Below, piece by piece: positions 1 to 64,000 of a stretch of 64,000 nt of DNA. A model generated the notes under the pieces. It saw only the letters and a program-made list of their open reading frames with translations, ran no database searches and had not been told where the DNA came from. The position numbers and the translations under genes were made by a program. The stretch is from Pseudoalteromonas sp. EB27 (GTDB lineage: Bacteria > Pseudomonadota > Gammaproteobacteria > Enterobacterales > Alteromonadaceae), in NCBI RefSeq assembly GCF_001974875.1, contig NZ_MTQD01000001.1:124001-188000 (forward strand), in the 5' to 3' direction. Within the stretch, counting starts at the first letter, position 1. Every line of letters starts with the position of its first letter.

Positions 1-3000
1 AATACTATACGGTCCTTCTGCAAGTGCTGTTGGCACTTCGACTGAGAAGGTGCCATCGGCATCAACAGTGGTAGTAAACGTTTGTGGATTGCCTTGATCG
101 TCAACAATGGTGAAGGTTATTTCGGTGCCCTCAACGGCATCGCTTGTGCCACTGAGTGTCGGGGTGATGTCGTTACTTGAACCTGGGCTGGTAAGTACAA
201 GTGTCGGTGCGGTGGTATCTATTTCACCAGTGCCTGTGGCGGTGGCTTCATTACCAGCGGTGTCTTCAACACTCGCGCTAATGGTGTATGCACCTTCTGC
301 AAGTGCTACCGGTAGAGGAATTGACCACGTGCCATTGGCAAGTACGGTGGCGCTAATAGCTTGTTGTGCACCGCCATTGTCTGTCACAGTAATTGTGACT
401 TCACTGCCTTGTGATGCATCGCTTGTGCCCGAAATAGTCGGTGTTGTGTCATTCCCCACACCGTTATCTGTAACAACGAGGCTTGGGGCGGATAAGTCAA
501 CTTCACCTGTTTCTGTGGCGCTGCCGATATTACCTAGCCCATCATCTACCTGAGCCGTCACGGTGTATTCACCTTCGGCTAACTCAGTTGGCGCATCGAC
601 GCTCCATATGCCACCTGTTACCGTGGTCGTTACGGTGGTGATGTTATTCACACTGTCGGTAAAGCTTAAACTGATAATTGTGCCATCGGCTGCATCACTC
701 GTTCCGCTAATTTCTGGCGTAGTGTCGTTGGTGTCCAATAGCGTATTAATACTAATACTCGGTGCATTGGTATCTAATGTTGCACCTTCACTTAATGTGG
801 TGGTGTTACCTGCACTGTCACTTACGCTTGCTTCAATCGTAAGCGGACCATCTATAAGCGCATTTGGTACATCTGCTGACCAACTGCCATCGGCTTGCAC
901 TGTCGCTATGAACGTTTCTGTATTATTTGCATCCGTGACGTTAATCGTTATAACAGTGCCTGCTGGCGCGTTACTACTGCCACTTATGGTTGGCGTGCTG
1001 TCATTAGTGGCGCCTACGGTATCTAACGTCAATGTTGGCGCTAAGGTATCAAGGGTGCCTGTTTGTGTGGCGCCGCCGGTGTTGCCTGCGTCATCGGTGA
1101 TACTGGCTTGTACGGTGTAGCTGCCATCCGGTAATTCTGGGCTGGTTGCTTGCCATTCACCATTTGCATCAACGTTGGCGATAAGTGGATGCTCATCACC
1201 ATTACTATCAATGATAACAATATTTACAACCGTGCCCTCTGGCTCTGTTGAGGTACCACTAACAACTGGGGTGCTGTCGTTACCTAAGCCCAGTGCATCA
1301 ACGGTGACGATTGGCGTTACAGTATCAACATTGCCATTGCTATTCGCGGTGCTCTCGTTGCCTGCCGCATCGGTAATGCTGGCAACAACGCTAAAGTCAC
1401 CTTGTGCAAGGGCTGTTGACACTTCAATAGCCCAATGCCCATCGCTGCCGACTATAGTGTCAATGGTTTGCACTGTGCCTGCGCTGTCGGTGATAATGAG
1501 TGTAACGGTGCCACCAATTTCATTACTGGTGCCCTGAAGCTCGGGTGTTAAATCGCTGACATCGCCCACGTTTTGAATGGTGAGTATTGGCGCTTGCGTG
1601 TCGATGGTACTGGTGTCACTCACGGTGGTTTCGTTGCCGACACTGTCGCGTACACTTACTTCAATGGTGCTTTGACCTTCACTTAATGGTGTCGCTGGTG
1701 TGGCACTCCAGTTGCCATCCGCATCCACAAGCGCGGTGATGGTTTGTGGATTACCATCACTGTCGGTCACTATAATAGTGATTTGCGCGCCTTCCCCCGC
1801 ATCACTTGTGCCGCTAATAACCGGTGTATTGCTGTCGCTTTGTGCGGCAACCTCAACAGTAAGCATTGGCGGTGTGTTATCAAAGTCAGCTGAGCTAATT
1901 GTACGGGTATTACCTGCGGCATCGGTCGCTGTTGCGATCACTGATCCAACATCAAGTAAAGATACATCTAATCCGACTAATGACCAGTTGCCATCCGCAT
2001 CCGTTGTAGTGGTATATGTTGCACCAATACCACCGCCTACCAGTTGCTCGGTAATGGTAATTTCACTGCCTGCAGGCAAATCAGAGGTGCCGCTTAGAGT
2101 AATTAACAAACCAAGTTCAAACGTTGGTGTAAAGGCAAGTGCCGGTGGGGTTACATCTACTTCGCCACTGTCCGTGCCAGTACCTGTGTTGCCTGCGGCA
2201 TCAGTGATGCTGGCGCTGACGCTGTAATTACCTTCAGCTAATGTACTTGTTGGTGTCGCACTCCAGTTACCATTTGCATCGGTTTGTACATCAATGCTTT
2301 GGGTGGCATTTGCTGCATCTGTAAACGTAACCGTAATGGTGCTGTTAGGTGCATCACTGGTGCCAGTCACAGTTGGTGTGGTGTCGTTGGTGAGTACTGG
2401 CGCATCCACACTCACACTTGGTGCTGTGGTATCAATGGTGCCAATGTCTGTAATGTTGGTGCTGTTACCTGCCACATCGCTGATGTTGGCGGTGATCGTG
2501 TACGGCCCTTCTGCCAGTGCAATCGGTACTTCAACTGAGAAGTTGCCATCAGCACCCACAGTGGTGGTGAAGGTTTGTGTATTGCCTTGATCGTCCACTA
2601 CGGTGAAGTTAATAACCGTGCCTTCAACGGCATCGCTTGTGCCACTGAGTGTCGGGGTGATGTCGTTACTTGAGCCTGGGCTGGTAAGTACAAGCGTCGG
2701 TGCGGTGGTATCTATTTCACCAGTGCCTGTGGCGGTGGTGTCGTTGCCTGCCACATCTTCAACACTCGCGCTAATGGTGTATGCACCTTCTGCAAGTGCT
2801 ACCGGTACAGGGATTGACCACGTGCCATTGGCAAGTACAGTGGCACTCATAGTTTGCGCTGCGCCGTTGCTGTCGGTGACAACAATGGTTACTTCACTGC
2901 CTTGCGGTGCATCGCTGGTACCGGTAATAGTTGGGGTGGTATCGTTGCCTACGCCGTTGTCGGTAATAACAAGGCTCGGGCCAGTAAGGTCTATCTGACC

Positions 3001-6000
3001 TGTCTCTGTTGCACTCCCTATATTGCCCAGTCCATCATTAACGGTAGCTGTTACGGTGTATTCGCCTTCGGTTAAATCAGTTGGTGCATCAACGCTCCAG
3101 ACGCCACCCGTTACGGTTGTATCAACAGTCGTAATATTTCCTGCACTGTCTTCAAACGTTAAGCTAATGGTGGTGTCATCTGCCGCATCGCTTGTGCCAT
3201 TAATGGTTGGCGTGGTGTCGTTGGTGTCAACCAATGCATTGATACTAATGCTTGGCGCAGTGGTGTTGAGTGTTGCTGTTTCACTTAATGTGGTGCTATT
3301 ACCTGCCACATCTTCAACGCTTGTTTCAATCGTTAATGGACCATCAGTTAGCGCGTTCGGTACATCTGCTGACCAACTGCCACCGGCTTGCACTGTCGCT
3401 GTAAACGTTTCTGTATTATCTGCATCCGTGACGTTAATCGTTATAACCGTGCCTGCTGGCGCGTTCGATGTCCCACTAATTGTTGGCGTGCTGTTATTAA
3501 TTGCACCCACTGTATCCAGTGTTAATGTCGGTGCTAGAGTATCAAGGGTACCTGATTGTGTGGCGCCGCCGGTATTGCCTGCATCATCGGTGATACTGGC
3601 TTGTACGCTGTAGCTTCCATCTGGTAATTCAGGGCTGGTTGCTTGCCAATCACCATTTGCATCCACGGTGGCGGTGATTGGGTGTTCATCACCGTTACTG
3701 TCGGTAATAACAATGTTTATAACCGTGCCTGCGGGCTCTGTTGATGTGCCGCTAACGGTCGGTGTGCTGTCGTTACCTAAGCCCAATGCATCAACGGTGA
3801 CGATTGGCGTAATGGTATCAACATTGCCACTGCTGTTGGCTGTGCTCTCGTTGCCTGCCGCATCGGTAATGCTGGCGGTTACAGTAAAGTCACCTTGTGC
3901 AAGGGCTGTTGACACTTCAATAGACCAATGCCCATCGCTGCCGACTATAGTGTCAATGGTTTGCACTGTGCCTGCGCTGTCGGTGATGATGAGTGTAACG
4001 GTGCCACCAATTTCATTACTGGTGCCCTGAAGCTCGGGTGTTAAATCGCTGACATCGCCCACGTTTTGAATGGTGAGCGTTGGCGCTTGCGTGTCGATGG
4101 TACTGGTGTCACTCACGGTGGTTTCGTTGCCGACACTGTCGCGCACACTTACTTCAATGGTGCTTTCACCTTCACTTAATGGTGTGGTTGGAGTGGCGCT
4201 CCAATCACCGTTTGCATCCACAAGGGCGGTGATAGTTTGCGGATTGCCTGCGCTATCAGTAACCACGATAGTCACTTGCGCGCCTTCCCCCGCATCGCTT
4301 GTGCCGCTAATAACCGGTGTATTGCTGTCGCTTTGTGCGGCAACATCAACAGTGAGTGTCGGTGGCGTATTATCAAAGTCATCTGAGCTAATTGTGCGGG
4401 TATTACCTGCTGCATCGGTCGCTGTTGCGATCACTGAACCTAAGTTCAGTAATGAGATGTCGATACCAGTTAATGACCAGTTACCATTGGCATCTGTGGT
4501 TGTGGTGTAACTTAGCCCTACGCCACCGCCAACAAGTTGCTCGGTAATGGTAATTTCACTGCCAGCCGGTAAATCAGAGGTGCCATTTAATAACACCAAT
4601 GAGCCTAATAAGAAGGTAGGTGTAAACGCTAAATCTGGCGGGGTAACATCTACTTCGCCACTGTCTGTACCCGTGCCTGTATTGCCTGCAGCATCAGTAA
4701 TACTAGCGCTGACACTGTAATTACCTTCAGCTAATATACCTGTTGGTGTCGCGCTCCAGTTACCATTGGTGTCGGTTTGTACATCAATGCTTTGGGTGGC
4801 ATTTGCTGCATCTGTAAACGTCACCGTGATGGTGCTGTTAGGCGCATCACTGGTGCCAGTAACGGTTGGCGTGCTGTCGTTGGTTAGTAACGGCGCATCT
4901 ACACTCACACTCGGTGCTGTGGTATCAATGGTGCCGTTGCCGGTAATGTTGGTGCTGTTACCTGCCACATCGCTGATGTTGGCGGTGATCGTGTACGGCC
5001 CTTCTGCCAGTGCAATCGGTACTTCAACTGAGAAGTTGCCATCAGCATCCACAGTGGTGGTGAACGTTTGTGAGCTACCTAAATCATCCACTACGGTGAA
5101 GTTAATAACCGTGCCTTCAACGCCATCGCTTGTGCCACTGAGTGTCGGGGTGATGTCGTTACTTGAGCCTGGGCTGGTAAGTACAAGTGTCGGTGCTATG
5201 GTATCTATTTCACCAGTGCCTGTGGCTGTTGCTTCATTGCCTGCGGCATCGCTCACACTAGCGCTCACGGTGAAGTTACCTTCTGCAAGGGCTATCGTAA
5301 CAGGGGCTGACCACGCGCCACTTGCGCCAACTGTCGCGGTAATAGTTTGCTGTGCACCGGCACTGTCTGTCACAATAATAGTGACTTCACTGCCTTGTGG
5401 CGCATCGCTTGTACCCGAGATAGTCGGTGTCGTGTCATTGCTAACATCATTGTCTGCAATAACAAGGCTTGGTGCGGTTAAGTCAATCTCGCCTGTTTCG
5501 GCGGCGCTGCCGATATTACCTAGGCCATCGTCTGCCTCAGCGGTCACCGTGTATTCACCTTCGGCTAAATCAGTTGGTGCATCAATGCTCCATACACCAC
5601 CCGTTACCGTCGTATCAACAGTCGTAATATTCCCCGCACTGTCTTCAAACGTTAAGCTAATGATTGTGCCATCTGCCGCATCGCTTGTACCATTTATGGT
5701 TGGGGTGGTGTCGTTGGTATCAAGCAATGCATTAATACTAATGCTTGGGGCCGTGGTGTTGAGTGTTGCGGTTTCACTTAATGTAGTGGTATTACCGGCG
5801 TTATCGCTAACGCTAGCTTCAATGGCGAGCTCACCATCGCTCAGTGCATGCGGTACATCCGCTGACCAACTGCCATCAGCTTGTACTGTCGCGGTGAACG
5901 TTTGTGTTGTGGTGCCATCGCTCACGCTGATGCTAATAACCGTACCCGCCGGCGCATTGGTACTTCCGCTGATAGTCGGGGTGCTATCGTTCGTTGCGCC

Positions 6001-6560
6001 CACGGTATCAAGCACAAGCGTTGGCGCGAGGCTATCAATGGTGCCCGATTGTACGGCACTATCGGTGTTACCTGCGGCATCGGTAATGCTGGCTTGCACA
6101 CTGTAGCTGCCCTCTGGTAATTCAGGGCTGGTTGCTTGCCAGTTGCCGTTCGCATCGACTGTGGCTGTAATTGGTGTTTCATCGCCGTTACTGTCGGTGA
6201 TAACAATATTCACAACGGTGCCTTCAGGCTCTGTTGAGGTACCACTAATCACTGGGGTGCTGTCGTTGCCTAAGCCCAATGCATCAACGGTGATAACGGG
6301 TGTAATGGTATCTACATTACCACTGCTGTTCGCGGTGGTGTCGTTGCCTGCAGCATCGGTAATACTCGCGGTTACAGTAAAGTCTCCTTGCGCAAGCGCA
6401 CTTGGAATTTCAATGTCCCAGTGACCATCACTTTCAACGGTGGTGGTAATGGTTTGCACAGCCCCTTCGCTGTCGGTGATGATGAGTGTAACGGTGCCGC
6501 CAATTTCATTACTGGTGCCTTGTAATGTCGGTGTTAAGTCGTTTACATCGCCAACAGTTT
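1..6560 (-). repeat. 2,493 bp higher-order tandem repeat inside adhesin gene
   Basis: The same sequence recurs at exactly 2,493 bp (831 codons). The TGCCATC after the GAGAAG(G/T) run is at 51, 2544 and 5037, and the ATCAATGCTTTGGGTGG block is near 2291 and 4784. Each unit holds nine Ig-like domains averaging 277 bp. Two full-length units (1-2493 and 2494-4986) and a partial third (4987 to about 6560) are visible, and the array may continue past the left edge. Similarity fades beyond about 6560, although domain phase is kept. Confidence 0.9.
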
Positions 6561-9500
6561 GGATAGTTAATGTCGGTGCTTGCGTATCTAATGTAATTGT
6601 ATCTGTAACTGTTGTCGTATTTCCTGCTTCATCAGACACACTCACTTCGATGGTGTTATCACCTTCATTTAAATCTGTTTGTGGAGTTACTTCCCAGTTA
6701 CCATTTGTATCTACTGTAGTGGTAAGTGTTTGTTCAACCCCGTTTTCATCGGTAATAACAACCGTGATACTGGTACCAACTTCTGCATCACTAGTACCTG
6801 AAATGGTAGGTGTTGAGTCGTTAGTTACAGTATCAAAGTCAACTGTTAAGCTAGGCCCTGATGTATCTATGTTGCCTGTAGCCGTATCTAAAGCGCTATT
6901 TCCTGCAGCATCAGATACTTCAGCTTCTACAGAGTAATCGCCCGAGGCCAACTCTTGAGAAAGTTCAACACTCCAATTACCTTCTACATTTATTGTAGTG
7001 CTAAATGTGCGAACAACCCCTTGAGAATCAGTAACCGTTAAATTTATAACTGTGCCTGCAACTACTTCTGTTGTGTTACCAGAAATAACTGGGGTTGTAT
7101 CATTACTTGTTTCTAGTTCATTTACTTGTATGGTTGGAGGCGTAATATCAATTACAGCATCAAGTTCTGCACTAGCCGTTCCACCACCTATGTCTGTTAC
7201 TGTTGCACTAATTAAAATGGTGCCTTCAGCTAAATCTACAGGCGGAGTAACACTCCAAAGACCGTTTTCATCAACAACTGTGGTTAAAGTAATTGTTGCA
7301 CCCGCTGAGTCAGTGATCTGAACTTCAACCGAGGAGCCAACTTGTGCATTAAAAGTATCACCATTTATTTGAGGTGTTTGATCGTTAGTTTCGCCAATAA
7401 TATCAATGGTGATAGTCAATGCGCTTGTATCGATTGTACCTAAAGCACTTGCTGTGCCTTCATTACCAGCGCTATCACTGATACTTGCATCTACAGAGTA
7501 GGTCCCTTCTGCTAAAGCCGCTGACACTTCTGCAGTCCAACTCCCGTCTGCAATTACTTGTGCTGTAATTGTTTGTACTGCACCATTAGCATCAGTCACA
7601 GTTAGAGTAATAGTTGAACCAGCAGTCTCCCCACTAACTGTGCCTGAAATGGTCGGTGTTGTATCACTCGTATCGCCTAGCGCATTAATAGTAACTATTG
7701 GCGCTGTGGTATCAACTTCGCCTGTTGTTGTTGCGGTAGTTTCATTGCCCGCTGTATCTGTAACCGATACCTCAACCGTAAATTCGCCTTCACTTAATTC
7801 ATTGGGTACATCCACACTAAAGGTGCCATCGGCTTGCACTTCAGTGGTAATTATTTGTGGGTTACCAGCGTCATCAGTTACCGTAATAGTAACAACGGTG
7901 CCCTCAGGCTCACCCGTTGCGGTGCCTGAAATGGTTGGGGTGGTGTCGTTAATATCACCTACGGGGTCAATAATAACTGTTGGCGCGGCAGTATCAACTT
8001 CGCCTGTTGTTGTTGCGGTAGTTTCATTACCTGCAGTATCTGTAACCGATACCTCAACCGTAAATTCGCCTTCGCTTAATTCATTGGGTACATCCACACT
8101 AAAGGTGCCATCGGCTTGCACTTCTGTGGTTATGGTTTCCGGATTACCCGCGTCATCAATGACTGTAATTGTAACAACCGTGCCCTCCGGCTCGCCCGTT
8201 GCTGTACCTGAAATGGTTGGGGTTGTGTCGTTAGTATCAGCCAGTGCGTCTATCGTGATCACCGGAGCTGAAGTATCAACTTCTCCCGCTGTTGTTGCTG
8301 TGGTTTCATTACCTGCGGTATCGGTAACCGATACTTCAACGGTGAATTCGCCTTCGCTTAATTCATTTGGTACATCCACACTAAAGGTGCCATCGGCTTG
8401 CACTTCAGTGGTAATTATTTGTGGGTTACCAGCGTCATCAGTTACCGTAATAGTAACAACGGTGCCCTCTGGCTCGCCCGTTGCTGTGCCTGAAATTGTC
8501 GGTGTGGTGTCATTGCTATCTGCCAGTGGATCAATCGTAATAGCAGGAGCTGAAGTATCAATAGTACCCGTTGTTACTTCTGTACTTACGTTACCAGCAG
8601 TATCAGTGATTGATACGTCTACGCTGTATTCGCCTTCACTTAATTCATCTGGTACATCAACAGTGTAAGTGCCGTCAGCGAGTACTTCTGTAGTGATGGT
8701 TTGTGGGTTACCAGCTTCATCAGTCACGGTAATAGTAATAACCGTGCCTTCTGGCTCGCCAGTTGCAGTGCCTGAAATAGTCGGTGTTGTATCGTTGCTA
8801 TCAGCGAGTGCATCAATCGTAATAGTTGGTGCGGTATTATCGATAGTTCCTTGTGCTGAAGTTTCACTTTGGTTACCTGCTTCATCGCTAACGATGACAT
8901 TAACGCTAAAGTCACCTTCAACTAACTCATTAATAGCATCAGCTGTCCAGCTACCATCAGCTAGCGTTTGTGTTGTAATTGTTTGTGTATTACCACCAGC
9001 ATCTGTCAATGTTAACGTAACCGTTGTTCCAGCTGGCACATTTTGTACGGAACCTGAAATTGTTGGAGTAGTATCGGCGCTATCTGGGATTGTATTAATT
9101 GCTATAATTGGAGCTGATAAATCAATTGTTCCAGTACCAGTATCGCTTGCTTCATTACCTGCAGCGTCTGTTACTGTTGCCGTAATTGTAAAGTCGCCTT
9201 CAGCAACAGCTTGGGTTGCCCCAACTTGCCAAGTTCCATCTTCTGACACAACCGCCGTCAATGTTTGAGATTCACCATTTGCATCAGTAACTAAAACACT
9301 AACAAGGCTACCCGGATCTACATCACTCGTTGTTCCGCTAAATGTAGGCGTTGTATCGTTTGAATCAGCAAAGTCATTTACTGCAACTAAAGGAGGGGTG
9401 GTATCAACTGAGCCTAATTGTGAATCTTGAGCTGCGTTACCTGCATTATCAGATACATTAGCAGTTACGGTAAAATCCCCCTCACTTAAAGCAGTTGGAA

Positions 9501-12492
9501 CCTCAATACTCCAAGTACCATCAGCATTTATAGTAGTAACTAACTGTTGCTCAGCCCCTAGACTATCGGTAACAATTAAAGTTACTTCACTCCCAGATGC
9601 TAAACCTTGGGTAGAGCCGGTAAGAATAGGTGTTGTATCGTTTGTATCTGCAATATTGTTAATAGTCACACTTGGTGCGGTTAAATCGACCGAACCTGTA
9701 ACGGTTGCCGTACTGCTATTGCCTGCAGTATCGCTAACACTTGCTGTTACTGTGAAATCACCTTCACTGAGATCTGCAATAATATCCGCTGTATATGTAC
9801 CATCTGTGTTCGTAATTGTTGTAAGTGTTTGTTCATTGCCTTCACTGTCAGTTATTACTAATGTAACTTCGGTCCCTGCAGGTACATCAATTACATTACC
9901 GCTTACAGATGGGGTTACATCATTCGTATCCTCAATAGGATTTATCGTGATTGCAGGATCGGTTAAATCAATCTCTCCAGTTTCACTTGCAGAAGCTGTA
10001 TTACCCGCAGCATCAGTTACAGTTGCAACCACACTAAACTGACCTTCAACCAATTCATTACTTGCCTCAACTGACCAACTTCCGTCAGCACCAGTAACTA
10101 CTTGCACGGTTTCTGCTACGCCATCGCTTCCTGTAAATGTAACGGTTACTAACGCACCAGGTTCTACGTCTTGTGTAGAGCCGCTAATTGTAGGTGTTGT
10201 ATCGTTAGTATCAATAATAAAATTAATACTTACAGTTAAATCAACATTACCTACTGCACTTGCTTGCGCTTCATTACCCGAGTCATCTATAACAGCAGCA
10301 ACTACAGTAAAGTCGCCCTCCGGTAGAGGAGTTGTTACTTGTGCAGTCCACGAACCATCTTCTTGCGTCACTGCAAGTAATGTAAATGTACTCCCATCGC
10401 TTGCCGTAATAGTTAAAGTAATGGTTGTACCTGCAGGCACATTACCGGTGTTACCACTTAAAAATGGAGTGGTATCGTTAGTATTAGCAATTGCATCGAT
10501 TTGAATTGAAATAGGAGCAAACGTTATTTCGCCGTTTGTTTGCGCAGTAGCCTCATTACCTGCTGCATCGGTTACTGACGCAGTTGCTGTAAACTCACCA
10601 CCTGGCAAGATTTCATTAGCATCAACACTCCATGTACCATCTCCATTTAATAAAGTAGTTAAAGTTTGTACGCTACCGTTTATATCGGTTACTAATACTG
10701 TAATTACAGAGCCCGCTGGAGCGTCTTCTACCCTACCTACAAATGTTGGTGTAGTATCGTTAGTATCAGCAATTGCAGTAACGGTAATATCTGGATTTGT
10801 TAAATCAACAACACCTTGGTTATTTGCTTGGGCTTGATTACCTGCAGCATCGCTTACACTTGCATCAACCTCAAACTGCCCTTCAGCTAATGGCGTAGTT
10901 ACATCAATAGACCAATCACCATCAGCGTTAGTTTGGGTTAATAATGTTTGAGCTTGACCATTAAAATCGGTAATAACCACACTAATAATAGAGCCAGCAG
11001 GTACATCTTGTGCGTTACCTGTAATCGTTGGCGTGGTGTCTTGAGTGTCGTTAATATTATTAATTTGTACCGTAGGCGCCGTTAAATCAATTACTCCAGA
11101 ATCACTTGCTAATGCTGAGTTTCCTACACTGTCGCTTACTTGTGCATCAACAGTAAAATCACCTTCAGGTAAAGGAGTCCCAACGTCTACACTCCAGCTT
11201 CCATCGGCTTGAGTAACTGCTGTTAAGGTTTGTATTTGCCCTGCACTATTTGTAACAGTAATTGTTACTTGCGTGCCCTCAGGAACCCCATTTGTTGTTC
11301 CAACAAGTGGTGGTGTTACGTTATTTGTTTCATCAGTTACATTTACTGTGATTACCGGAGCAGTTAAATCTATATTCGCTAAAGCTTGGTCTATAGCTTG
11401 ATTTCCAGCGGCATCAATCGCCACTGCACTTACATTAAACTCTCCTTCAGATAAAGGTGAGGTAGTAGTAATAACCCAATTTCCTAGCGCATCTACTTGA
11501 GTAACAATTGTTTGTACCGTACCTGCACTATCCGTTAACGTAACTGACACATTATCACCAGTGTTCAACCCAGATACAGTCCCTGTTATTGTCACGGTTT
11601 GCGAAGCAGAATCGGCAACAGGATCAATCGCAATAAGCGGAGCTGTTGTATCAATTTCTATAGAAATAGTGTCGTTTATAGGGTTGCCAACAGGATCTGT
11701 TGCTTCAACAACAACGGTCACAGGGCCATCAGCAACTGGAGTCGGTAAGGTTATTTCAAAGGTACCATCAGGGCCAATTACAACACTAACTACTTGAGAA
11801 TTTCCATCAATATCAGTTACCGTTACATTAACTGTTTCGCCAATTAAGTTTTCGCTCGTACCAGTAATTGTTGGTTGTGATGAATTGGTAACACCCAGCT
11901 CATTAAGTGAAATAGAAGCCGAAGTTGCATCAGGCACAATACCATCAGAGGTATCTCTTAAATTAAAAGCTTCAGTAGCGCTTTGATCAAAAGATGAATC
12001 AAAAGTAACACTACTAGGATCAACGCTTTCAGAAATTCGGGTTAACTGTACAAACGAACTGCCTCCATCTGCACCAGCAGCGTTGCCGCCACCAGCAGCT
12101 GTTGCCTCTAAATTATCTAAAATGTCCCCATCACCCTCCAATGCATCTAAAAAGTCTGTTACATCTGAATTAGCTGCTGTTGATGAGTCTTGTTCTGTAC
12201 CTAAATCTAAGCTTGCGATTGCTTCATCTAAACTTTCATCAAAAACAGTTGTTTCGCTAGCGTCTCTAGCTTCTTTAGCTAATAGGTCTGGTGTTATTTT
12301 TACCTTTTGATTTGCGGGTATAGATAAGGTTTCACCTTGCACATCTATTTGTAACGACGACTTAATAGCAGTAACAACTAAATCACCTACAGTAATAATG
12401 TCACCCACGTTTAAGGCTCTTACCGATCCATCATCTAACACAACACCCGCCGAACCCTGAATATCAATAACTACAAGTTGATTTGCTTCCAT
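1..12492 (-). CDS. Giant LapA/BpfA-like biofilm adhesin, C-terminus beyond window
   Basis: One uninterrupted frame of 4,164 codons runs from the ATG at 12490-12492 off the left edge. The ATG follows a GAGG about 8 nt upstream. Residues 1-135 resemble the retention module of LapA-type adhesins, which holds the protein in the outer membrane pore, and carry a TAAG motif at 131-134. After a linker, about 42 Ig-like (Big-type) domains of 92-94 residues follow. Each has a DTNDTTP-type junction, a DGxW/F core strand and a xxEGxF motif before a VSDxAGN-like strand. The acidic junctions suggest calcium binding, which is inferred from known extender domains. The usual C-terminal ligand-binding, RTX and secretion-signal parts are not in the window. 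The divergent type I secretion genes and the lapG-lapD pair nearby support the role. Domains nearest the left edge are more GC-rich than those near the start. The adhesin class is certain; the ligand is unknown. Confidence 0.95.
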   Translation of the reverse strand, partial: MEANQLVVIDIQGSAGVVLDDGSVRALNVGDIITVGDLVVTAIKSSLQIDVQGETLSIPANQKVKITPDLLAKEARDASETTVFDESLDEAIASLDLGTEQDSSTAANSDVTDFLDALEGDGDILDNLEATAAGGGNAAGADGGSSFVQLTRISESVDPSSVTFDSSFDQSATEAFNLRDTSDGIVPDATSASISLNELGVTNSSQPTITGTSENLIGETVNVTVTDIDGNSQVVSVVIGPDGTFEITLPTPVADGPVTVVVEATDPVGNPINDTISIEIDTTAPLIAIDPVADSASQTVTITGTVSGLNTGDNVSVTLTDSAGTVQTIVTQVDALGNWVITTTSPLSEGEFNVSAVAIDAAGNQAIDQALANIDLTAPVITVNVTDETNNVTPPLVGTTNGVPEGTQVTITVTNSAGQIQTLTAVTQADGSWSVDVGTPLPEGDFTVDAQVSDSVGNSALASDSGVIDLTAPTVQINNINDTQDTTPTITGNAQDVPAGSIISVVITDFNGQAQTLLTQTNADGDWSIDVTTPLAEGQFEVDASVSDAAGNQAQANNQGVVDLTNPDITVTAIADTNDTTPTFVGRVEDAPAGSVITVLVTDINGSVQTLTTLLNGDGTWSVDANEILPGGEFTATASVTDAAGNEATAQTNGEITFAPISIQIDAIANTNDTTPFLSGNTGNVPAGTTITLTITASDGSTFTLLAVTQEDGSWTAQVTTPLPEGDFTVVAAVIDDSGNEAQASAVGNVDLTVSINFIIDTNDTTPTISGSTQDVEPGALVTVTFTGSDGVAETVQVVTGADGSWSVEASNELVEGQFSVVATVTDAAGNTASASETGEIDLTDPAITINPIEDTNDVTPSVSGNVIDVPAGTEVTLVITDSEGNEQTLTTITNTDGTYTADIIADLSEGDFTVTASVSDTAGNSSTATVTGSVDLTAPSVTINNIADTNDTTPILTGSTQGLASGSEVTLIVTDSLGAEQQLVTTINADGTWSIEVPTALSEGDFTVTANVSDNAGNAAQDSQLGSVDTTPPLVAVNDFADSNDTTPTFSGTTSDVDPGSLVSVLVTDANGESQTLTAVVSEDGTWQVGATQAVAEGDFTITATVTDAAGNEASDTGTGTIDLSAPIIAINTIPDSADTTPTISGSVQNVPAGTTVTLTLTDAGGNTQTITTQTLADGSWTADAINELVEGDFSVNVIVSDEAGNQSETSAQGTIDNTAPTITIDALADSNDTTPTISGTATGEPEGTVITITVTDEAGNPQTITTEVLADGTYTVDVPDELSEGEYSVDVSITDTAGNVSTEVTTGTIDTSAPAITIDPLADSNDTTPTISGTATGEPEGTVVTITVTDDAGNPQIITTEVQADGTFSVDVPNELSEGEFTVEVSVTDTAGNETTATTAGEVDTSAPVITIDALADTNDTTPTISGTATGEPEGTVVTITVIDDAGNPETITTEVQADGTFSVDVPNELSEGEFTVEVSVTDTAGNETTATTTGEVDTAAPTVIIDPVGDINDTTPTISGTATGEPEGTVVTITVTDDAGNPQIITTEVQADGTFSVDVPNELSEGEFTVEVSVTDTAGNETTATTTGEVDTTAPIVTINALGDTSDTTPTISGTVSGETAGSTITLTVTDANGAVQTITAQVIADGSWTAEVSAALAEGTYSVDASISDSAGNEGTASALGTIDTSALTITIDIIGETNDQTPQINGDTFNAQVGSSVEVQITDSAGATITLTTVVDENGLWSVTPPVDLAEGTILISATVTDIGGGTASAELDAVIDITPPTIQVNELETSNDTTPVISGNTTEVVAGTVINLTVTDSQGVVRTFSTTINVEGNWSVELSQELASGDYSVEAEVSDAAGNSALDTATGNIDTSGPSLTVDFDTVTNDSTPTISGTSDAEVGTSITVVITDENGVEQTLTTTVDTNGNWEVTPQTDLNEGDNTIEVSVSDEAGNTTTVTDTITLDTQAPTLTIQTVGDVNDLTPTLQGTSNEIGGTVTLIITDSEGAVQTITTTVESDGHWDIEIPSALAQGDFTVTASITDAAGNDTTANSSGNVDTITPVITVDALGLGNDSTPVISGTSTEPEGTVVNIVITDSNGDETPITATVDANGNWQATSPELPEGSYSVQASITDAAGNTDSAVQSGTIDSLAPTLVLDTVGATNDSTPTISGSTNAPAGTVISISVSDGTTTQTFTATVQADGSWSADVPHALSDGELAIEASVSDNAGNTTTLSETATLNTTAPSISINALLDTNDTTPTINGTSDAADGTIISLTFEDSAGNITTVDTTVTGGVWSIDAPTDLAEGEYTVTAEADDGLGNIGSAAETGEIDLTAPSLVIADNDVSNDTTPTISGTSDAPQGSEVTIIVTDSAGAQQTITATVGASGAWSAPVTIALAEGNFTVSASVSDAAGNEATATGTGEIDTIAPTLVLTSPGSSNDITPTLSGTSDGVEGTVINFTVVDDLGSSQTFTTTVDADGNFSVEVPIALAEGPYTITANISDVAGNSTNITGNGTIDTTAPSVSVDAPLLTNDSTPTVTGTSDAPNSTITVTFTDAANATQSIDVQTDTNGNWSATPTGILAEGNYSVSASITDAAGNTGTGTDSGEVDVTPPDLAFTPTFLLGSLVLLNGTSDLPAGSEITITEQLVGGGVGLSYTTTTDANGNWSLTGIDISLLNLGSVIATATDAAGNTRTISSDDFDNTPPTLTVDVAAQSDSNTPVISGTSDAGEGAQVTIVVTDSAGNPQTITALVDANGDWSATPTTPLSEGESTIEVSVRDSVGNETTVSDTSTIDTQAPTLTIQNVGDVSDLTPELQGTSNEIGGTVTLIITDSAGTVQTIDTIVGSDGHWSIEVSTALAQGDFTVTASITDAAGNESTANSSGNVDTITPIVTVDALGLGNDSTPTVSGTSTEPAGTVINIVITDSNGDEHPITATVDANGDWQATSPELPDGSYSVQASITDDAGNTGGATQSGTLDTLAPTLTLDTVGAINNSTPTISGTSNAPAGTVITINVTDADNTETFTATVQAGGSWSADVPNALTDGPLTIETSVEDVAGNSTTLSETATLNTTAPSISINALVDTNDTTPTINGTSDAADDTTISLTFEDSAGNITTVDTTVTGGVWSVDAPTDLTEGEYTVTATVNDGLGNIGSATETGQIDLTGPSLVITDNGVGNDTTPTITGTSDAPQGSEVTIVVTDSNGAAQTMSATVLANGTWSIPVPVALAEGAYTISASVEDVAGNDTTATGTGEIDTTAPTLVLTSPGSSNDITPTLSGTSDAVEGTVINFTVVDDQGNTQTFTTTVGADGNFSVEVPIALAEGPYTITANISDVAGNSTNITDIGTIDTTAPSVSVDAPVLTNDTTPTVTGTSDAPNSTITVTFTDAANATQSIDVQTDANGNWSATPTSTLAEGNYSVSASITDAAGNTGTGTDSGEVDVTPPALAFTPTFELGLLITLSGTSDLPAGSEITITEQLVGGGIGATYTTTTDADGNWSLVGLDVSLLDVGSVIATATDAAGNTRTISSADFDNTPPMLTVEVAAQSDSNTPVISGTSDAGEGAQITIIVTDSDGNPQTITALVDADGNWSATPATPLSEGQSTIEVSVRDSVGNETTVSDTSTIDTQAPILTIQNVGDVSDLTPELQGTSNEIGGTVTLIITDSAGTVQTIDTIVGSDGHWAIEVSTALAQGDFSVVASITDAAGNESTANSNGNVDTVTPIVTVDALGLGNDSTPVVSGTSTEPEGTVVNIVIIDSNGDEHPLIANVDANGEWQATSPELPDGSYTVQASITDDAGNTGGATQTGTLDTLAPTLTLDTVGATNDSTPTISGSSNAPAGTVITINVTDANNTETFIATVQADGSWSADVPNALIDGPLTIEASVSDSAGNTTTLSEGATLDTNAPSISINTLLDTNDTTPEISGTSDAADGTIISLSFTDSVNNITTVTTTVTGGIWSVDAPTELAEGEYTVTAQVDDGLGNIGSATETGEVDLSAPSLVVTDNGVGNDTTPTISGTSDASQGSEVTITVTDNGGAQQAISATVLANGTWSIPLPVALAEGAYTISASVEDTAGNEATATGTGEIDTTAPTLVLTSPGSSNDITPTLSGTSDAVEGTEITFTIVDDQGNPQTFTTTVDADGTFSVEVPTALAEGPYSI
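7640..8860 (-). repeat. 282 bp tandem repeats, one Ig-like domain each
   Basis: The start of the ATCAACTTCGCC-type block occurs at 7711, 7993, 8275, 8557 and (diverged) 8839, an exact 282 bp spacing (94 codons). The first three spacings join nearly identical units encoding the same Ig-like domain; the fourth and fifth are progressively diverged. This is a second, separate amplification within the adhesin gene. Confidence 0.9.
12091..12102 (-). other. Predicted LapG cleavage site (TAAG) in adhesin
   Basis: These codons read Thr131-Ala132-Ala133-Gly134, followed by a Gly-rich stretch (GGNAAGADGG). In LapA-family adhesins the periplasmic protease LapG cuts between the two Ala of a [T/A/P]AA[G/V] motif about 100-140 residues from the N-terminus. 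A second Ala-Ala-Gly lies six residues downstream. The neighbouring lapG gene supports the assignment, but cleavage itself is inferred. Confidence 0.75.
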
Positions 12493-12731
12493 TTAGGTAC
12501 CCTCAAACTTTTTGAAATAACAATCTAATAAGTTAAAGGTAGAACAAAAAAAGCACATAGATACTGGACTCAAGTACAGGTTTAGAAGAAAAATTCAAAA
12601 ATAAAAAATCAACAAAAAAGTGGTAGTAATTTTTTTTTATGCTACCCGAAAAGATTACTTGCAAAATAAGTACACCTTTACTAAATATTTAAGAGAGTAT
12701 TTTTGGTCTTAACAGGATCTAAGAGGAAGAA
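12493..12731. promoter_or_regulatory. Divergent intergenic region, adhesin / secretion operon
   Basis: This is 239 bp of AT-rich DNA between the divergent starts of the adhesin and the TolC-like gene. It must carry promoters for both directions. It has good ribosome binding sites on each side (GAGG before the adhesin, AGAGGAAGAA before the TolC-like gene). No sigma-54 or sigma-E motif was recognised, and I could not assign a specific regulator site. Confidence 0.5.
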
Positions 12732-14708
12732 ATGATTATAAAAAACACTTTTAAAAAGCACCAAGGGACTATGTTAATCGGATTAGCGATTACAGCCGTA
12801 ACTTTATCAAACTACGTGCATGCAAACGAACAATCAGCAATGCCACTTACCTACGTTTCAAGTAAAGCGATTGAAAACAATCCTGAAGTACAAGAAGCAT
12901 GGCATGCTTTTAAATCTTCTATTTATGGAGTGGATGCTGCCCGTTCAGGTTATTTACCAAGTGTTGATGTATCAGCAAGTGCAGGATATGAAAGAAGAAA
13001 TTACGGTATTGAAGAAGAATATAACCGTAATACAGCCGAATTAAGCGTTACTCAAATGCTTTATGACGGTTTTAGAACATCTAATACAGTTGACCGTTTT
13101 AAACGTATTCAACTTATTAGGTACTTTGAGCTTATTTCTCAAACAGAACAAACAGCACTTGAAGCCTCGATTGCACTACTTGACGTACAAAAATTCAAAG
13201 AGTTAGTACAACTTGCAGAAGCTAATTTACAAGAGCACGAGTCTGTATACCAACAAATAGAGCAAAGCGTAGGCGCCGGTGTAGCGCGCGCAGCAGACCT
13301 AGAACAAATTAGTGGCCGTTTATCTCTAGCGCAATCTAATGTATTAACGGAGTACTCAAATTTACATGATGTAAGCGCTCGCTACCTAAGGGTTGTAGGT
13401 GAGCTGCCTATGAACGATATAAAGCAAGCTGACCTTGATGAAAACAATATACCAATTTCGGTTAACCAAGCGCTAGACGTCGCCTACAAAAACAGCCCTT
13501 CATTTTATGCCTCTTTGTATAATATTGAAGCGCAAAAAGCGAACGCCAAAGCACAAAAAGCAGCCTTTCATCCTAACGTAGATTTATCTGCCCGCTACGG
13601 TAGCCAAGATAGAGATGAGCTTGGTCAAAATGAAACCAGAACAGAAGCGCGAGTCGGCATAGATATTAGTTATAACTTGTATAACGGTGGTCTTGATAGC
13701 GCTAATTTAGAACAAGCTTATCAAGATATAAATATTGCAAAATATCAACGAGATCAAGCCTGTATTGATATTCGTCAAAGCCTGCAAATTGCCTACTACA
13801 ACGTCACTATTCTAGAGCAAAAGTTACCGGCGCTTAACCAACACCGCGAATCATCAACTAAAGTTAAAATTGCATACAAAGATCAATTTGATATAGGCCA
13901 GCGAACTCTGCTAGACGTACTTGATGCCGAAAACGAATCGTTCCAATCAACACGTTCATACATAGTAGCACTATACGACCGCCAATCGGCTATTTTAACT
14001 ATGCTAAAAGAAATGGGGAAATTATTGCCAGCACTTGACGTAATGTCAGGTAAATACCCTACATTAAAAGAGCTAACTGACGATCCTATAGTGCATAACG
14101 CACAAAATATTTGTCCGAGTTACGATGTAGCAACCACCTTTAGCCGAAAAGCATTTCTACAAAAAAAAGCAAAGCAAGATAATGCCTACATGAGTGTAAC
14201 CGCTATGCCAAGGTACTTAGATATACCCTTGGAAACCGACACTACACCAAGTAACTTTACAGATGATGATGGTGACGGCGTACCAAACGAGCAAGACACT
14301 TGCCCAAGCACACCTTTAAGTACAAATGTAGATTTATCTGGTTGTACAATTTACAGCGCATCAACCTCGAATATAGAGATTGGTATCCCTTTTTCTGCTG
14401 ACTCAAGCGATGTAAGGTCTCAATATATTCAAGAAATTAGTAGGCTTGCAGGTTTTTTAAAAGAAAATCCAAATAAGCAGGTTGAAATACAAGGTCATGC
14501 TTCTCTAGATGGAGATCGGAAATATAACCGTAAACTATCTGAAAAACGTGCGTTTGCCGTTGCTGAAATTCTAATTAAGCAATTCGATGTAGAACCTAAA
14601 CGTGTTAAATCGTTTGGGTACGGTATTGATCAACCTCGAGTAAACGAAATATCAGTAAGAGCTAATGCTGCGAATCGACGTATCGAAGCCGTAATTACTG
14701 ATAGTTAA
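12732..14708 (+). CDS. TolC-family outer membrane channel fused to OmpA domain (LapE role)
   Basis: This is the predicted outer membrane exit channel for the divergent adhesin. Residues 1-31 form a signal peptide ending VHA. Residues about 40-440 are a TolC/OEP region with the two repeated barrel-helix halves (SLSVTQMLYDGFRT-like and DISYNLYNGG strands). From D511 there is a calcium-binding thrombospondin-3-like segment (DDDGDGVPNEQDTCP). Residues about 545-655 are an OmpA C-terminal, peptidoglycan-binding domain (NKQVEIQGHAS, NRKLSEKRA, ANRRIEAV). At 658 residues it is much longer than ordinary TolC (about 450-490). In Shewanella bpf loci, AggA and an OmpA-domain protein are encoded separately next to each other, so this looks like a fusion. 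The start has a strong AGAGGAAG ribosome site. It is first in an operon with the ATPase and fusion protein, though a 282 bp gap with a repeat element follows. Confidence 0.9.
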   Translation: MIIKNTFKKHQGTMLIGLAITAVTLSNYVHANEQSAMPLTYVSSKAIENNPEVQEAWHAFKSSIYGVDAARSGYLPSVDVSASAGYERRNYGIEEEYNRNTAELSVTQMLYDGFRTSNTVDRFKRIQLIRYFELISQTEQTALEASIALLDVQKFKELVQLAEANLQEHESVYQQIEQSVGAGVARAADLEQISGRLSLAQSNVLTEYSNLHDVSARYLRVVGELPMNDIKQADLDENNIPISVNQALDVAYKNSPSFYASLYNIEAQKANAKAQKAAFHPNVDLSARYGSQDRDELGQNETRTEARVGIDISYNLYNGGLDSANLEQAYQDINIAKYQRDQACIDIRQSLQIAYYNVTILEQKLPALNQHRESSTKVKIAYKDQFDIGQRTLLDVLDAENESFQSTRSYIVALYDRQSAILTMLKEMGKLLPALDVMSGKYPTLKELTDDPIVHNAQNICPSYDVATTFSRKAFLQKKAKQDNAYMSVTAMPRYLDIPLETDTTPSNFTDDDGDGVPNEQDTCPSTPLSTNVDLSGCTIYSASTSNIEIGIPFSADSSDVRSQYIQEISRLAGFLKENPNKQVEIQGHASLDGDRKYNRKLSEKRAFAVAEILIKQFDVEPKRVKSFGYGIDQPRVNEISVRANAANRRIEAVITDS

Positions 14709-14791
14709 GTCAATTGACGTTATGTAAATAACCTAAACTCAGCTTGAAATATTTAGGCTAAATTTATTTCTCGAATTTAGGTTTTGTAGTA

Positions 14792-14952
14792 ATACCAATC
14801 TGCTTATATATGGGGTCTATTTAACGTTAAGAAAATTACGCTAGAACTAGGCAAAAATTTTTATATCTAGTTGTTCTAAATAAAAAATTTTTAACGACGT
14901 TATAGTGCAATTTAATTCGTTAAATTGATCAAAGATTTATGCAGGTTGGTAT
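14792..14952. repeat. 161 bp MITE-like element, copy 1
   Basis: The element is bounded by ATACCAATC and its near-complement GGTTGGTAT (9 bp terminal inverted repeats with one mismatch). It shares length, termini and internal blocks (CTAAGAAAAT-like, TAGTTGTTCTA, TTTTTAACG) with the element at 42240-42401, in the same orientation. It fills most of the gap between the TolC-like gene and lapB. It has no coding capacity. Confidence 0.8.
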
Positions 14953-14990
14953 AACAACCACATGCAGTTCTACATAACATTGGATGGTTT

Positions 14991-17129
14991 ATGGAATTAA
15001 ACGATGTACTTGATCATGGTGGCATACTCGTGGACTGCCTAGCAGTTTTATGTCGTCATCATGATAAAGAGTTTTCAAGAGAAGCATTATTAAATGGACT
15101 TCCTCTAACTGATGGAAACCTCACTCCATCAGGTTTTTCGCGCGCAGCAAAGCGCATTGGCTTTAAATCAAAAGTTGTTAATAAGCCACTACAAAAAATT
15201 AATACAGCACTGCTACCTGCCATCTTAATTTTAAAAGATAACCAAGCCTGTGTTATTAACTCTATTGATTACGATAAGCAACTGGTGAGCGTAATTTACC
15301 CAGAACTTACTGAATCAGTTGTCGAACAAAACATTGATGAGTTAGCAGGCAACAGTGCTGGTTTAGTTATTTATGCTCAACCAGAATTTGCATTTGATGA
15401 GCGAACACCTGTACTTGAAAAACTATCAAAAGACGGATGGTTTTGGGGAGTAATTAAAGAATGCCGCTCACTTTATAAAGACGTGATCATTTCGGCTATT
15501 GCTTTGGGCTTTTTGTCGGTTGCTATGCCTTTATTTGTAATGAACGTATATGACCGCGTTGTGCCCAACCATGCAACAGAAACCTTGTGGGTACTTGCCA
15601 TTGGTATTTTAATAGCACTCACTGCTGACTTTGTATTGCGTTTAGTAAGAGGCTACTTTGTAGAGCTTGCTGCAAGTAGAATAGATGTAAAAGTATCGGC
15701 TGTAATTATGGAGCGGGTATTAGGTATGAAACTAAAAAACCGTCCATCATCAGCGGGCTCCTTTGCTAGCAATATTCAATCATTTGAAGCTGTACGTAAC
15801 TTTTTTAGCTCCATAACGCTTGTCGCATTAGTCGACTTACCATTCGTAGTTTTATATTTAATTGTTATCGCCATTATTGGCGTACCTCTAAGTTTACCCA
15901 TTATAGCGGGCGCACTTATATTATTAGCTTACGCTATAGCCGCACACCGCAAACTTGAAGCTCTTTCAGAGCAAACAATGAAAGCAAGCTCAATGCGAAA
16001 TGCAGTATTAGTAGAAAGTTTAACCAACATTGAAGATGTAAAAAGCTTTCACTCAGAGTGTAAAACACAATCTGTATGGGAAAAGTCGACCATTTACATT
16101 GCGCAAGTAAACGCACAAAGCCGACTCGTTTCAAGATCCATATCAAATACAGCATCGTGGATACAGCAATGTGTAGGCGTGATAATAATGATAATAGGCG
16201 TACACCTCGTTATTGAAGGTGAGCTAACTCAAGGCGGATTAATTGCAGCCTACTTATTATCATCTCGTGCTATGGGCCCTATTGGGCAGTCAGCCGCCGT
16301 ATTAGCGCAGTATCATCACGCGGCAATAGCAATGCAATCACTGAACGAAATTATGGAAAAAGAGGTTGAACGCCCGCCGGGTAAGCACTGGCTAAGCCAC
16401 CCTATTTTAAAAGGTGATATAGAATTTAAAGACGTCTGTTTTAAATACTCTGACGAATCTCATAATGCACTCAACGGCGTTAGTTTTAAAATTAAAGCAG
16501 GTGAAAAAGTCGCTATTTTAGGACGTAATGGCTCAGGTAAAAGTACATTAGAAAAGCTTATTTTAGGGCTATACGAACCCTGTTCTGGAGCAATTTTGAT
16601 GGACAATAACGATATACATCAAATTGACCCTGCAGAGCTTCGCCATAATATTGGTTATGTACCGCAAACCGTTGCCCTCTTTTATGGGACCTTAAAAGAC
16701 AACCTTACGATAAGCGCTTGGCATGCCAAAGACGAGCAAATTATTGAAGCCTGTGAGCGAAGCCAATTATTTGATTTAATTAATTCGCACCCAGACGGAT
16801 TTGATCTACAAGTAGGCGAGCAAGGCCGCCAATTATCAGGAGGGCAACGCCAAGCTGTAGGTATGGCAAGAGCCATAATTAACGATCCGCCAATACTATT
16901 ACTAGATGAGCCAACCTCATCGCTAGATCACAATAGTGAAAGTAAAATTATTAACAATTTAAAAGATTATTCTAAAGATAAAACCCTAATTGTGGTGACT
17001 CACCGCTCATCATTACTCGAGCTTGTTGACCGTATTATAGTTTTAGATAACGGAAAGGTGGTTGCTGATGGACCAAAACAAAAAGTAATTGCGGCGTTAA
17101 ATAATAAAACCGTGGAGCAAGCCTCATGA
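14991..17129 (+). CDS. lapB: Type I secretion ABC transporter ATPase/permease LapB
   Basis: This is the inner membrane exporter that powers adhesin secretion. Residues 1-135 form a C39-peptidase-like domain. A Cys16 is present, but the usual upstream Gln and the catalytic His segment are not, so it is probably a non-cleaving substrate-docking domain. Residues about 160-430 contain the membrane segments. The nucleotide-binding domain shows Walker A GRNGSGKST (about 510-518), the signature LSGGQRQ (about 614), Walker B ILLLDEPTSS (about 636) and the switch THR. At 712 residues it matches the LapB/RtxB family. It overlaps lapC by 4 nt (ATGA), so the two are translationally coupled. The adhesin across the operon is the obvious substrate. 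Confidence 0.93.
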   Translation: MELNDVLDHGGILVDCLAVLCRHHDKEFSREALLNGLPLTDGNLTPSGFSRAAKRIGFKSKVVNKPLQKINTALLPAILILKDNQACVINSIDYDKQLVSVIYPELTESVVEQNIDELAGNSAGLVIYAQPEFAFDERTPVLEKLSKDGWFWGVIKECRSLYKDVIISAIALGFLSVAMPLFVMNVYDRVVPNHATETLWVLAIGILIALTADFVLRLVRGYFVELAASRIDVKVSAVIMERVLGMKLKNRPSSAGSFASNIQSFEAVRNFFSSITLVALVDLPFVVLYLIVIAIIGVPLSLPIIAGALILLAYAIAAHRKLEALSEQTMKASSMRNAVLVESLTNIEDVKSFHSECKTQSVWEKSTIYIAQVNAQSRLVSRSISNTASWIQQCVGVIIMIIGVHLVIEGELTQGGLIAAYLLSSRAMGPIGQSAAVLAQYHHAAIAMQSLNEIMEKEVERPPGKHWLSHPILKGDIEFKDVCFKYSDESHNALNGVSFKIKAGEKVAILGRNGSGKSTLEKLILGLYEPCSGAILMDNNDIHQIDPAELRHNIGYVPQTVALFYGTLKDNLTISAWHAKDEQIIEACERSQLFDLINSHPDGFDLQVGEQGRQLSGGQRQAVGMARAIINDPPILLLDEPTSSLDHNSESKIINNLKDYSKDKTLIVVTHRSSLLELVDRIIVLDNGKVVADGPKQKVIAALNNKTVEQAS

Positions 17130-18547
17130 GTGATAACAAAAAACCACTTGAACAACGCTCTTTTGAATCTGTTAGCAAAGCAATTGAGGCAAGAAAACAA
17201 GGTAAGCCATCCGTATTTAATAAACTATTTAAAGGATGGATCTCACCGCCAAATACTCAAGACTGGGTAGTAGATGCACAGTGGGAAAAAATGCAGCAAG
17301 AGCCAGCAAGCGCTAGGTTACTGCTTTATTTAATTTGTTTAACGTTTATATGCCTTATTGTGTGGTCTGGCTTTGCTAATTTAGATGAAGTTGCTCGTGG
17401 CGAGGGTCGTGTTATTCCCTCTAATAAATTACAACTAATTCAATCTTATGACGGCGGTATGGTCGAAAAAATAAATGTCCGAGAAGGTCAAATAGTAAAC
17501 GAGGGTGATGTACTTATTAAGATAGACCCTACCCGCTTTATTTCTAGCTTTAGAGAAAACCAATCCAAGGTTGAATCGTTAAGTGCAAAAGTTGCAAGGC
17601 TCAGAGCCCTCACTCAAAAAAAGGAGCTCGTATTTAGCGAAGATGTTATAAAAAATGCACCTCAGGTGGTTCAACACGAACGCTCTCTTTATTTAAGTAA
17701 CAGCCAAGAGCTAGAGCAACAGGTAAGCATTCACAAACGCCAACTAGAACAGCGACACCAAGATTATATTGAAGCAAAAGCGGCACTTCAGCAGCATACC
17801 AGTGCGCTACGCTTAACAAACAGGGAGCTTAAAGTGACCCGCCCATTGTTACGCACCGGTGCCATTTCGGATATAGATATTATTCGTTTAGAGCGTCAAA
17901 TAGTTGATTTAAACGGGGAGATAAACAGAACCAAAGCCGTTATAAATAGGAGTCTTTCGGCCATTAACGAAGCTAAAAATAAGGTAACCGAAGTTGAGCT
18001 CGTTATGATTAACCGCTGGAACAATGAACTCTCTGAAGCGCTACTGCGATTAGATTCAATTAAAGAAACCGAATCTGGCTTAGCCGATAAAGTAACTCAA
18101 ACTGAAATACGCTCTCCTGTTAAAGGCACTGTACAACGATTATTAGTTAATACTGTTGGCGGTATTTTACAGCCCGGTAGTGATGTTATGGAAATTGTGC
18201 CGCTTGACGATCAACTTGTTGTAGAGGCAAAAATACCACCTAAAGACATTGCATTTTTACGCCCAGGGCAATCTGCAATGATAAAATTTAGTGCTTATGA
18301 CTTTGCCGTATATGGTGGCCTAGAAGCCGAAGTATTACATATAAGTGCCGATACAATTACGGATGACCGCGAAAACACCTTTTATTTAGTGCAGCTAAAA
18401 ACTACCAAAAATAATTTTTCGAAAGAACTAACTATTATTCCAGGAATGACCACTCAAGTGGATATTATTACCGGTAAAAAAACCGTACTTGAATATATTT
18501 TAAAACCGGTTCTTAGAGCTACATCGCAAGCAATGACAGAGCGTTAA
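17126..18547 (+). CDS. lapC: HlyD-family membrane fusion protein LapC
   Basis: This is the periplasmic adaptor joining the LapB-type ATPase to the outer membrane channel. The 473-residue protein has a cytoplasmic N-terminus, one membrane segment near residues 70-90 (LLLYLICLTFICLIVW), a lipoyl-like half (GGMVEKINVREGQIVNEGD), a long coiled coil (about 140-300), the second lipoyl half (RSPVKGTVQRLLVNTVGG) and a C-terminal beta domain. Its start codon overlaps the lapB stop. It is followed after 23 nt by the regulator gene, suggesting one transcript. Confidence 0.93.
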   Translation: MSDNKKPLEQRSFESVSKAIEARKQGKPSVFNKLFKGWISPPNTQDWVVDAQWEKMQQEPASARLLLYLICLTFICLIVWSGFANLDEVARGEGRVIPSNKLQLIQSYDGGMVEKINVREGQIVNEGDVLIKIDPTRFISSFRENQSKVESLSAKVARLRALTQKKELVFSEDVIKNAPQVVQHERSLYLSNSQELEQQVSIHKRQLEQRHQDYIEAKAALQQHTSALRLTNRELKVTRPLLRTGAISDIDIIRLERQIVDLNGEINRTKAVINRSLSAINEAKNKVTEVELVMINRWNNELSEALLRLDSIKETESGLADKVTQTEIRSPVKGTVQRLLVNTVGGILQPGSDVMEIVPLDDQLVVEAKIPPKDIAFLRPGQSAMIKFSAYDFAVYGGLEAEVLHISADTITDDRENTFYLVQLKTTKNNFSKELTIIPGMTTQVDIITGKKTVLEYILKPVLRATSQAMTER

Positions 18548-18570
18548 AACATTTTATAAATGGAGAAGTA

Positions 18571-19158
18571 ATGCGCCAAAGTATTTTTATTACACAGCCT
18601 GAATTTGAATCGAAACACTGGCATACAGCGTTTCCTGGTTGCTTGATATGCACAAAAGAACCACACAGAGTCACGGCATCAAGTATTATTTGGGTTTTGG
18701 CCGGTACATCTAATTGGCTTGAGCTTGTTAAAAAGTATTCTCAGCAACGTTTACTGGTTATTGTTATGACCAACGAATTAGAAATAAATCAACTAAGAAG
18801 TGCGCTTGAAGCAGGAGCTAGGGGCTACATAGAAGCGCTCGCTACTAAAGTAATTATCGAACAAGTACTTGAGACTATTTGTTCTGGCGGAATATGGCTA
18901 CCGGGGCAATTGCTCTCTAACTTAGTGGGGGCTTTATCAAACACACCGTTTAAATATGCGAGCACATGCGAGCTTGAGTTACTCACAAAACGAGAACGCC
19001 AAGTAGTTGATATTGTTGTAACAGGTGCAACTAATAAGCAAGCGGCAGAATCTTTAAATATTACGGAGCGTACAATTAAAGAGCATATGAGCTCTATATT
19101 TAATAAGCTAAAAGTACGCGACCGCATTCAATTAATGTTAGTTGTAAAGGGGCATTAA
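18571..19158 (+). CDS. LuxR-type regulator with degenerate receiver domain
   Basis: This is a probable transcription factor of the lap locus. The C-terminal part (about 135-190) is a clear LuxR/FixJ helix-turn-helix (LTKRERQVVDIV, NKQAAESLNITERTIKEHMS). The N-terminal part has a receiver-like fold pattern (ALEAGARGYIEA), but the strand that should end in the phosphoacceptor Asp reads IIWVLAGTS, so phosphorylation is unlikely. The overall layout recalls CsgD/VpsT-type biofilm regulators. The W[FLM][TS]R cyclic-di-GMP motif of VpsT is not visible; the nearest sequence is IWLPGQ. It has a good ribosome site (TGGAGAAGTA) and lies 23 nt after lapC, so it is likely co-transcribed. Targets are inferred, not shown. 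Confidence 0.8.
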   Translation: MRQSIFITQPEFESKHWHTAFPGCLICTKEPHRVTASSIIWVLAGTSNWLELVKKYSQQRLLVIVMTNELEINQLRSALEAGARGYIEALATKVIIEQVLETICSGGIWLPGQLLSNLVGALSNTPFKYASTCELELLTKRERQVVDIVVTGATNKQAAESLNITERTIKEHMSSIFNKLKVRDRIQLMLVVKGH

Positions 19159-19174
19159 CCGTACAGTTAATGCC
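19151..19174. terminator. Perfect inverted repeat between convergent genes
   Basis: GGCATTAAC and GTTAATGCC form a perfect 9 bp stem with a 6 nt loop, overlapping the stop codon of the LuxR-type gene and lying just before the stop of convergent lapD. There is no strong T-run, so termination in both directions is only suggested. Confidence 0.45.
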
Positions 19175-19180
19175 TGTTAC

Positions 19181-21139
19181 TTACTCTTTAATAACCCCAT
19201 CAAAACCTAAGTTAATAAGCGTATCTATATCATCTTGACTTGTTACACCTTGAGCCACCACTTTAATGCCAATTGAATGCGCTAACGTGCACACTCCTCG
19301 CAGAAATGTTTGGTTATCTTGGCTGTAACTAATATTGTGGCCGTAAACGCTATCAACCTTAATCATTTCAAGACCAAACTCCTGAATTTTATTAATTTTA
19401 GTAAATTCAGGGCCCACACGTTTTAATGCTACTTTAGCGCCCATGCACCGTGCCTGCTCACAAAAATCTTTGAATATCTCAATTTCGCTAACGGCAATAC
19501 TTTCACGAATATCAAAACAAATTTTAGAGGCTAAATCAGGAAACGCTGACAAGTATGTAAGTATCGAAGCAAGCGCAGCATCATCAAGTAATGTCTGTGC
19601 AGATAATTCAACCGAAATCAGTTCACTTGGTGGTTCAGCGTTGTACTGGGCAACCAACGCCTTAATTAAACCCCAATCTAAACGCGCTAATAACTTTAGT
19701 CGGTTAGCCCACTGGTAATAATAACTTGCACGATATAACTTTCCGCCTAACTCTAAGCTAAGTCCTAATTGACTTTGTATTAATTGCCCTGAAAAGCTCA
19801 TAACTGGATAGGTATTTATTTCGAGTGTTTGGTTATCTAAGGCTGACTCTATTTCACTTTTCCAGCTATCAGCATCATCAAACAAATTACTTTTTTGTTT
19901 ATTTTCAACTATTTTAGCTCTTACAACGCCTTGTTTTATATTTCCCGCTTTTAGTAATTCATCAACACGTTTTAGTACGTCAAATCGTGTATCGTCTTTT
20001 TGAATATAAGTACAGCTGTGAGGTATGGCTAGCTTAACGTTTTTATACTCTTCAACAAACGATTGATGCATCAATAAAATACGCTCACTGATTGCTTGAA
20101 TATCATCAATATCACTAAATAAAACTGTAAAATCGCTGTGAGAAATACGTGCAATGTAATTTTCAGAAAAGTGCTCTTGGTTACTCTCTAAAAAGCTAAC
20201 CAACATCTGTGAAAATCGACGTAGAAAGTTAACCATTTCTACTCGTCCTACTTCCTCACTTACTCGATCGAGGTTAACAACCCTAAATAAAAACAAGGCC
20301 CCATGGGCATGATCTTTCGATTTTTGTAAGTGAGCCTCAAGCGTTGCACCAAAGTATTCTCTATTTGCTAAACCAGTTAGCTCATCGTGTTGCGATTTAA
20401 ATCTAAGCTCTTCTAAACGTTTATTATCTTCTTTAATAATACGGCTAAAACGAGTAGATAACTGGTTCATTGATTGCACTAAACGGGCAAACTCAAAAGT
20501 GCGAGGAACGCTCGATTTAATAAAACGTTTTTCACCAAATGCATTAGCCTGATACACAACATCATCTAGTGGTTTTAATATCCTACTTAAAAAGTAAGCA
20601 CTAACTATACAAGCAAAAAAAGCAACAATTAAAAAACTGAAAAATAGTTTAAGCGCACTTTCCCATAAGGCTTGCTCAGCATATTGACTATGGCTTTCTA
20701 TAAACAAAGTACCAAACTGCTGCCAGCCATCATTTACTTGCCCAACCCCTGGCTCTACATTTAATGCATACATTGATCTAAACCACTGTGGAGCCGTCGC
20801 TTTAAGTTCATCGGTAAACGTGCGTTTAACAATCACCTCACCATTAGGGTCTTGTAGCTCTATTCGCTTATAGTGACCGGTATCAAATGTGGCCGATACT
20901 AATAATTCAAGCTCAACGGGGTCTTTGTCTAATTGGCTAATCATTAACGCAAGTGAACTGGCGTTATCTACATTTTTTAAGTACAGCTGGGTCGAAAAAT
21001 AACTTTTAGCCGAATTAGTGCTAATTAAAACACTACTTATAAAGCCTACAAAAATAACAACTAAAAGAGCAATCCATAGCTCTTGCCTGAGTGTTATTTT
21101 TCGTTTTTTAAGGTACTTAGATAAGGAAAATGATGCCAT
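19181..21139 (-). CDS. lapD: Cyclic-di-GMP receptor LapD (degenerate GGDEF-EAL)
   Basis: This is an inner membrane receptor that, in the known LapD system, binds cyclic-di-GMP through its EAL domain and sequesters LapG. A membrane helix at about 18-40 is followed by a periplasmic LapD/MoxY-type domain to about 165, then a second helix, a HAMP (LKPLDDVVYQANAFGE), a GGDEF-like domain and an EAL-like domain. The GGDEF signature is replaced by SHSDF, and the EAL position reads within TYPVMSF, so both catalytic sites look dead. I chose the ATG at 21139 because it forms a TAATG overlap with the lapG stop, with AAGGAG 10 nt upstream. A GTG two codons earlier is possible. Co-translation with lapG fits their paired function. 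Confidence 0.93.
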   Translation of the reverse strand: MASFSLSKYLKKRKITLRQELWIALLVVIFVGFISSVLISTNSAKSYFSTQLYLKNVDNASSLALMISQLDKDPVELELLVSATFDTGHYKRIELQDPNGEVIVKRTFTDELKATAPQWFRSMYALNVEPGVGQVNDGWQQFGTLFIESHSQYAEQALWESALKLFFSFLIVAFFACIVSAYFLSRILKPLDDVVYQANAFGEKRFIKSSVPRTFEFARLVQSMNQLSTRFSRIIKEDNKRLEELRFKSQHDELTGLANREYFGATLEAHLQKSKDHAHGALFLFRVVNLDRVSEEVGRVEMVNFLRRFSQMLVSFLESNQEHFSENYIARISHSDFTVLFSDIDDIQAISERILLMHQSFVEEYKNVKLAIPHSCTYIQKDDTRFDVLKRVDELLKAGNIKQGVVRAKIVENKQKSNLFDDADSWKSEIESALDNQTLEINTYPVMSFSGQLIQSQLGLSLELGGKLYRASYYYQWANRLKLLARLDWGLIKALVAQYNAEPPSELISVELSAQTLLDDAALASILTYLSAFPDLASKICFDIRESIAVSEIEIFKDFCEQARCMGAKVALKRVGPEFTKINKIQEFGLEMIKVDSVYGHNISYSQDNQTFLRGVCTLAHSIGIKVVAQGVTSQDDIDTLINLGFDGVIKE

Positions 21140-21846
21140 TACCACATAACTCCTTCTTTGGTTGTCTGCTCCAAAATTTTACGCCAGCGTGAAAGTCTTG
21201 CTGTTGGGCTGGCTACACTTTTGGTTGAATTATTAGCCCATAAACCTTGACTGTTAAAGCTAAACACTGGGCTTAAATCTACACGTTTTGCAGCAGGTAA
21301 AACCTTTGTTATTAAACTGTCTAAAATAAGTGGCTGAGCGTTTGGTGTAGCAAAATAACCTAACACCATATGTGCTTGCGTTTTGTTAGTGCCCGCAATT
21401 TTTGCTTTTACATAGATAAGACGTAACTTGTCGTCGCTCACCCCTAGGGCTCTTAAGCTTATATACTTTGCTATTGCGTAATCTTCACAATCACCTAAGC
21501 CTCTGCCTAATGTTTCTAAAGGGGTTGCCCAGTAATCGTTTTGTTTCCATAGCAAAATATCAGTTTGATAGCGTAAATTGCGCGCAAAAAAATCATTAAC
21601 AATAAGAATTTGTTGTTGTTCTGGTTTATTTTGAGTTTGTACCAACATACTTTGCCAGTTACGTGCAACAGCCGCTCGCGCAGGTCCATATTTTTGACCC
21701 ATCAGCTCAATAAAGGTATTAAATTGAATAGTTAGTCGGCTTGCAAGCACGCCACTAGAGAGTACAAAAAACAGCAATAGGTAGCGCAAATTGGCTTTGC
21801 ACCATATAAATAATTTAGGATTTAAATGAGTTGGCTTAAACGCCAT
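21139..21846 (-). CDS. lapG: Periplasmic cysteine protease LapG
   Basis: This is a transglutaminase-like cysteine protease (peptidase C93) that releases LapA-type adhesins by cutting the retention module. An N-terminal hydrophobic segment (YLLLFFVLSSGVLA) exports it. The catalytic triad is visible as Cys120 (GDCEDYA), His159 (AHMVLGY) and Asp176 (LILDSL). The protein is 235 residues, normal for the family. The gene overlaps lapD by 1 nt. The likely substrate site is TAAG in the adhesin encoded about 9 kb away. Confidence 0.94.
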   Translation of the reverse strand: MAFKPTHLNPKLFIWCKANLRYLLLFFVLSSGVLASRLTIQFNTFIELMGQKYGPARAAVARNWQSMLVQTQNKPEQQQILIVNDFFARNLRYQTDILLWKQNDYWATPLETLGRGLGDCEDYAIAKYISLRALGVSDDKLRLIYVKAKIAGTNKTQAHMVLGYFATPNAQPLILDSLITKVLPAAKRVDLSPVFSFNSQGLWANNSTKSVASPTARLSRWRKILEQTTKEGVMW

Positions 21847-21976
21847 TTACAGAGCCACTGTTAATATAAGTGGCAATAAAATACATCTGTTGAGCACTAC
21901 GTAATCTGCTTAAAAATTAATCCTAACAACAGCATAGCACTCAATATAAGAGGATGAGATATTTTGAATAACTTTT

Positions 21977-22435
21977 TTAGTAGTACGTTACTTTTTTAAC
22001 TTCGCGTGGTTTTACTTCACCTATGTATAAATCGTGCACACGCTTCATGTTGAGCTCAAGCTCGGTTACATAGGTATCATCAACAGCATACGTTTTTATA
22101 ATTTGCGCACCTTTAATGAGCCCCTGCACTTTACTTTCTAAGTAATCGTCTTGAGCAATTGAACCTTCCACCGTTGTTCCTGCGGTAATTTTTTGCCCGT
22201 ATACTTGTTCAGTAAGCTCGCGGTAAGCCTCAAGCTTAGAAGCTTTAATTGCCATAAGTTGCTTTTGCGACGCGTTAGCGCCTTTTTGTAAGCTAATAGG
22301 TGCATACCCTATCGCTTTTAAAACTGGGTAATTATTTGGCTCTACATATTTATATTCAACATGCTTATCAAAAACGCTGCTACAACCACCTAAGGTTAAA
22401 CACCCAAGTGTAATAAGTAATGAAATCGCTCGCAT
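21977..22435 (-). CDS. flgP: Flagellar outer membrane lipoprotein FlgP (LPP20 family)
   Basis: This is a probable H-ring lipoprotein of a sheathed or polar flagellum. From the chosen ATG at 22435 the protein is 152 residues, beginning MRAISLLITLGCLTLGGCSS with lipobox LGGC. A frame extends 25 codons upstream but would bury the signal peptide and run through the sigma-54 promoter. The body is LPP20/FlgP-like (AIKASKLEAYRELTEQVYGQKI, GTTVEGSIAQDDYLES). It is divergent from flgT. AAGGG lies just upstream of the start. Confidence 0.88.
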   Translation of the reverse strand: MRAISLLITLGCLTLGGCSSVFDKHVEYKYVEPNNYPVLKAIGYAPISLQKGANASQKQLMAIKASKLEAYRELTEQVYGQKITAGTTVEGSIAQDDYLESKVQGLIKGAQIIKTYAVDDTYVTELELNMKRVHDLYIGEVKPREVKKVTYY

Positions 22436-22471
22436 AGCATCTAGCCCTTGTATAGTAATTAGCAGTACATA

Positions 22472-22487
22472 TGCACGTTTAATGCCA
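22472..22487 (-). promoter_or_regulatory. Sigma-54 promoter of flgP
   Basis: On the minus strand the sequence TGGCATTAAACGTGCA has the invariant GG and GC of the -24/-12 elements at the correct 10 nt separation (consensus TGGCACG-N4-TTGCW, one of the two -12 T missing). It lies about 37 nt upstream of the flgP start. Confidence 0.7.
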
Positions 22488-22510
22488 TTTATAGTATTAC
22501 CAAATAACAT

Positions 22511-22526
22511 TGGTACAGTCCTTGCT
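22511..22526 (+). promoter_or_regulatory. Sigma-54 promoter of flgT
   Basis: TGGTACAGTCCTTGCT matches TGGCACG-N4-TTGCW at all key positions, with GG and GC spaced correctly. It ends about 40 nt before the flgT ATG. RpoN control is the rule for H-ring and basal body genes in polar flagellates such as Vibrio. Confidence 0.8.
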
Positions 22527-22565
22527 CTACCTAGTTAATAGCTAACGTTTAATTGGAGTAAAAGT

Positions 22566-23759
22566 ATGAAGTCGTTTTTATCATTGGCATTTGCAGGGTT
22601 AAGTGCAACGGCATTATTAACGTTCTCCCCTTTTACTAAAGCGCAGTGGTATGAATCAACGGGCCATGCGAACGTTCAAAATGGTGATACGAGCGCTGCC
22701 AAATCTGCCGCTATAAAAGATGCGATTACACAAGCGTTAGTGTTCTCTGGCGCACGGGTTAGCTCGGTGCAAACCTTGGTAGATGGCGTGTTAATGCAAG
22801 ATCAGCTAAAAATTAGCAGCCACGGCGAAATTCAAAAAATTGAACTGGTCAGCGAAAATAAATACGACAATAAATTTACTATTACATTACGACTCGATAT
22901 TTTTTCTCAAACAGAGCAATGCCCACAAAATAGCTTTAATAAGTTTGTGGCCGTTACACAAAGCCAACTTGTTCATCGTGAACACGCTAAAATGGGTCAA
23001 ATATTTGACGTAAGTAAAGCGATTAGCAAAAATATTTTTACCTCACTGCAAAAATCAAAAATGAGCGCAGTGCCTATTGCTTACTATAATAATGCAATAA
23101 GCGTTGATAAATACTTTTCGCAGCAGCACGACTATTCAAACGCTCAATTAGAAGAAATATCTTCGCGCAGTAACGCTCAATATGTATTGCTTAGCCAAAT
23201 AACCAGCCTTTCGACTAGCGACAAACTCAATAACGATTATGCATTTTGGCAGGACGAGGCGTATGAGCGCAGTTACAACATTGAGTTTGCACTATTTGAT
23301 GGCACTACCTATGAGCAGCTTTGGCAAAATAGTTACCATACTCAAGCAATTTGGCCATTTGAAAAAACAACCATAGTGGATGTTAATAGTGATAGGTTTT
23401 GGCAATCGCCTTATGGGCAAAGCATAACCGATATCAACCAATCAGTGAGTTATGATATTCAAGCAGCCATGGCATGCCTACCTACACAAGGTAAAATAAT
23501 GCATATGGAAAATAGCAAAATCGTTATTAACTTGGGTAAAGCTCATGGGTTAAAAAAAGGCCAAATGCTAGGCATTGCGCACCATAACTATTTAACCGAC
23601 GCGGCAGGTAATGTTATGCCGCACACCATCACCACGCTTAATAAAATTCGCGTAGAGCAGCTTTATCAGCAAACCGCAGTAGCAGTCAGTATTGACAGTA
23701 AACCACTACCTGGCGTGCAAATTAACGATGTAGTAGAAATAATCAGCCAAGATCTTTAG
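22566..23759 (+). CDS. flgT: Flagellar H-ring protein FlgT
   Basis: This is a periplasmic protein that builds the H ring around the LP ring of Na+-driven or polar flagella. The 397-residue protein has a signal peptide ending FTKAQ, an N-terminal domain of the FlgT type (WYESTGHANVQNGD, AIKDAITQALVFSGA), a middle domain (residues about 115-290) and a C-terminal domain (KIVINLGKAHGLKKGQMLGI), matching the three-domain layout of Vibrio FlgT. GGAG sits 7 nt before the ATG. It is divergent from flgP, with back-to-back sigma-54 promoters between. Its 3' end overlaps convergent oxyR by 4 nt. Confidence 0.9.
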   Translation: MKSFLSLAFAGLSATALLTFSPFTKAQWYESTGHANVQNGDTSAAKSAAIKDAITQALVFSGARVSSVQTLVDGVLMQDQLKISSHGEIQKIELVSENKYDNKFTITLRLDIFSQTEQCPQNSFNKFVAVTQSQLVHREHAKMGQIFDVSKAISKNIFTSLQKSKMSAVPIAYYNNAISVDKYFSQQHDYSNAQLEEISSRSNAQYVLLSQITSLSTSDKLNNDYAFWQDEAYERSYNIEFALFDGTTYEQLWQNSYHTQAIWPFEKTTIVDVNSDRFWQSPYGQSITDINQSVSYDIQAAMACLPTQGKIMHMENSKIVINLGKAHGLKKGQMLGIAHHNYLTDAAGNVMPHTITTLNKIRVEQLYQQTAVAVSIDSKPLPGVQINDVVEIISQDL

Positions 23760-24655
23760 AGTTTTTTACTCAATTTAGCTTTTAAATTAGGGTGAGCCGA
23801 TAACCACTCGCCCAATTGTTCTACACCCGATAAATGCGGATAATGCTTTCTGCATGCAAACACCACATTACGCTGCTGATTAGGGAATATAGGCAAGTAA
23901 TCGATCCCTACACGGTCGGTACATGCTAACTTTGGTACAAATGTAATACCGTCATCCATAGCCACTAACGCTAATAATGTTTCTAAACTATTACCTTTAT
24001 ACTGGTTAGATACATCGACCCCTGCGGAAAAACAAAACTTTTGGGCTTGATCTTTAAAGCAATGACCATCACTTAACATTAATAGGCTGCATCCTTGAAG
24101 ATCGCTCAGCGCTACTTTTTTATGCTTAGAAAGCGCGTTATCGTGTGATACCGCCACTAAAAAATCTTCTTTGTATAAAGCAACCGTATGGTAATTAATA
24201 AGCTCTGGCACATCAGCTAGAATAGCAAAGTCGAGTTCACCCTTGTTTAAAGCTTCTAAAATTGTTGCTGTTTGCATCTCAATAAACGAAAACTGGCTAT
24301 CAATAAATGCCGCTTTCATTGATGTTAATAACGCAGGCAACAAGTAAGGCGCAATGGTAGGGATAATACCAATAGTTAATTTACCTTGTAGAGGCTCGTT
24401 AGAAGTAGCAGCAAGTTCTTTGAGTATTTGCGTTTGTTCTAAAATAATTTCTATTTGCGTCAACAAACGTTCACCTTTTGCTGTTAAGGTGACTTGCTTG
24501 GTTGAGCGATCAAACAAAGTAACGCCAAGCTCATTTTCGAGTTTTTTTACTTGACCACTTAATGTAGGCTGGCTAACAAAACATGCATCGGCAGCTTTGC
24601 GAAAATGCTTATATTGCGCTATTGCTTTTACATATTCAAAATCTTTTAAGTTCAT
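23756..24655 (-). CDS. oxyR: Hydrogen peroxide sensor-regulator OxyR
   Basis: This is a LysR-family transcription factor that activates peroxide defence genes. The N-terminal winged helix-turn-helix (FRKAADACFVSQPTLSGQVK) and effector domain total 299 residues. The redox cysteines are at exactly the E. coli positions, Cys199 and Cys208, in the signature LSDGHCFKDQ...FCF. It is divergent from the peroxiredoxin-glutaredoxin gene, with an OxyR-type operator between them, so it probably regulates that gene and itself. Confidence 0.95.
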   Translation of the reverse strand: MNLKDFEYVKAIAQYKHFRKAADACFVSQPTLSGQVKKLENELGVTLFDRSTKQVTLTAKGERLLTQIEIILEQTQILKELAATSNEPLQGKLTIGIIPTIAPYLLPALLTSMKAAFIDSQFSFIEMQTATILEALNKGELDFAILADVPELINYHTVALYKEDFLVAVSHDNALSKHKKVALSDLQGCSLLMLSDGHCFKDQAQKFCFSAGVDVSNQYKGNSLETLLALVAMDDGITFVPKLACTDRVGIDYLPIFPNQQRNVVFACRKHYPHLSGVEQLGEWLSAHPNLKAKLSKKL

Positions 24656-24670
24656 ATTCAGCTCTACGTG

Positions 24671-24707
24671 ATAGTTTATAACTATCAGTTTAATACAAAC
24701 AAACGAT
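24671..24707 (+). promoter_or_regulatory. OxyR operator
   Basis: ATAGTTTATAACTAT (24671-24685) matches the OxyR half-site ATAG-N-T-NNN-A-N-CTAT perfectly. After the expected 7 nt, a degenerate second half-site ATACAAACAAACGAT follows (24693-24707). It abuts the -35 box of the peroxiredoxin promoter, the position for activation. Confidence 0.8.
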
Positions 24708-24736
24708 TGGAACTATATTTAATTATTCACCATAAT
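24707..24736 (+). promoter_or_regulatory. Promoter of peroxiredoxin-glutaredoxin gene
   Basis: TTGGAA (24707-24712) and CATAAT (24731-24736) are separated by 18 nt and lie directly after the OxyR operator, about 30 nt before the ATG at 24768. The weak spacing and -35 fit an activator-dependent promoter. Confidence 0.55.
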
Positions 24737-24767
24737 GGCTATCAACAAATCAAGAGGAACAAAAACT

Positions 24768-25496
24768 ATGTTAAACAATATCGAAGGTCAAACAATCCCA
24801 AGTGTTACATTTGCAACTCGCGAAAATAATGATTGGAAATCAGTAACAACAGATGACATTTTTAAAGGTAAAACTGTTGTAGTGTTTTCACTACCAGGTG
24901 CATTCACACCGACATGTTCATCAACTCACTTACCACGTTATAACGAATTAGCAGGCGTACTTAAGCAAAACGGCGTTGACGAAATTGTATGTTTATCAGT
25001 AAACGATACCTTTGTAATGAACGCATGGGCTGAGCATCAAGAAGCGCAAAACATTACTTTATTACCAGACGGCAACGGCGAATTTACTGACGGCATGGGC
25101 ATGTTAGTAGACAAAAACGACCTAGGCTTTGGTAAGCGCAGCTGGAGATACTCTATGCTTGTTAAAGATGGCGTGATTGACAAAATGTTCATCGAACCAG
25201 ATTTACCAGGTGACCCGTTTGAAGTATCTGACGCAGACACAATGCTTGATTACATCAACCCTAAGCAAGCTAAACCAGAACCAGTAAGCATCTTTACTAA
25301 ACCTGGCTGTCCTTTCTGTAAAAAAGCGAAAGAGCTTCTTGCAGAAAAAGGCTTCGCATATGAAGAAATTGTTATGGGTGCAGGCGCATCACTAACAAGC
25401 CTAAAAGCTGTATCTGGTCGTGAAACTGTTCCACAAATATTCATTGGTGGTAAACACATCGGTGGTTCAGACGACTTAGAAAAATACTTTGCTTAA
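24768..25496 (+). CDS. Peroxiredoxin-glutaredoxin hybrid (Prx5 type)
   Basis: This is a peroxidase that reduces H2O2 and organic peroxides with electrons from glutathione through its own glutaredoxin domain. Residues 1-160 form a Prx5 domain with peroxidatic Cys50 in PGAFTPTCS. Residues about 172-242 form a glutaredoxin domain with the active site Cys181-Pro-Phe-Cys184, the TVPQIF cis-Pro strand and GGSDDL. I chose the ATG at 24768 because AGAGGA lies just upstream and the frame's earlier start adds 11 non-conserved residues. The 242-residue length is typical of the family. It lies under an OxyR operator and upstream of a flavoenzyme gene that may share its transcript. Confidence 0.94.
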   Translation: MLNNIEGQTIPSVTFATRENNDWKSVTTDDIFKGKTVVVFSLPGAFTPTCSSTHLPRYNELAGVLKQNGVDEIVCLSVNDTFVMNAWAEHQEAQNITLLPDGNGEFTDGMGMLVDKNDLGFGKRSWRYSMLVKDGVIDKMFIEPDLPGDPFEVSDADTMLDYINPKQAKPEPVSIFTKPGCPFCKKAKELLAEKGFAYEEIVMGAGASLTSLKAVSGRETVPQIFIGGKHIGGSDDLEKYFA

Positions 25497-25534
25497 TTAA
25501 TAAGTAAATTAAATGCCTAACGTAAGTAGGTAAA

Positions 25535-25560
25535 AAATAGGGGCTTTTATGCCCCTATTT
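25535..25560 (+). terminator. Hairpin terminator or attenuator after peroxiredoxin gene
   Basis: AAATAGGGGC and GCCCCTATTT form a perfect 10 bp stem with a 6 nt loop. It sits only about 18 nt before the flavoenzyme start, so it may partly uncouple the two genes rather than end transcription fully. Confidence 0.65.
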
Positions 25561-25578
25561 ATTAGAGGAAAAAATACT

Positions 25579-27027
25579 ATGAAAGAATTGCAAACCGATG
25601 TTGTTGTTATAGGCGCAGGCACTGCTGGTTTAAGTGCTTATCGTAATGCTAAACAGTTCACACAGAATGTATTAATGATCGAATCAGGCCCATACGGCAC
25701 CACATGTGCACGTGTTGGTTGTATGCCAAGCAAGTTATTGATTGCAGCCGCCGAAGCCGCACACGCAATTGAAATGGCACCTGCATTTGGTGTTCATAGC
25801 TCAAAGCCAGTTATTGATGGCAAAGCAGTTATGGCACGCGTTAAAAGTGAACGAGATCGTTTTGCAGGATTCGTAGTAGAAGCCGTAGATGAATTACCAG
25901 AGGGTGATAAAATTCGTGGTTACGCTAAATTTTTAGACACAAACCGCGTACAAATAGACGACCACACAATTATTACAGCAAAACGCTTTGTAATTGCAAC
26001 CGGCTCACGCCCTTCATACCCCGGCGTATTTAATAACTTTGGCGACAAACTTATTATAAACGACGACGTATTTGATTGGGATGACCTACCAGAATCAGTC
26101 GCTGTATTTGGCCCTGGTGTAATAGGCCTTGAAATTGGCCAAGCACTTAGCCGACTAGGCGTAAATGTAAAACTATTTGGTGTAGGCGGCGCAATTGGCC
26201 CACTTACAGACCCTGTAGTAAAAGACTATGCGAATACTGTTTTTGCTGAAGAATTTTTTGTAGATACCGACTCAAACGTATCTGACATGATGCAAGTTGG
26301 CGATAAAGCACAGCTAACTTACACCGACAAACAAGGTGAAAAACACACAGAACAGTTTGACTACGTACTTGCAGCCACAGGCCGAGTACCAAACGTAGAT
26401 AAACTAGGCCTTGAAAACACCGGCATTGAACTTGATGAACGCGGCGTACCGCACGCAGACACACACACAATGCAATGTGGTGAGTCAAACATATTTATAG
26501 CAGGCGATGCGAGTAACATGCTCCCATTGTTACACGAGGCATCTGACCAAGGTGCTATTGCAGGTCAAAATGCAGGGCGCTTCCCAGATGTACGAATAGG
26601 TCTGCGTAGAGCAAAAATTGCAGCCGTATTTAGCGACCCACAAATAGCAATGGTCGGCGAAAGCTACAAGCAAATTACCGACCGTTTAGGCCCATGCGGT
26701 TGTTTTGAAGTAGGCGAAGTCAGCTTTGAAAACCAAGGCCGAAGCAGAGTAATGCTTAAAAACAAAGGTCATATGCGTGTATATGCAGAGCAAGGTACAG
26801 GCTTATTTTTAGGTGCTGAGTTTATTGGCCCACAAGCCGAACACATTGCTCACTTACTAGCATGGGCTGTACAAAACAAAATGACCGTACCAGAAATGCT
26901 TGATATGCCATTTTACCACCCAGTAATTGAAGAAGGGTTACGCACCGCCCTTCGCGACTTAAACGCCAAACTTAAATTTGGCCCAGACATTGTAAATTCA
27001 TGTATGGAATGTGGCCCAGGCGCATAG
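25579..27027 (+). CDS. Dihydrolipoamide dehydrogenase-like flavoenzyme with C-terminal Cys pair
   Basis: This is a class I pyridine nucleotide-disulfide oxidoreductase of 482 residues. The FAD site is VVVIGAGTAGLSA (about 8-20), the redox disulfide is Cys43/Cys48 (TTCARVGCMPSK), the NAD(P) site is about residues 170-200 (VFGPGVIGLEIGQAL), the second FAD motif is IFIAGDA, and the base pair His-Glu is in HPVIEE. It is not next to 2-oxoacid dehydrogenase genes, so a role in lipoate oxidation is doubtful. The tail ends NSCMECGPGA (Cys475, Cys478), which recalls the extra C-terminal thiols of mercuric reductase and high-Mr thioredoxin reductase. Placement after the peroxiredoxin-glutaredoxin gene suggests a thiol-reductase role, which is inference. 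The start chosen has AGAGGAAAAAAT upstream. Confidence 0.85.
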   Translation: MKELQTDVVVIGAGTAGLSAYRNAKQFTQNVLMIESGPYGTTCARVGCMPSKLLIAAAEAAHAIEMAPAFGVHSSKPVIDGKAVMARVKSERDRFAGFVVEAVDELPEGDKIRGYAKFLDTNRVQIDDHTIITAKRFVIATGSRPSYPGVFNNFGDKLIINDDVFDWDDLPESVAVFGPGVIGLEIGQALSRLGVNVKLFGVGGAIGPLTDPVVKDYANTVFAEEFFVDTDSNVSDMMQVGDKAQLTYTDKQGEKHTEQFDYVLAATGRVPNVDKLGLENTGIELDERGVPHADTHTMQCGESNIFIAGDASNMLPLLHEASDQGAIAGQNAGRFPDVRIGLRRAKIAAVFSDPQIAMVGESYKQITDRLGPCGCFEVGEVSFENQGRSRVMLKNKGHMRVYAEQGTGLFLGAEFIGPQAEHIAHLLAWAVQNKMTVPEMLDMPFYHPVIEEGLRTALRDLNAKLKFGPDIVNSCMECGPGA

Positions 27028-27060
27028 CCTATTTACCACACATACAAACTTGCTAAGCAA

Positions 27061-27090
27061 AAGCCAAAACTAACGTTTTGGCTTTTTTTT
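27061..27090 (+). terminator. Rho-independent terminator
   Basis: AAGCCAAAAC and GTTTTGGCTT form a perfect 10 bp stem with a TAAC loop, followed by eight T. It ends the flavoenzyme transcript. Confidence 0.85.
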
Positions 27091-27173
27091 ATAATTTTTT
27101 TAAGCTGACCTCTCAAAAAAAATTTTAGCTGTTACACTTAATTGATAATTCAATTAAAAAAGATGGAATAGCT

Positions 27174-28106
27174 ATGCCCAATAATAAATTTAGACTAGTC
27201 ACTCGCAGCGATTTTGATGGCTTAGTTTGTGCCGTATTGCTTAAAGACTTAGACCTAATTGATGATATTTTGTTTGTTCATCCAAAAGACATGCAAGATG
27301 GAAAAATAGACATTACCGAAAACGACATTACGACCAACCTCCCCTACGTTGCAGGCTGTCACATAGCATTTGATCATCATCTTAGCGAAACCGTACGTAA
27401 CTCAAGCGACATAAAAAATCATATTATTGACCCAGAAGCCCCATCAGCAGCTCGCGTAGTTTATGACTATTATGGCGGCGCTGAAAAACTTCCAAATATT
27501 TCTGTTGAAATGATGGACGCTGTTGATAAAGGTGATGCTGCTCAGTTTTCAAAAGACGAAATATTAAACCCGACCGACTGGGTATTAATGAACTTTATTA
27601 TGGATGCGCGAACAGGCCTTGGCCGTTTTCGCGAGTTTAAAATTTCAAATTATCAATTAATGATGAAACTCATTGATGCATGTAAAGATCAGAGCATCGA
27701 AGAAATCCTACAAATGGAAGACGTAGCCGAACGTGTTGCTTTATATAACGAGCATAACGAAAAAGCCAAAGAGCAAATTTCTCAATGCGCTACCGTCCAT
27801 AAAAACTTAGTGATACTTGATTTAACCCAAGAAGAAACAATTTACGCCACAAACCGATTTGTTATTTATGCCATGTACCCCGACTGCAATATCTCGATTC
27901 ATAAAATGTGGGGCCTTAAAAAACAAAACGTAGTGTATGCCATAGGTAAATCAATCACTAACCGCAGTTCAAACACCAATGTTGGCGAACTGTGCCTTAA
28001 ATACGGCGGTGGTGGTCATTTAAATGCAGGCACTTGCCAAGTAGAAACAAGTAAAGCAGAAGCTGTACTTAGTGAATTAATTGATACTATTACAAGTGAT
28101 GGTTAA
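27174..28106 (+). CDS. DHH-family phosphoesterase
   Basis: This is a predicted metal-dependent phosphoesterase of the DHH/DHHA1 superfamily (310 residues). The N-terminal motif TRSDFDG, the FDHHLSE motif (about residue 66) and a later Asp (IDPEAPSAARVVYDY) form the metal site. The C-terminal DHHA1 motif is YGGGGHLNAGTC. Relatives include nanoRNases, c-di-AMP phosphodiesterases and exopolyphosphatase-like proteins, and the substrate cannot be told from sequence. It stands alone, with terminators on both sides. Confidence 0.85.
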   Translation: MPNNKFRLVTRSDFDGLVCAVLLKDLDLIDDILFVHPKDMQDGKIDITENDITTNLPYVAGCHIAFDHHLSETVRNSSDIKNHIIDPEAPSAARVVYDYYGGAEKLPNISVEMMDAVDKGDAAQFSKDEILNPTDWVLMNFIMDARTGLGRFREFKISNYQLMMKLIDACKDQSIEEILQMEDVAERVALYNEHNEKAKEQISQCATVHKNLVILDLTQEETIYATNRFVIYAMYPDCNISIHKMWGLKKQNVVYAIGKSITNRSSNTNVGELCLKYGGGGHLNAGTCQVETSKAEAVLSELIDTITSDG

Positions 28107-28118
28107 TATTAACTTACA

Positions 28119-28150
28119 ATAACCAGAGTTATATAATAGCTCTGGTTATT
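28119..28150 (+). terminator. Rho-independent terminator
   Basis: AATAACCAGAG and CTCTGGTTATT form a perfect 11 bp stem with a 10 nt AT-only loop, followed by a short T-rich run. It lies just after the DHH phosphoesterase gene. Confidence 0.75.
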
Positions 28151-28226
28151 TCATTTTAGTAGAGTGAGTTTTAATCGCTCTCTTTTTCATATAAATTTCT
28201 GTAATAATAAAAGAAATAATGACCTC

Positions 28227-28820
28227 ATGTTAGATACTAAAAACTTCGAAAAAACACTTTACCAAGATACCAAAAAAGCATTTAAAAACATTATACAAAA
28301 ATACGGTAACGATCTTTATGTAATGGGCTTTTACCACACAGGTAGCTACTCACTACTGCCAATGTTTAATACCTTATCGGATTTAAAAAAAGTATTTGAA
28401 GCAGAGTACAACAACGATGTAAGTAGCTTTTACATGGCTAAATGGAATCCAGAAGACTACCCGATGCTTGAGGATTATTCCGAATACTTTGATGAAACAA
28501 CTCTAGAGTGCCAAAAACTAGAAGACAGCATTGATTTGTTTCAATCAGATATAGAAGCAATGGATAATTGGCATCAATGGCTTACGACAATGGAAAAAGT
28601 GCTCATACAATTAGATGCCGAAGGAATATTTTCAAATGGTATCGAACGCGAAAAAATCACTTTAGCAATACTAGCCTATGATGAAGAAGAAAGCATTCAA
28701 TTTAAAAGAATCAAACGACTTAACCCACCAACTGTTCTAGCACAAATTCAAGCCGACTTTGAAGCCATGGTTTCAGAGCGTGAAAAATGTGAGCAAGAAG
28801 CTTTAAACGCCTTTAATTAA
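28227..28820 (+). CDS. DUF4303 domain protein
   Basis: This is a 197-residue cytoplasmic protein matching the DUF4303 pattern (YVMGFYHTGSYSLLPMFNTL, FYMAKWNPEDYP, WHQWLTTMEKVLIQLDAEG). It is acidic, with no signal or membrane segment. The frame can begin at a GTG 21 codons earlier, but the chosen ATG gives the conserved N-terminus (MLDTKNFEKTLYQDTKKAF). Neither start has a strong ribosome site. Members of this family often sit near toxin-immunity loci, but nothing of that kind is seen here. Function unknown. Confidence 0.75.
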   Translation: MLDTKNFEKTLYQDTKKAFKNIIQKYGNDLYVMGFYHTGSYSLLPMFNTLSDLKKVFEAEYNNDVSSFYMAKWNPEDYPMLEDYSEYFDETTLECQKLEDSIDLFQSDIEAMDNWHQWLTTMEKVLIQLDAEGIFSNGIEREKITLAILAYDEEESIQFKRIKRLNPPTVLAQIQADFEAMVSEREKCEQEALNAFN

Positions 28821-28897
28821 AAAGTGCAGCACTACTACATATACGCTATACACAAAGTATAAGGAAGGGAAGTTAAAATATAACTCATTGATTTAAT

Positions 28898-28972
28898 TGG
28901 TAGCCCCTGCAAGAATCGAACTTGCAACTGCCCCTTAGGAGGGGGCCGTTATATCCATTTAACTAAGAGGCC
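28898..28972 (-). tRNA. tRNA-Arg (anticodon CCU)
   Basis: The minus strand folds as a standard cloverleaf. The acceptor GGCCTCT pairs with AGGGGCT (two G-U pairs), there is a D arm around GTTA/ATAAC, an anticodon loop CTCCTAA giving CCU, and a T arm GCAAG/CTTGC around TTCGATT. It has discriminator A and an encoded CCA. Length 75 nt. It would read AGG codons. No integrase or attachment-site duplication was seen beside it. Confidence 0.93.
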
Positions 28973-29044
28973 ACAAATAAGCTGTGTGCTTAGAGATGTG
29001 AATTATAACGGCATCTGGTTTTTTATATCAAGCAACAACTGAAC

Positions 29045-29713
29045 TTAATTGCTTGATAAGTATATATCTTCTTTATTTAGTACATAAATTGGGATTAGTT
29101 TTCGACTACTCGCGACGATTTTTTTTGTATGCGCGTTAATTACACGTGTATTTACAACAACAGCATCATTGCGATAAATTAATGTACCCGCTAATACATG
29201 GCTCGCCATTTGCTCTTCGCTAAGCTTTTCAATATCGCGCGAAAAAGCAAAATCACCACGGCTATTTACATCTATAGTTTGGGTTGTTTTAAAATCAACC
29301 ACGCCATAACCAAACTTTTGTAATTGATGAATTAACGTTTCAGAAATTTGATTACCCAATTGATTGCTTTTAGTAAGCGATGAATCAAGATCGACCAAGG
29401 TAGTAACGGCAATATTAATATTGGTGTCGGTATCACTTTCAAATTCAAGCGTATCAACCAAATCAAGTGCCATTTGCTCTACATAGTTAGCAAGTGTTTT
29501 ATGGTGCTGAAGTGGTGTAAATTGATTACCGTTAACATCATCTTGAGTTGATTTTTGCTCGGCTATTTTAAGCATGCTTGCTAGGTCATAATTTACTTGT
29601 GTGGTTGAAGGCGTATTAATTTCAGCACTTTCACTATTTTGAGTAAAGGCACAACCTGCTAAGTTAGCTAAAGCAAAAAAAACGATAAAGCGGTTAAATA
29701 ATTTACTATACAT
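29045..29713 (-). CDS. FlgO-family flagellar lipoprotein, paralog 3
   Basis: This is the third of three tandem FlgO-domain lipoproteins. It has a signal peptide with lipobox LAGC (Cys21) and a FlgO domain from about residue 95 (VTTLVDLDSSLTKSNQLGNQ, VDFKTTQTIDVNSRGDFAFSRD, AGTLIYRNDAVVVNTRVINA). The 222 residues include a long N-terminal spacer. FlgO helps anchor the H ring in the outer membrane in Vibrio. The start is 7 nt from the previous gene's stop, so it is the last gene of an operon with the two paralogs upstream. Confidence 0.85.
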   Translation of the reverse strand: MYSKLFNRFIVFFALANLAGCAFTQNSESAEINTPSTTQVNYDLASMLKIAEQKSTQDDVNGNQFTPLQHHKTLANYVEQMALDLVDTLEFESDTDTNINIAVTTLVDLDSSLTKSNQLGNQISETLIHQLQKFGYGVVDFKTTQTIDVNSRGDFAFSRDIEKLSEEQMASHVLAGTLIYRNDAVVVNTRVINAHTKKIVASSRKLIPIYVLNKEDIYLSSN

Positions 29714-29720
29714 AATTATC

Positions 29721-30413
29721 TCACTTGCTTGCTTGTTTTAACATTATGCCATCAGTGCGATAACTACTATTAAGCGCATCAACAACCGACTGTGGAATAA
29801 ACCCTTGTGCAGAACCTACTACGGCCTTACTTTCTAGCCCAACAATACGTGCATTAACAAGTACACCACCTTGATGGTTTACAAGCGTACCGGCAAGTAC
29901 ATATTTAAAGTTTTGATCTTGATTTAGCTCTAAATAGTCGCGACTAAATACAAAGTCGCCTGTTGAGGTAACACGCATATAATCAGTTGTTTTAAAATCA
30001 ATAACGGGTACACCAAAGCTGTGTAATTCATGCATGAAGCTTTCTGCAATTTGGTTCCCTAGTAAGCTACCATCGTTGTAGTCTTCATCTAAAAAAACAA
30101 AACTCGAAACAGCTAACGGTGTTTGTTCACTTACGTACTGTAAGTTTTCAACCATGTCTTGCATTATGCCGCGCACATAATGGTTAATATTTTTGCGCAT
30201 TGGCGGTGTTGCTTTTGTGTAGTTATCCTGTGGAGCCATTCCTGACTGAAATAAGTTATCGTCAGAAACAGGCGCTGCAACGTCGCGTTGGTTACTCACC
30301 AGTTGATTGCTTTGCTCACTTTGTGGTGTTGTGGTGTCTGTATTCATTGTGCCTAGTATTTGAGAGCAACCAAAGCCCAGTGGTAAGCATAATGTAATTA
30401 ATAGGTTTTTCAT
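29721..30413 (-). CDS. FlgO-family flagellar lipoprotein, paralog 2
   Basis: This is the middle gene of the flgO trio. I chose the ATG at 30413, preceded by GGAGCACAAA, which gives a 230-residue protein starting MKNLLITLCLPLGFGCSQ with lipobox Cys16. An in-frame start 21 codons earlier would bury the signal peptide. The FlgO domain shows SSFVFLDEDYNDGSLLGNQ, VIDFKTTDYMRVTSTGDF, SRDYLEL and AGTLVNHQGGVLVNARIV. A Ser/Gln/Thr-rich spacer separates lipid anchor and domain. Confidence 0.85.
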   Translation of the reverse strand: MKNLLITLCLPLGFGCSQILGTMNTDTTTPQSEQSNQLVSNQRDVAAPVSDDNLFQSGMAPQDNYTKATPPMRKNINHYVRGIMQDMVENLQYVSEQTPLAVSSFVFLDEDYNDGSLLGNQIAESFMHELHSFGVPVIDFKTTDYMRVTSTGDFVFSRDYLELNQDQNFKYVLAGTLVNHQGGVLVNARIVGLESKAVVGSAQGFIPQSVVDALNSSYRTDGIMLKQASK

Positions 30414-30426
30414 TTTGTGCTCCAAA

Positions 30427-31020
30427 TTAGTATTCGCTTCGGTATAAAAGTCCGTCACGCTGCTGAATTTTCTCATTGCCCCACATTACATTAATTGGGA
30501 TCTCGGTACTTCCCGCAGAGAGCACCTGTTTATTTTCTATATTCACAAGCCGTGCATTAACTATGTATGCATGCTGCTGGCGAGTCACTGTTCCTGTGAT
30601 AACTAAGTCAATATTTTGGCGATTACGTAATTTACTTAAATCGCGACTTAAAATACTGTCTGAGTTTTCTGATAAAGAGAGGTTATTCCCAAGTCTGTAT
30701 TCAACGGTGTGATAACCCAGTTGAGTAAATTGTGTAAGTAGACTTTCTTGGATCTGCTGACTTAAGCCTGAGGCCTGCCCTGTCACCAATTTTGTATCTA
30801 GTGCATCTGCATAAAAGAAGCTACTAACGCCAACACGTGCATTAGCATTTAATGCTCCGTTTAGGTGGTTAAGTTGCGACGTTAAATTAACTACATAGTC
30901 GTTAACTGTAAAAGGAGCCATGGCCGCTTTAGGTGCATCTGTAGGCACACTTGGTTCTGGCGGCGGCACCAAGTTACAAGCAGCTAAATTTAAAAATAAT
31001 AAAGGCAGTAAAAGGCGCAT
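30427..31020 (-). CDS. FlgO-family flagellar lipoprotein, paralog 1
   Basis: This is the first gene of the flgO trio. The ATG at 31020 has AGAGG about 10 nt upstream and gives MRLLLPLLFLNLAAC with lipobox LAAC; a TTG six codons upstream is less likely. The FlgO domain includes VGVSSFFYADALDTKLVTGQ, QQIQESLLTQFTQLGYHTVE, LSRDLSKLRNRQNIDLVITG and YIVNARLVNIENKQVLSAG. A sigma-54 promoter lies 35-50 nt upstream. Which of the three is the true FlgO orthologue cannot be decided from this window. Confidence 0.87.
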   Translation of the reverse strand: MRLLLPLLFLNLAACNLVPPPEPSVPTDAPKAAMAPFTVNDYVVNLTSQLNHLNGALNANARVGVSSFFYADALDTKLVTGQASGLSQQIQESLLTQFTQLGYHTVEYRLGNNLSLSENSDSILSRDLSKLRNRQNIDLVITGTVTRQQHAYIVNARLVNIENKQVLSAGSTEIPINVMWGNEKIQQRDGLLYRSEY

Positions 31021-31054
31021 AATTGCCATCCTCTTCAAAACATACTAAGGACAA

Positions 31055-31070
31055 AGCAATTTGTATGCCT
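31055..31070 (-). promoter_or_regulatory. Sigma-54 promoter of flgO-like operon
   Basis: On the minus strand AGGCATACAAATTGCT matches TGGCACG-N4-TTGCW with GG, GC and the full TTGCT at correct spacing. It lies about 35 nt upstream of the ATG of the first flgO-like gene and overlaps the end of the frameshifted SPOR gene. Confidence 0.78.
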
Positions 31071-31658
31071 ATATCTTACTTCTGTAAGGTTGTTGAACAT
31101 AATAGCTAACAAAACATGCTACTTGTTGCTTTATAAGGGCTAAGCAATCACTTTTAGCGTCCGCTGAATTGCTATAAGCACCTAACTTCAATCGATAAAA
31201 AGTTGTGTTATTAACACTTACGGTTTCTACATTTATCTCAGTGGGTGAGATAATATTTTGTGGTGTTTTTGTTGGAATTCGCTGAGCTTCTTTTGCAATG
31301 CATTTTTATTTTTAAAAGCGGCAATTTGCAAAGCAAACAATGCCGAGTCGGTTTTTAATATACTTTCGTTATTAACTACATCATTTACACGAGTATTTAG
31401 AACATCAGACTCATTTAGTTGTTTTAGATTAGTAGCAAGCTGCGTTAATTTATTTTCTAACTTGAGTAGCTGCTCTACTTTTGGTTGAGAGCTTTCCCAT
31501 TGTGCCGCAGAGCTTTTGAGCTGCTCCAAATCAGACTTTTCAATAAGAATCGGTTGCGGGGTTACTTGAGCCATTTTAACTTGTTGAGATGAGTTACAAG
31601 CAGATAAAACAAGTACACCCATTAGCACCATGCATTCTAAGCTCCGTTTTAAAAGCAT
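31069..31658 (-). pseudogene. SPOR-domain lipoprotein, frameshifted
   Basis: The first frame starts MLLKRSLECMVLMGVLVLSAC (lipobox LSAC), continues through a coiled region (QLKSSAAQWESSQPKVEQLL) into the start of a SPOR domain (LFALQIAAFKNKNALQKKL), then meets a stop at 31233. The rest of the SPOR domain continues intact in another frame to a TAG at 31069-31071 (INVETVSVNNTTFYRLKLGA, SADAKSDCLALI). The join falls at a run of five A near 31265-31272. One extra A would restore QQKTPQNIISPTEINVET, which aligns with the intact paralog next door. It could be a real inactivation, phase-variable slippage or a sequencing error. Confidence 0.85.
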
Positions 31659-31765
31659 TTCCTTCCCTAAAATGACGTTGTTTTAGGGGTTTATATATCC
31701 CCTAAACGTATTTAATTATGAAGGGTGTATTTTATTGATAAACAGATTTTAAGCAAGTTTCTTAA

Positions 31766-32449
31766 CTACAGCCTTACTGGCTTATCTGTGTAGTTACTTA
31801 CTATGCAATCGAGTTTATACAGCTTGAATACGGCGCAGTCTGCTTTTGCATTTTTAAAGTTTTGGTAAGAGCCAAGTTTCAGCCTGTAAAACATTTTGTC
31901 GTTTATTTTGGCGGTTTCTACGTTAGTCAATATTTTGTCTCTAAACAACGGTGCTGCTTTAGTATTTAGCTCTTGCCATGCTTTAGCCACACCTTGCTCT
32001 GAGTCAACCGAAGCGACTTGCAAAGCAAATAGATGCTTAGGCTTATTTAATTTTACAGTTTGTTTTTTATTACTGTAGTTTTGTTTAACTTGTTGGCGTG
32101 ACTTAACATTGCGTGTGTTTCGTGGTGAACGTACAGACTTGCTGCTATACCCTTGATTAGACTGCGCAATAGCTTTACTGTTTATAATATCAATATGATT
32201 TACGAGATAAGTTATTTCTTTTTCTAATCTTAAAATTCGCTCTATGCCTTCACGAGCTTGTTGCCACTGCATTGCGGCATCTTTTAGCTGAGCAAGTTCA
32301 AGGGCTGTAATTGATACGTAGTCAGGCGAGTTACTTTGAGGTTGTTCATCAATAGTTTTTATTTCAGGCGTAACGCTGCATGCTGTGCCAAATAAAAGCA
32401 TTAGCAAGCTGAGTAAAAGCCCAATGTTATTTTTTTTATATATAAACAT
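31766..32449 (-). CDS. SPOR-domain lipoprotein
   Basis: This is a 227-residue lipoprotein starting MFIYKKNNIGLLLSLLMLLF with lipobox GTAC. A GTG 11 codons upstream is possible, but AGGA lies 10 nt before the chosen ATG. After a helical region (ALELAQLKDAAMQWQQAREG) and a basic Ser/Lys linker comes a C-terminal SPOR domain (FALQVASVDSEQGVAKAWQE, FYRLKLGSYQNFKNAKADC). SPOR domains usually bind denuded peptidoglycan. It is a paralog of the frameshifted gene that follows it, and both sit directly upstream of the flgO-like operon, which suggests a cell-envelope or flagellar role. Function otherwise unknown. Confidence 0.82.
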   Translation of the reverse strand: MFIYKKNNIGLLLSLLMLLFGTACSVTPEIKTIDEQPQSNSPDYVSITALELAQLKDAAMQWQQAREGIERILRLEKEITYLVNHIDIINSKAIAQSNQGYSSKSVRSPRNTRNVKSRQQVKQNYSNKKQTVKLNKPKHLFALQVASVDSEQGVAKAWQELNTKAAPLFRDKILTNVETAKINDKMFYRLKLGSYQNFKNAKADCAVFKLYKLDCIVSNYTDKPVRL

Positions 32450-32732
32450 GTATTTGCTGTCCTGAAAGCAGTGTTTTTTCACTACATTTCAGTTAAACAT
32501 TCTCACAAGAAAGCGTTTAACTTTATTTAAGCTGTGAGCTATAAAACTTAGCTCTTCGCATGCTTGTCAGTGTTTCGTAAAACACAACGTTGCATACTCC
32601 ACCCCTTCCTTGAGAGCATTGTTTAATACAAATTCAATGCCAATTAACACAAACTTTACAACATAAATAACAATATGTCTGTAATGACTTAAAAACTTTT
32701 ATTTTAGAGCTATCCCTTTCCTTATTCTATTC

Positions 32733-33048
32733 TAGGGCCTGTTGACCTTTCAGGATTAAAATTTGTTCAATCTAGGGGCCATTTAATCGCGGCGCGAGGT
32801 TTGTAACCTAGTGGGCTCGATAACTGCTCCTGCGTTATTCTAATGGCTTACATCCATGTAAGAATAAGTAAAAACCGAGTAACAAAGAGTAAATTGCCCC
32901 GAGGCAGAACCCTTCGGGCAGCGCATGTTTGGCATTTATGCTACGTTATCGCCTATTTATGGGGAATAACCACACTTCATAGGCTCTGCCTTGACTAAAT
33001 ACCAAACAGTCTGCTGTGAATTTAACCTCGAAAGATAAACAGACTCTA
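32733..33048. mobile_element. 316 bp MITE-like element
   Basis: The ends TAGGGCCTGTTGACCTTTC and (reverse complement of the right end) TAGAGTCTGTTTATCTTTC form imperfect terminal inverted repeats of at least 19 bp, possibly extending to about 28. There is no open frame of useful length. It sits in the gap between the SPOR lipoprotein and galU. A TA target duplication is possible but cannot be proved from one copy. The remaining 283 bp of this gap (32450-32732) shows nothing recognisable apart from the promoter expected for the SPOR gene. Confidence 0.65.
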
Positions 33049-33062
33049 ACAAAACTCATAAA

Positions 33063-33086
33063 AAAGGCGCCGATATAGGCGCCTTT
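33063..33086 (-). terminator. Rho-independent terminator of galU
   Basis: AAAGGCGCC and GGCGCCTTT form a perfect 9 bp stem with a 6 nt loop, with an A-run on the plus strand giving the U-run for the minus-strand transcript. It lies 19 nt after the galU stop. Confidence 0.85.
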
Positions 33087-33104
33087 CATGTTTTACGTTA
33101 ACTG

Positions 33105-33983
33105 TTAAATCAGTTTTTTAATAAATGATTTTAATTCATCGGCAAATTCATCGCGACGAAGTGCAAACTCAATCGTTGCTTTTAAGTAACCAATTTTACT
33201 TCCACAATCGTGGCTACGGCCTTTTATTGCGTATGCATCTACTTTTTCGTGTTCCATTAACATCGCAATTGCGTCAGTTAATTGAATTTCGTCGCCTGCA
33301 CCTTGCGGAGTTTTTGCAAGTAACGGCCAGATATTTTCGCTTAATACGTATCGACCCACTACAGCTAAGTTTGATGGAGCTTCATCTACTGGCGGCTTTT
33401 CTACCATATTAAGAATTGGCGAGCTTTCACCTTGCTTTAAGTCAACATCACCTAAATCAACCACACCAAACTGGTTCACTTGTGCCATTGGTACTGGTTC
33501 TACCATAATTTGGCTGTGCTTATTTTTCTCAAAGTTAGCGATCATTTCTGCTAAGTTATCTTTTTTAAGATCGCTCTCTACATCGTCGATAATTACATCT
33601 GGTAAAATAACTACAAACGGTTCGTTACCAATAATAGGCGCTGCACAACTAATAGCATGGCCTAAGCCTTTTGCTTCACCTTGGCGTACGTGAATAATGG
33701 TTACGTCTTTAGGGCAGATTGCTTGCACTTCGGCAAGTAATTGCCGCTTAACACGCTTTTCTAAAGTAGCTTCTAGTTCAAAGCTCGTATCGAAGTGATT
33801 TTCGATTGAATTTTTACTTGAGTGCGTTACTAACACTATTTCTTTAATTCCTGCAGCAACGGCTTCGTTTACTACATATTGAATTAAAGGACGGTCTACC
33901 ACTGGAAGCATTTCTTTAGGAATTGCTTTAGTGGCTGGTAACATACGAGTACCAAGCCCCGCTACTGGGATCACTGCTTTCAT
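33105..33983 (-). CDS. galU: UTP-glucose-1-phosphate uridylyltransferase
   Basis: This enzyme makes UDP-glucose from UTP and glucose 1-phosphate for glycans and envelope polysaccharides. The 292-residue protein has the nucleotidyl transferase start [21 protein letters not shown], the metal-site region [10 protein letters not shown], and [12 protein letters not shown] with GRYVL typical of bacterial GalU. Length is normal. It ends at a strong terminator and is followed upstream by thyA, 23 nt away, in the same direction. Confidence 0.95.
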
Positions 33984-34006
33984 TTTATGTTTTCCTTAAT
34001 CTTTTA

Positions 34007-34858
34007 TTATACTGAAAATGGATATTGAATCGCTTCATGGCATTGATAGCCTGTTACTTCAAAGTCGTCTCGTGTTACCCACGTTTCTATGTCTTCTAAT
34101 GATTTAATTTTTGGATTAATTTTTAACTGAGGTGACGCAAATGGCTCACGCGTTAACTGCACATCTCGCATCAGTTCAAGTTGGTTTTCGTAAATATGTG
34201 CATTAGCAATTTTATGGTACGCCTTACCCGCTTTGTGGCCGGTAATTTGAGCCACTAACGCAAGCAATACAAAACATTGAATTTGATTGAAATTAAGGCC
34301 AAGAGGTACATCACAGCTTCGCTGGTATGACGTTAAATATAGCGTATCGCCAAGTAGTGAAAAAGTGTGTGTGTGCATACACGGGCGCAGGCAACCAAGT
34401 TCAAACTCACCTGGATTATAAAACGTGATTATTTCACCACGGTCATCAATGCCATTTTTTAAGTTATTAATAACTTTGGAAAGCTGATCAAGCGTTGAGC
34501 CATCTGGTCGTTGCCAACCACGGCCTTGTACGCCATAAACACGTCCCATGTCATCCTCACCTTTACGGTTAGGATTATTAAGCCATGCGTTGTTATCGTT
34601 CGCGTTGGCATCCCATGTTTTACAGCCAATTTCTCGAAACTGCTCAGCGCTGTCGTAACCGCGTAAATAACCTAGCAATTCGGCGATAGCTGCTTTGTAG
34701 TAACTTTTACGCGTCGTGATCATCGGAAACTTATTATTAGCCACATCGTATTCTAAATCGGCATTAATAACGGTTAAACAACGTGTACCTGTACGTTTGT
34801 TTTCGACCCACTGACCTTCGTCAACAATACGCTGACATAATTTTAAATATTGTTTCAT
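34007..34858 (-). CDS. thyA: Thymidylate synthase
   Basis: This enzyme methylates dUMP to dTMP using methylenetetrahydrofolate. Visible are the N-terminal loop TGTRCLTV, the catalytic Cys160 in RPCMHTHTF, the phosphate-binding [13 protein letters not shown] and the C-terminal YPFSV. At 283 residues it is longer than E. coli ThyA (264) and belongs to the variant with an insert before the catalytic Cys. It lies 10 nt after lgt, as in the E. coli lgt-thyA operon. Confidence 0.95.
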
Positions 34859-34868
34859 GCTTTTCTTA

Positions 34869-35672
34869 TTATGCCTTAGCTGGTGTAACGTGTTGTGGTT
34901 GCTTATATGCCCAAATTAATAAGCCTAAACCACCCACTATCATTGGAAGTGAAAGTATTTGTCCCATTGAAATAAAGTCGGCAAATAAACCGAGTTGTGC
35001 ATCGGGTTGGCGGAAATATTCAATACAGAATCTAAACACGCCGTAACCTAATAAAAATACACCGGCTACACTCCCTGCTGGACGTGGTTTTTTAATAAAC
35101 CATTGCAGGATTAAAAACAGCACTAAGCCTTCAAAAAATGCTTCGTATAATTGCGATGGGTGACGCGCAAGCGGACCGCCCGTTGGAAATACCATTGCCC
35201 ATGGCACATCGGTAACTCGGCCCCATAATTCACCGTTTATAAAGTTACCAATACGCCCGGCTAAAAGTCCTACAGGAACGAGTGGTGCAACAAAGTCGCC
35301 CACTTGAAGCAGTGACTTTTTACGCGTCCACGAAAAAATTGCGACGGCGGTTATAACGCCAAGTGTGCCACCATGGAACGACATACCGCCCTGATCTATT
35401 CTAAATAAATACAGTGGGTTTTCTATAAAATAACTAAACTGGTAAAACAATACGTAGCCAATACGCCCGCCTAGTATTACCCCTAACATGCCGTAAAACA
35501 GTAAATCGCTTACTTGGTCTTTAGTCCAACCCGAATTTGGCTTTGACGCTTGACGATTAGCAAACCACATCGCAAATGCAAAACCTATTAAGTACATTAA
35601 GCCATACCAACGTACGCTTAGCGGTCCAACAGAAAAAATAATTGGATCAATTTGAGGAAACTCAAGTGCCAT
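34869..35672 (-). CDS. lgt: Prolipoprotein diacylglyceryl transferase
   Basis: This inner membrane enzyme adds diacylglycerol from phosphatidylglycerol to the lipobox Cys of prolipoproteins, including the several lipoproteins of this window. The 267-residue protein has seven predicted membrane segments, the [11 protein letters not shown] region with the essential His, and the Lgt signature [14 protein letters not shown]. It is 13 nt downstream of the TauE-like gene and upstream of thyA. Confidence 0.95.
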
Positions 35673-35685
35673 AAAAAATAAACCT

Positions 35686-36495
35686 TTAGCTAAAAACCAT
35701 TTTAATTGCGATAACTACAAGCAGCACCGCGAAAACTTTCTTAATTGTATTAACAGGTAAATAGTGAGTTGCTTTGGCGCCAATAGGCGCAACAAACCAC
35801 GAGGTAATAACAATCCCAAATAAAGCAGGTAAGTAAACAAACCCGGCAAAACCATGCTCTAAATCGGTAACATGCCAGCCTGCGCTGATGTAACCAATAG
35901 AGCCAAATAATGCAATAACAATTCCGCACGCTGCCGCACAGCCAATTGCTTTTTTTATATCAACCGAAAAATAATTAAGCATAGGTACTATTAAAGCTCC
36001 GCCGCCAATCCCTATTAAACCTGATAATCCGCCCATTATTGCAGAAACGCCCCCTAAAATAGGACCTGCCGGCAACGGTTTTTCTGACATCTGTTTATTA
36101 CGCGCGGAGAGCACCATTCTGGCTGCAATAAATACAACGCTTATAGCAAACACTGTACGTAATATTTGTTCAGGGATTAAACTTGCTGCAAAGCCACTAA
36201 CAAGTGCGCCTAAAGCCACACCCGACATAACCCATGGTGCAATTGCCCAAGGCACGTTATCATTTTTATGATGAGCCAGCGCTGAAGACGTTGAAGTAAA
36301 TAAAATAGAAGCGAGTGAGGTTGCAATAGCAATTACTAATACATGATCAGCCGACGTTACATTAAATGAGAGTAGCAGAGTGCTTAGTACTGGAACGATA
36401 ATTAAACCGCCGCCAATGCCTAGTAATCCAGCTAAAAACCCAACAATACAGCCTAGTAGTGCGCAGCTTGCGACTAACAAACCTAAGTCATACAT
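35686..36495 (-). CDS. TauE/SafE-family sulfite exporter-like permease
   Basis: This is a 269-residue integral membrane protein with about eight helices and two Gly-rich half repeats ([15 protein letters not shown] near residue 23 and [15 protein letters not shown] near residue 160), the mark of the TauE/SafE (DUF81) family. Members export sulfite, sulfoacetate or related anions, but most, like YfcA, have no proven substrate. It sits between ptsP and lgt in an otherwise conserved operon, about 90 nt after ptsP. Confidence 0.88.
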
Positions 36496-36585
36496 AGTAA
36501 TCTCAAATACCTTTTTAAGGTTTATATATTAAAGGATTATAAAACTAATAGCATCTGTGTATTGCAATTAATTAGGCGTACGAGC

Positions 36586-38850
36586 TTATTTTGGGGTGTA
36601 AAACAAATCACCTAATTTATGCTCTAGCATAAAGCTTCGCGTTAAACGTAGTACTTGTTTGGCTGTGGATTGCGCTAAACATTCACTTAATAGTTGTTCC
36701 ATATCACTGACATTTAAACGCCTAAGTACCCACTTTACTTTATTAAGCGATGATAAGTTCATACTAAGGCGTCTGTAACCCATGGCAATAAGCAAAATAG
36801 CCCCTTCAGGATCGCCGCCTAGTTCACCACACAAACTAAATGGCAGTTCATATTGCTCACATTCGTGCGCCACTTTATTTAGTACTCTTAGTACACCTGG
36901 GTGATAAGGGTTAAAAAGTTCGGCTACACGTGCGTTAGCTCTGTCTACTGCTAATAAATACTGTGTTAAATCGTTACTGCCTACTGAGCAAAAATCGACT
37001 TTTTTTGACCACTCAGGAAGCATAAATACACTTGAAGGTACTTCCAGCATTATACCTATGTCGGGTCTTTCTATGGTTTGCTCTGGGTATTTTTCACTTA
37101 ATTCAAAATAAGCCTGTTCAAATAACGCAAGTGACTCATCAACTTCTTCAGTGCCACTGATCATAGGGAGCATTATTTTTAAATTACCTAAACCAATATT
37201 TGCTTTAAGCATCGCTTTTAGTTGATCTAAAAATAACTCGGGATGATCAAGGCTAATACGAATACCACGCCAACCTAAAAATGGATTCTCTTCGGTAATA
37301 TTAAAGTAATCAAGTACCTTATCGCCCCCAATATCCAATGTACGCATAACCACAGGATTAGGATGATAGCTAGTTAGTACTTCTCGGTACCAGTTTTCTT
37401 GCTCTGATTGCGAAGGAAACTGACCCTTTTGCATAAACCAGGCTTCGGTTCGATAAAGCCCCACACCGTCACAAATATGCGCGCTACTTTGCTCAGTATT
37501 AAGCTCAAGGCCTGCGTTTAATAATAAGCTAACATGTTCACCGTCAAGCGTAATTGATTCTGAGTCTTGCTCAGCTAAAAAGCGGTTATTTAGTAGGTTA
37601 TCTTGATGCTGTAACTCTGTGTATTCGTCCATCAGCATTTGTGAAGGCGATATATATAAACGCCCAGCAAATGCATCTAAAATCATCGGTTTGCCATTAA
37701 ACTGTAGTAGAGGTAAATCTTCTATACCCCAAATGGCAGGGATCCCCATCGCACGCGTTAATATAGAAGCATGGCTATTTGCAGAGCCATTTACGCTTAC
37801 AACGCCTGTTAAGTGACCTTTTGGCACTTCAGCAAGCATGGCTGGTGTTAAGGTATTAGCAATTAAAATAGTGTTGGGCGGATAATTTTTAACAGCGTGT
37901 TCGGTATTTACAAGATGGTGTAATACACGAAGACCAATGTCTTTAACGTCAACAGCACGCTCTTTTATATAAGGGTCTTGCATGGCATTAAATTGAGATA
38001 TTAAACGCTCTATTACAATTTTTAGGGCGCTTTTAGCACACCAGCCTTCTTGCAATTGCATTTCAACATTATGCCCTAAACTTTTAGCATCAAGCAGTTG
38101 TTGATACACATCAAATACCGCAAGAGCTTCGTGCGGAATAGAATCGCTTAGCGTCATAGATAGGGTGTTAAATTCTTTGCGCGTTGCAGCTACGGCCTGA
38201 GTAAACAAACGGCGCTGCTCAGTGACGTCACTGTCTTTTAAAAGCTCAATAGATTTAAAATCAAGTTTTGGTAATACAACAAATGCTTGCCCTATACCTA
38301 TTCCTGGCGCGCTCGATACACCTTTTAAAACAGACGTTTGATGAGATGACTCATCTTGGCGTAGTATTTCTTTAATTTCAGCATGCGCTAACTGTGACGC
38401 AAGTTGAGCAGAAAGCGTTATTAAAAACGACTCTTCGTCTTGGCTAAATACACGTGCCATTTTTTGTTGGACAACAATAACGCCCAGTACTTTTTTTTGA
38501 TGAACAACGGGCACTGATAAAAAAGCGTTGTAGCCTTCTTCATTTACTTCGGGGGAGAGCTTAAAACGAGGATGCGATTTAGCAAATGCAATATTAATGG
38601 GTTCTTCGCGTTGCGCTACTAGGCCAACTAAACCTTCGGTAAAACCAATTCTAAACTTACCTACCGCATCGGGGTTTAGCCCTTCGGTTGCCATAAGTAC
38701 AAAATTGTCTTGGCTGTAATCTGCAAAATAAATGGAGCAGCACTGGGTTTTCATGGCATCTTTAACCATTTGCACAAAGCACACTAATGCACTGTCTAAA
38801 TTCGCTTGTCGCGATACAGACTCCGCAATAGATCTCAGTGTAGCCAGCAT
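36586..38850 (-). CDS. ptsP: PTS-Ntr enzyme I (phosphoenolpyruvate-protein phosphotransferase)
   Basis: This is the first enzyme of the nitrogen-related PTS; it takes phosphate from phosphoenolpyruvate and passes it to NPr. The 754-residue protein has an N-terminal GAF domain (1-160), the enzyme I N-domain with phospho-His360 (GSANSHASILTRAMG), and a PEP-binding TIM barrel (GLYRTEAWFM, RTLDIGGDK, CSVGSNDLTQY, SLCGELGGDP). It lies 30 nt after rppH, the usual arrangement. Confidence 0.95.
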   Translation of the reverse strand: MLATLRSIAESVSRQANLDSALVCFVQMVKDAMKTQCCSIYFADYSQDNFVLMATEGLNPDAVGKFRIGFTEGLVGLVAQREEPINIAFAKSHPRFKLSPEVNEEGYNAFLSVPVVHQKKVLGVIVVQQKMARVFSQDEESFLITLSAQLASQLAHAEIKEILRQDESSHQTSVLKGVSSAPGIGIGQAFVVLPKLDFKSIELLKDSDVTEQRRLFTQAVAATRKEFNTLSMTLSDSIPHEALAVFDVYQQLLDAKSLGHNVEMQLQEGWCAKSALKIVIERLISQFNAMQDPYIKERAVDVKDIGLRVLHHLVNTEHAVKNYPPNTILIANTLTPAMLAEVPKGHLTGVVSVNGSANSHASILTRAMGIPAIWGIEDLPLLQFNGKPMILDAFAGRLYISPSQMLMDEYTELQHQDNLLNNRFLAEQDSESITLDGEHVSLLLNAGLELNTEQSSAHICDGVGLYRTEAWFMQKGQFPSQSEQENWYREVLTSYHPNPVVMRTLDIGGDKVLDYFNITEENPFLGWRGIRISLDHPELFLDQLKAMLKANIGLGNLKIMLPMISGTEEVDESLALFEQAYFELSEKYPEQTIERPDIGIMLEVPSSVFMLPEWSKKVDFCSVGSNDLTQYLLAVDRANARVAELFNPYHPGVLRVLNKVAHECEQYELPFSLCGELGGDPEGAILLIAMGYRRLSMNLSSLNKVKWVLRRLNVSDMEQLLSECLAQSTAKQVLRLTRSFMLEHKLGDLFYTPK

Positions 38851-38880
38851 GTCCTGCTCCTTTATTCTATAGAGAAATTA

Positions 38881-39399
38881 CTACCTTTTACTTCGCCAAT
38901 GATCTTTATGTTGTTCTCTCTTATTAAAAGGCATGGCGAAAGGAGCAAACTCTTTCATTACACGTCGATAAACATCCCGTTTAAACGATACAACCTGTCT
39001 TACAGGATACCAATAACTTACCCAGCGCCAATCATCAAATTCAGGATGATGGGTTTTAAGTAAATTTACATCTTCGTCTTTACAGCGCAATTTTAGTAAA
39101 AACCATTTTTGTTTTTGCCCAATACACACCGGACTAGAGTCTCGGCGGATTAATCGTTTGGGTAATTTATAGCGTAACCAATGTTTTGAGCTTGCGACTA
39201 TTTCTACATCTTCTGGTCGCAACCCTACTTCTTCGTGTAATTCACGGTACATAGTTTGTTCTGCAGTTTCACCATCATCAACACCACCTTGGGGAAATTG
39301 CCAAGAGTGTTGACCATAACGTCTGGCCCAAAAAACCTGTCCCTGATTATTGCAAATCACAATTCCGACATTGGCACGAAAACCTTCGGCATCGATCAC
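38881..39399 (-). CDS. rppH: RNA pyrophosphohydrolase RppH
   Basis: This Nudix enzyme converts the 5' triphosphate of mRNA to monophosphate and so starts RNase E-dependent decay. The 172-residue protein begins [18 protein letters not shown], as in E. coli, and carries the Nudix box elements GGVDDGE and RELHEEVGL. It is first in the rppH-ptsP operon. Confidence 0.95.
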
Positions 39400-39929
39400 C
39401 TTAGTGCCTCATTTGTAAGTCGATTTTTAATGATTGTTCCACATTAGCCGCAATACGGCAAATACTATTATACCCAACCCGATTAGTAAGCTAAGTTTGA
39501 GCTTTTAGTACATTGATAAATTACTGGAGAATAGGTAAATATTTGGAAAATAACTTAACAAGGCTATTGCGGTTCTTGTTTTCCTCTAGTTACTCACAGT
39601 TTGTGCATAACTTTTGTAAAACACGCTCATTTTGCAAACAAATCCACAATATTAGATCTTAAAACTTGGCTTCTCCACAGATTCTGTGGATAAACATGTT
39701 CATATAGTTGTATTTATCCTTACAACTTTTAAATGGCTTAATCAAAACTGAACGTACAAATTTAAAAAAACCTGCAGCGTCAGTAACTTAAAGTAAAGTA
39801 GCTTAATTTCAATATGTGCAAAATTAACACAAACAGAGGAAGGGTAAAAAACGTACAACCCTAAAGATATCCACGGCTTAGCCTATTTGCTATCATGGCT
39901 ATGGTATTTATACAACCGAAATTAAGAAT
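39400..39929. other. 530 bp intergenic region with DnaA-box-like sites
   Basis: This is non-coding DNA between divergent rppH and mutH. It contains two matches to the DnaA box TTATNCACA on the minus strand (TGTGCATAA at 39603-39611 and TGTGGATAA at 39685-39693), and the second overlaps a palindrome TCCACAG-ATT-CTGTGGA (39673-39689). No gene, tRNA or terminator was recognised. It must hold the two divergent promoters. Confidence 0.5.
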
Positions 39930-40601
39930 ATGCGACCTACAAAACCACACTCAATAAACGACTTAATGCAACGCGTTAACAATATTGCCGGATTAACGCT
40001 AGGACAGCTTGCTAATAAGCATAATTTTAAAACTCCAGATGATTTACTGCGCGAAAAAGGTTGGACCGGTCAGTTAATTGAATACGTACTAGGTGCTACT
40101 GCGGGCTCAAAACCACTTCCGGATTTTGAAGATTTAGGAATTGAGCTAAAAACACTCCCTATTTCCTATAAAGGCAGGCCACTGGAAACTACGTTTGTAT
40201 CGGTTACACCTTTAATGAACGTTACTGGAATGACTTGGCATACCAGCTCTGTGCGTAAAAAACTAAATCATGTTTTATGGCTGCCAATTTTAAGCGAACG
40301 TGATATTGCCCCGTTTGATAGAACCATCGGCAGCGGCTTTTTGTGGCAACCCACGCCTGAACAAGACGCTTTATTACAGCGCGACTGGGAAGAGCAAATG
40401 GAGCTAATTGCGCTAGGTAGAGTCGACGAAATATCAGGCCATTTAGGCGATGCGATGCAAATACGCCCTAAAGCTGCTCATAGTAAAATAGTGACTGATG
40501 CTATTGGTCCAAATGGGCAAATAATTAAAACCCTACCCCGTGGCTTTTACTTAAAAACCAGTTTTACAGGTGATATTTTAAAGCAGCAGTTTCAGCTTTG
40601 A
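39930..40601 (+). CDS. mutH: DNA mismatch repair endonuclease MutH
   Basis: This enzyme nicks the unmethylated strand at hemimethylated GATC sites during mismatch repair. The 223-residue protein has the type II nuclease core Asp65, Glu72, Lys74 in PDFEDLGIELKTLP, spaced exactly as D70-E77-K79 in E. coli, and the later VSVTPL and FYLKTSFT strands. Its presence implies Dam-directed repair in this organism. It is a single gene divergent from rppH. Confidence 0.94.
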   Translation: MRPTKPHSINDLMQRVNNIAGLTLGQLANKHNFKTPDDLLREKGWTGQLIEYVLGATAGSKPLPDFEDLGIELKTLPISYKGRPLETTFVSVTPLMNVTGMTWHTSSVRKKLNHVLWLPILSERDIAPFDRTIGSGFLWQPTPEQDALLQRDWEEQMELIALGRVDEISGHLGDAMQIRPKAAHSKIVTDAIGPNGQIIKTLPRGFYLKTSFTGDILKQQFQL

Positions 40602-40633
40602 GCTGTGCAGAAAATATTATGAGTTAAGCAAAT

Positions 40634-40692
40634 CCTTTTTCGCACTTCGTGCGCGTCAGCGTTCTTAACGCCTACAAGGTATTTCACCTTTT
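40634..40692. repeat. Short hairpin repeat, copy 1
   Basis: Core elements are CGCACTTCGTGCGCGTCAGC and, 8 nt later, AACGCCTACAA. The GCAC-TTC-GTGC part can form a small hairpin. A second, similar copy follows at 40743-40805 in the same orientation. It lies downstream of mutH and of convergent eno. Confidence 0.65.
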
Positions 40693-40742
40693 TAATAAAA
40701 TAGTTTGAGGTTTAAATAAAGAGTTTTCGTTTTTGTTGTTCA

Positions 40743-40805
40743 CCCTTTTCGCACTGCGTGCGCGCGTCAGCAAGCTAAACGCCTACAATAAATTTTCATC
40801 TCTTT
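40743..40805. repeat. Short hairpin repeat, copy 2
   Basis: CGCACTGCGTGCGCGCGTC, then CAGCAAGCTAAACGCCTACAA. It matches copy 1 with a 2 nt CG insertion and a diverged right flank. The two copies are about 110 bp apart and make up most of the mutH-eno gap. Confidence 0.65.
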
Positions 40806-40826
40806 GAGTAGAAATATTTGGCATAA

Positions 40827-40852
40827 AAAATCCCCGCCTGAGCGAGGATTTT
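40827..40852 (-). terminator. Rho-independent terminator of eno
   Basis: AAAATCCCCGC and GCGAGGATTTT form an 11 bp stem with one mismatch and a CTGA loop, with A-rich flank on the plus strand giving a U-run for the minus-strand transcript. It lies about 25 nt after the eno stop. Confidence 0.8.
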
Positions 40853-40877
40853 ATAATTTTAAATTAAAGAGCAGTAA

Positions 40878-42212
<1,335 letters not shown>

Positions 42213-42239
42213 CTAACTTTACTACGTTTTATATAGTTT

Positions 42240-42401
42240 ATACCAATTGCATTTAATTAGTGAGCTATTATAGCGCTAAGAAAATAGCTCAATAACAAGG
42301 CTGAAATTATGACATATAGTTGTTCTATATGAGTAATTTTTAACGCAGTGAGTGAGTTATTTAATGCGATACAATGCTCATGTTTTTAATAAAATTGGTA
42401 T
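42240..42401. repeat. 162 bp MITE-like element, copy 2
   Basis: ATACCAATT and AATTGGTAT are perfect 9 bp terminal inverted repeats. Internal blocks (GCTAAGAAAAT, TAGTTGTTCTA, TTTTTAACG) sit at the same offsets as in the 161 bp copy at 14792-14952. It lies between eno and the pyrG terminator, just upstream of the eno start, and may contribute to or displace its promoter. Confidence 0.8.
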
Positions 42402-42420
42402 CAGTCAGCCCTTAAAACAA

Positions 42421-42447
42421 AAAAGCCGTGCAATATGCACGGCTTTT
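42421..42447 (-). terminator. Rho-independent terminator of pyrG
   Basis: AAAAGCCGTGCA and TGCACGGCTTTT form a perfect 12 bp stem with a 3 nt ATA loop, ending 5 nt before the pyrG stop codon position. It is flanked by A-rich sequence on the left that gives a U-run on the minus-strand RNA. Confidence 0.85.
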
Positions 42448-42451
42448 AAAA

Positions 42452-44101
<1,650 letters not shown>

Positions 44102-44248
44102 TCAGGAATTAAAAGGAATATAACACCCAAAGAAGAGCCTAAGGGTATATCATCAAGACGGGGCGAAATTGTACCAAAACACTGCTTATCAATCCAGCTA
44201 AAATTAGCTAATACGCGCACAAAAAATGTGCACTATTTAACATTAAGT

Positions 44249-45046
44249 CTATTTTACTTTTTTAATCGCATCCCACGCACTATCCATCTCTTCAAAGGTG
44301 GCTGTATCTAAGCTTTTGCCTTGCGCGTGCAAATAAGCGTTTACCTTTTCAAAACGCGCTGAAAACTTATCATTAGCGCTACGAAGCAGTTGCTCAGGAT
44401 CCCGTTTAACATGGCGTACAACATTAACAGTGGCAAAAAGTAAGTCGCCGAGTTCTTCCGCTGTATGATCAGATAACGGGTCTTGTTCAATCGCTTCTTT
44501 TACTTCAAGCACTTCTTCGCTCACTTTATCAAGTGCACCATGATACGTTGGCCAGTCAAAACCAAGTGCGGCAACGCGTTGTTGAATTTTTTTAGCTTTA
44601 CTTAAACTTGGCATATTTGCAGGAATATCTTGCCAAAAAGAAGGTGATTCTGTTTGCGCTCTAGCACTGCGTTCTTGTGTTTTGATTGTTTGCCACTGCT
44701 GCGATAGCTGCTCGTCTGTTAGCTCTTTTTTGTCACCAAATACATGCGGGTGACGACGGGTAAGCTTATCGTTTAATTGCTCCACTAGATCATTAAAATC
44801 AAATAGATTTTGCTCTTGTGCAAGCTGCGCATAAAAAACAATTTGAAATAACAAATCACCCAATTCGCCTTTAAGCTCACCTAAGTTGCCTGACTCAATA
44901 CAGTCAGCAACTTCGTACGCTTCTTCTAGTGTGTGCGGCACAATAGATTTAAAATCTTGTTTGAGATCCCACGGGCAACCGCCCTTGGGATCTCGCAGTG
45001 TTTTCATTATGCTAAGAAGCTGTGTAAGCGCTGTATTATCATTCAT
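44249..45046 (-). CDS. mazG: Nucleoside triphosphate pyrophosphohydrolase MazG
   Basis: This enzyme hydrolyses nucleoside triphosphates to monophosphates and pyrophosphate; in E. coli it limits ppGpp-linked stress. The 265-residue protein has the tandem MazG fold. The first half shows RDPKGGCPWDLKQDFKS, TLEEAYEVAD and ELGDLLFQIVFYA; the second half shows EEVLEVKEAI and EELGDLLFATVNV. Its start is 2 nt after the relA stop, as in the classic relA-mazG operon. Confidence 0.95.
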   Translation of the reverse strand: MNDNTALTQLLSIMKTLRDPKGGCPWDLKQDFKSIVPHTLEEAYEVADCIESGNLGELKGELGDLLFQIVFYAQLAQEQNLFDFNDLVEQLNDKLTRRHPHVFGDKKELTDEQLSQQWQTIKTQERSARAQTESPSFWQDIPANMPSLSKAKKIQQRVAALGFDWPTYHGALDKVSEEVLEVKEAIEQDPLSDHTAEELGDLLFATVNVVRHVKRDPEQLLRSANDKFSARFEKVNAYLHAQGKSLDTATFEEMDSAWDAIKKVK

Positions 45047-45048
45047 GA

Positions 45049-47205
45049 TTAATGACCACGCTTGGCATCGTGTACACCTTCAATTTGGTGTAACTTAGAA
45101 AGAACACGGTTAGTACCCGATAAGTCATGTACTTCTATTTGCATCGTAAATATAGCTAACTGATTATCCTCAACCGTATTTACGTTCATGTTTAAAACAT
45201 TTACTTTTTCATTAGCAAGTACTGAGCTTATGTCGCGTATTAGCCCTGAACGATCGGTGGCTTCTATTTTAATACTTAGTGCGTACGAGCCGTTGATATC
45301 ATCAGACCAACTTACTGAAATAACACGTTCTGGATGCTGATTTTTTAAGTTATTAAACGAATCACAGTCTTCCTTATGAACACCTATTCCTCGACCTTGC
45401 GTTATATAACCTATTATTTCATCGCCAGGTACAGGACGACAGCATTTGGCTACATGGCTCATTAAGCTACCAACGCCATCAACCACTATGCCGTTTTTGT
45501 CACCAGTTACTTTGCTAGGTGCTTTAATACGAATAACCGGCTCATCTTCTGTCCGATCACTTACAAAGTTAAGCATTTGATTGAGGCGTACATCGCCCGC
45601 ACCAATCGCAACCATTAAGTCATCAAGTTCTTTAAAGTTAAAACGCTTGATGGCTGGCTCTAAATCTTTGTATGTTAAATTAAGCTTTTGTAGTTCACTG
45701 TCGAGAATTTCTTTACCCGCACTTAAGTTTTTGTCGCGGTCGAGCTGTTTAAACCAGTGATGAATCTTGGCTCTAGCGCGAGATGACTTGATGTATCCTA
45801 ATGACGGATTTAACCAATCACGACTTGGATTTGGTTGTTTTTGGGTCAGTATTTCTACCTGATCCCCAGTTGTAAGTTGATGCGTAAACGGCACTATTTT
45901 GCCGAATATTTTTGCACCAATACAGCGATGCCCTACATTTGAGTGAATGTAGTAAGCAAAATCGAGCGGTGTAGCGCCAAGTGGTAAATCGATAATATCG
46001 CCGCTTGGGGTAAATATGTATACGCGGTCTTCTACTACTTGGTTTTTAAGCTCTTCTGCTAAATCGCCACCATCAACTACTTCTTCTTGCCATTGGAGTA
46101 ACTTACGCAACCAGCTGATTTTTTGCTCATAACCCGAGCCGCGCCCTGGTAATGCACCTTCTTTGTACATCCAATGTGCAGCCACACCCAACTCAGCATC
46201 TTGATGCATATCGCTAGTACGAATTTGTATTTCTACTGTTTTACCTTCAGGCCCAAATACCACGGTATGAATTGACTGATAGCCGTTTTGCTTTGGAGTT
46301 GCTACATAGTCGTCAAACTCTTTATTTAGATGACGCCAATTGGTGTGCACAATACCCAGCGCTCCATAACAATCTTGTAGGCGTTCAACAACAATACGCA
46401 TTGCACGAATATCAAAAAGCTGATCAAACTCGTAGTTTTTTTGCTGCATTTTTTTATAAATGCTGTAAATGTGCTTGGGGCGGCCATAAACTTGGGCCTC
46501 TATGCCCGCTTCACTTAAACGGCTTTTTACTTGCTCAACCATATCTTCCATATAGGCTTCGCGCGTAAGGCGTTTGTCGTCAAGTTGTTTGGCTATACTT
46601 TTATAGGTGCCTGGGTGCAAATATCTAAACGATAAATCTTCCAGTTCCCATTTTAATTGCCCTATTCCTAATCTGTTTGCCAATGGTGCAAAAATATCAG
46701 CCGTTTCTTTAGCGGCAATGACGCGGTCTTCTTCATCCGCATTTTTTACATCACGTAAATGACATACCTGCTCGGCAAGCTTAATGACCACGGCGCGCAC
46801 ATCTTCAACCATGGTTAATAACATTTTTCGAATATTATCAACTTGCATAGTTCCTTTACCTTGATGAGATAAAGTACTAATAGTGGCCATTTGTGCAACC
46901 CCAGTTAACAGCATGGCTATATTACTACCAAGCTGCTCTTCTATGGTTTCAAGTGATATTAAATCGTTTAAAAAATACGGGGTTAAATACGCAGTAGCTA
47001 ACGATTCGGGATCGAGATTTAGCTCAGCTAAAATTTCAACCATTTCGATTGCAGTAGTTTGCCTGCTTTCATTATCACATTTTACGCATAGCGCTTGCGC
47101 TTTAGTAAGTAGCTCTGTTTTTTCTTCAGACAAAGCAAGAAATGAAAGCCGAGTGCTAAAATCTGTTGTCTCATCTTGTTGATGTGATTGTCGTGTAGCT
47201 ACCAT
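45049..47205 (-). CDS. relA: GTP pyrophosphokinase RelA
   Basis: This is the ribosome-associated synthetase of (p)ppGpp in amino acid starvation. The 718-residue protein has a degenerate HD hydrolase region, a synthetase domain (YGRPKHIYSIYKKM, FDIRAMRIVVERLQDCYGAL, PKQNGYQSIHTVV, VEIQIRTSDMH), a TGS domain (VYIFTPSGDIIDLPLGATPL), a zinc-finger region with CCRPVPGDEIIG, and a C-terminal ACT domain. It is slightly shorter than E. coli RelA (744). No second SpoT-like gene is in the window. It lies 8 nt after rlmD. Confidence 0.95.
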   Translation of the reverse strand: MVATRQSHQQDETTDFSTRLSFLALSEEKTELLTKAQALCVKCDNESRQTTAIEMVEILAELNLDPESLATAYLTPYFLNDLISLETIEEQLGSNIAMLLTGVAQMATISTLSHQGKGTMQVDNIRKMLLTMVEDVRAVVIKLAEQVCHLRDVKNADEEDRVIAAKETADIFAPLANRLGIGQLKWELEDLSFRYLHPGTYKSIAKQLDDKRLTREAYMEDMVEQVKSRLSEAGIEAQVYGRPKHIYSIYKKMQQKNYEFDQLFDIRAMRIVVERLQDCYGALGIVHTNWRHLNKEFDDYVATPKQNGYQSIHTVVFGPEGKTVEIQIRTSDMHQDAELGVAAHWMYKEGALPGRGSGYEQKISWLRKLLQWQEEVVDGGDLAEELKNQVVEDRVYIFTPSGDIIDLPLGATPLDFAYYIHSNVGHRCIGAKIFGKIVPFTHQLTTGDQVEILTQKQPNPSRDWLNPSLGYIKSSRARAKIHHWFKQLDRDKNLSAGKEILDSELQKLNLTYKDLEPAIKRFNFKELDDLMVAIGAGDVRLNQMLNFVSDRTEDEPVIRIKAPSKVTGDKNGIVVDGVGSLMSHVAKCCRPVPGDEIIGYITQGRGIGVHKEDCDSFNNLKNQHPERVISVSWSDDINGSYALSIKIEATDRSGLIRDISSVLANEKVNVLNMNVNTVEDNQLAIFTMQIEVHDLSGTNRVLSKLHQIEGVHDAKRGH

Positions 47206-47213
47206 AATGCGTT

Positions 47214-48539
47214 CTACCTCCGTTGAAATAACGCCATAGTTTCAATATGCCCTGTATGAGGGAACATATTCATTAGCCCAATTTTATTAAGTTCAAAGCC
47301 AGCTTGTGAAATAATTGCGCTGTCACGGGCTAAAGTAACAGGGTCACAAGAGACATATAAAATAGTTTTAAACTGCTTTAAAGATAATTGCTCTAATACA
47401 GCTATTGCACCAGTCCTAGAAGGATCGAGTACAAGCACATCTAAGTTTTTACTAAACCATGGGGCGCTCTGTATGCTTTGCGTTAAATCAAAGCAATGAA
47501 ACTGCGCATTGGTAATAGAGTTAGTTTGCGCATTTTGAGCAGCCATTGCAACCGCTGAAGTCACACCTTCTACGCCAATTACAGATTTTGCTTGTTTTGC
47601 CAACACTAATGAAAAATTACCAATGCCACAAAATAAATCCAATAAATTTTCATCACCTTTTAAATCAAGCCAATTTGCGGCTTGCTTTAACATAGCTTCG
47701 TTAACTTGCGCATTTACCTGGATAAAATTACCTAAACCAAATTCAAATTTTAGATCAAACTCTTTAAGATAATAAAACGGCATGGCTAAGTGTGAATGCT
47801 CAATTACATCGCTCTCGCTTTGCCATACAACTTCAAACTGTTGGCTTTTTGTTATGTGCTCAACCAAAGCCTTTGTATCATCGTTAATTGCTTTAGTGTG
47901 ACGAATAACAACAAAGTTTTTATCATCGCTTTGGCATAACTGTAAATGGCTTATACTGTGTAGCGCTTTGTGTTGATTAATTAAACCGTCAAAAAGTGTA
48001 AAAACATCCGCAAATACTTCATCAAGTACTGCACATTTATTAATACTCACAATATTTTTTGAACCACTGGCTCTATAACCCACACGCATTTTTTTAGCTG
48101 CTTTATCAAACATAACGGCTATGCGGGCGCTGCGCCTGTAATGCACAGACTTACTTAATAATGGAGCTTGCCAGTTTAAGCTGTTTAATTTAGCAAACTT
48201 ACTAAATAACTGAGTAACTGCAGTTTGTTTTTCTACAACTTGTTGGCTTATTTCTAAATGCTGTAATTGGCAACCACCACACTGATTATAGTGCTCACAA
48301 AAAGCGTCTACTCTTGATTCACTCGCTTTAATAACTTTAATTACTTTTGCACTGCTGTATTTAGCTTTATCTTCAACGAGCGTCGCTTTAACTGTTTCAT
48401 TTGGTAATGCACCGCTTACAAAACATACTTTATTATTATGCTTCGCAATACCACGCCCTTGATGATCCATTCCCGTTATATTTAATTCTAATGTTTGTTG
48501 CTTAAGCGGTTTTTTTTTCGCTTTAAAAATTTGCGCCAT
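47214..48539 (-). CDS. rlmD: 23S rRNA (uracil-1939-C5)-methyltransferase RlmD
   Basis: This S-adenosylmethionine-dependent enzyme makes m5U1939 in 23S rRNA. The 441-residue protein has an N-terminal TRAM domain (about 15-70), iron-sulfur cluster cysteines (FCEHYNQCGGCQLQH plus a later Cys), the SAM site LDLFCGIGNFSLVLA, and the catalytic Cys in YVSCDPVTLARD. It is first of the rlmD-relA-mazG-pyrG group and divergent from barA. Confidence 0.95.
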   Translation of the reverse strand: MAQIFKAKKKPLKQQTLELNITGMDHQGRGIAKHNNKVCFVSGALPNETVKATLVEDKAKYSSAKVIKVIKASESRVDAFCEHYNQCGGCQLQHLEISQQVVEKQTAVTQLFSKFAKLNSLNWQAPLLSKSVHYRRSARIAVMFDKAAKKMRVGYRASGSKNIVSINKCAVLDEVFADVFTLFDGLINQHKALHSISHLQLCQSDDKNFVVIRHTKAINDDTKALVEHITKSQQFEVVWQSESDVIEHSHLAMPFYYLKEFDLKFEFGLGNFIQVNAQVNEAMLKQAANWLDLKGDENLLDLFCGIGNFSLVLAKQAKSVIGVEGVTSAVAMAAQNAQTNSITNAQFHCFDLTQSIQSAPWFSKNLDVLVLDPSRTGAIAVLEQLSLKQFKTILYVSCDPVTLARDSAIISQAGFELNKIGLMNMFPHTGHIETMALFQRR

Positions 48540-48648
48540 TAGGCATTACCTTCAGTTTATTTATGAAGCACCTATATTTAGATGCTTTAGAATGCGTGTT
48601 GAACCGTATATACTCAAATCATACTAATAACGATAAAACGCTCCCATT

Positions 48649-51423
48649 ATGACCAAATTAGGCTTACGCGATTCTGTTTTAACACTGACCCTGATCCCAA
48701 CGGTGATCATAGGATTACTACTTGGTGGCTATTTTACAATAAATCGTTACATTGAGCTTGATGAAATTTTATATCAGCAAGGTACTACTATTTCTGAGCC
48801 CCTTGCTATTGCGCTTGAGCAGCCCATGCTCGAAAAAAACAAACAGCTATTGAATCGCCTTATAAGCTACACGCATAACAAGCACTCCCCTACAATTAAG
48901 TCGATTGCTATTTTTGATAAAAATAATGCGCTATTAATGACCAGTAATTATCACCGCTCATTTGAAAAGTTAATTAATCAAAAAACGCTCATAAATTTAA
49001 AAACGACCCGTGTGCAAAAGTCAGATGAGCTTGTTACATTCTTCACGCCCATTATTAACCATACAAGTCACGACTCTAAATGGGATCCATCGGCTTTTCA
49101 GTCATCTCTGGGCACCGTTATTATACAGCTAAACAAAGACCAAGCAGTTATAGGGCAGCAACGTGCTTTATTAATTAGCGGTATTGTAATTATTTTATCA
49201 TTGGTATTTGCAGCAATTTTAGCTTTAAGGTTAAGCCGCATGTTTATGACGCCGCTTAATAAGTTAGTACTTGCAACCGACAAGTTAGTCGAAGGTAAAA
49301 GAAGTACTGGCCTTAACGACAACATGATAGGTGAATTTGAGCTATTGCGAGAAGGCTTAAACACCATTGCTCACACTATGGTGATGCAAAAAGATGAAAT
49401 GCAAAAAAATATTGATCAAGCAACTAGCGACTACCGCGAAACACTAGAGCAATACGAAACTTCAAATATAGAGCTCTCGTTTGCAAAAAAAGAAGCTCAA
49501 GATGCTAACCGCGTAAAATCAGACTTTTTAGCTAAAATGAGCCACGAACTTCGTACTCCGTTAAATGGTGTTATTGGATTTACACGCCAGCTTTATAAAA
49601 CACCACTAAACAAGCATCAAAAAGATTATCTCGACACTATTATGCTATCAGCAAATAGTTTAATGACTATTATTAGCGACATTCTAGACTTCTCCAAACT
49701 AGAAGCGGGTGCAATGGAACTTGAGTCGATTCAGTTTCAACTTCGTGATGCAGTAAATGAAGTGATGACGCTACTAGCTCCTAGCGCACACGATAAGCAA
49801 TTAGAGCTATCCATTTACATTAACCAACAAGTACCGGATGACTTAACGGGCGATCCCACTCGCTTTAAACAAGTGCTGATAAACCTATTAAGTAATGCGA
49901 TTAAATTTACTGAAAAAGGCTCTATTAAGGTCGATATAAGCCATCGGTTACTCGACGACGAACGCACTTCTTTACTTGTGTCAGTAACAGATACTGGCGT
50001 GGGTATACCTATGGATAAGCAAGACTCTTTATTTACTCCATTTGGGCAAGCAGACTCAAGCATTACACGTAAGTTTGGTGGTACAGGTCTTGGTCTTATT
50101 ATTACCAAACATATTGTTGAAGCGATGAGTGGCCGCATAACACTAAATTCTGCGCCAGGTAACGGTACCTGTTTTACATTTAATAGTGTGTTTAGTTTGC
50201 CAAATCATGTATTTACTAACGACTTACCGACTAAATCGCTCATTGGTAAACGTATTTTGTATTTAGAGCCACACGAGCATACACATCACGCTGTACTTTC
50301 GTTATTAACTCAGTGGGAATCAAGCGTGACGGCATGTTTTAACGAGACTAGCTTTTTAGACGCTATAAAAAATACTGAACATAAATATGATGTTTGCTTA
50401 ATTGGCCACATGGCATCAGTTGATGATATGCAGCAACTAAAAAGCTATGTAAAAGCCGTGCGTGAATCTACTGATTACTTATATTTAATGCTTAATACTG
50501 TATCGCACAATATGCGAGAAGCCTTTATAGGTAGCGGTGCTGATGCGTGTTTAAGTAAACCACTTAATCACCGTAAGTTATGTGAAGTACTTGCCGCACC
50601 TTACAGGCTTGACCACCCTACTCATAATATTGAACAAAACGATCAAGCTTTGCTGCCGTTAAAGGTATTGGTTGTTGATGATAACGATGCCAACTTAAAA
50701 CTTCTCCATACTTTATTAAGTGAACAAATTGAAGTAATAGAAACGGCTCATAATGGTTCACAAGCATACAGCTTAAGTAAAAGTCATAAATACGACATAA
50801 TTTTTATGGATATACAAATGCCAATTATGGACGGTATAACCGCATGCAAGCTTATTCGCGAATCATCACTTAATGAAGATACACCAATTATAGCTGTAAC
50901 GGCACATGCCCTTCAAAGCGAAAAAGAGCAACTACTAAAAGATGGCTTTAAAGGCTATTTAACTAAGCCGATTGATGAAGATATGCTTAAACAAATTATT
51001 AGCGACCATAGTCCACAGACCCCGGTTAATCGTGATAAAGCAAAAACAGATACACCGCAAAGCCCTGCACCATTTCAAAGTAGTCGAATTGATTGGGCAC
51101 AAGCCCTGCAGCGTGCTGGCGGAAAGAACGAGTTAGCGCTAGAGATGCTTAATATGCTACTTCTAAGCGTCCCTGAAACTCTTACATTGCTTGCTAAAGC
51201 GATAGAGGGTAACGATTGTCAGCAAGTCTTAAGTATTGTCCACAAGTTTCATGGCGCATGTTGCTACACTGGTGTACCAAAACTTAAATCACTCGCAGAA
51301 ACAATTGAAACATCACTTAAAAATAAATGCTTGTTAGAGAATATTGAACCTGAATTATTTGAGTTACAGGACGAGCTTGAAAACCTACTTGCAGATGCAA
51401 GTGTGACCGAACTACAAAGGTAA
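48649..51423 (+). CDS. barA: Hybrid sensor histidine kinase BarA
   Basis: This is the membrane sensor kinase of the BarA-UvrY system, which controls carbon storage, motility and biofilm through Csr RNAs. The 924-residue protein has a first membrane helix (about 8-30), a periplasmic domain, a second helix (about 172-195), a HAMP, a coiled region, and a kinase core with phospho-His near 298 (MSHELRTPLNGVIGF). N, G1 and G2 boxes follow (LINLLSNAIKFT, DTGVGIP, GTGLGL). Next come a degenerate receiver without Asp (about 530-640), an intact receiver with Asp near 721 (IIFMDIQMPIMDG), and an HPt domain with His865 (VHKFHGACC). The degenerate middle receiver is usual for BarA. It is divergent from rlmD, as in E. 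coli. Confidence 0.95.
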   Translation: MTKLGLRDSVLTLTLIPTVIIGLLLGGYFTINRYIELDEILYQQGTTISEPLAIALEQPMLEKNKQLLNRLISYTHNKHSPTIKSIAIFDKNNALLMTSNYHRSFEKLINQKTLINLKTTRVQKSDELVTFFTPIINHTSHDSKWDPSAFQSSLGTVIIQLNKDQAVIGQQRALLISGIVIILSLVFAAILALRLSRMFMTPLNKLVLATDKLVEGKRSTGLNDNMIGEFELLREGLNTIAHTMVMQKDEMQKNIDQATSDYRETLEQYETSNIELSFAKKEAQDANRVKSDFLAKMSHELRTPLNGVIGFTRQLYKTPLNKHQKDYLDTIMLSANSLMTIISDILDFSKLEAGAMELESIQFQLRDAVNEVMTLLAPSAHDKQLELSIYINQQVPDDLTGDPTRFKQVLINLLSNAIKFTEKGSIKVDISHRLLDDERTSLLVSVTDTGVGIPMDKQDSLFTPFGQADSSITRKFGGTGLGLIITKHIVEAMSGRITLNSAPGNGTCFTFNSVFSLPNHVFTNDLPTKSLIGKRILYLEPHEHTHHAVLSLLTQWESSVTACFNETSFLDAIKNTEHKYDVCLIGHMASVDDMQQLKSYVKAVRESTDYLYLMLNTVSHNMREAFIGSGADACLSKPLNHRKLCEVLAAPYRLDHPTHNIEQNDQALLPLKVLVVDDNDANLKLLHTLLSEQIEVIETAHNGSQAYSLSKSHKYDIIFMDIQMPIMDGITACKLIRESSLNEDTPIIAVTAHALQSEKEQLLKDGFKGYLTKPIDEDMLKQIISDHSPQTPVNRDKAKTDTPQSPAPFQSSRIDWAQALQRAGGKNELALEMLNMLLLSVPETLTLLAKAIEGNDCQQVLSIVHKFHGACCYTGVPKLKSLAETIETSLKNKCLLENIEPELFELQDELENLLADASVTELQR

Positions 51424-51442
51424 GGTTTTATTTTAGATACAA

Positions 51443-51468
51443 AAAAACGCGGTATTTACCGCGTTTTT
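51443..51468. terminator. Bidirectional terminator between barA and pdxJ
   Basis: AAAAACGCGGTA and TACCGCGTTTTT form a long stem with a minimal loop, with an A-run on the left and a T-run on the right, so it can end both convergent transcripts. Confidence 0.85.
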
Positions 51469-51502
51469 AATTAAGCTATTTAAATACTTATCTAAGTTCG
51501 TA

Positions 51503-52234
51503 TTACATTCTTGCTTCAATCATTAAGCGTTTCATGTCGCGTACGGCTTTATCGAGTCCATCTATTGCTGCACGAGCAATAATAGCGTGGCCAATATTTA
51601 GCTCGTAAATCTCAGACATTGCGGCAATGGGTTTAACGTTATGATAATGAAGGCCATGGCCAGCGTTAACAATCAAGCCTAAGCTTGCTGCGTATTTAAC
51701 ACCTTCACGAATATGCTCTAACTCTTTGTGTAAATCAGTATCATTTGTTGCATCAGCGTACGCGCCTGTGTGTATTTCTACATAAGGAGCACCACATTCT
51801 TTAGCTGCATCTAATTGGGCTTTATCTGCATCAATAAATAGCGATACTTTAATACCTGCATCGGTAAGCGTTTTTGTTGCGGCTTTAATTTTATCTATAT
51901 TACCCGCTACATCTAAGCCGCCCTCGGTGGTTAACTCTTCGCGCTTTTCAGGTACTAAACACACGTACTCAGGTTTTACTTCAAGTGCTATTTTTATCAT
52001 TTCATCGGTAACAGCGGTTTCAAGATTCATGCGAGTTTGGATAGTTTTAGCCATCACATAAACGTCGCGATCTTGAATATGGCGTCTGTCTTCACGTAAG
52101 TGAATCGTAATACCGTCTGCGCCTGCATGCTCTGCTACACTGGCTGCATGGGCTGGATCTGGGTAACTTGTTCCACGCGCTTGGCGAAGTGTTGCAATAT
52201 GATCTACGTTTACACCCAAAAGAATATCTTTCAT
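51503..52234 (-). CDS. pdxJ: Pyridoxine 5'-phosphate synthase
   Basis: This enzyme condenses 1-deoxyxylulose 5-phosphate with 3-amino-2-oxopropyl phosphate, the last ring-forming step of vitamin B6 synthesis. From the ATG at 52234 (AGGTAAG upstream) the protein is 243 residues and starts [20 protein letters not shown], as in the family. It also shows [20 protein letters not shown], the active-site VSLFIDAD and [13 protein letters not shown] longer frame would overlap recO and is not needed. It is last in the lepA-lepB-rnc-era-recO-pdxJ run. Confidence 0.96.
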
Positions 52235-52256
52235 TTTCTTACCTGTAAAATTACGT

Positions 52257-52949
52257 TTATTGAGAGGCCATAAATAGCTCACGGCTTTTTAATGGTTTAC
52301 TACCTAATAAGGGTTTTAATAAATAGCGGCTTAATTGCTTTGCCATATATAGCACATCACTTTGGCTAAAGTCATGATTTGCTATGGCGTTGAGTTGTTT
52401 GCCACTAAATCCAGAACGCGTATCTTCTTGTACTAAAAAACCAAGTTCGGGGAAATAACTATACGTCTGCTTTTCATCAATTGGTTCACCATTGGCATCA
52501 AAACTAAAATCCACACCATAACCGAGTAATTCCAATAATTGAAATTCGTACGAGCGAAGTACTTCTTGTAAATTAGCTCCGCTGTTTAGGTTTCCTAGGT
52601 GGGATTTATATAGCTCAAATACTTGTTCAATTGGCTCATTAACAGGAACGATGCGGTTAGTCAGCTCATTTAAATAAAAACCACAATAAAGCTCATCACC
52701 TTTTAAAAAGTGCGAATTACCATGCAGTTCAAACTTATTGATGTATTTTAAATCGTACTTGCCACTGTAATTAACAAGGAGTGCCTGAAACGGCTGAAGT
52801 TGTGCTTTATGCTTAGTGGCCTGGCGACCACTAATTCGGGCCAGCATTCTTAACTGACCAACGCCTTCTACAAGCATATCTAACATTACTTGGGAGTCAC
52901 TATAAGGACGCCGATGTAATAAATACGCGGTGTAGAAGTCGCTATCCAT
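52257..52949 (-). CDS. recO: DNA repair protein RecO
   Basis: This is a recombination mediator that helps load RecA with RecR. The 230-residue protein has an N-terminal OB fold ([40 protein letters not shown]) and a helical C-terminal domain ([30 protein letters not shown]). It lies 20 nt after era and 22 nt before pdxJ, the normal order. Confidence 0.93.
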
Positions 52950-52969
52950 TCACTAAGCTACTGCTTGGT

Positions 52970-53902
52970 TTAGTCTTCACTGTAACCTAAGCTTCTTAGT
53001 GCACGTTCATCATCAGCCCAACCCGACTTAACTTTAACCCAAAGTTCTAAAAACACTTTGTTATCAAGCATTTCTTCTATGTCTTTACGGGCTTCACGGC
53101 CAATGGTTTTTAGCTTTTCGCCTTTATTACCAATAACCATGCGTTTTTGTGTTTCGCGCTCAACAAGAATTAACCCATTTATGTGCCAAATACCGTTGTC
53201 TTGCCATTTAAACTGCTCAATTTCAACAGTCACAGAATACGGTAGTTCTTCACCCATAAAACGCATTAGCTTTTCACGGATGACTTCAGCTGCCATAAAG
53301 CGCATCGAACGGTCAGTTACGTAATCTTCAGGGAAGTAAAATTCGCAAGGAGGTAAGCGCTTAGTTACTTCTTCTTTAATTAAATCAACGTTTTTACCTT
53401 GCGTTGCCGATACTGGCATAATTCCAACAAAATCAAACTTGTCACTTAACCACTTCATATGAGGCAATACAAGATCACGGTCTTTAACTTGGTCAATTTT
53501 ATTAATAACTAATAATACCGGCTTACCACTTTGCGATACTTTATTAAGTACCATATCGTCATCAGCATTCCAATGAGTGCCTTCAACAACAAAAATAATA
53601 AGCTCCACATCGCCAATAGAACTAGACGCTGCTCGGTTCATTAGACGGTTAATAGCACGCTTTTCTTCAACGTGTAGACCCGGTGTATCTATGTATACCG
53701 CTTGGTGTTTATCTACAGTATGAATACCCATAATACGGTGACGTGTAGTTTGTGGTTTACGTGAGGTAATACTCACTTTTTGCTCAATGATTTCATTAAG
53801 CAAAGTCGATTTACCTACGTTTGGTCGACCGACAATCGCAACCATTCCACAAAATGTATCTACATCACGTTCATGAGGTTGTATTAAGGTATCAAGGTTC
53901 AT
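52970..53902 (-). CDS. era: GTPase Era
   Basis: This is an essential GTPase in 16S rRNA maturation and 30S assembly. The 310-residue protein has G1 [10 protein letters not shown]3 DTPG, G4 NKID, and a C-terminal KH domain ([32 protein letters not shown]). Its start overlaps the rnc end by 11 nt, so the two are translationally coupled. Confidence 0.97.
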
Positions 53903-54569
53903 TTTTAAGTATCTTCAATGCTTTTTCGGCAGCTTTTTGTTCGGCCTTACGGCGCGAGCTACCAACAGAAATTATGCTATCCATTCCATCAACAATACAT
54001 TCGACCGTGAATGTTTGATTGTGTGCTTGGCCTTTAGTATCAACAACCGTGTAGCCCGGTAACGATAATTTACGAGCTTGCAAATACTCTTGCAGCAGGG
54101 TTTTAGGATCTTTCTGGTTAAGCCCTGGTGAAATAGCATCCAAACGTGATTGGTACCACGCCAATATAAGATCGCCACAACTGTCGATACCTGAATCTAA
54201 AAATGCAGCGCCTATAATAGCTTCTACTGCATCAGCAAGCGTTGACTCGCGACGGAATCCGCCACTTTTAAGCTCACCCGGCCCTAGGCGTAAATAATCG
54301 CCTAGACCAAATTCAAGACCAAACTCGGCAAGTGTTTGACCACGCACAAGTGTTGAACGCATGCGGCTTAAATCGCCTTCACGCGCTTTAGGAAATTTGG
54401 CATAAAGTGCATTGGCAATCACAAAGCTTAAAATTGAGTCGCCTAAAAATTCTAGTCGCTCATTATGTTGGCCTTTGTGGCTGCGGTGCGTCATTGCTTG
54501 CTCAAGTAAACCTTGATCAGCGAATTCATAGCCAATTTTTTTATATAATTCTGTTACATTTTTTTTCAT
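53892..54569 (-). CDS. rnc: Ribonuclease III
   Basis: This enzyme cleaves double-stranded RNA in rRNA processing and mRNA control. The 225-residue protein has the nuclease signature [17 protein letters not shown], the second acidic site [16 protein letters not shown], and a C-terminal double-stranded RNA-binding domain ([34 protein letters not shown]). It is 2 nt after lepB and overlaps era. Confidence 0.97.
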
Positions 54570-54571
54570 CG

Positions 54572-55507
54572 TTACTGAATATTACCTAGGCGTTCAAAGC
54601 GAACACCAGTTGGAACCCATCCTGGTAAAATATCATCAGGGCCATTCTCAAATTCAAAACTCATCCATATAAAGACAGCTTTACCCACCAAGTTTTCTTT
54701 TGGTACAAAGCCCCAAAAGCGACCATCTTGGCTGTTGTCGCGGTTATCACCCATCATAAAATAATGATCAGCAGGAACAGTCCATTCATCAGAAGGTGTG
54801 CCCGGTTGCTGATAGTAACGCCCTTTTCTCTCAGGCGCTTGTGGGTTGATTAATATATCATGCGTAACTGTTGTTAAATTTTCATTCACACGAGCTAGAG
54901 GCATTGGGCCTTGTTTAAATTCGTTATCATTAATTAGTTTAAAATCAATTTTATTGAATTCATTACATAAAAGCTCACCCTGTTGGGTTTCGCCTTCTTT
55001 ACAGTTTGGTTGAATATATAAACGTTTATCACGATAAACAATTTTATCGCCAGGTAAACCAATCGTACGTTTAATATAGTCAACACTTTCATCTAAAGGG
55101 TATTTAAAAACAACAATATCACCACGTTCAGGTTCACCAATATCAACTAATTGAGTACGCCAAACTGGGTCTTTTATTCCATATGAATACTTTTGTACTA
55201 AAATAAAGTCACCTACTAACAGTGTAGGCATCATTGAACCAGATGGAATTTGAAACGGTTCAAAAATAAATGATCTAAAAATAGTAATTGCTGCAATCAT
55301 CGGAAAAATCGACTTTGCTGTTTCTGTTAGTACTGGTTCTGGTGCAATTAATGCCGCAGTTTCTTCATCTAACGGAGCTCCAGCAGACGTTTGCGCTATC
55401 GCTAAACGCTCCTGTCTTTTAGGTGCATACATTAAGTGATCTATTAACCATATTAAGCCTGAGCCTAAGGTTAATAGCACCAATAAAACTGAAAAATAAC
55501 CAGCCAT
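54572..55507 (-). CDS. lepB: Signal peptidase I
   Basis: This inner membrane serine protease removes Sec and Tat signal peptides. The 311-residue protein has two N-terminal membrane segments (about 4-24 and 66-84) and the catalytic dyad Ser91 ([11 protein letters not shown]) and Lys146 ([14 protein letters not shown]), close to E. coli numbering, plus the box [16 protein letters not shown]. It lies 16 nt after lepA. Confidence 0.97.
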
Positions 55508-55523
55508 TTATAATCCTTTGTTT

Positions 55524-57311
55524 TTATTTACCAACTTTTAAAATAGCTAAAAACGCTTCTTGAGGCACTTCAACATTACCTACTTGCTTCATACGTTTTT
55601 TACCATCTTTTTGCTTTTTAAGTAGCTTTTTCTTACGACTCACATCGCCACCATAACACTTAGCAATTACGTTTTTACGTAACTGTTTTACCGTAGTACG
55701 TGCAATAACGTGTTGTCCAATCGCTGCTTGAATCGCAATATCAAACATTTGACGTGGAATAAGCTCTTTTAATGCATCAGCTAACTGGCGACCACGAGAC
55801 TGCGCACCATCTCTATGAACAATAATCGCAAGTGCATCAACACGCTCACTATTGATTAAAATATCAACACGCACCATATCTGATGTTTGAAAGTGTTTAA
55901 AGTTATAATCAAGCGATGCAAAACCACGGCTTGTTGATTTTAATTTATCAAAAAAGTCCATTACCACTTCAGCCATAGGTAGCTCGTACGTAACAGCTAC
56001 TTGCTTTCCGTGATAGGTCATTTTTGTTTGGCTACCGCGTTTTTCAATACACAAAGTAATAACATTACCTAAGTATTCTTGTGGTACCAAAATATTAGCT
56101 TCAACAATCGGCTCACGAATTTCTACAATATCGTTTACTGCAGGTAAATCAGACGGGTTATCAATCTGGAATGTACCTTCTTTAGTAACTATCTCATAGA
56201 TTACCGTAGGTGCGGTTGTAATTAAATCAATATCGTATTCACGCTCTAAACGCTCTTGGATGATTTCCATGTGTAGCATACCTAAAAAGCCACAGCGGAA
56301 ACCAAAACCTAGTGCAGTTGAATTCTCTGGTTCAAAGAATAACGACGCATCGTTTAAGCTTAATTTATTAAGTGCATCACGGAACGATTCATACTCATCT
56401 GATGCAATTGGAAACATACCTGCATAAACCTGTGGCTTAATTTTTTGAAAACCAGGTAAACGAAGTGGAGCAGCATTTTTTTGATGAGTAATAGTATCGC
56501 CAACTGGCGCACCATGTATCTCTTTAATGCCAGCAATAACAAACCCTACTTCACCTGTTCTTAAAATACCGGTGTTGGTTTGTTTAGGCGTAAATACACC
56601 TACTTGGTCAGCAGTATGTATATGCTCGTTCGACATTATTTTTATTTTGTCGCCTGTGCGTAATTCACCGTGCTTAATACGCACAAGTGATACAACACCT
56701 TGGTATGGGTCAAACCAAGAATCGATAATAAGCGCTTGTAGAGGTGCGTCTTTGTCGCCTACTGGCGACGGAACATCTCTAACAATCATTTCGAGTACTT
56801 CGGCAATACCTACACCCGTTTTAGCGCTACATTGCACTGCATCAAGGGCATCAATACCAATAATTTCTTCAATTTCTTCTGCAACGCGCAAAGGATCTGC
56901 TTGCGGTAAATCGATTTTGTTAAGTACTGGAATTACTTCTAATTCCATTTCAATAGCGGTGTAACAGTTAGCTAATGTTTGTGCTTCAACGCCTTGGCCT
57001 GCATCAACAACGAGTAGCGCACCTTCACATGCGGCTAAAGAACGCGATACTTCATACGTAAAATCAACGTGCCCTGGAGTATCGATGAAATTAAGTTGAT
57101 AAGTTTCGCCATCGTTCGCTTTGTAATTCAACGTTACACTTTGCGCTTTAATGGTAATACCACGTTCGCGCTCAATATCCATTGAATCCAAAACTTGTTT
57201 TTGCATTTCACGGTCGGTTAAACCGCCACAAACTTGGATCAAACGATCTGAAAGGGTCGATTTACCATGGTCAATATGGGCGATGATCGAAAAATTACGG
57301 ATATGCTTCAT
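55524..57311 (-). CDS. lepA: Elongation factor 4 (LepA)
   Basis: This is a ribosomal GTPase acting in translation initiation or back-translocation. The 595-residue protein shows G1 [13 protein letters not shown]2 [11 protein letters not shown]3 DTPGHVDF, G4 NKIDLP, and the LepA-specific C-terminal domain ending [20 protein letters not shown]. It starts the lepA-pdxJ gene run. The 275 bp upstream gap to rseC is AT-rich and shows no recognisable gene or terminator. Confidence 0.97.
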
Positions 57312-57586
57312 AAACTGGATTCTATACTTCTATTTTAATGGACTAAATATGAATACCTAAGTGACTTGAAAATACTTACTTTAGGATGCCATAAGCTCAG
57401 TTTGTAAGTTACAGACTTCACTCACGCTTTTTAAGATCGGTTACAATTATTTTATTTATTAAATAACAATAAGTTATGCTTTCTTAACTTAAATAACCCA
57501 ACTAGATAAAATAATTTTAAAAACCACTATTCCCTGTATTTCCAAGTTACTTTGGTATAAAACGGCAATTTTACATTTAATTGGCG

Positions 57587-58036
57587 TCAATCACCATCTA
57601 TTTGAGTTAAAGGGATACTAATTGGGTGAATTTTTATAACTTTTATATCGTGCTTTAGCGATCTCACGCGAGTTTTAGCTATAAAAAAGCCAGTAACACC
57701 ACCTAAAGCTGCAGCTAAAATTTGCCAAGCTTCGGAAGCCATAAACAATTGCGCTGCAATCAGTGCAAAAACTAAACTTAGAAGGAGCGGAAGCATGTAT
57801 ACCGCAAATGCATGCTTAACGACGTGACTATCGTCAAGTGACAAGGTTACCTTTTGTCCTACTTCAACAGAGGATTCAAATTTATAAGGGAAGGTTTTTT
57901 TTGCAGTGCCAAACAGCTTACCAAACACTTGTGAGCCGCAACGACCATTGCAGCCTTCACATGCTTGTTTTTGTTGTGCTTCTAAATGAGCAATGTGGCC
58001 ATCGAGGGCCACAACAGTGAGGGTTTGTTCAATCAT
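57587..58036 (-). CDS. rseC: Sigma-E regulatory protein RseC
   Basis: This is an inner membrane protein of the RseC/MucC family, a minor positive modulator of sigma-E and linked to Rsx/SoxR reduction. From the ATG at 58036 (AAGGATTG upstream) it is 149 residues, with an N-terminal Cys-rich motif (ACEGCNGRCGSQVFG) and two membrane helices (about 80-120). A longer frame would overlap rseB and lacks conservation. It is the last gene of rpoE-rseABC. Confidence 0.9.
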   Translation of the reverse strand: MIEQTLTVVALDGHIAHLEAQQKQACEGCNGRCGSQVFGKLFGTAKKTFPYKFESSVEVGQKVTLSLDDSHVVKHAFAVYMLPLLLSLVFALIAAQLFMASEAWQILAAALGGVTGFFIAKTRVRSLKHDIKVIKIHPISIPLTQIDGD

Positions 58037-58055
58037 AACAATCCTTACGAATCGT

Positions 58056-59006
58056 TTATAATGCGCGGGTAACTGACTCAGCAATCGCTTTTGCGGTCAT
58101 ACTCGGTACATTACCAACAACCGATACATCAAAATTACCGCCATTATGCACATATACTGTCGTTGCACCAGAGGTTAGTGCACCACTTAATCGCTTACCC
58201 GGCAATGGACGCTGAATAAATACCGAAATTTCAACAAAACCATCAGAGAACAAGTAATAATCTGTTAATTCGTTATTTAAATCGAGCTTATGTCTGTCTG
58301 ATTTTAGTAATTCAAAGCCATCTGGTAACCAACTGATTTGCCAATTAGTAGCAGTACTATCTTCATTTACAAGTGCATCGTTTGGTAACGGCGTTGGAAA
58401 GTTTCGATTGAGCACTTCAAGTAACATACCTGCTGGCTGCTCTGTCACACTAATATGAGTAAGCTGTAACTGCTCTAAAGCTTCACCTTCGTGGTTAACG
58501 TAAGCGGCTTTTAGTAACAACGACGATTCCATATCCAGCCAAATCCAATAATTATATTTATACTCGTCTTTAGATTCTATGCGAACTAGTTGTGCAGCAC
58601 GCCCTGCAATACGACCTTTACCACCTAGTACAAAATCATAGTGCGCGCTTAAGCGATCTATATCTTTAAAAAGTACTTCAGGGATTGGACCAGCTATTGA
58701 ATCTGTTTTTAGGGAATATGGTTCTGACTGAGGTTCAAAATAAGTAACTTGGTTGTCAATACGGACCATTTCAAGCCCAGCACCGTTAAGTAAACTTAAA
58801 TGCTCAAGTTCTGTGTCACCTTGTAAAGCATGCACCCATCGGTAGGGTTCCATTGTTTTACCTTTGACAACCACAAACGAAGCGTCAAAATTACGAGTGT
58901 GAACGGCATTAGCCATTTTTAGTAATAAATCTTTGGCAGGATTTGTGTCGTTGGCAAATGCATTAAAGCTTACTACCAACGACAGAACAAAAGTGATTAC
59001 TTTCAT
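58056..59006 (-). CDS. rseB: Periplasmic sigma-E regulator RseB
   Basis: This protein protects the anti-sigma factor RseA from DegS until it binds misplaced lipopolysaccharide or lipoprotein. The 316-residue protein has a signal peptide ending NAFA, a LolA-like N-terminal domain (TRNFDASFVVVKGKTMEPYR, PYSLKTDSIAGPIPEVL) and a C-terminal MucB domain (WLPDGFELLKSD, FSDGFVEISVFIQ). It lies 4 nt after rseA. Confidence 0.93.
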   Translation of the reverse strand: MKVITFVLSLVVSFNAFANDTNPAKDLLLKMANAVHTRNFDASFVVVKGKTMEPYRWVHALQGDTELEHLSLLNGAGLEMVRIDNQVTYFEPQSEPYSLKTDSIAGPIPEVLFKDIDRLSAHYDFVLGGKGRIAGRAAQLVRIESKDEYKYNYWIWLDMESSLLLKAAYVNHEGEALEQLQLTHISVTEQPAGMLLEVLNRNFPTPLPNDALVNEDSTATNWQISWLPDGFELLKSDRHKLDLNNELTDYYLFSDGFVEISVFIQRPLPGKRLSGALTSGATTVYVHNGGNFDVSVVGNVPSMTAKAIAESVTRAL

Positions 59007-59010
59007 TTAA

Positions 59011-59628
59011 TTAGTTTTTTTCCTCAGACGCTTTGGTATTAGTTTGCGCTGTTTCTAAAGAATTCGCAACTCGTGCTTGGCGTTGATGCTCAAGAACTAA
59101 TGCACCAATACGTTGTTGCTGTAATTCACGTAAACCTTGCTCTGCATTTTCAAGCGCAGGCTCAGATGAGTAACTTACTGGCGATGCCATACCTGTCAGC
59201 GGTGTGGTTTGTAGTAATGGAATTTCGCTTTGTTGCTCGTTGTTACTTTGAGGTAACGTATTAACGCCTACAATAGCAAACATTGCCACACTGGCTGCAA
59301 TTGCTAGTTGAGCAACTGGCTTGCGCCAATTAAAAGCCACTACTTTATTATCTTGTACTGTTTCAGTGATTGCTTGAGGCTGTGTTTTTGACTGACTAAA
59401 GTCAGCATAAACAGGCTCGCTTTCTAGTGCTAATGCAACGCGATCGCTAATATCAATATGTATGTCGTTATTATTTTTTTGAGCACGCATCGCATCACCA
59501 ATTAACGCATAACGGCCAAACGTAGTTACATCTTGCTCTGCAATTTTTGCATCAGTCAGATGTTGCTCGCCATCAAGTAATGCCGATAACGCTTCGTTAT
59601 CTAACTTGTTAAGGTGTGCTTTTGTCAT
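59011..59628 (-). CDS. rseA: Anti-sigma-E factor RseA
   Basis: This is a single-pass inner membrane anti-sigma factor that holds sigma-E inactive until cleaved by DegS and RseP. The 205-residue protein has an N-terminal sigma-binding domain (LDNEALSALLDGEQHL, YALIGDAMRA), a membrane helix at about residues 108-126 (VAQLAIAASVAMFAIVGV) and a periplasmic tail rich in Gln. Its start is 1 nt after the rpoE stop. Confidence 0.93.
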   Translation of the reverse strand: MTKAHLNKLDNEALSALLDGEQHLTDAKIAEQDVTTFGRYALIGDAMRAQKNNNDIHIDISDRVALALESEPVYADFSQSKTQPQAITETVQDNKVVAFNWRKPVAQLAIAASVAMFAIVGVNTLPQSNNEQQSEIPLLQTTPLTGMASPVSYSSEPALENAEQGLRELQQQRIGALVLEHQRQARVANSLETAQTNTKASEEKN

Positions 59629-59629
59629 A

Positions 59630-60211
59630 CTAAGACTCGCCTATTAATGGGTTTAATTTGTTATCTATTGCTTCACGGGCACGAAATATACGCGAACGCA
59701 CAGTCCCGACCGGGCAATCCATTACCACTGCTATTTCTTCATAGCTCATCCCTTCAATTTCTCTAAGGGTGATTGCGGTTTTAAGATCTTCAGGCAAACT
59801 ATCAATCGTATTAAAAATAACAGCGCGTACTTCTTCGCTTAAAAGTAGGTTTTCAGGAGATGCATTAGATCGCATTGAATCTGCACAATCATAAAACTCG
59901 GCATCTTCGGCGTCTATATCATTTGCTGGCGGCTTACGCCCCTGGGCTACTAAGTAATTTTTAGCACAATTAACGGCAATACGGTATAACCACGTGTAAA
60001 AGGCGCTGTCACCTCTAAAGTTAGGAAGTGCACGGTAAGCTTTAATAAAAGCCTCTTGTGCTACATCAGCAATATCGCCTTGGTTTGATACATAACGTGA
60101 GATCAAACCTGCAATTTTGTTTTGATACTTCTTTACTAATAGGTTGAAGGCGTTTTTATCTCCTTGCTGGACCCTTTTTACTAGCACTAAATCTAATTCC
60201 TGCTCGCTCAT
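59630..60211 (-). CDS. rpoE: Extracytoplasmic stress sigma factor RpoE
   Basis: This is sigma-E, which directs transcription of envelope stress genes. I chose the ATG at 60211, giving 193 residues starting MSEQELDLVLVKRVQQGDKN, like E. coli RpoE (191). AGGAG lies about 11 nt upstream. The frame could begin 20 codons earlier at 60271, but that falls almost on the predicted transcription start of the sigma-E promoter. Region 2 (ADVAQEAFIKAYRALPNFRG, FYTWLYRIAVNCAKN) and region 4 (REIEGMSYEEIAVVMDCPVG) are clear. It heads rpoE-rseA-rseB-rseC. Confidence 0.95.
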   Translation of the reverse strand: MSEQELDLVLVKRVQQGDKNAFNLLVKKYQNKIAGLISRYVSNQGDIADVAQEAFIKAYRALPNFRGDSAFYTWLYRIAVNCAKNYLVAQGRKPPANDIDAEDAEFYDCADSMRSNASPENLLLSEEVRAVIFNTIDSLPEDLKTAITLREIEGMSYEEIAVVMDCPVGTVRSRIFRAREAIDNKLNPLIGES

Positions 60212-60277
60212 TCGAGCCGGTACTCCTATGTCTGATTTTTGCTTGTTATTCATATTGTCGTCATTGTTCACAAATAC

Positions 60278-60305
60278 TCTGACCTCTTTATGAATAAAAA
60301 GTTCT
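60278..60305 (-). promoter_or_regulatory. Sigma-E promoter of rpoE operon (autoregulatory)
   Basis: On the minus strand, AGAACTT (consensus GGAACTT) at 60299-60305 and GTCAGA (consensus GTCNNA) at 60278-60283 are separated by 15 nt. Transcription would start near 60270, leaving a leader of about 60 nt before the chosen rpoE ATG. This matches the autoregulated promoter known in other gammaproteobacteria. Confidence 0.8.
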
Positions 60306-60457
60306 GCTTAATATTATTTTTTTATAAAATAGATGATAAATAACGGCGCTAAGCCTTTAAAATCACTACGTAGTAGTATGACAAATATGGTACAACTACA
60401 GATATTAAAAACAAATATTGCTCTATATGGGCATTGTAACCGCAAAGTACCTCTGAC

Positions 60458-62068
60458 ATGAACCAAAATAAACATCACATTGCAGATGTCGCTATTATAG
60501 GTAGCGGCGCAGCAGGCTTATCACTTGCATTATCTCTCGCTAATTATTGTAACGTTACCGTGATCAGTAAAGGAGCGCTTACAGAAGGTTCTACTTTATA
60601 TGCTCAAGGTGGTATAGCTGCTGTATTTGATAAACAAAACGACAGCATAGAATCTCATGTTGAAGATACACTCGATGCGGGCGGCGGTTTATGCGACAGA
60701 GACGCTGTTCATTATACTGCCAGCAATGCTCACGATTGCCTACAGTGGTTAATCGATCAAGGTGTTCCCTTTGATATGGAGTTTGATAGCAAAGGAAAAG
60801 AGCGTTTTCATTTAACACGTGAAGGCGGTCACAGCCATCGTCGTATTTTGCATGCAGCCGATGCTACTGGTAAAGCGGTGCAAACCACACTTATTAGCCA
60901 AGTTAAAATTCATAAGAACATAACGCTCCTAGAGCAATACAATGCCATTGATTTAATTACAGATAAAAGCGCCGGAAAAACAGGCTCACACATTGAAGGT
61001 ATGTATGTGTGGAACAAAAAAGCTAAAAAGGTAGAAACCATTTCAGCTAAATTTGTTGCCCTTGCCACTGGTGGCGCAAGCAAAGTGTATTTGTATACAT
61101 CTAACCCGGATGTATCAAGTGGTGATGGCATTGCAATGGCATGGCGCGCGGGCTGTAAAGTTGCCAATATGGAGTTTAATCAATTTCATCCAACAAGCCT
61201 TTATCATCCAGAGCTACAAAACTTTTTAATTACAGAAGCTATGCGCGGTGAAGGGGCTTATTTAAAACGACCTGATGGTACTCGTTTTATGAAAGACTTT
61301 GACAGCCGTGAAGAACTCGCTCCACGCGATATAGTGGCACGCGCAATCGATTTTGAAATGAAGCGTTTAGGTGCTAATTGTGTTTATTTAGATATTAGCC
61401 ACAAAGATAAAGACTTTATTATTGAGCACTTTCCTACTATTTACGCAAAATGCCTAAGTGTAGGGCTTGATATAACAAAAGAAGCAATCCCAGTTGTACC
61501 TGCTGCACATTACACTTGTGGTGGCGTAATGACCGACTTTAACGGTAAAACAGATCTCGATAACTTATATGCAGTTGGCGAAGTCGCTTACACAGGCCTA
61601 CATGGTGCAAACCGTATGGCAAGTAATTCTCTATTAGAATGTATTGTGTTTGCCCATGCCGCAGCTAAAGATATTTTAAGTAAAATTGAACAAGCACCAG
61701 AGCCAATGACTCTACCTCATTGGGATGAAAGCCGTGTTAGTAACTCTGATGAAGAAATAGTTATTACCCATAACTGGCATGAACTACGTTTATTTATGTG
61801 GGATTATGTAGGTATTGTACGCTCTACTAAACGCTTAGAACGTGCACTGCATAGAGTTGAGTTGCTACAGCAAGAAATACACGATTATTATGCAAACTTT
61901 AGAGTAAGTAATAACTTGCTTGAGCTTCGTAACTTAGTACAAGTGTCAGAACTCATTATCAGAAGTGCAATGGAGCGAAAAGAAAGCAGAGGCCTACATT
62001 ATACTATTGATTACCCAGAACAAAATGAAAACCCAACACCGACTATTTTGACTCCTCAGCGCAACTAA
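60458..62068 (+). CDS. nadB: L-aspartate oxidase
   Basis: This flavoenzyme oxidises aspartate to iminoaspartate, the first step of de novo NAD synthesis. The 536-residue protein has the FAD site [18 protein letters not shown], the substrate loop [15 protein letters not shown], the catalytic Arg region [17 protein letters not shown], and [14 protein letters not shown]. It is divergent from rpoE, the usual neighbour in this group. Its 3' end overlaps convergent ygfX by 26 bp. Confidence 0.96.
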
Positions 62069-62462
62069 TCGCGCTTAAAGTAGCACGTTTTAAACGCGCA
62101 TAGCTTTGTTTGTTAACACCATTGGCTGAAATTATTAGCCAATGGTTGTTACTAAAACCCTTAATATGCAGCCAAATGCTATTGCCATAAAAGCGGCTTT
62201 TTTTACTAATCTCACCCTGGACTTTTAAGCTCCCGCCCTCAAACCTAAATAGCTTAGGCTCTAATATTATAACGCCATCGGTTGGATGAATCGCTAACAC
62301 TTTTTGCCAAACTACAAAACCAGCGGTCACATTCATTACTAAGCAAAAAATAATGGCTAATACTGAACTTAAAAATAGGCATAATATTAAACCGAGTATA
62401 CAAAAAAAGACCACAATAGGTTTGTGGTCAGCTTTATTATTTGTAACCGTAAACCTATACAC
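62043..62462 (-). CDS. ygfX: YgfX-family membrane protein (CptA)
   Basis: This is a small inner membrane protein paired with sdhE. The 139-residue sequence has two adjacent membrane segments (about 16-52) and a soluble C-terminal part with [20 protein letters not shown] and [16 protein letters not shown]. coli YgfX (CptA) was described as a toxin that disturbs cytoskeletal assembly, with SdhE/CptB as antitoxin, though SdhE's main role is flavinylation. It overlaps sdhE by 8 nt. Confidence 0.8.
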
Positions 62463-62706
62463 GAACTCGGTCTAAGATAAGCTGAACCATGCTATTTAGT
62501 TGCTCATCTTTACATTCTTGATGGCCCATAAACCATGCAAATAAATCAGGATCTTCTTCTGTGAGCAAACGCTGAAAGATAGCTTGCTGCTCTGCGTTTA
62601 AAGAGTCGTATGCTTCTTCTACAAACGGCATAAACAAAACATCTAGCTCTAACATGCCACGACGACAGGCCCAACGAATACGTGCTTTACTATGAATTTC
62701 AACCAT
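62455..62706 (-). CDS. sdhE: FAD assembly factor SdhE
   Basis: This protein promotes covalent FAD attachment to succinate dehydrogenase and fumarate reductase. From the ATG at 62706 (GAGG 6 nt upstream) the protein is 83 residues. It begins MVEIHSKARIRWACRRGMLE with the essential RGM(L)ELD motif and the EEDPDLFAWFMGH segment. In-frame starts up to 14 codons upstream only add non-conserved residues. It overlaps ygfX, the standard arrangement. Confidence 0.92.
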   Translation of the reverse strand: MVEIHSKARIRWACRRGMLELDVLFMPFVEEAYDSLNAEQQAIFQRLLTEEDPDLFAWFMGHQECKDEQLNSMVQLILDRVRV

Positions 62707-62870
62707 TTTAAACCTCATACTTAATTGACTTAAGTTTAACAAACACAAGCCTATTTAGCAGCTATTAATCTCTTATTAAACAATAAACCCGCACCAATAA
62801 GCGCTTGTCTGTACCATACGTAACAACTGCGTTATTATGTCACTTCATTTATATTGCAAAGAAGGTTTTT

Positions 62871-63782
62871 ATGTCGAGCGTTTATGCATGTCCGTTATCT
62901 CATCAACTTATTAGCCTCTCAGGCGCTGATAAATTATCTTATTTACACGGGCAAATCACTCAAGATCTAAATAAATTAACCAGCAGTAATTATTTGTGGG
63001 CTGGCCATTGCAGCGCTAAAGGTAAACTTTGGGGCGTATTTAAATTATTTTCTTATCAAGACAGCTACTACCTTACAGGCAGCGAAAACGAAGTAGAAAA
63101 ATCGTTAGCTGAGCTAAAAAAGTATGCCGTATTTGCAAAAGTTGACATTAGTGCATGCACAAAGCGATTAATTGGTCTCATTGGTGATGATTTATCGGAT
63201 GTACTCGCACAACTTGATATTAACTTTGAAGGTGATGCGAGCGCGTGTGACTTTGAAAACGGGAAAGCACTAAAATTAGCTGATAACCGTGTTTTATTAA
63301 TGGTTGATAGTCAGTTTAGTATGCCTGATGACGTATCTACACTTGATAACGAAGCTCCTTGGCAACAAGCATCTATGCTTGCAGGTGAACCTCAGTTAAG
63401 TGCAGATGCAATTGGCGAGTATGTTCCTCAAATGGTAAACCTACATGCTATTGGCGGTATAAGCTTTAAAAAAGGGTGTTATACCGGTCAAGAAACTGTG
63501 GCTCGCATGAAGTACCTAGGTAAAAATAAGCGTGCAATGTATATAGTCTCAGGTCAAAGCGAAGGGATACTTTCAGAGCCTGATTTGGAAACCCAATTAG
63601 GCGAAAACTGGCGCCGTGCGGGTAAACTTATTGCACAAAGCTTTAATGAACAAACAAAAAAATTAACCGGCCTTGTTGTGTTGCCAAACGATACTGATGT
63701 AACTCAGGTACTTCGTGCAAAACACACACCTCAGGTGGAGCTAAGCATTCTGCCTCTACCCTACTCTCTTGAAGATGAATAA
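62871..63782 (+). CDS. ygfZ: Folate-binding tRNA-modifying protein YgfZ
   Basis: This is a GcvT-like, folate-dependent protein needed for repair or assembly of certain iron-sulfur enzymes and for tRNA thiolation (MiaB activity). From the ATG at 62871 (AAGAAGG upstream) the protein is 303 residues. It shows SGADKLSYLHGQITQDL and the signature KKGCYTGQETVARMKYLG with the key Cys. It is divergent from sdhE, as in E. coli. Confidence 0.95.
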   Translation: MSSVYACPLSHQLISLSGADKLSYLHGQITQDLNKLTSSNYLWAGHCSAKGKLWGVFKLFSYQDSYYLTGSENEVEKSLAELKKYAVFAKVDISACTKRLIGLIGDDLSDVLAQLDINFEGDASACDFENGKALKLADNRVLLMVDSQFSMPDDVSTLDNEAPWQQASMLAGEPQLSADAIGEYVPQMVNLHAIGGISFKKGCYTGQETVARMKYLGKNKRAMYIVSGQSEGILSEPDLETQLGENWRRAGKLIAQSFNEQTKKLTGLVVLPNDTDVTQVLRAKHTPQVELSILPLPYSLEDE

Positions 63783-63794
63783 ATAGGAATGACT

Positions 63795-64000
63795 ATGATC
63801 GTTGCGGCAAACAAAGTGGTAAAAATGCATTATTCGGTAATGGATAATGATGGCAATAGCATTGATAATTCGTTCGGTGGTGAGCCACTACACTTTATCA
63901 TTGGCACAGGCTACTTAATTTCAGGCCTAGAAAATGCTTTGCAAGGCAAACAACCAGGCGACACACTTAGCGTAAAAGTTGAACCTGATGAAGGTTATGG
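63795..64000 (+). CDS. FKBP-type peptidyl-prolyl isomerase, SlyD-like, partial
   Basis: The ATG at 63795 opens a frame reading to the window end (68 full codons). It begins MIVAANKVVKMHYSVMDNDG and continues with LHFIIGTGYLISGLENALQG and EPDEGYG, the FKBP fold with SlyD-like IF-domain entry. SlyD-type proteins are chaperone-isomerases, often with a metal-binding His-rich tail, which lies outside the window. It starts 12 nt after ygfZ, so they may be co-transcribed. Confidence 0.85.
   Translation, partial: MIVAANKVVKMHYSVMDNDGNSIDNSFGGEPLHFIIGTGYLISGLENALQGKQPGDTLSVKVEPDEGY

Follow-up and report, generated by a model that had tools for sequence, protein, structure and literature searches.

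Prx-Grx (peroxiredoxin-glutaredoxin) hybrids partnered with a flavoprotein disulfide reductase are already on record for Bordetella and Neisseria, where the literature uses different names. In Bordetella pertussis, the genes form an operon copZ-prxgrx-gorB, OxyR binds upstream of prxgrx, recombinant GorB reduces glutathione disulfide (GSSG) with NADPH (kcat/Km of about 3.2e5 M-1 s-1), and addition of PrxGrx to GorB makes NADPH use with H2O2 faster (PMC7794356). According to the same report, prxgrx occurs in 16 of 86 beta-proteobacterial genera and prxgrx-gorB in 11 of those, the complete copZ-prxgrx-gorB being listed for Bordetella and Achromobacter only; oxyR adjoins prxgrx homologues in 19.4 % of cases (PMC7794356).

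In Neisseria, the consecutive tags NGO0926/NGO0925 and NMB0946/NMB0947 are given as peroxiredoxin and gor (PMC3135505), and the OxyR regulon is described as prx, gor and kat (PMC2881104, PMC6172773). For the gene whose tag adjoins prx, one paper uses the name gor, while others call it lpdA2 or dihydrolipoamide dehydrogenase. A further relative, DLD2 of Vibrio splendidus (488 aa, 1467-bp ORF, primer ends encoding MKQVNVDVA and DCGPGC), was investigated for its role in surface adhesion and as a lipoamide dehydrogenase, and in a mix of NADH and lipoamide the absorbance at 340 nm went from 3.8 to 2.12, with a no-enzyme control (PMC6816312). Since the available text describes this control only and none without lipoamide, the crude assay shows NADH oxidation and does not settle the substrate.

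In Chromatium gracile, a glutathione amide reductase is reportedly paired with Prx/Grx, i.e. again a flavoprotein disulfide reductase with a Prx-Grx hybrid. High-Mr thioredoxin reductase has an adjacent CC or CU pair in its tail, and C-terminal tails of such kind are redox active in known flavoenzyme families. Like it, mercuric reductase (MerA) carries a second C-terminal thiol pair, an adjacent CC according to PDB titles.

We analysed a window of 64 kb (64,000 nucleotides) from the 4.5-Mb genome of Pseudoalteromonas sp. EB27, in which oxyR is divergent from the gene of a Prx-Grx hybrid, followed on the same strand, after a gap of 82 bases, by that of a flavoenzyme. The features are as follows:

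23756-24655, minus strand: oxyR, LysR-type, 299 aa (ORF, Pfam LysR, NF008361)
24671-24707: candidate OxyR operator with one perfect half-site (consensus scan)
24768-25496, plus strand: peroxiredoxin-glutaredoxin hybrid, 242 aa (ORF, Pfam Redoxin and Glutaredoxin)
25535-25560, plus strand: G+C-rich hairpin in the gap between hybrid and reductase genes (fold)
25579-27027, plus strand: GorB-type flavoprotein disulfide reductase, 482 aa (Pfam Pyr_redox_2 and dimerisation domain; NF004939)
25705-25722, plus strand: active-site disulfide C43-A-R-V-G-C48
27001-27012, plus strand: tail C475-M-E-C478 (CxxCGPGA), with the C475 codon at 27001-27003 and the C478 codon at 27010-27012
27059-27086, plus strand: intrinsic-terminator-like site 3' of the reductase gene (pattern scan, the number of such sites in the window not being above the shuffle mean)

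A preliminary description of this DNA had placed the reductase gene after a Prx-Grx hybrid under an OxyR operator, and the ORFs, their Pfam domains and the operator scan all agree with it. The reductase is read as 482 aa from the second ATG (25579), the mechanical ORF beginning at 25549; the earlier numbering of C475 and C478 agrees with this reading. We consider it likely that the flavoenzyme is a GorB-type glutathione reductase induced by OxyR with the Prx-Grx peroxidase, because homology, synteny, operator and co-occurrence concur with the reaction known for the syntenic tailless Bordetella enzyme.

Judging by genus-wide synteny, B. pertussis GorB (BP1729) belongs to the same family as the EB27 enzyme; it too lies directly behind the hybrid and is OxyR-controlled, and it differs by CueR/copper control, by its copZ gene and by having a measured NADPH-GSSG activity. 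The GorB-type family was found in all nine Bordetella-genus genomes searched, with about 60 % identity to the EB27 enzyme, and the order CopZ-like gene, hybrid, family member in eight of the nine (the ninth being cut by a contig edge) and in 3/3 Achromobacter loci. Unlike the EB27 enzyme, the Bordetella members have no C-terminal CxxC, nor do those of Achromobacter; with this identity and the missing tail in Bordetella, the function of the EB27 enzyme may have shifted. The prx-gor pair of Neisseria shares the order of hybrid and family member, which we found in N. polysaccharea, and belongs to the OxyR regulon, but has no oxyR in the flanking DNA examined. The enzyme of N. polysaccharea is tailless, whereas those of N. 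elongata and N. dentiae are tailed. These three species are among the six Neisseriaceae genomes searched (E 1e-100), all six without a canonical glutathione reductase, so that the GorB-type enzyme is probably their sole one. V. splendidus DLD2 is a tailed orthologue with matching length and ends, its ORF agreeing with 488-aa tailed rows such as L032, and was the sole tailed member for which we found an assay in the open-access literature searched. As for Chromatium gracile, PDB 2r9z, which we take to be its glutathione amide reductase, gave a match of only 3.5e-35, which points to another reductase lineage; we know of no CxxC tail in that enzyme.

The OxyR protein carries a spaced redox Cys pair (DGHC-x8-C) and scored 291.8 bits against NF008361, under the cut-off of 329. 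Its candidate operator was scored over 20 positions against the OxyR consensus: the site matches 17/20, the next best in the window 14/20, and holds the sole perfect 10/10 half-site of the window. Among the 22 reductase-bearing congeners (EB27 included), oxyR adjoins the hybrid in 14, with upstream sites scoring 16-17/20. In the other eight, no oxyR match lay within 1.5 kb of the hybrid and no clear operator was seen, upstream scores being 11-15 and those of shuffles 13-15. From these scans, OxyR linkage appears clear at the EB27 locus and not genus-wide.

The hybrid bears its peroxidatic Cys in PTCSST and a Grx motif CPFC. As a full-length Prx fused to a CPxC Grx, scoring 395 bits against Haemophilus influenzae HI0572 (PDB 1nm3), it is a Prx5-Grx hybrid of the HI0572 type. 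The Grx motif was considered as a trait tracking the reductase tail and rejected, the counts (GCPFC in 69/76 full hybrids of tailed enzymes versus 10/22 of tailless ones) being confounded by descent.

The flavoenzyme passes NF004939 (PRK06292.1-1, an equivalog named 'dihydrolipoyl dehydrogenase') with 752.7 bits for a cut-off of 435. It fails lipoamide_DH TIGR01350 (261 bits, cut-off 408.8), canonical glutathione reductase NF004776 (197.5 bits, cut-off 480) and mercuric reductase TIGR02053 (280.3 bits, cut-off 454.45). C43/C48 and H447/E452 are invariant across 46 aligned family rows. The closest solved structure is 3ic9 of Colwellia psychrerythraea (56-58 % identity, TM 0.94), titled dihydrolipoamide dehydrogenase, whose alignments with three tailed queries end before the tail; E3 enzymes, MerA and, lower down, mycothione reductase follow. 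On sequence grounds, the enzyme is assigned to the lipoamide-dehydrogenase/MerA branch and is not orthologous to canonical glutathione reductase. Its single-chain AlphaFold model has a mean pLDDT of 90 overall and of 65 in the active-site stretch 41-50, where modelling a dimer as a single chain may explain the weak confidence.

Whether the enzyme is what its annotation says, i.e. a genuine lipoamide dehydrogenase, or else a general diaphorase, was weighed against these data. The equivalog name and score, the E3 enzymes as nearest folds, ahead of MerA, and the DLD2 assay (PMC6816312) speak for it. However, the TIGR01350 cut-off is missed, identity to the genome's own E3 is 27 %, and that protein looks canonical and adjoins an ORF named E2-like by eye; moreover, the flavoenzyme has G201, nearly invariant in the aligned family rows, where this E3 has the NADH-type Glu after the second beta strand, and its gene is sited among peroxidase genes. 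We regard this reading as very improbable, and the label 'dihydrolipoyl dehydrogenase' is probably a misannotation. The phrase 'lipoamide-dehydrogenase-like' of the preliminary description is apt for fold and sequence and misleading for function. The label is carried by a widespread family for which glutathione reduction, measured with a syntenic member, is the most clearly established activity; correcting the label would lead to a rereading of operons in genera such as Vibrio, Neisseria, Serratia and Pseudoalteromonas.

EB27 also carries a separate canonical glutathione reductase (G000:C4:139270). Such an enzyme was present in 36/36 genus genomes searched (EB27 included), and the GorB-type family was absent from 14 of the same 36, so that the GorB-type enzyme is dispensable for reducing GSSG in bulk. 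Since all 36 have another glutathione reductase and 14 do without this one, the flavoenzyme is specialised and not housekeeping.

Under the favoured reading as an OxyR-induced glutathione reductase, OxyR would switch on the reductase and the Prx-Grx peroxidase together. Electrons would pass from NAD(P)H through FAD to the C43-C48 disulfide, which, once reduced, would reduce GSSG as in Bordetella; glutathione would in turn reduce the Grx domain of the hybrid, so resetting the peroxidase after each H2O2. The C475/C478 tail would serve as a flexible second dithiol, receiving electrons from the active-site disulfide, probably that of the partner subunit, and could widen the range of disulfides reduced.

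Co-occurrence was assessed at two scales. In a phylum sample of 398 genomes, the family was found in 33, a full hybrid in 32 and both in 13, i.e. a full hybrid in 13/33 family-bearing versus 19/365 family-free genomes (Fisher 9e-8), one match with Prx only (G729) being excluded from the hybrid count. Among 60 relatives, full hybrids occurred in 30/30 genomes with the family versus 18/30 without (Fisher 1e-4); within the genus alone the difference was not significant (22/22 versus 12/14, p 0.14). The hybrid lies directly upstream of the reductase in 29 of the 30 family-bearing relatives and, in the exception (G036), 3.3 kb off with two opposite-strand genes between. The phylum counts and this synteny, with the activity reported for Bordetella GorB (PMC7794356), support the earlier suggestion of a dedicated reductase for the peroxidase or for glutathione-linked thiols.

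Separate Grx genes were sought with an HMM in the 67 surveyed hybrid-free loci, of which six are split systems. Prx, reductase and Grx are three genes in a Methylocystaceae MAG (L227); a separate Grx lies 10-63 bases upstream of the reductase in L219, L224, L230 and L233 (Neptunomonas, Photobacterium alginatilyticum, Reinekea and a Woeseiaceae MAG); and a separate Prx overlaps the reductase downstream in an Emcibacteraceae MAG (L239). The remaining 61 loci, many of them distant (about 40 % identity), have no Prx/Grx neighbour within the 1.5-5 kb of flanking DNA examined, the span to which every statement of no hybrid nearby refers. As gene arrangements, the split versions support a functional link between reductase and Prx/Grx.

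The C-terminus of the EB27 flavoenzyme, SCMECGPGA, contains the extra thiol pair that the preliminary description had pointed out. CxxC followed by 3-4 terminal residues was found in 30/30 homologues from the 60 related genomes (EB27 included), and across 22 Pseudoalteromonas both Cys codons differ only synonymously (TGT/TGC). In the 36-row tree clade holding the window, entropy is 0.58 bits at C475 and 0.76 at C478, while their neighbours 469-474, 476 and 477 reach 2.3-2.7 bits (G481 0.76, P480 1.28); C occupies column 475 in 31 rows and 478 in 30, five rows being without any tail. This pattern of conservation indicates that the C475/C478 tail is under selection. In the AlphaFold model, 469-476 form a short helix of low confidence, which would fit a mobile arm, mean pLDDT being 55 at 471-480 and 39 for the last two residues. 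Among the papers listed by our searches of the open-access literature, none was recognisable as dealing with a CxxC tail of the GorB-type/NF004939 family. So far as searched, four points remain new: the CxxC arm and its conservation, the great age and patchiness of its distribution, the evidence from split genes, and the annotation that is probably wrong.

For the tree, the tail columns were left out and a quick method was used, giving 88 rows with 19 of 85 inner branches open. Named loci were the best 80 of at least 551, ranked against the first Neisseria row and thus not random; up to 30 loci were taken from each of the class and phylum searches, which had matches in 70 and 33 genomes, respectively. 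Before tree building, 20 of the 80 named loci (near-duplicates or cut by a contig edge) and 59 of another 87 loci were dropped. The partial neighbours L074 (a remnant), L227 and L233 were not counted as full hybrids.

A conserved thiol pair past the dimerisation domain occurs in 49 of the 83 ingroup rows, and a full hybrid likewise in 49/83: 30 rows have both, 19 the hybrid only, 19 the tail only and 15 neither (Fisher 0.66). The tree shows at least 10 changes in tail presence and 7 in hybrid linkage, and six supported independent pairs, too few for a strong test, revealed no joint movement. The tail was therefore rejected as a marker of the partnership, tail and hybrid varying independently. 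The idea that the tail thiols link the reductase to the peroxidase is thus not supported, the 19 hybrid-linked tailless rows including the Bordetella type. The cysteines themselves are kept in close orthologues and not in distant ones.

These counts bear on the view that the enzyme reduces the hybrid directly, its tail dithiol passing electrons to the Grx domain or to thioredoxin and bypassing glutathione, as in thioredoxin-glutathione reductase. The tail lies at a MerA-like distance from the active site (C43 to C475, 432 residues; Tn501 MerA C42 to C464, 422, by PDB titles), C475 following the catalytic H447 by 28 residues, and four of the six split systems (L219, L224, L227 and L230) have a tailed enzyme. 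We nevertheless find this view unlikely: L233 and L239 are tailless, 19/49 hybrid-linked rows lack the tail, 19/49 tailed rows are without a nearby hybrid, and the tailless Bordetella pair is reported to work via GSSG (PMC7794356).

Tailed rows occur in Oxalobacteraceae, Marinobacter and Halomonas types, Enterobacterales and some Neisseria. Repeated loss of an old tail appears likelier than repeated gain, because the motif is shared (C-x-[DE]-C in 42/49 tailed rows, C-x-[DE]-C-GPG in 35/49), change counts being no proof. In genus g246, placed by the tree with Halomonadaceae, the tail Cys have decayed (CMETGPGG in L075, GMESGPGS in L111) with the hybrid still adjacent. A rather doubtful extension sees in the tailed enzymes the counterparts, among bacteria, of thioredoxin-glutathione reductase; their CxxC arm would allow reduction of GSSG and, directly, of Grx or glutathionylated proteins, the arm being very old and repeatedly lost (e.g. 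in the Bordetella type).

CxxC is also a common metal motif. The tail might thus be a metal site or structural latch (e.g. for Cu(I) or Zn) on an otherwise ordinary glutathione reductase, and the tailless Bordetella and Achromobacter operons carry a CxxC protein, CopZ, instead. However, this parallel comes from one clade and may be coincidence, the EB27 operon has no copZ-type gene, and the redox activity of comparable flavoenzyme tails argues against it; we judge a metal or latch role improbable. Nature provides tailed and tailless versions, even within Neisseriaceae, and so a ready test of what such an arm contributes to a disulfide reductase.

Another candidate correlate was not claimed: the tail seemed to mark genomes with canonical glutathione reductase (30/35 tailed versus 6/18 tailless rows, Fisher 3e-4), with only five supported independent pairs; in these 53 rows, G821 (partial, 393.7 bits) was coded as present and G828 (under the cut-off) as absent. 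The tailed genus g323 (L156-L158) has no peroxidase hybrid nearby, and an ORF named Dps-like by eye lies near the reductase in two of its three loci.

Finally, the 82-base gap between hybrid and reductase genes has a predicted fold of -22.4 kcal/mol (without shuffle control). Its hairpin is a possible partial terminator or attenuator, and the core AGGGG[CT]..CCCCT was found in 14 of the 22 Pseudoalteromonas, a 15th having one core mismatch.

The peroxiredoxin-glutaredoxin hybrid and the tailed reductase, i.e. the GorB-type enzyme carrying a C-terminal CxxC pair, were both kept at eight Pseudoalteromonas loci (L053, L055, L058 and L060-L064) where an adjacent oxyR match was absent. Upstream of the hybrid at these loci, the best OxyR site matched 11-15 of the 20 consensus positions, and none was clear.

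In a Methylocystaceae MAG (L227:3365-5708), peroxiredoxin, tailed reductase and glutaredoxin are encoded by three adjacent genes, a set that is the unfused form of the hybrid-reductase system. Two other loci (L219:2545-5443 and L224:2624-5443) encode a tailed reductase with a separate glutaredoxin gene immediately 5', the divergent gene specifying an AraC-like regulator (named by eye) in place of OxyR.

The following features were recorded in the window, within and around the operon:
21977-22510, LPP20-like gene (match slightly below the Pfam cut-off)
22566-23759, flgT
25535-25560, G+C-rich hairpin in the hybrid-reductase gap
27174-28106, gene next after the operon, encoding a weak DHH/DHHA1-type protein (matches below Pfam cut-offs)
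29045-31038, minus strand, three tandem FlgO-domain genes

The core of the 25535-25560 hairpin was common to 14 of the 22 Pseudoalteromonas and nearly so in a 15th; different hairpins were found at single Vibrio, Photobacterium and Serratia loci. The hairpin may hold reductase expression lower than that of the peroxidase.

An apparent truncated hybrid remnant (L166:4523-4921) adjoins a tailless reductase. In two loci of one genus (L075 and L111), the last 16 residues of the reductase retain one tail cysteine in one enzyme and none in the other, and the hybrid still adjoins the reductase at both.
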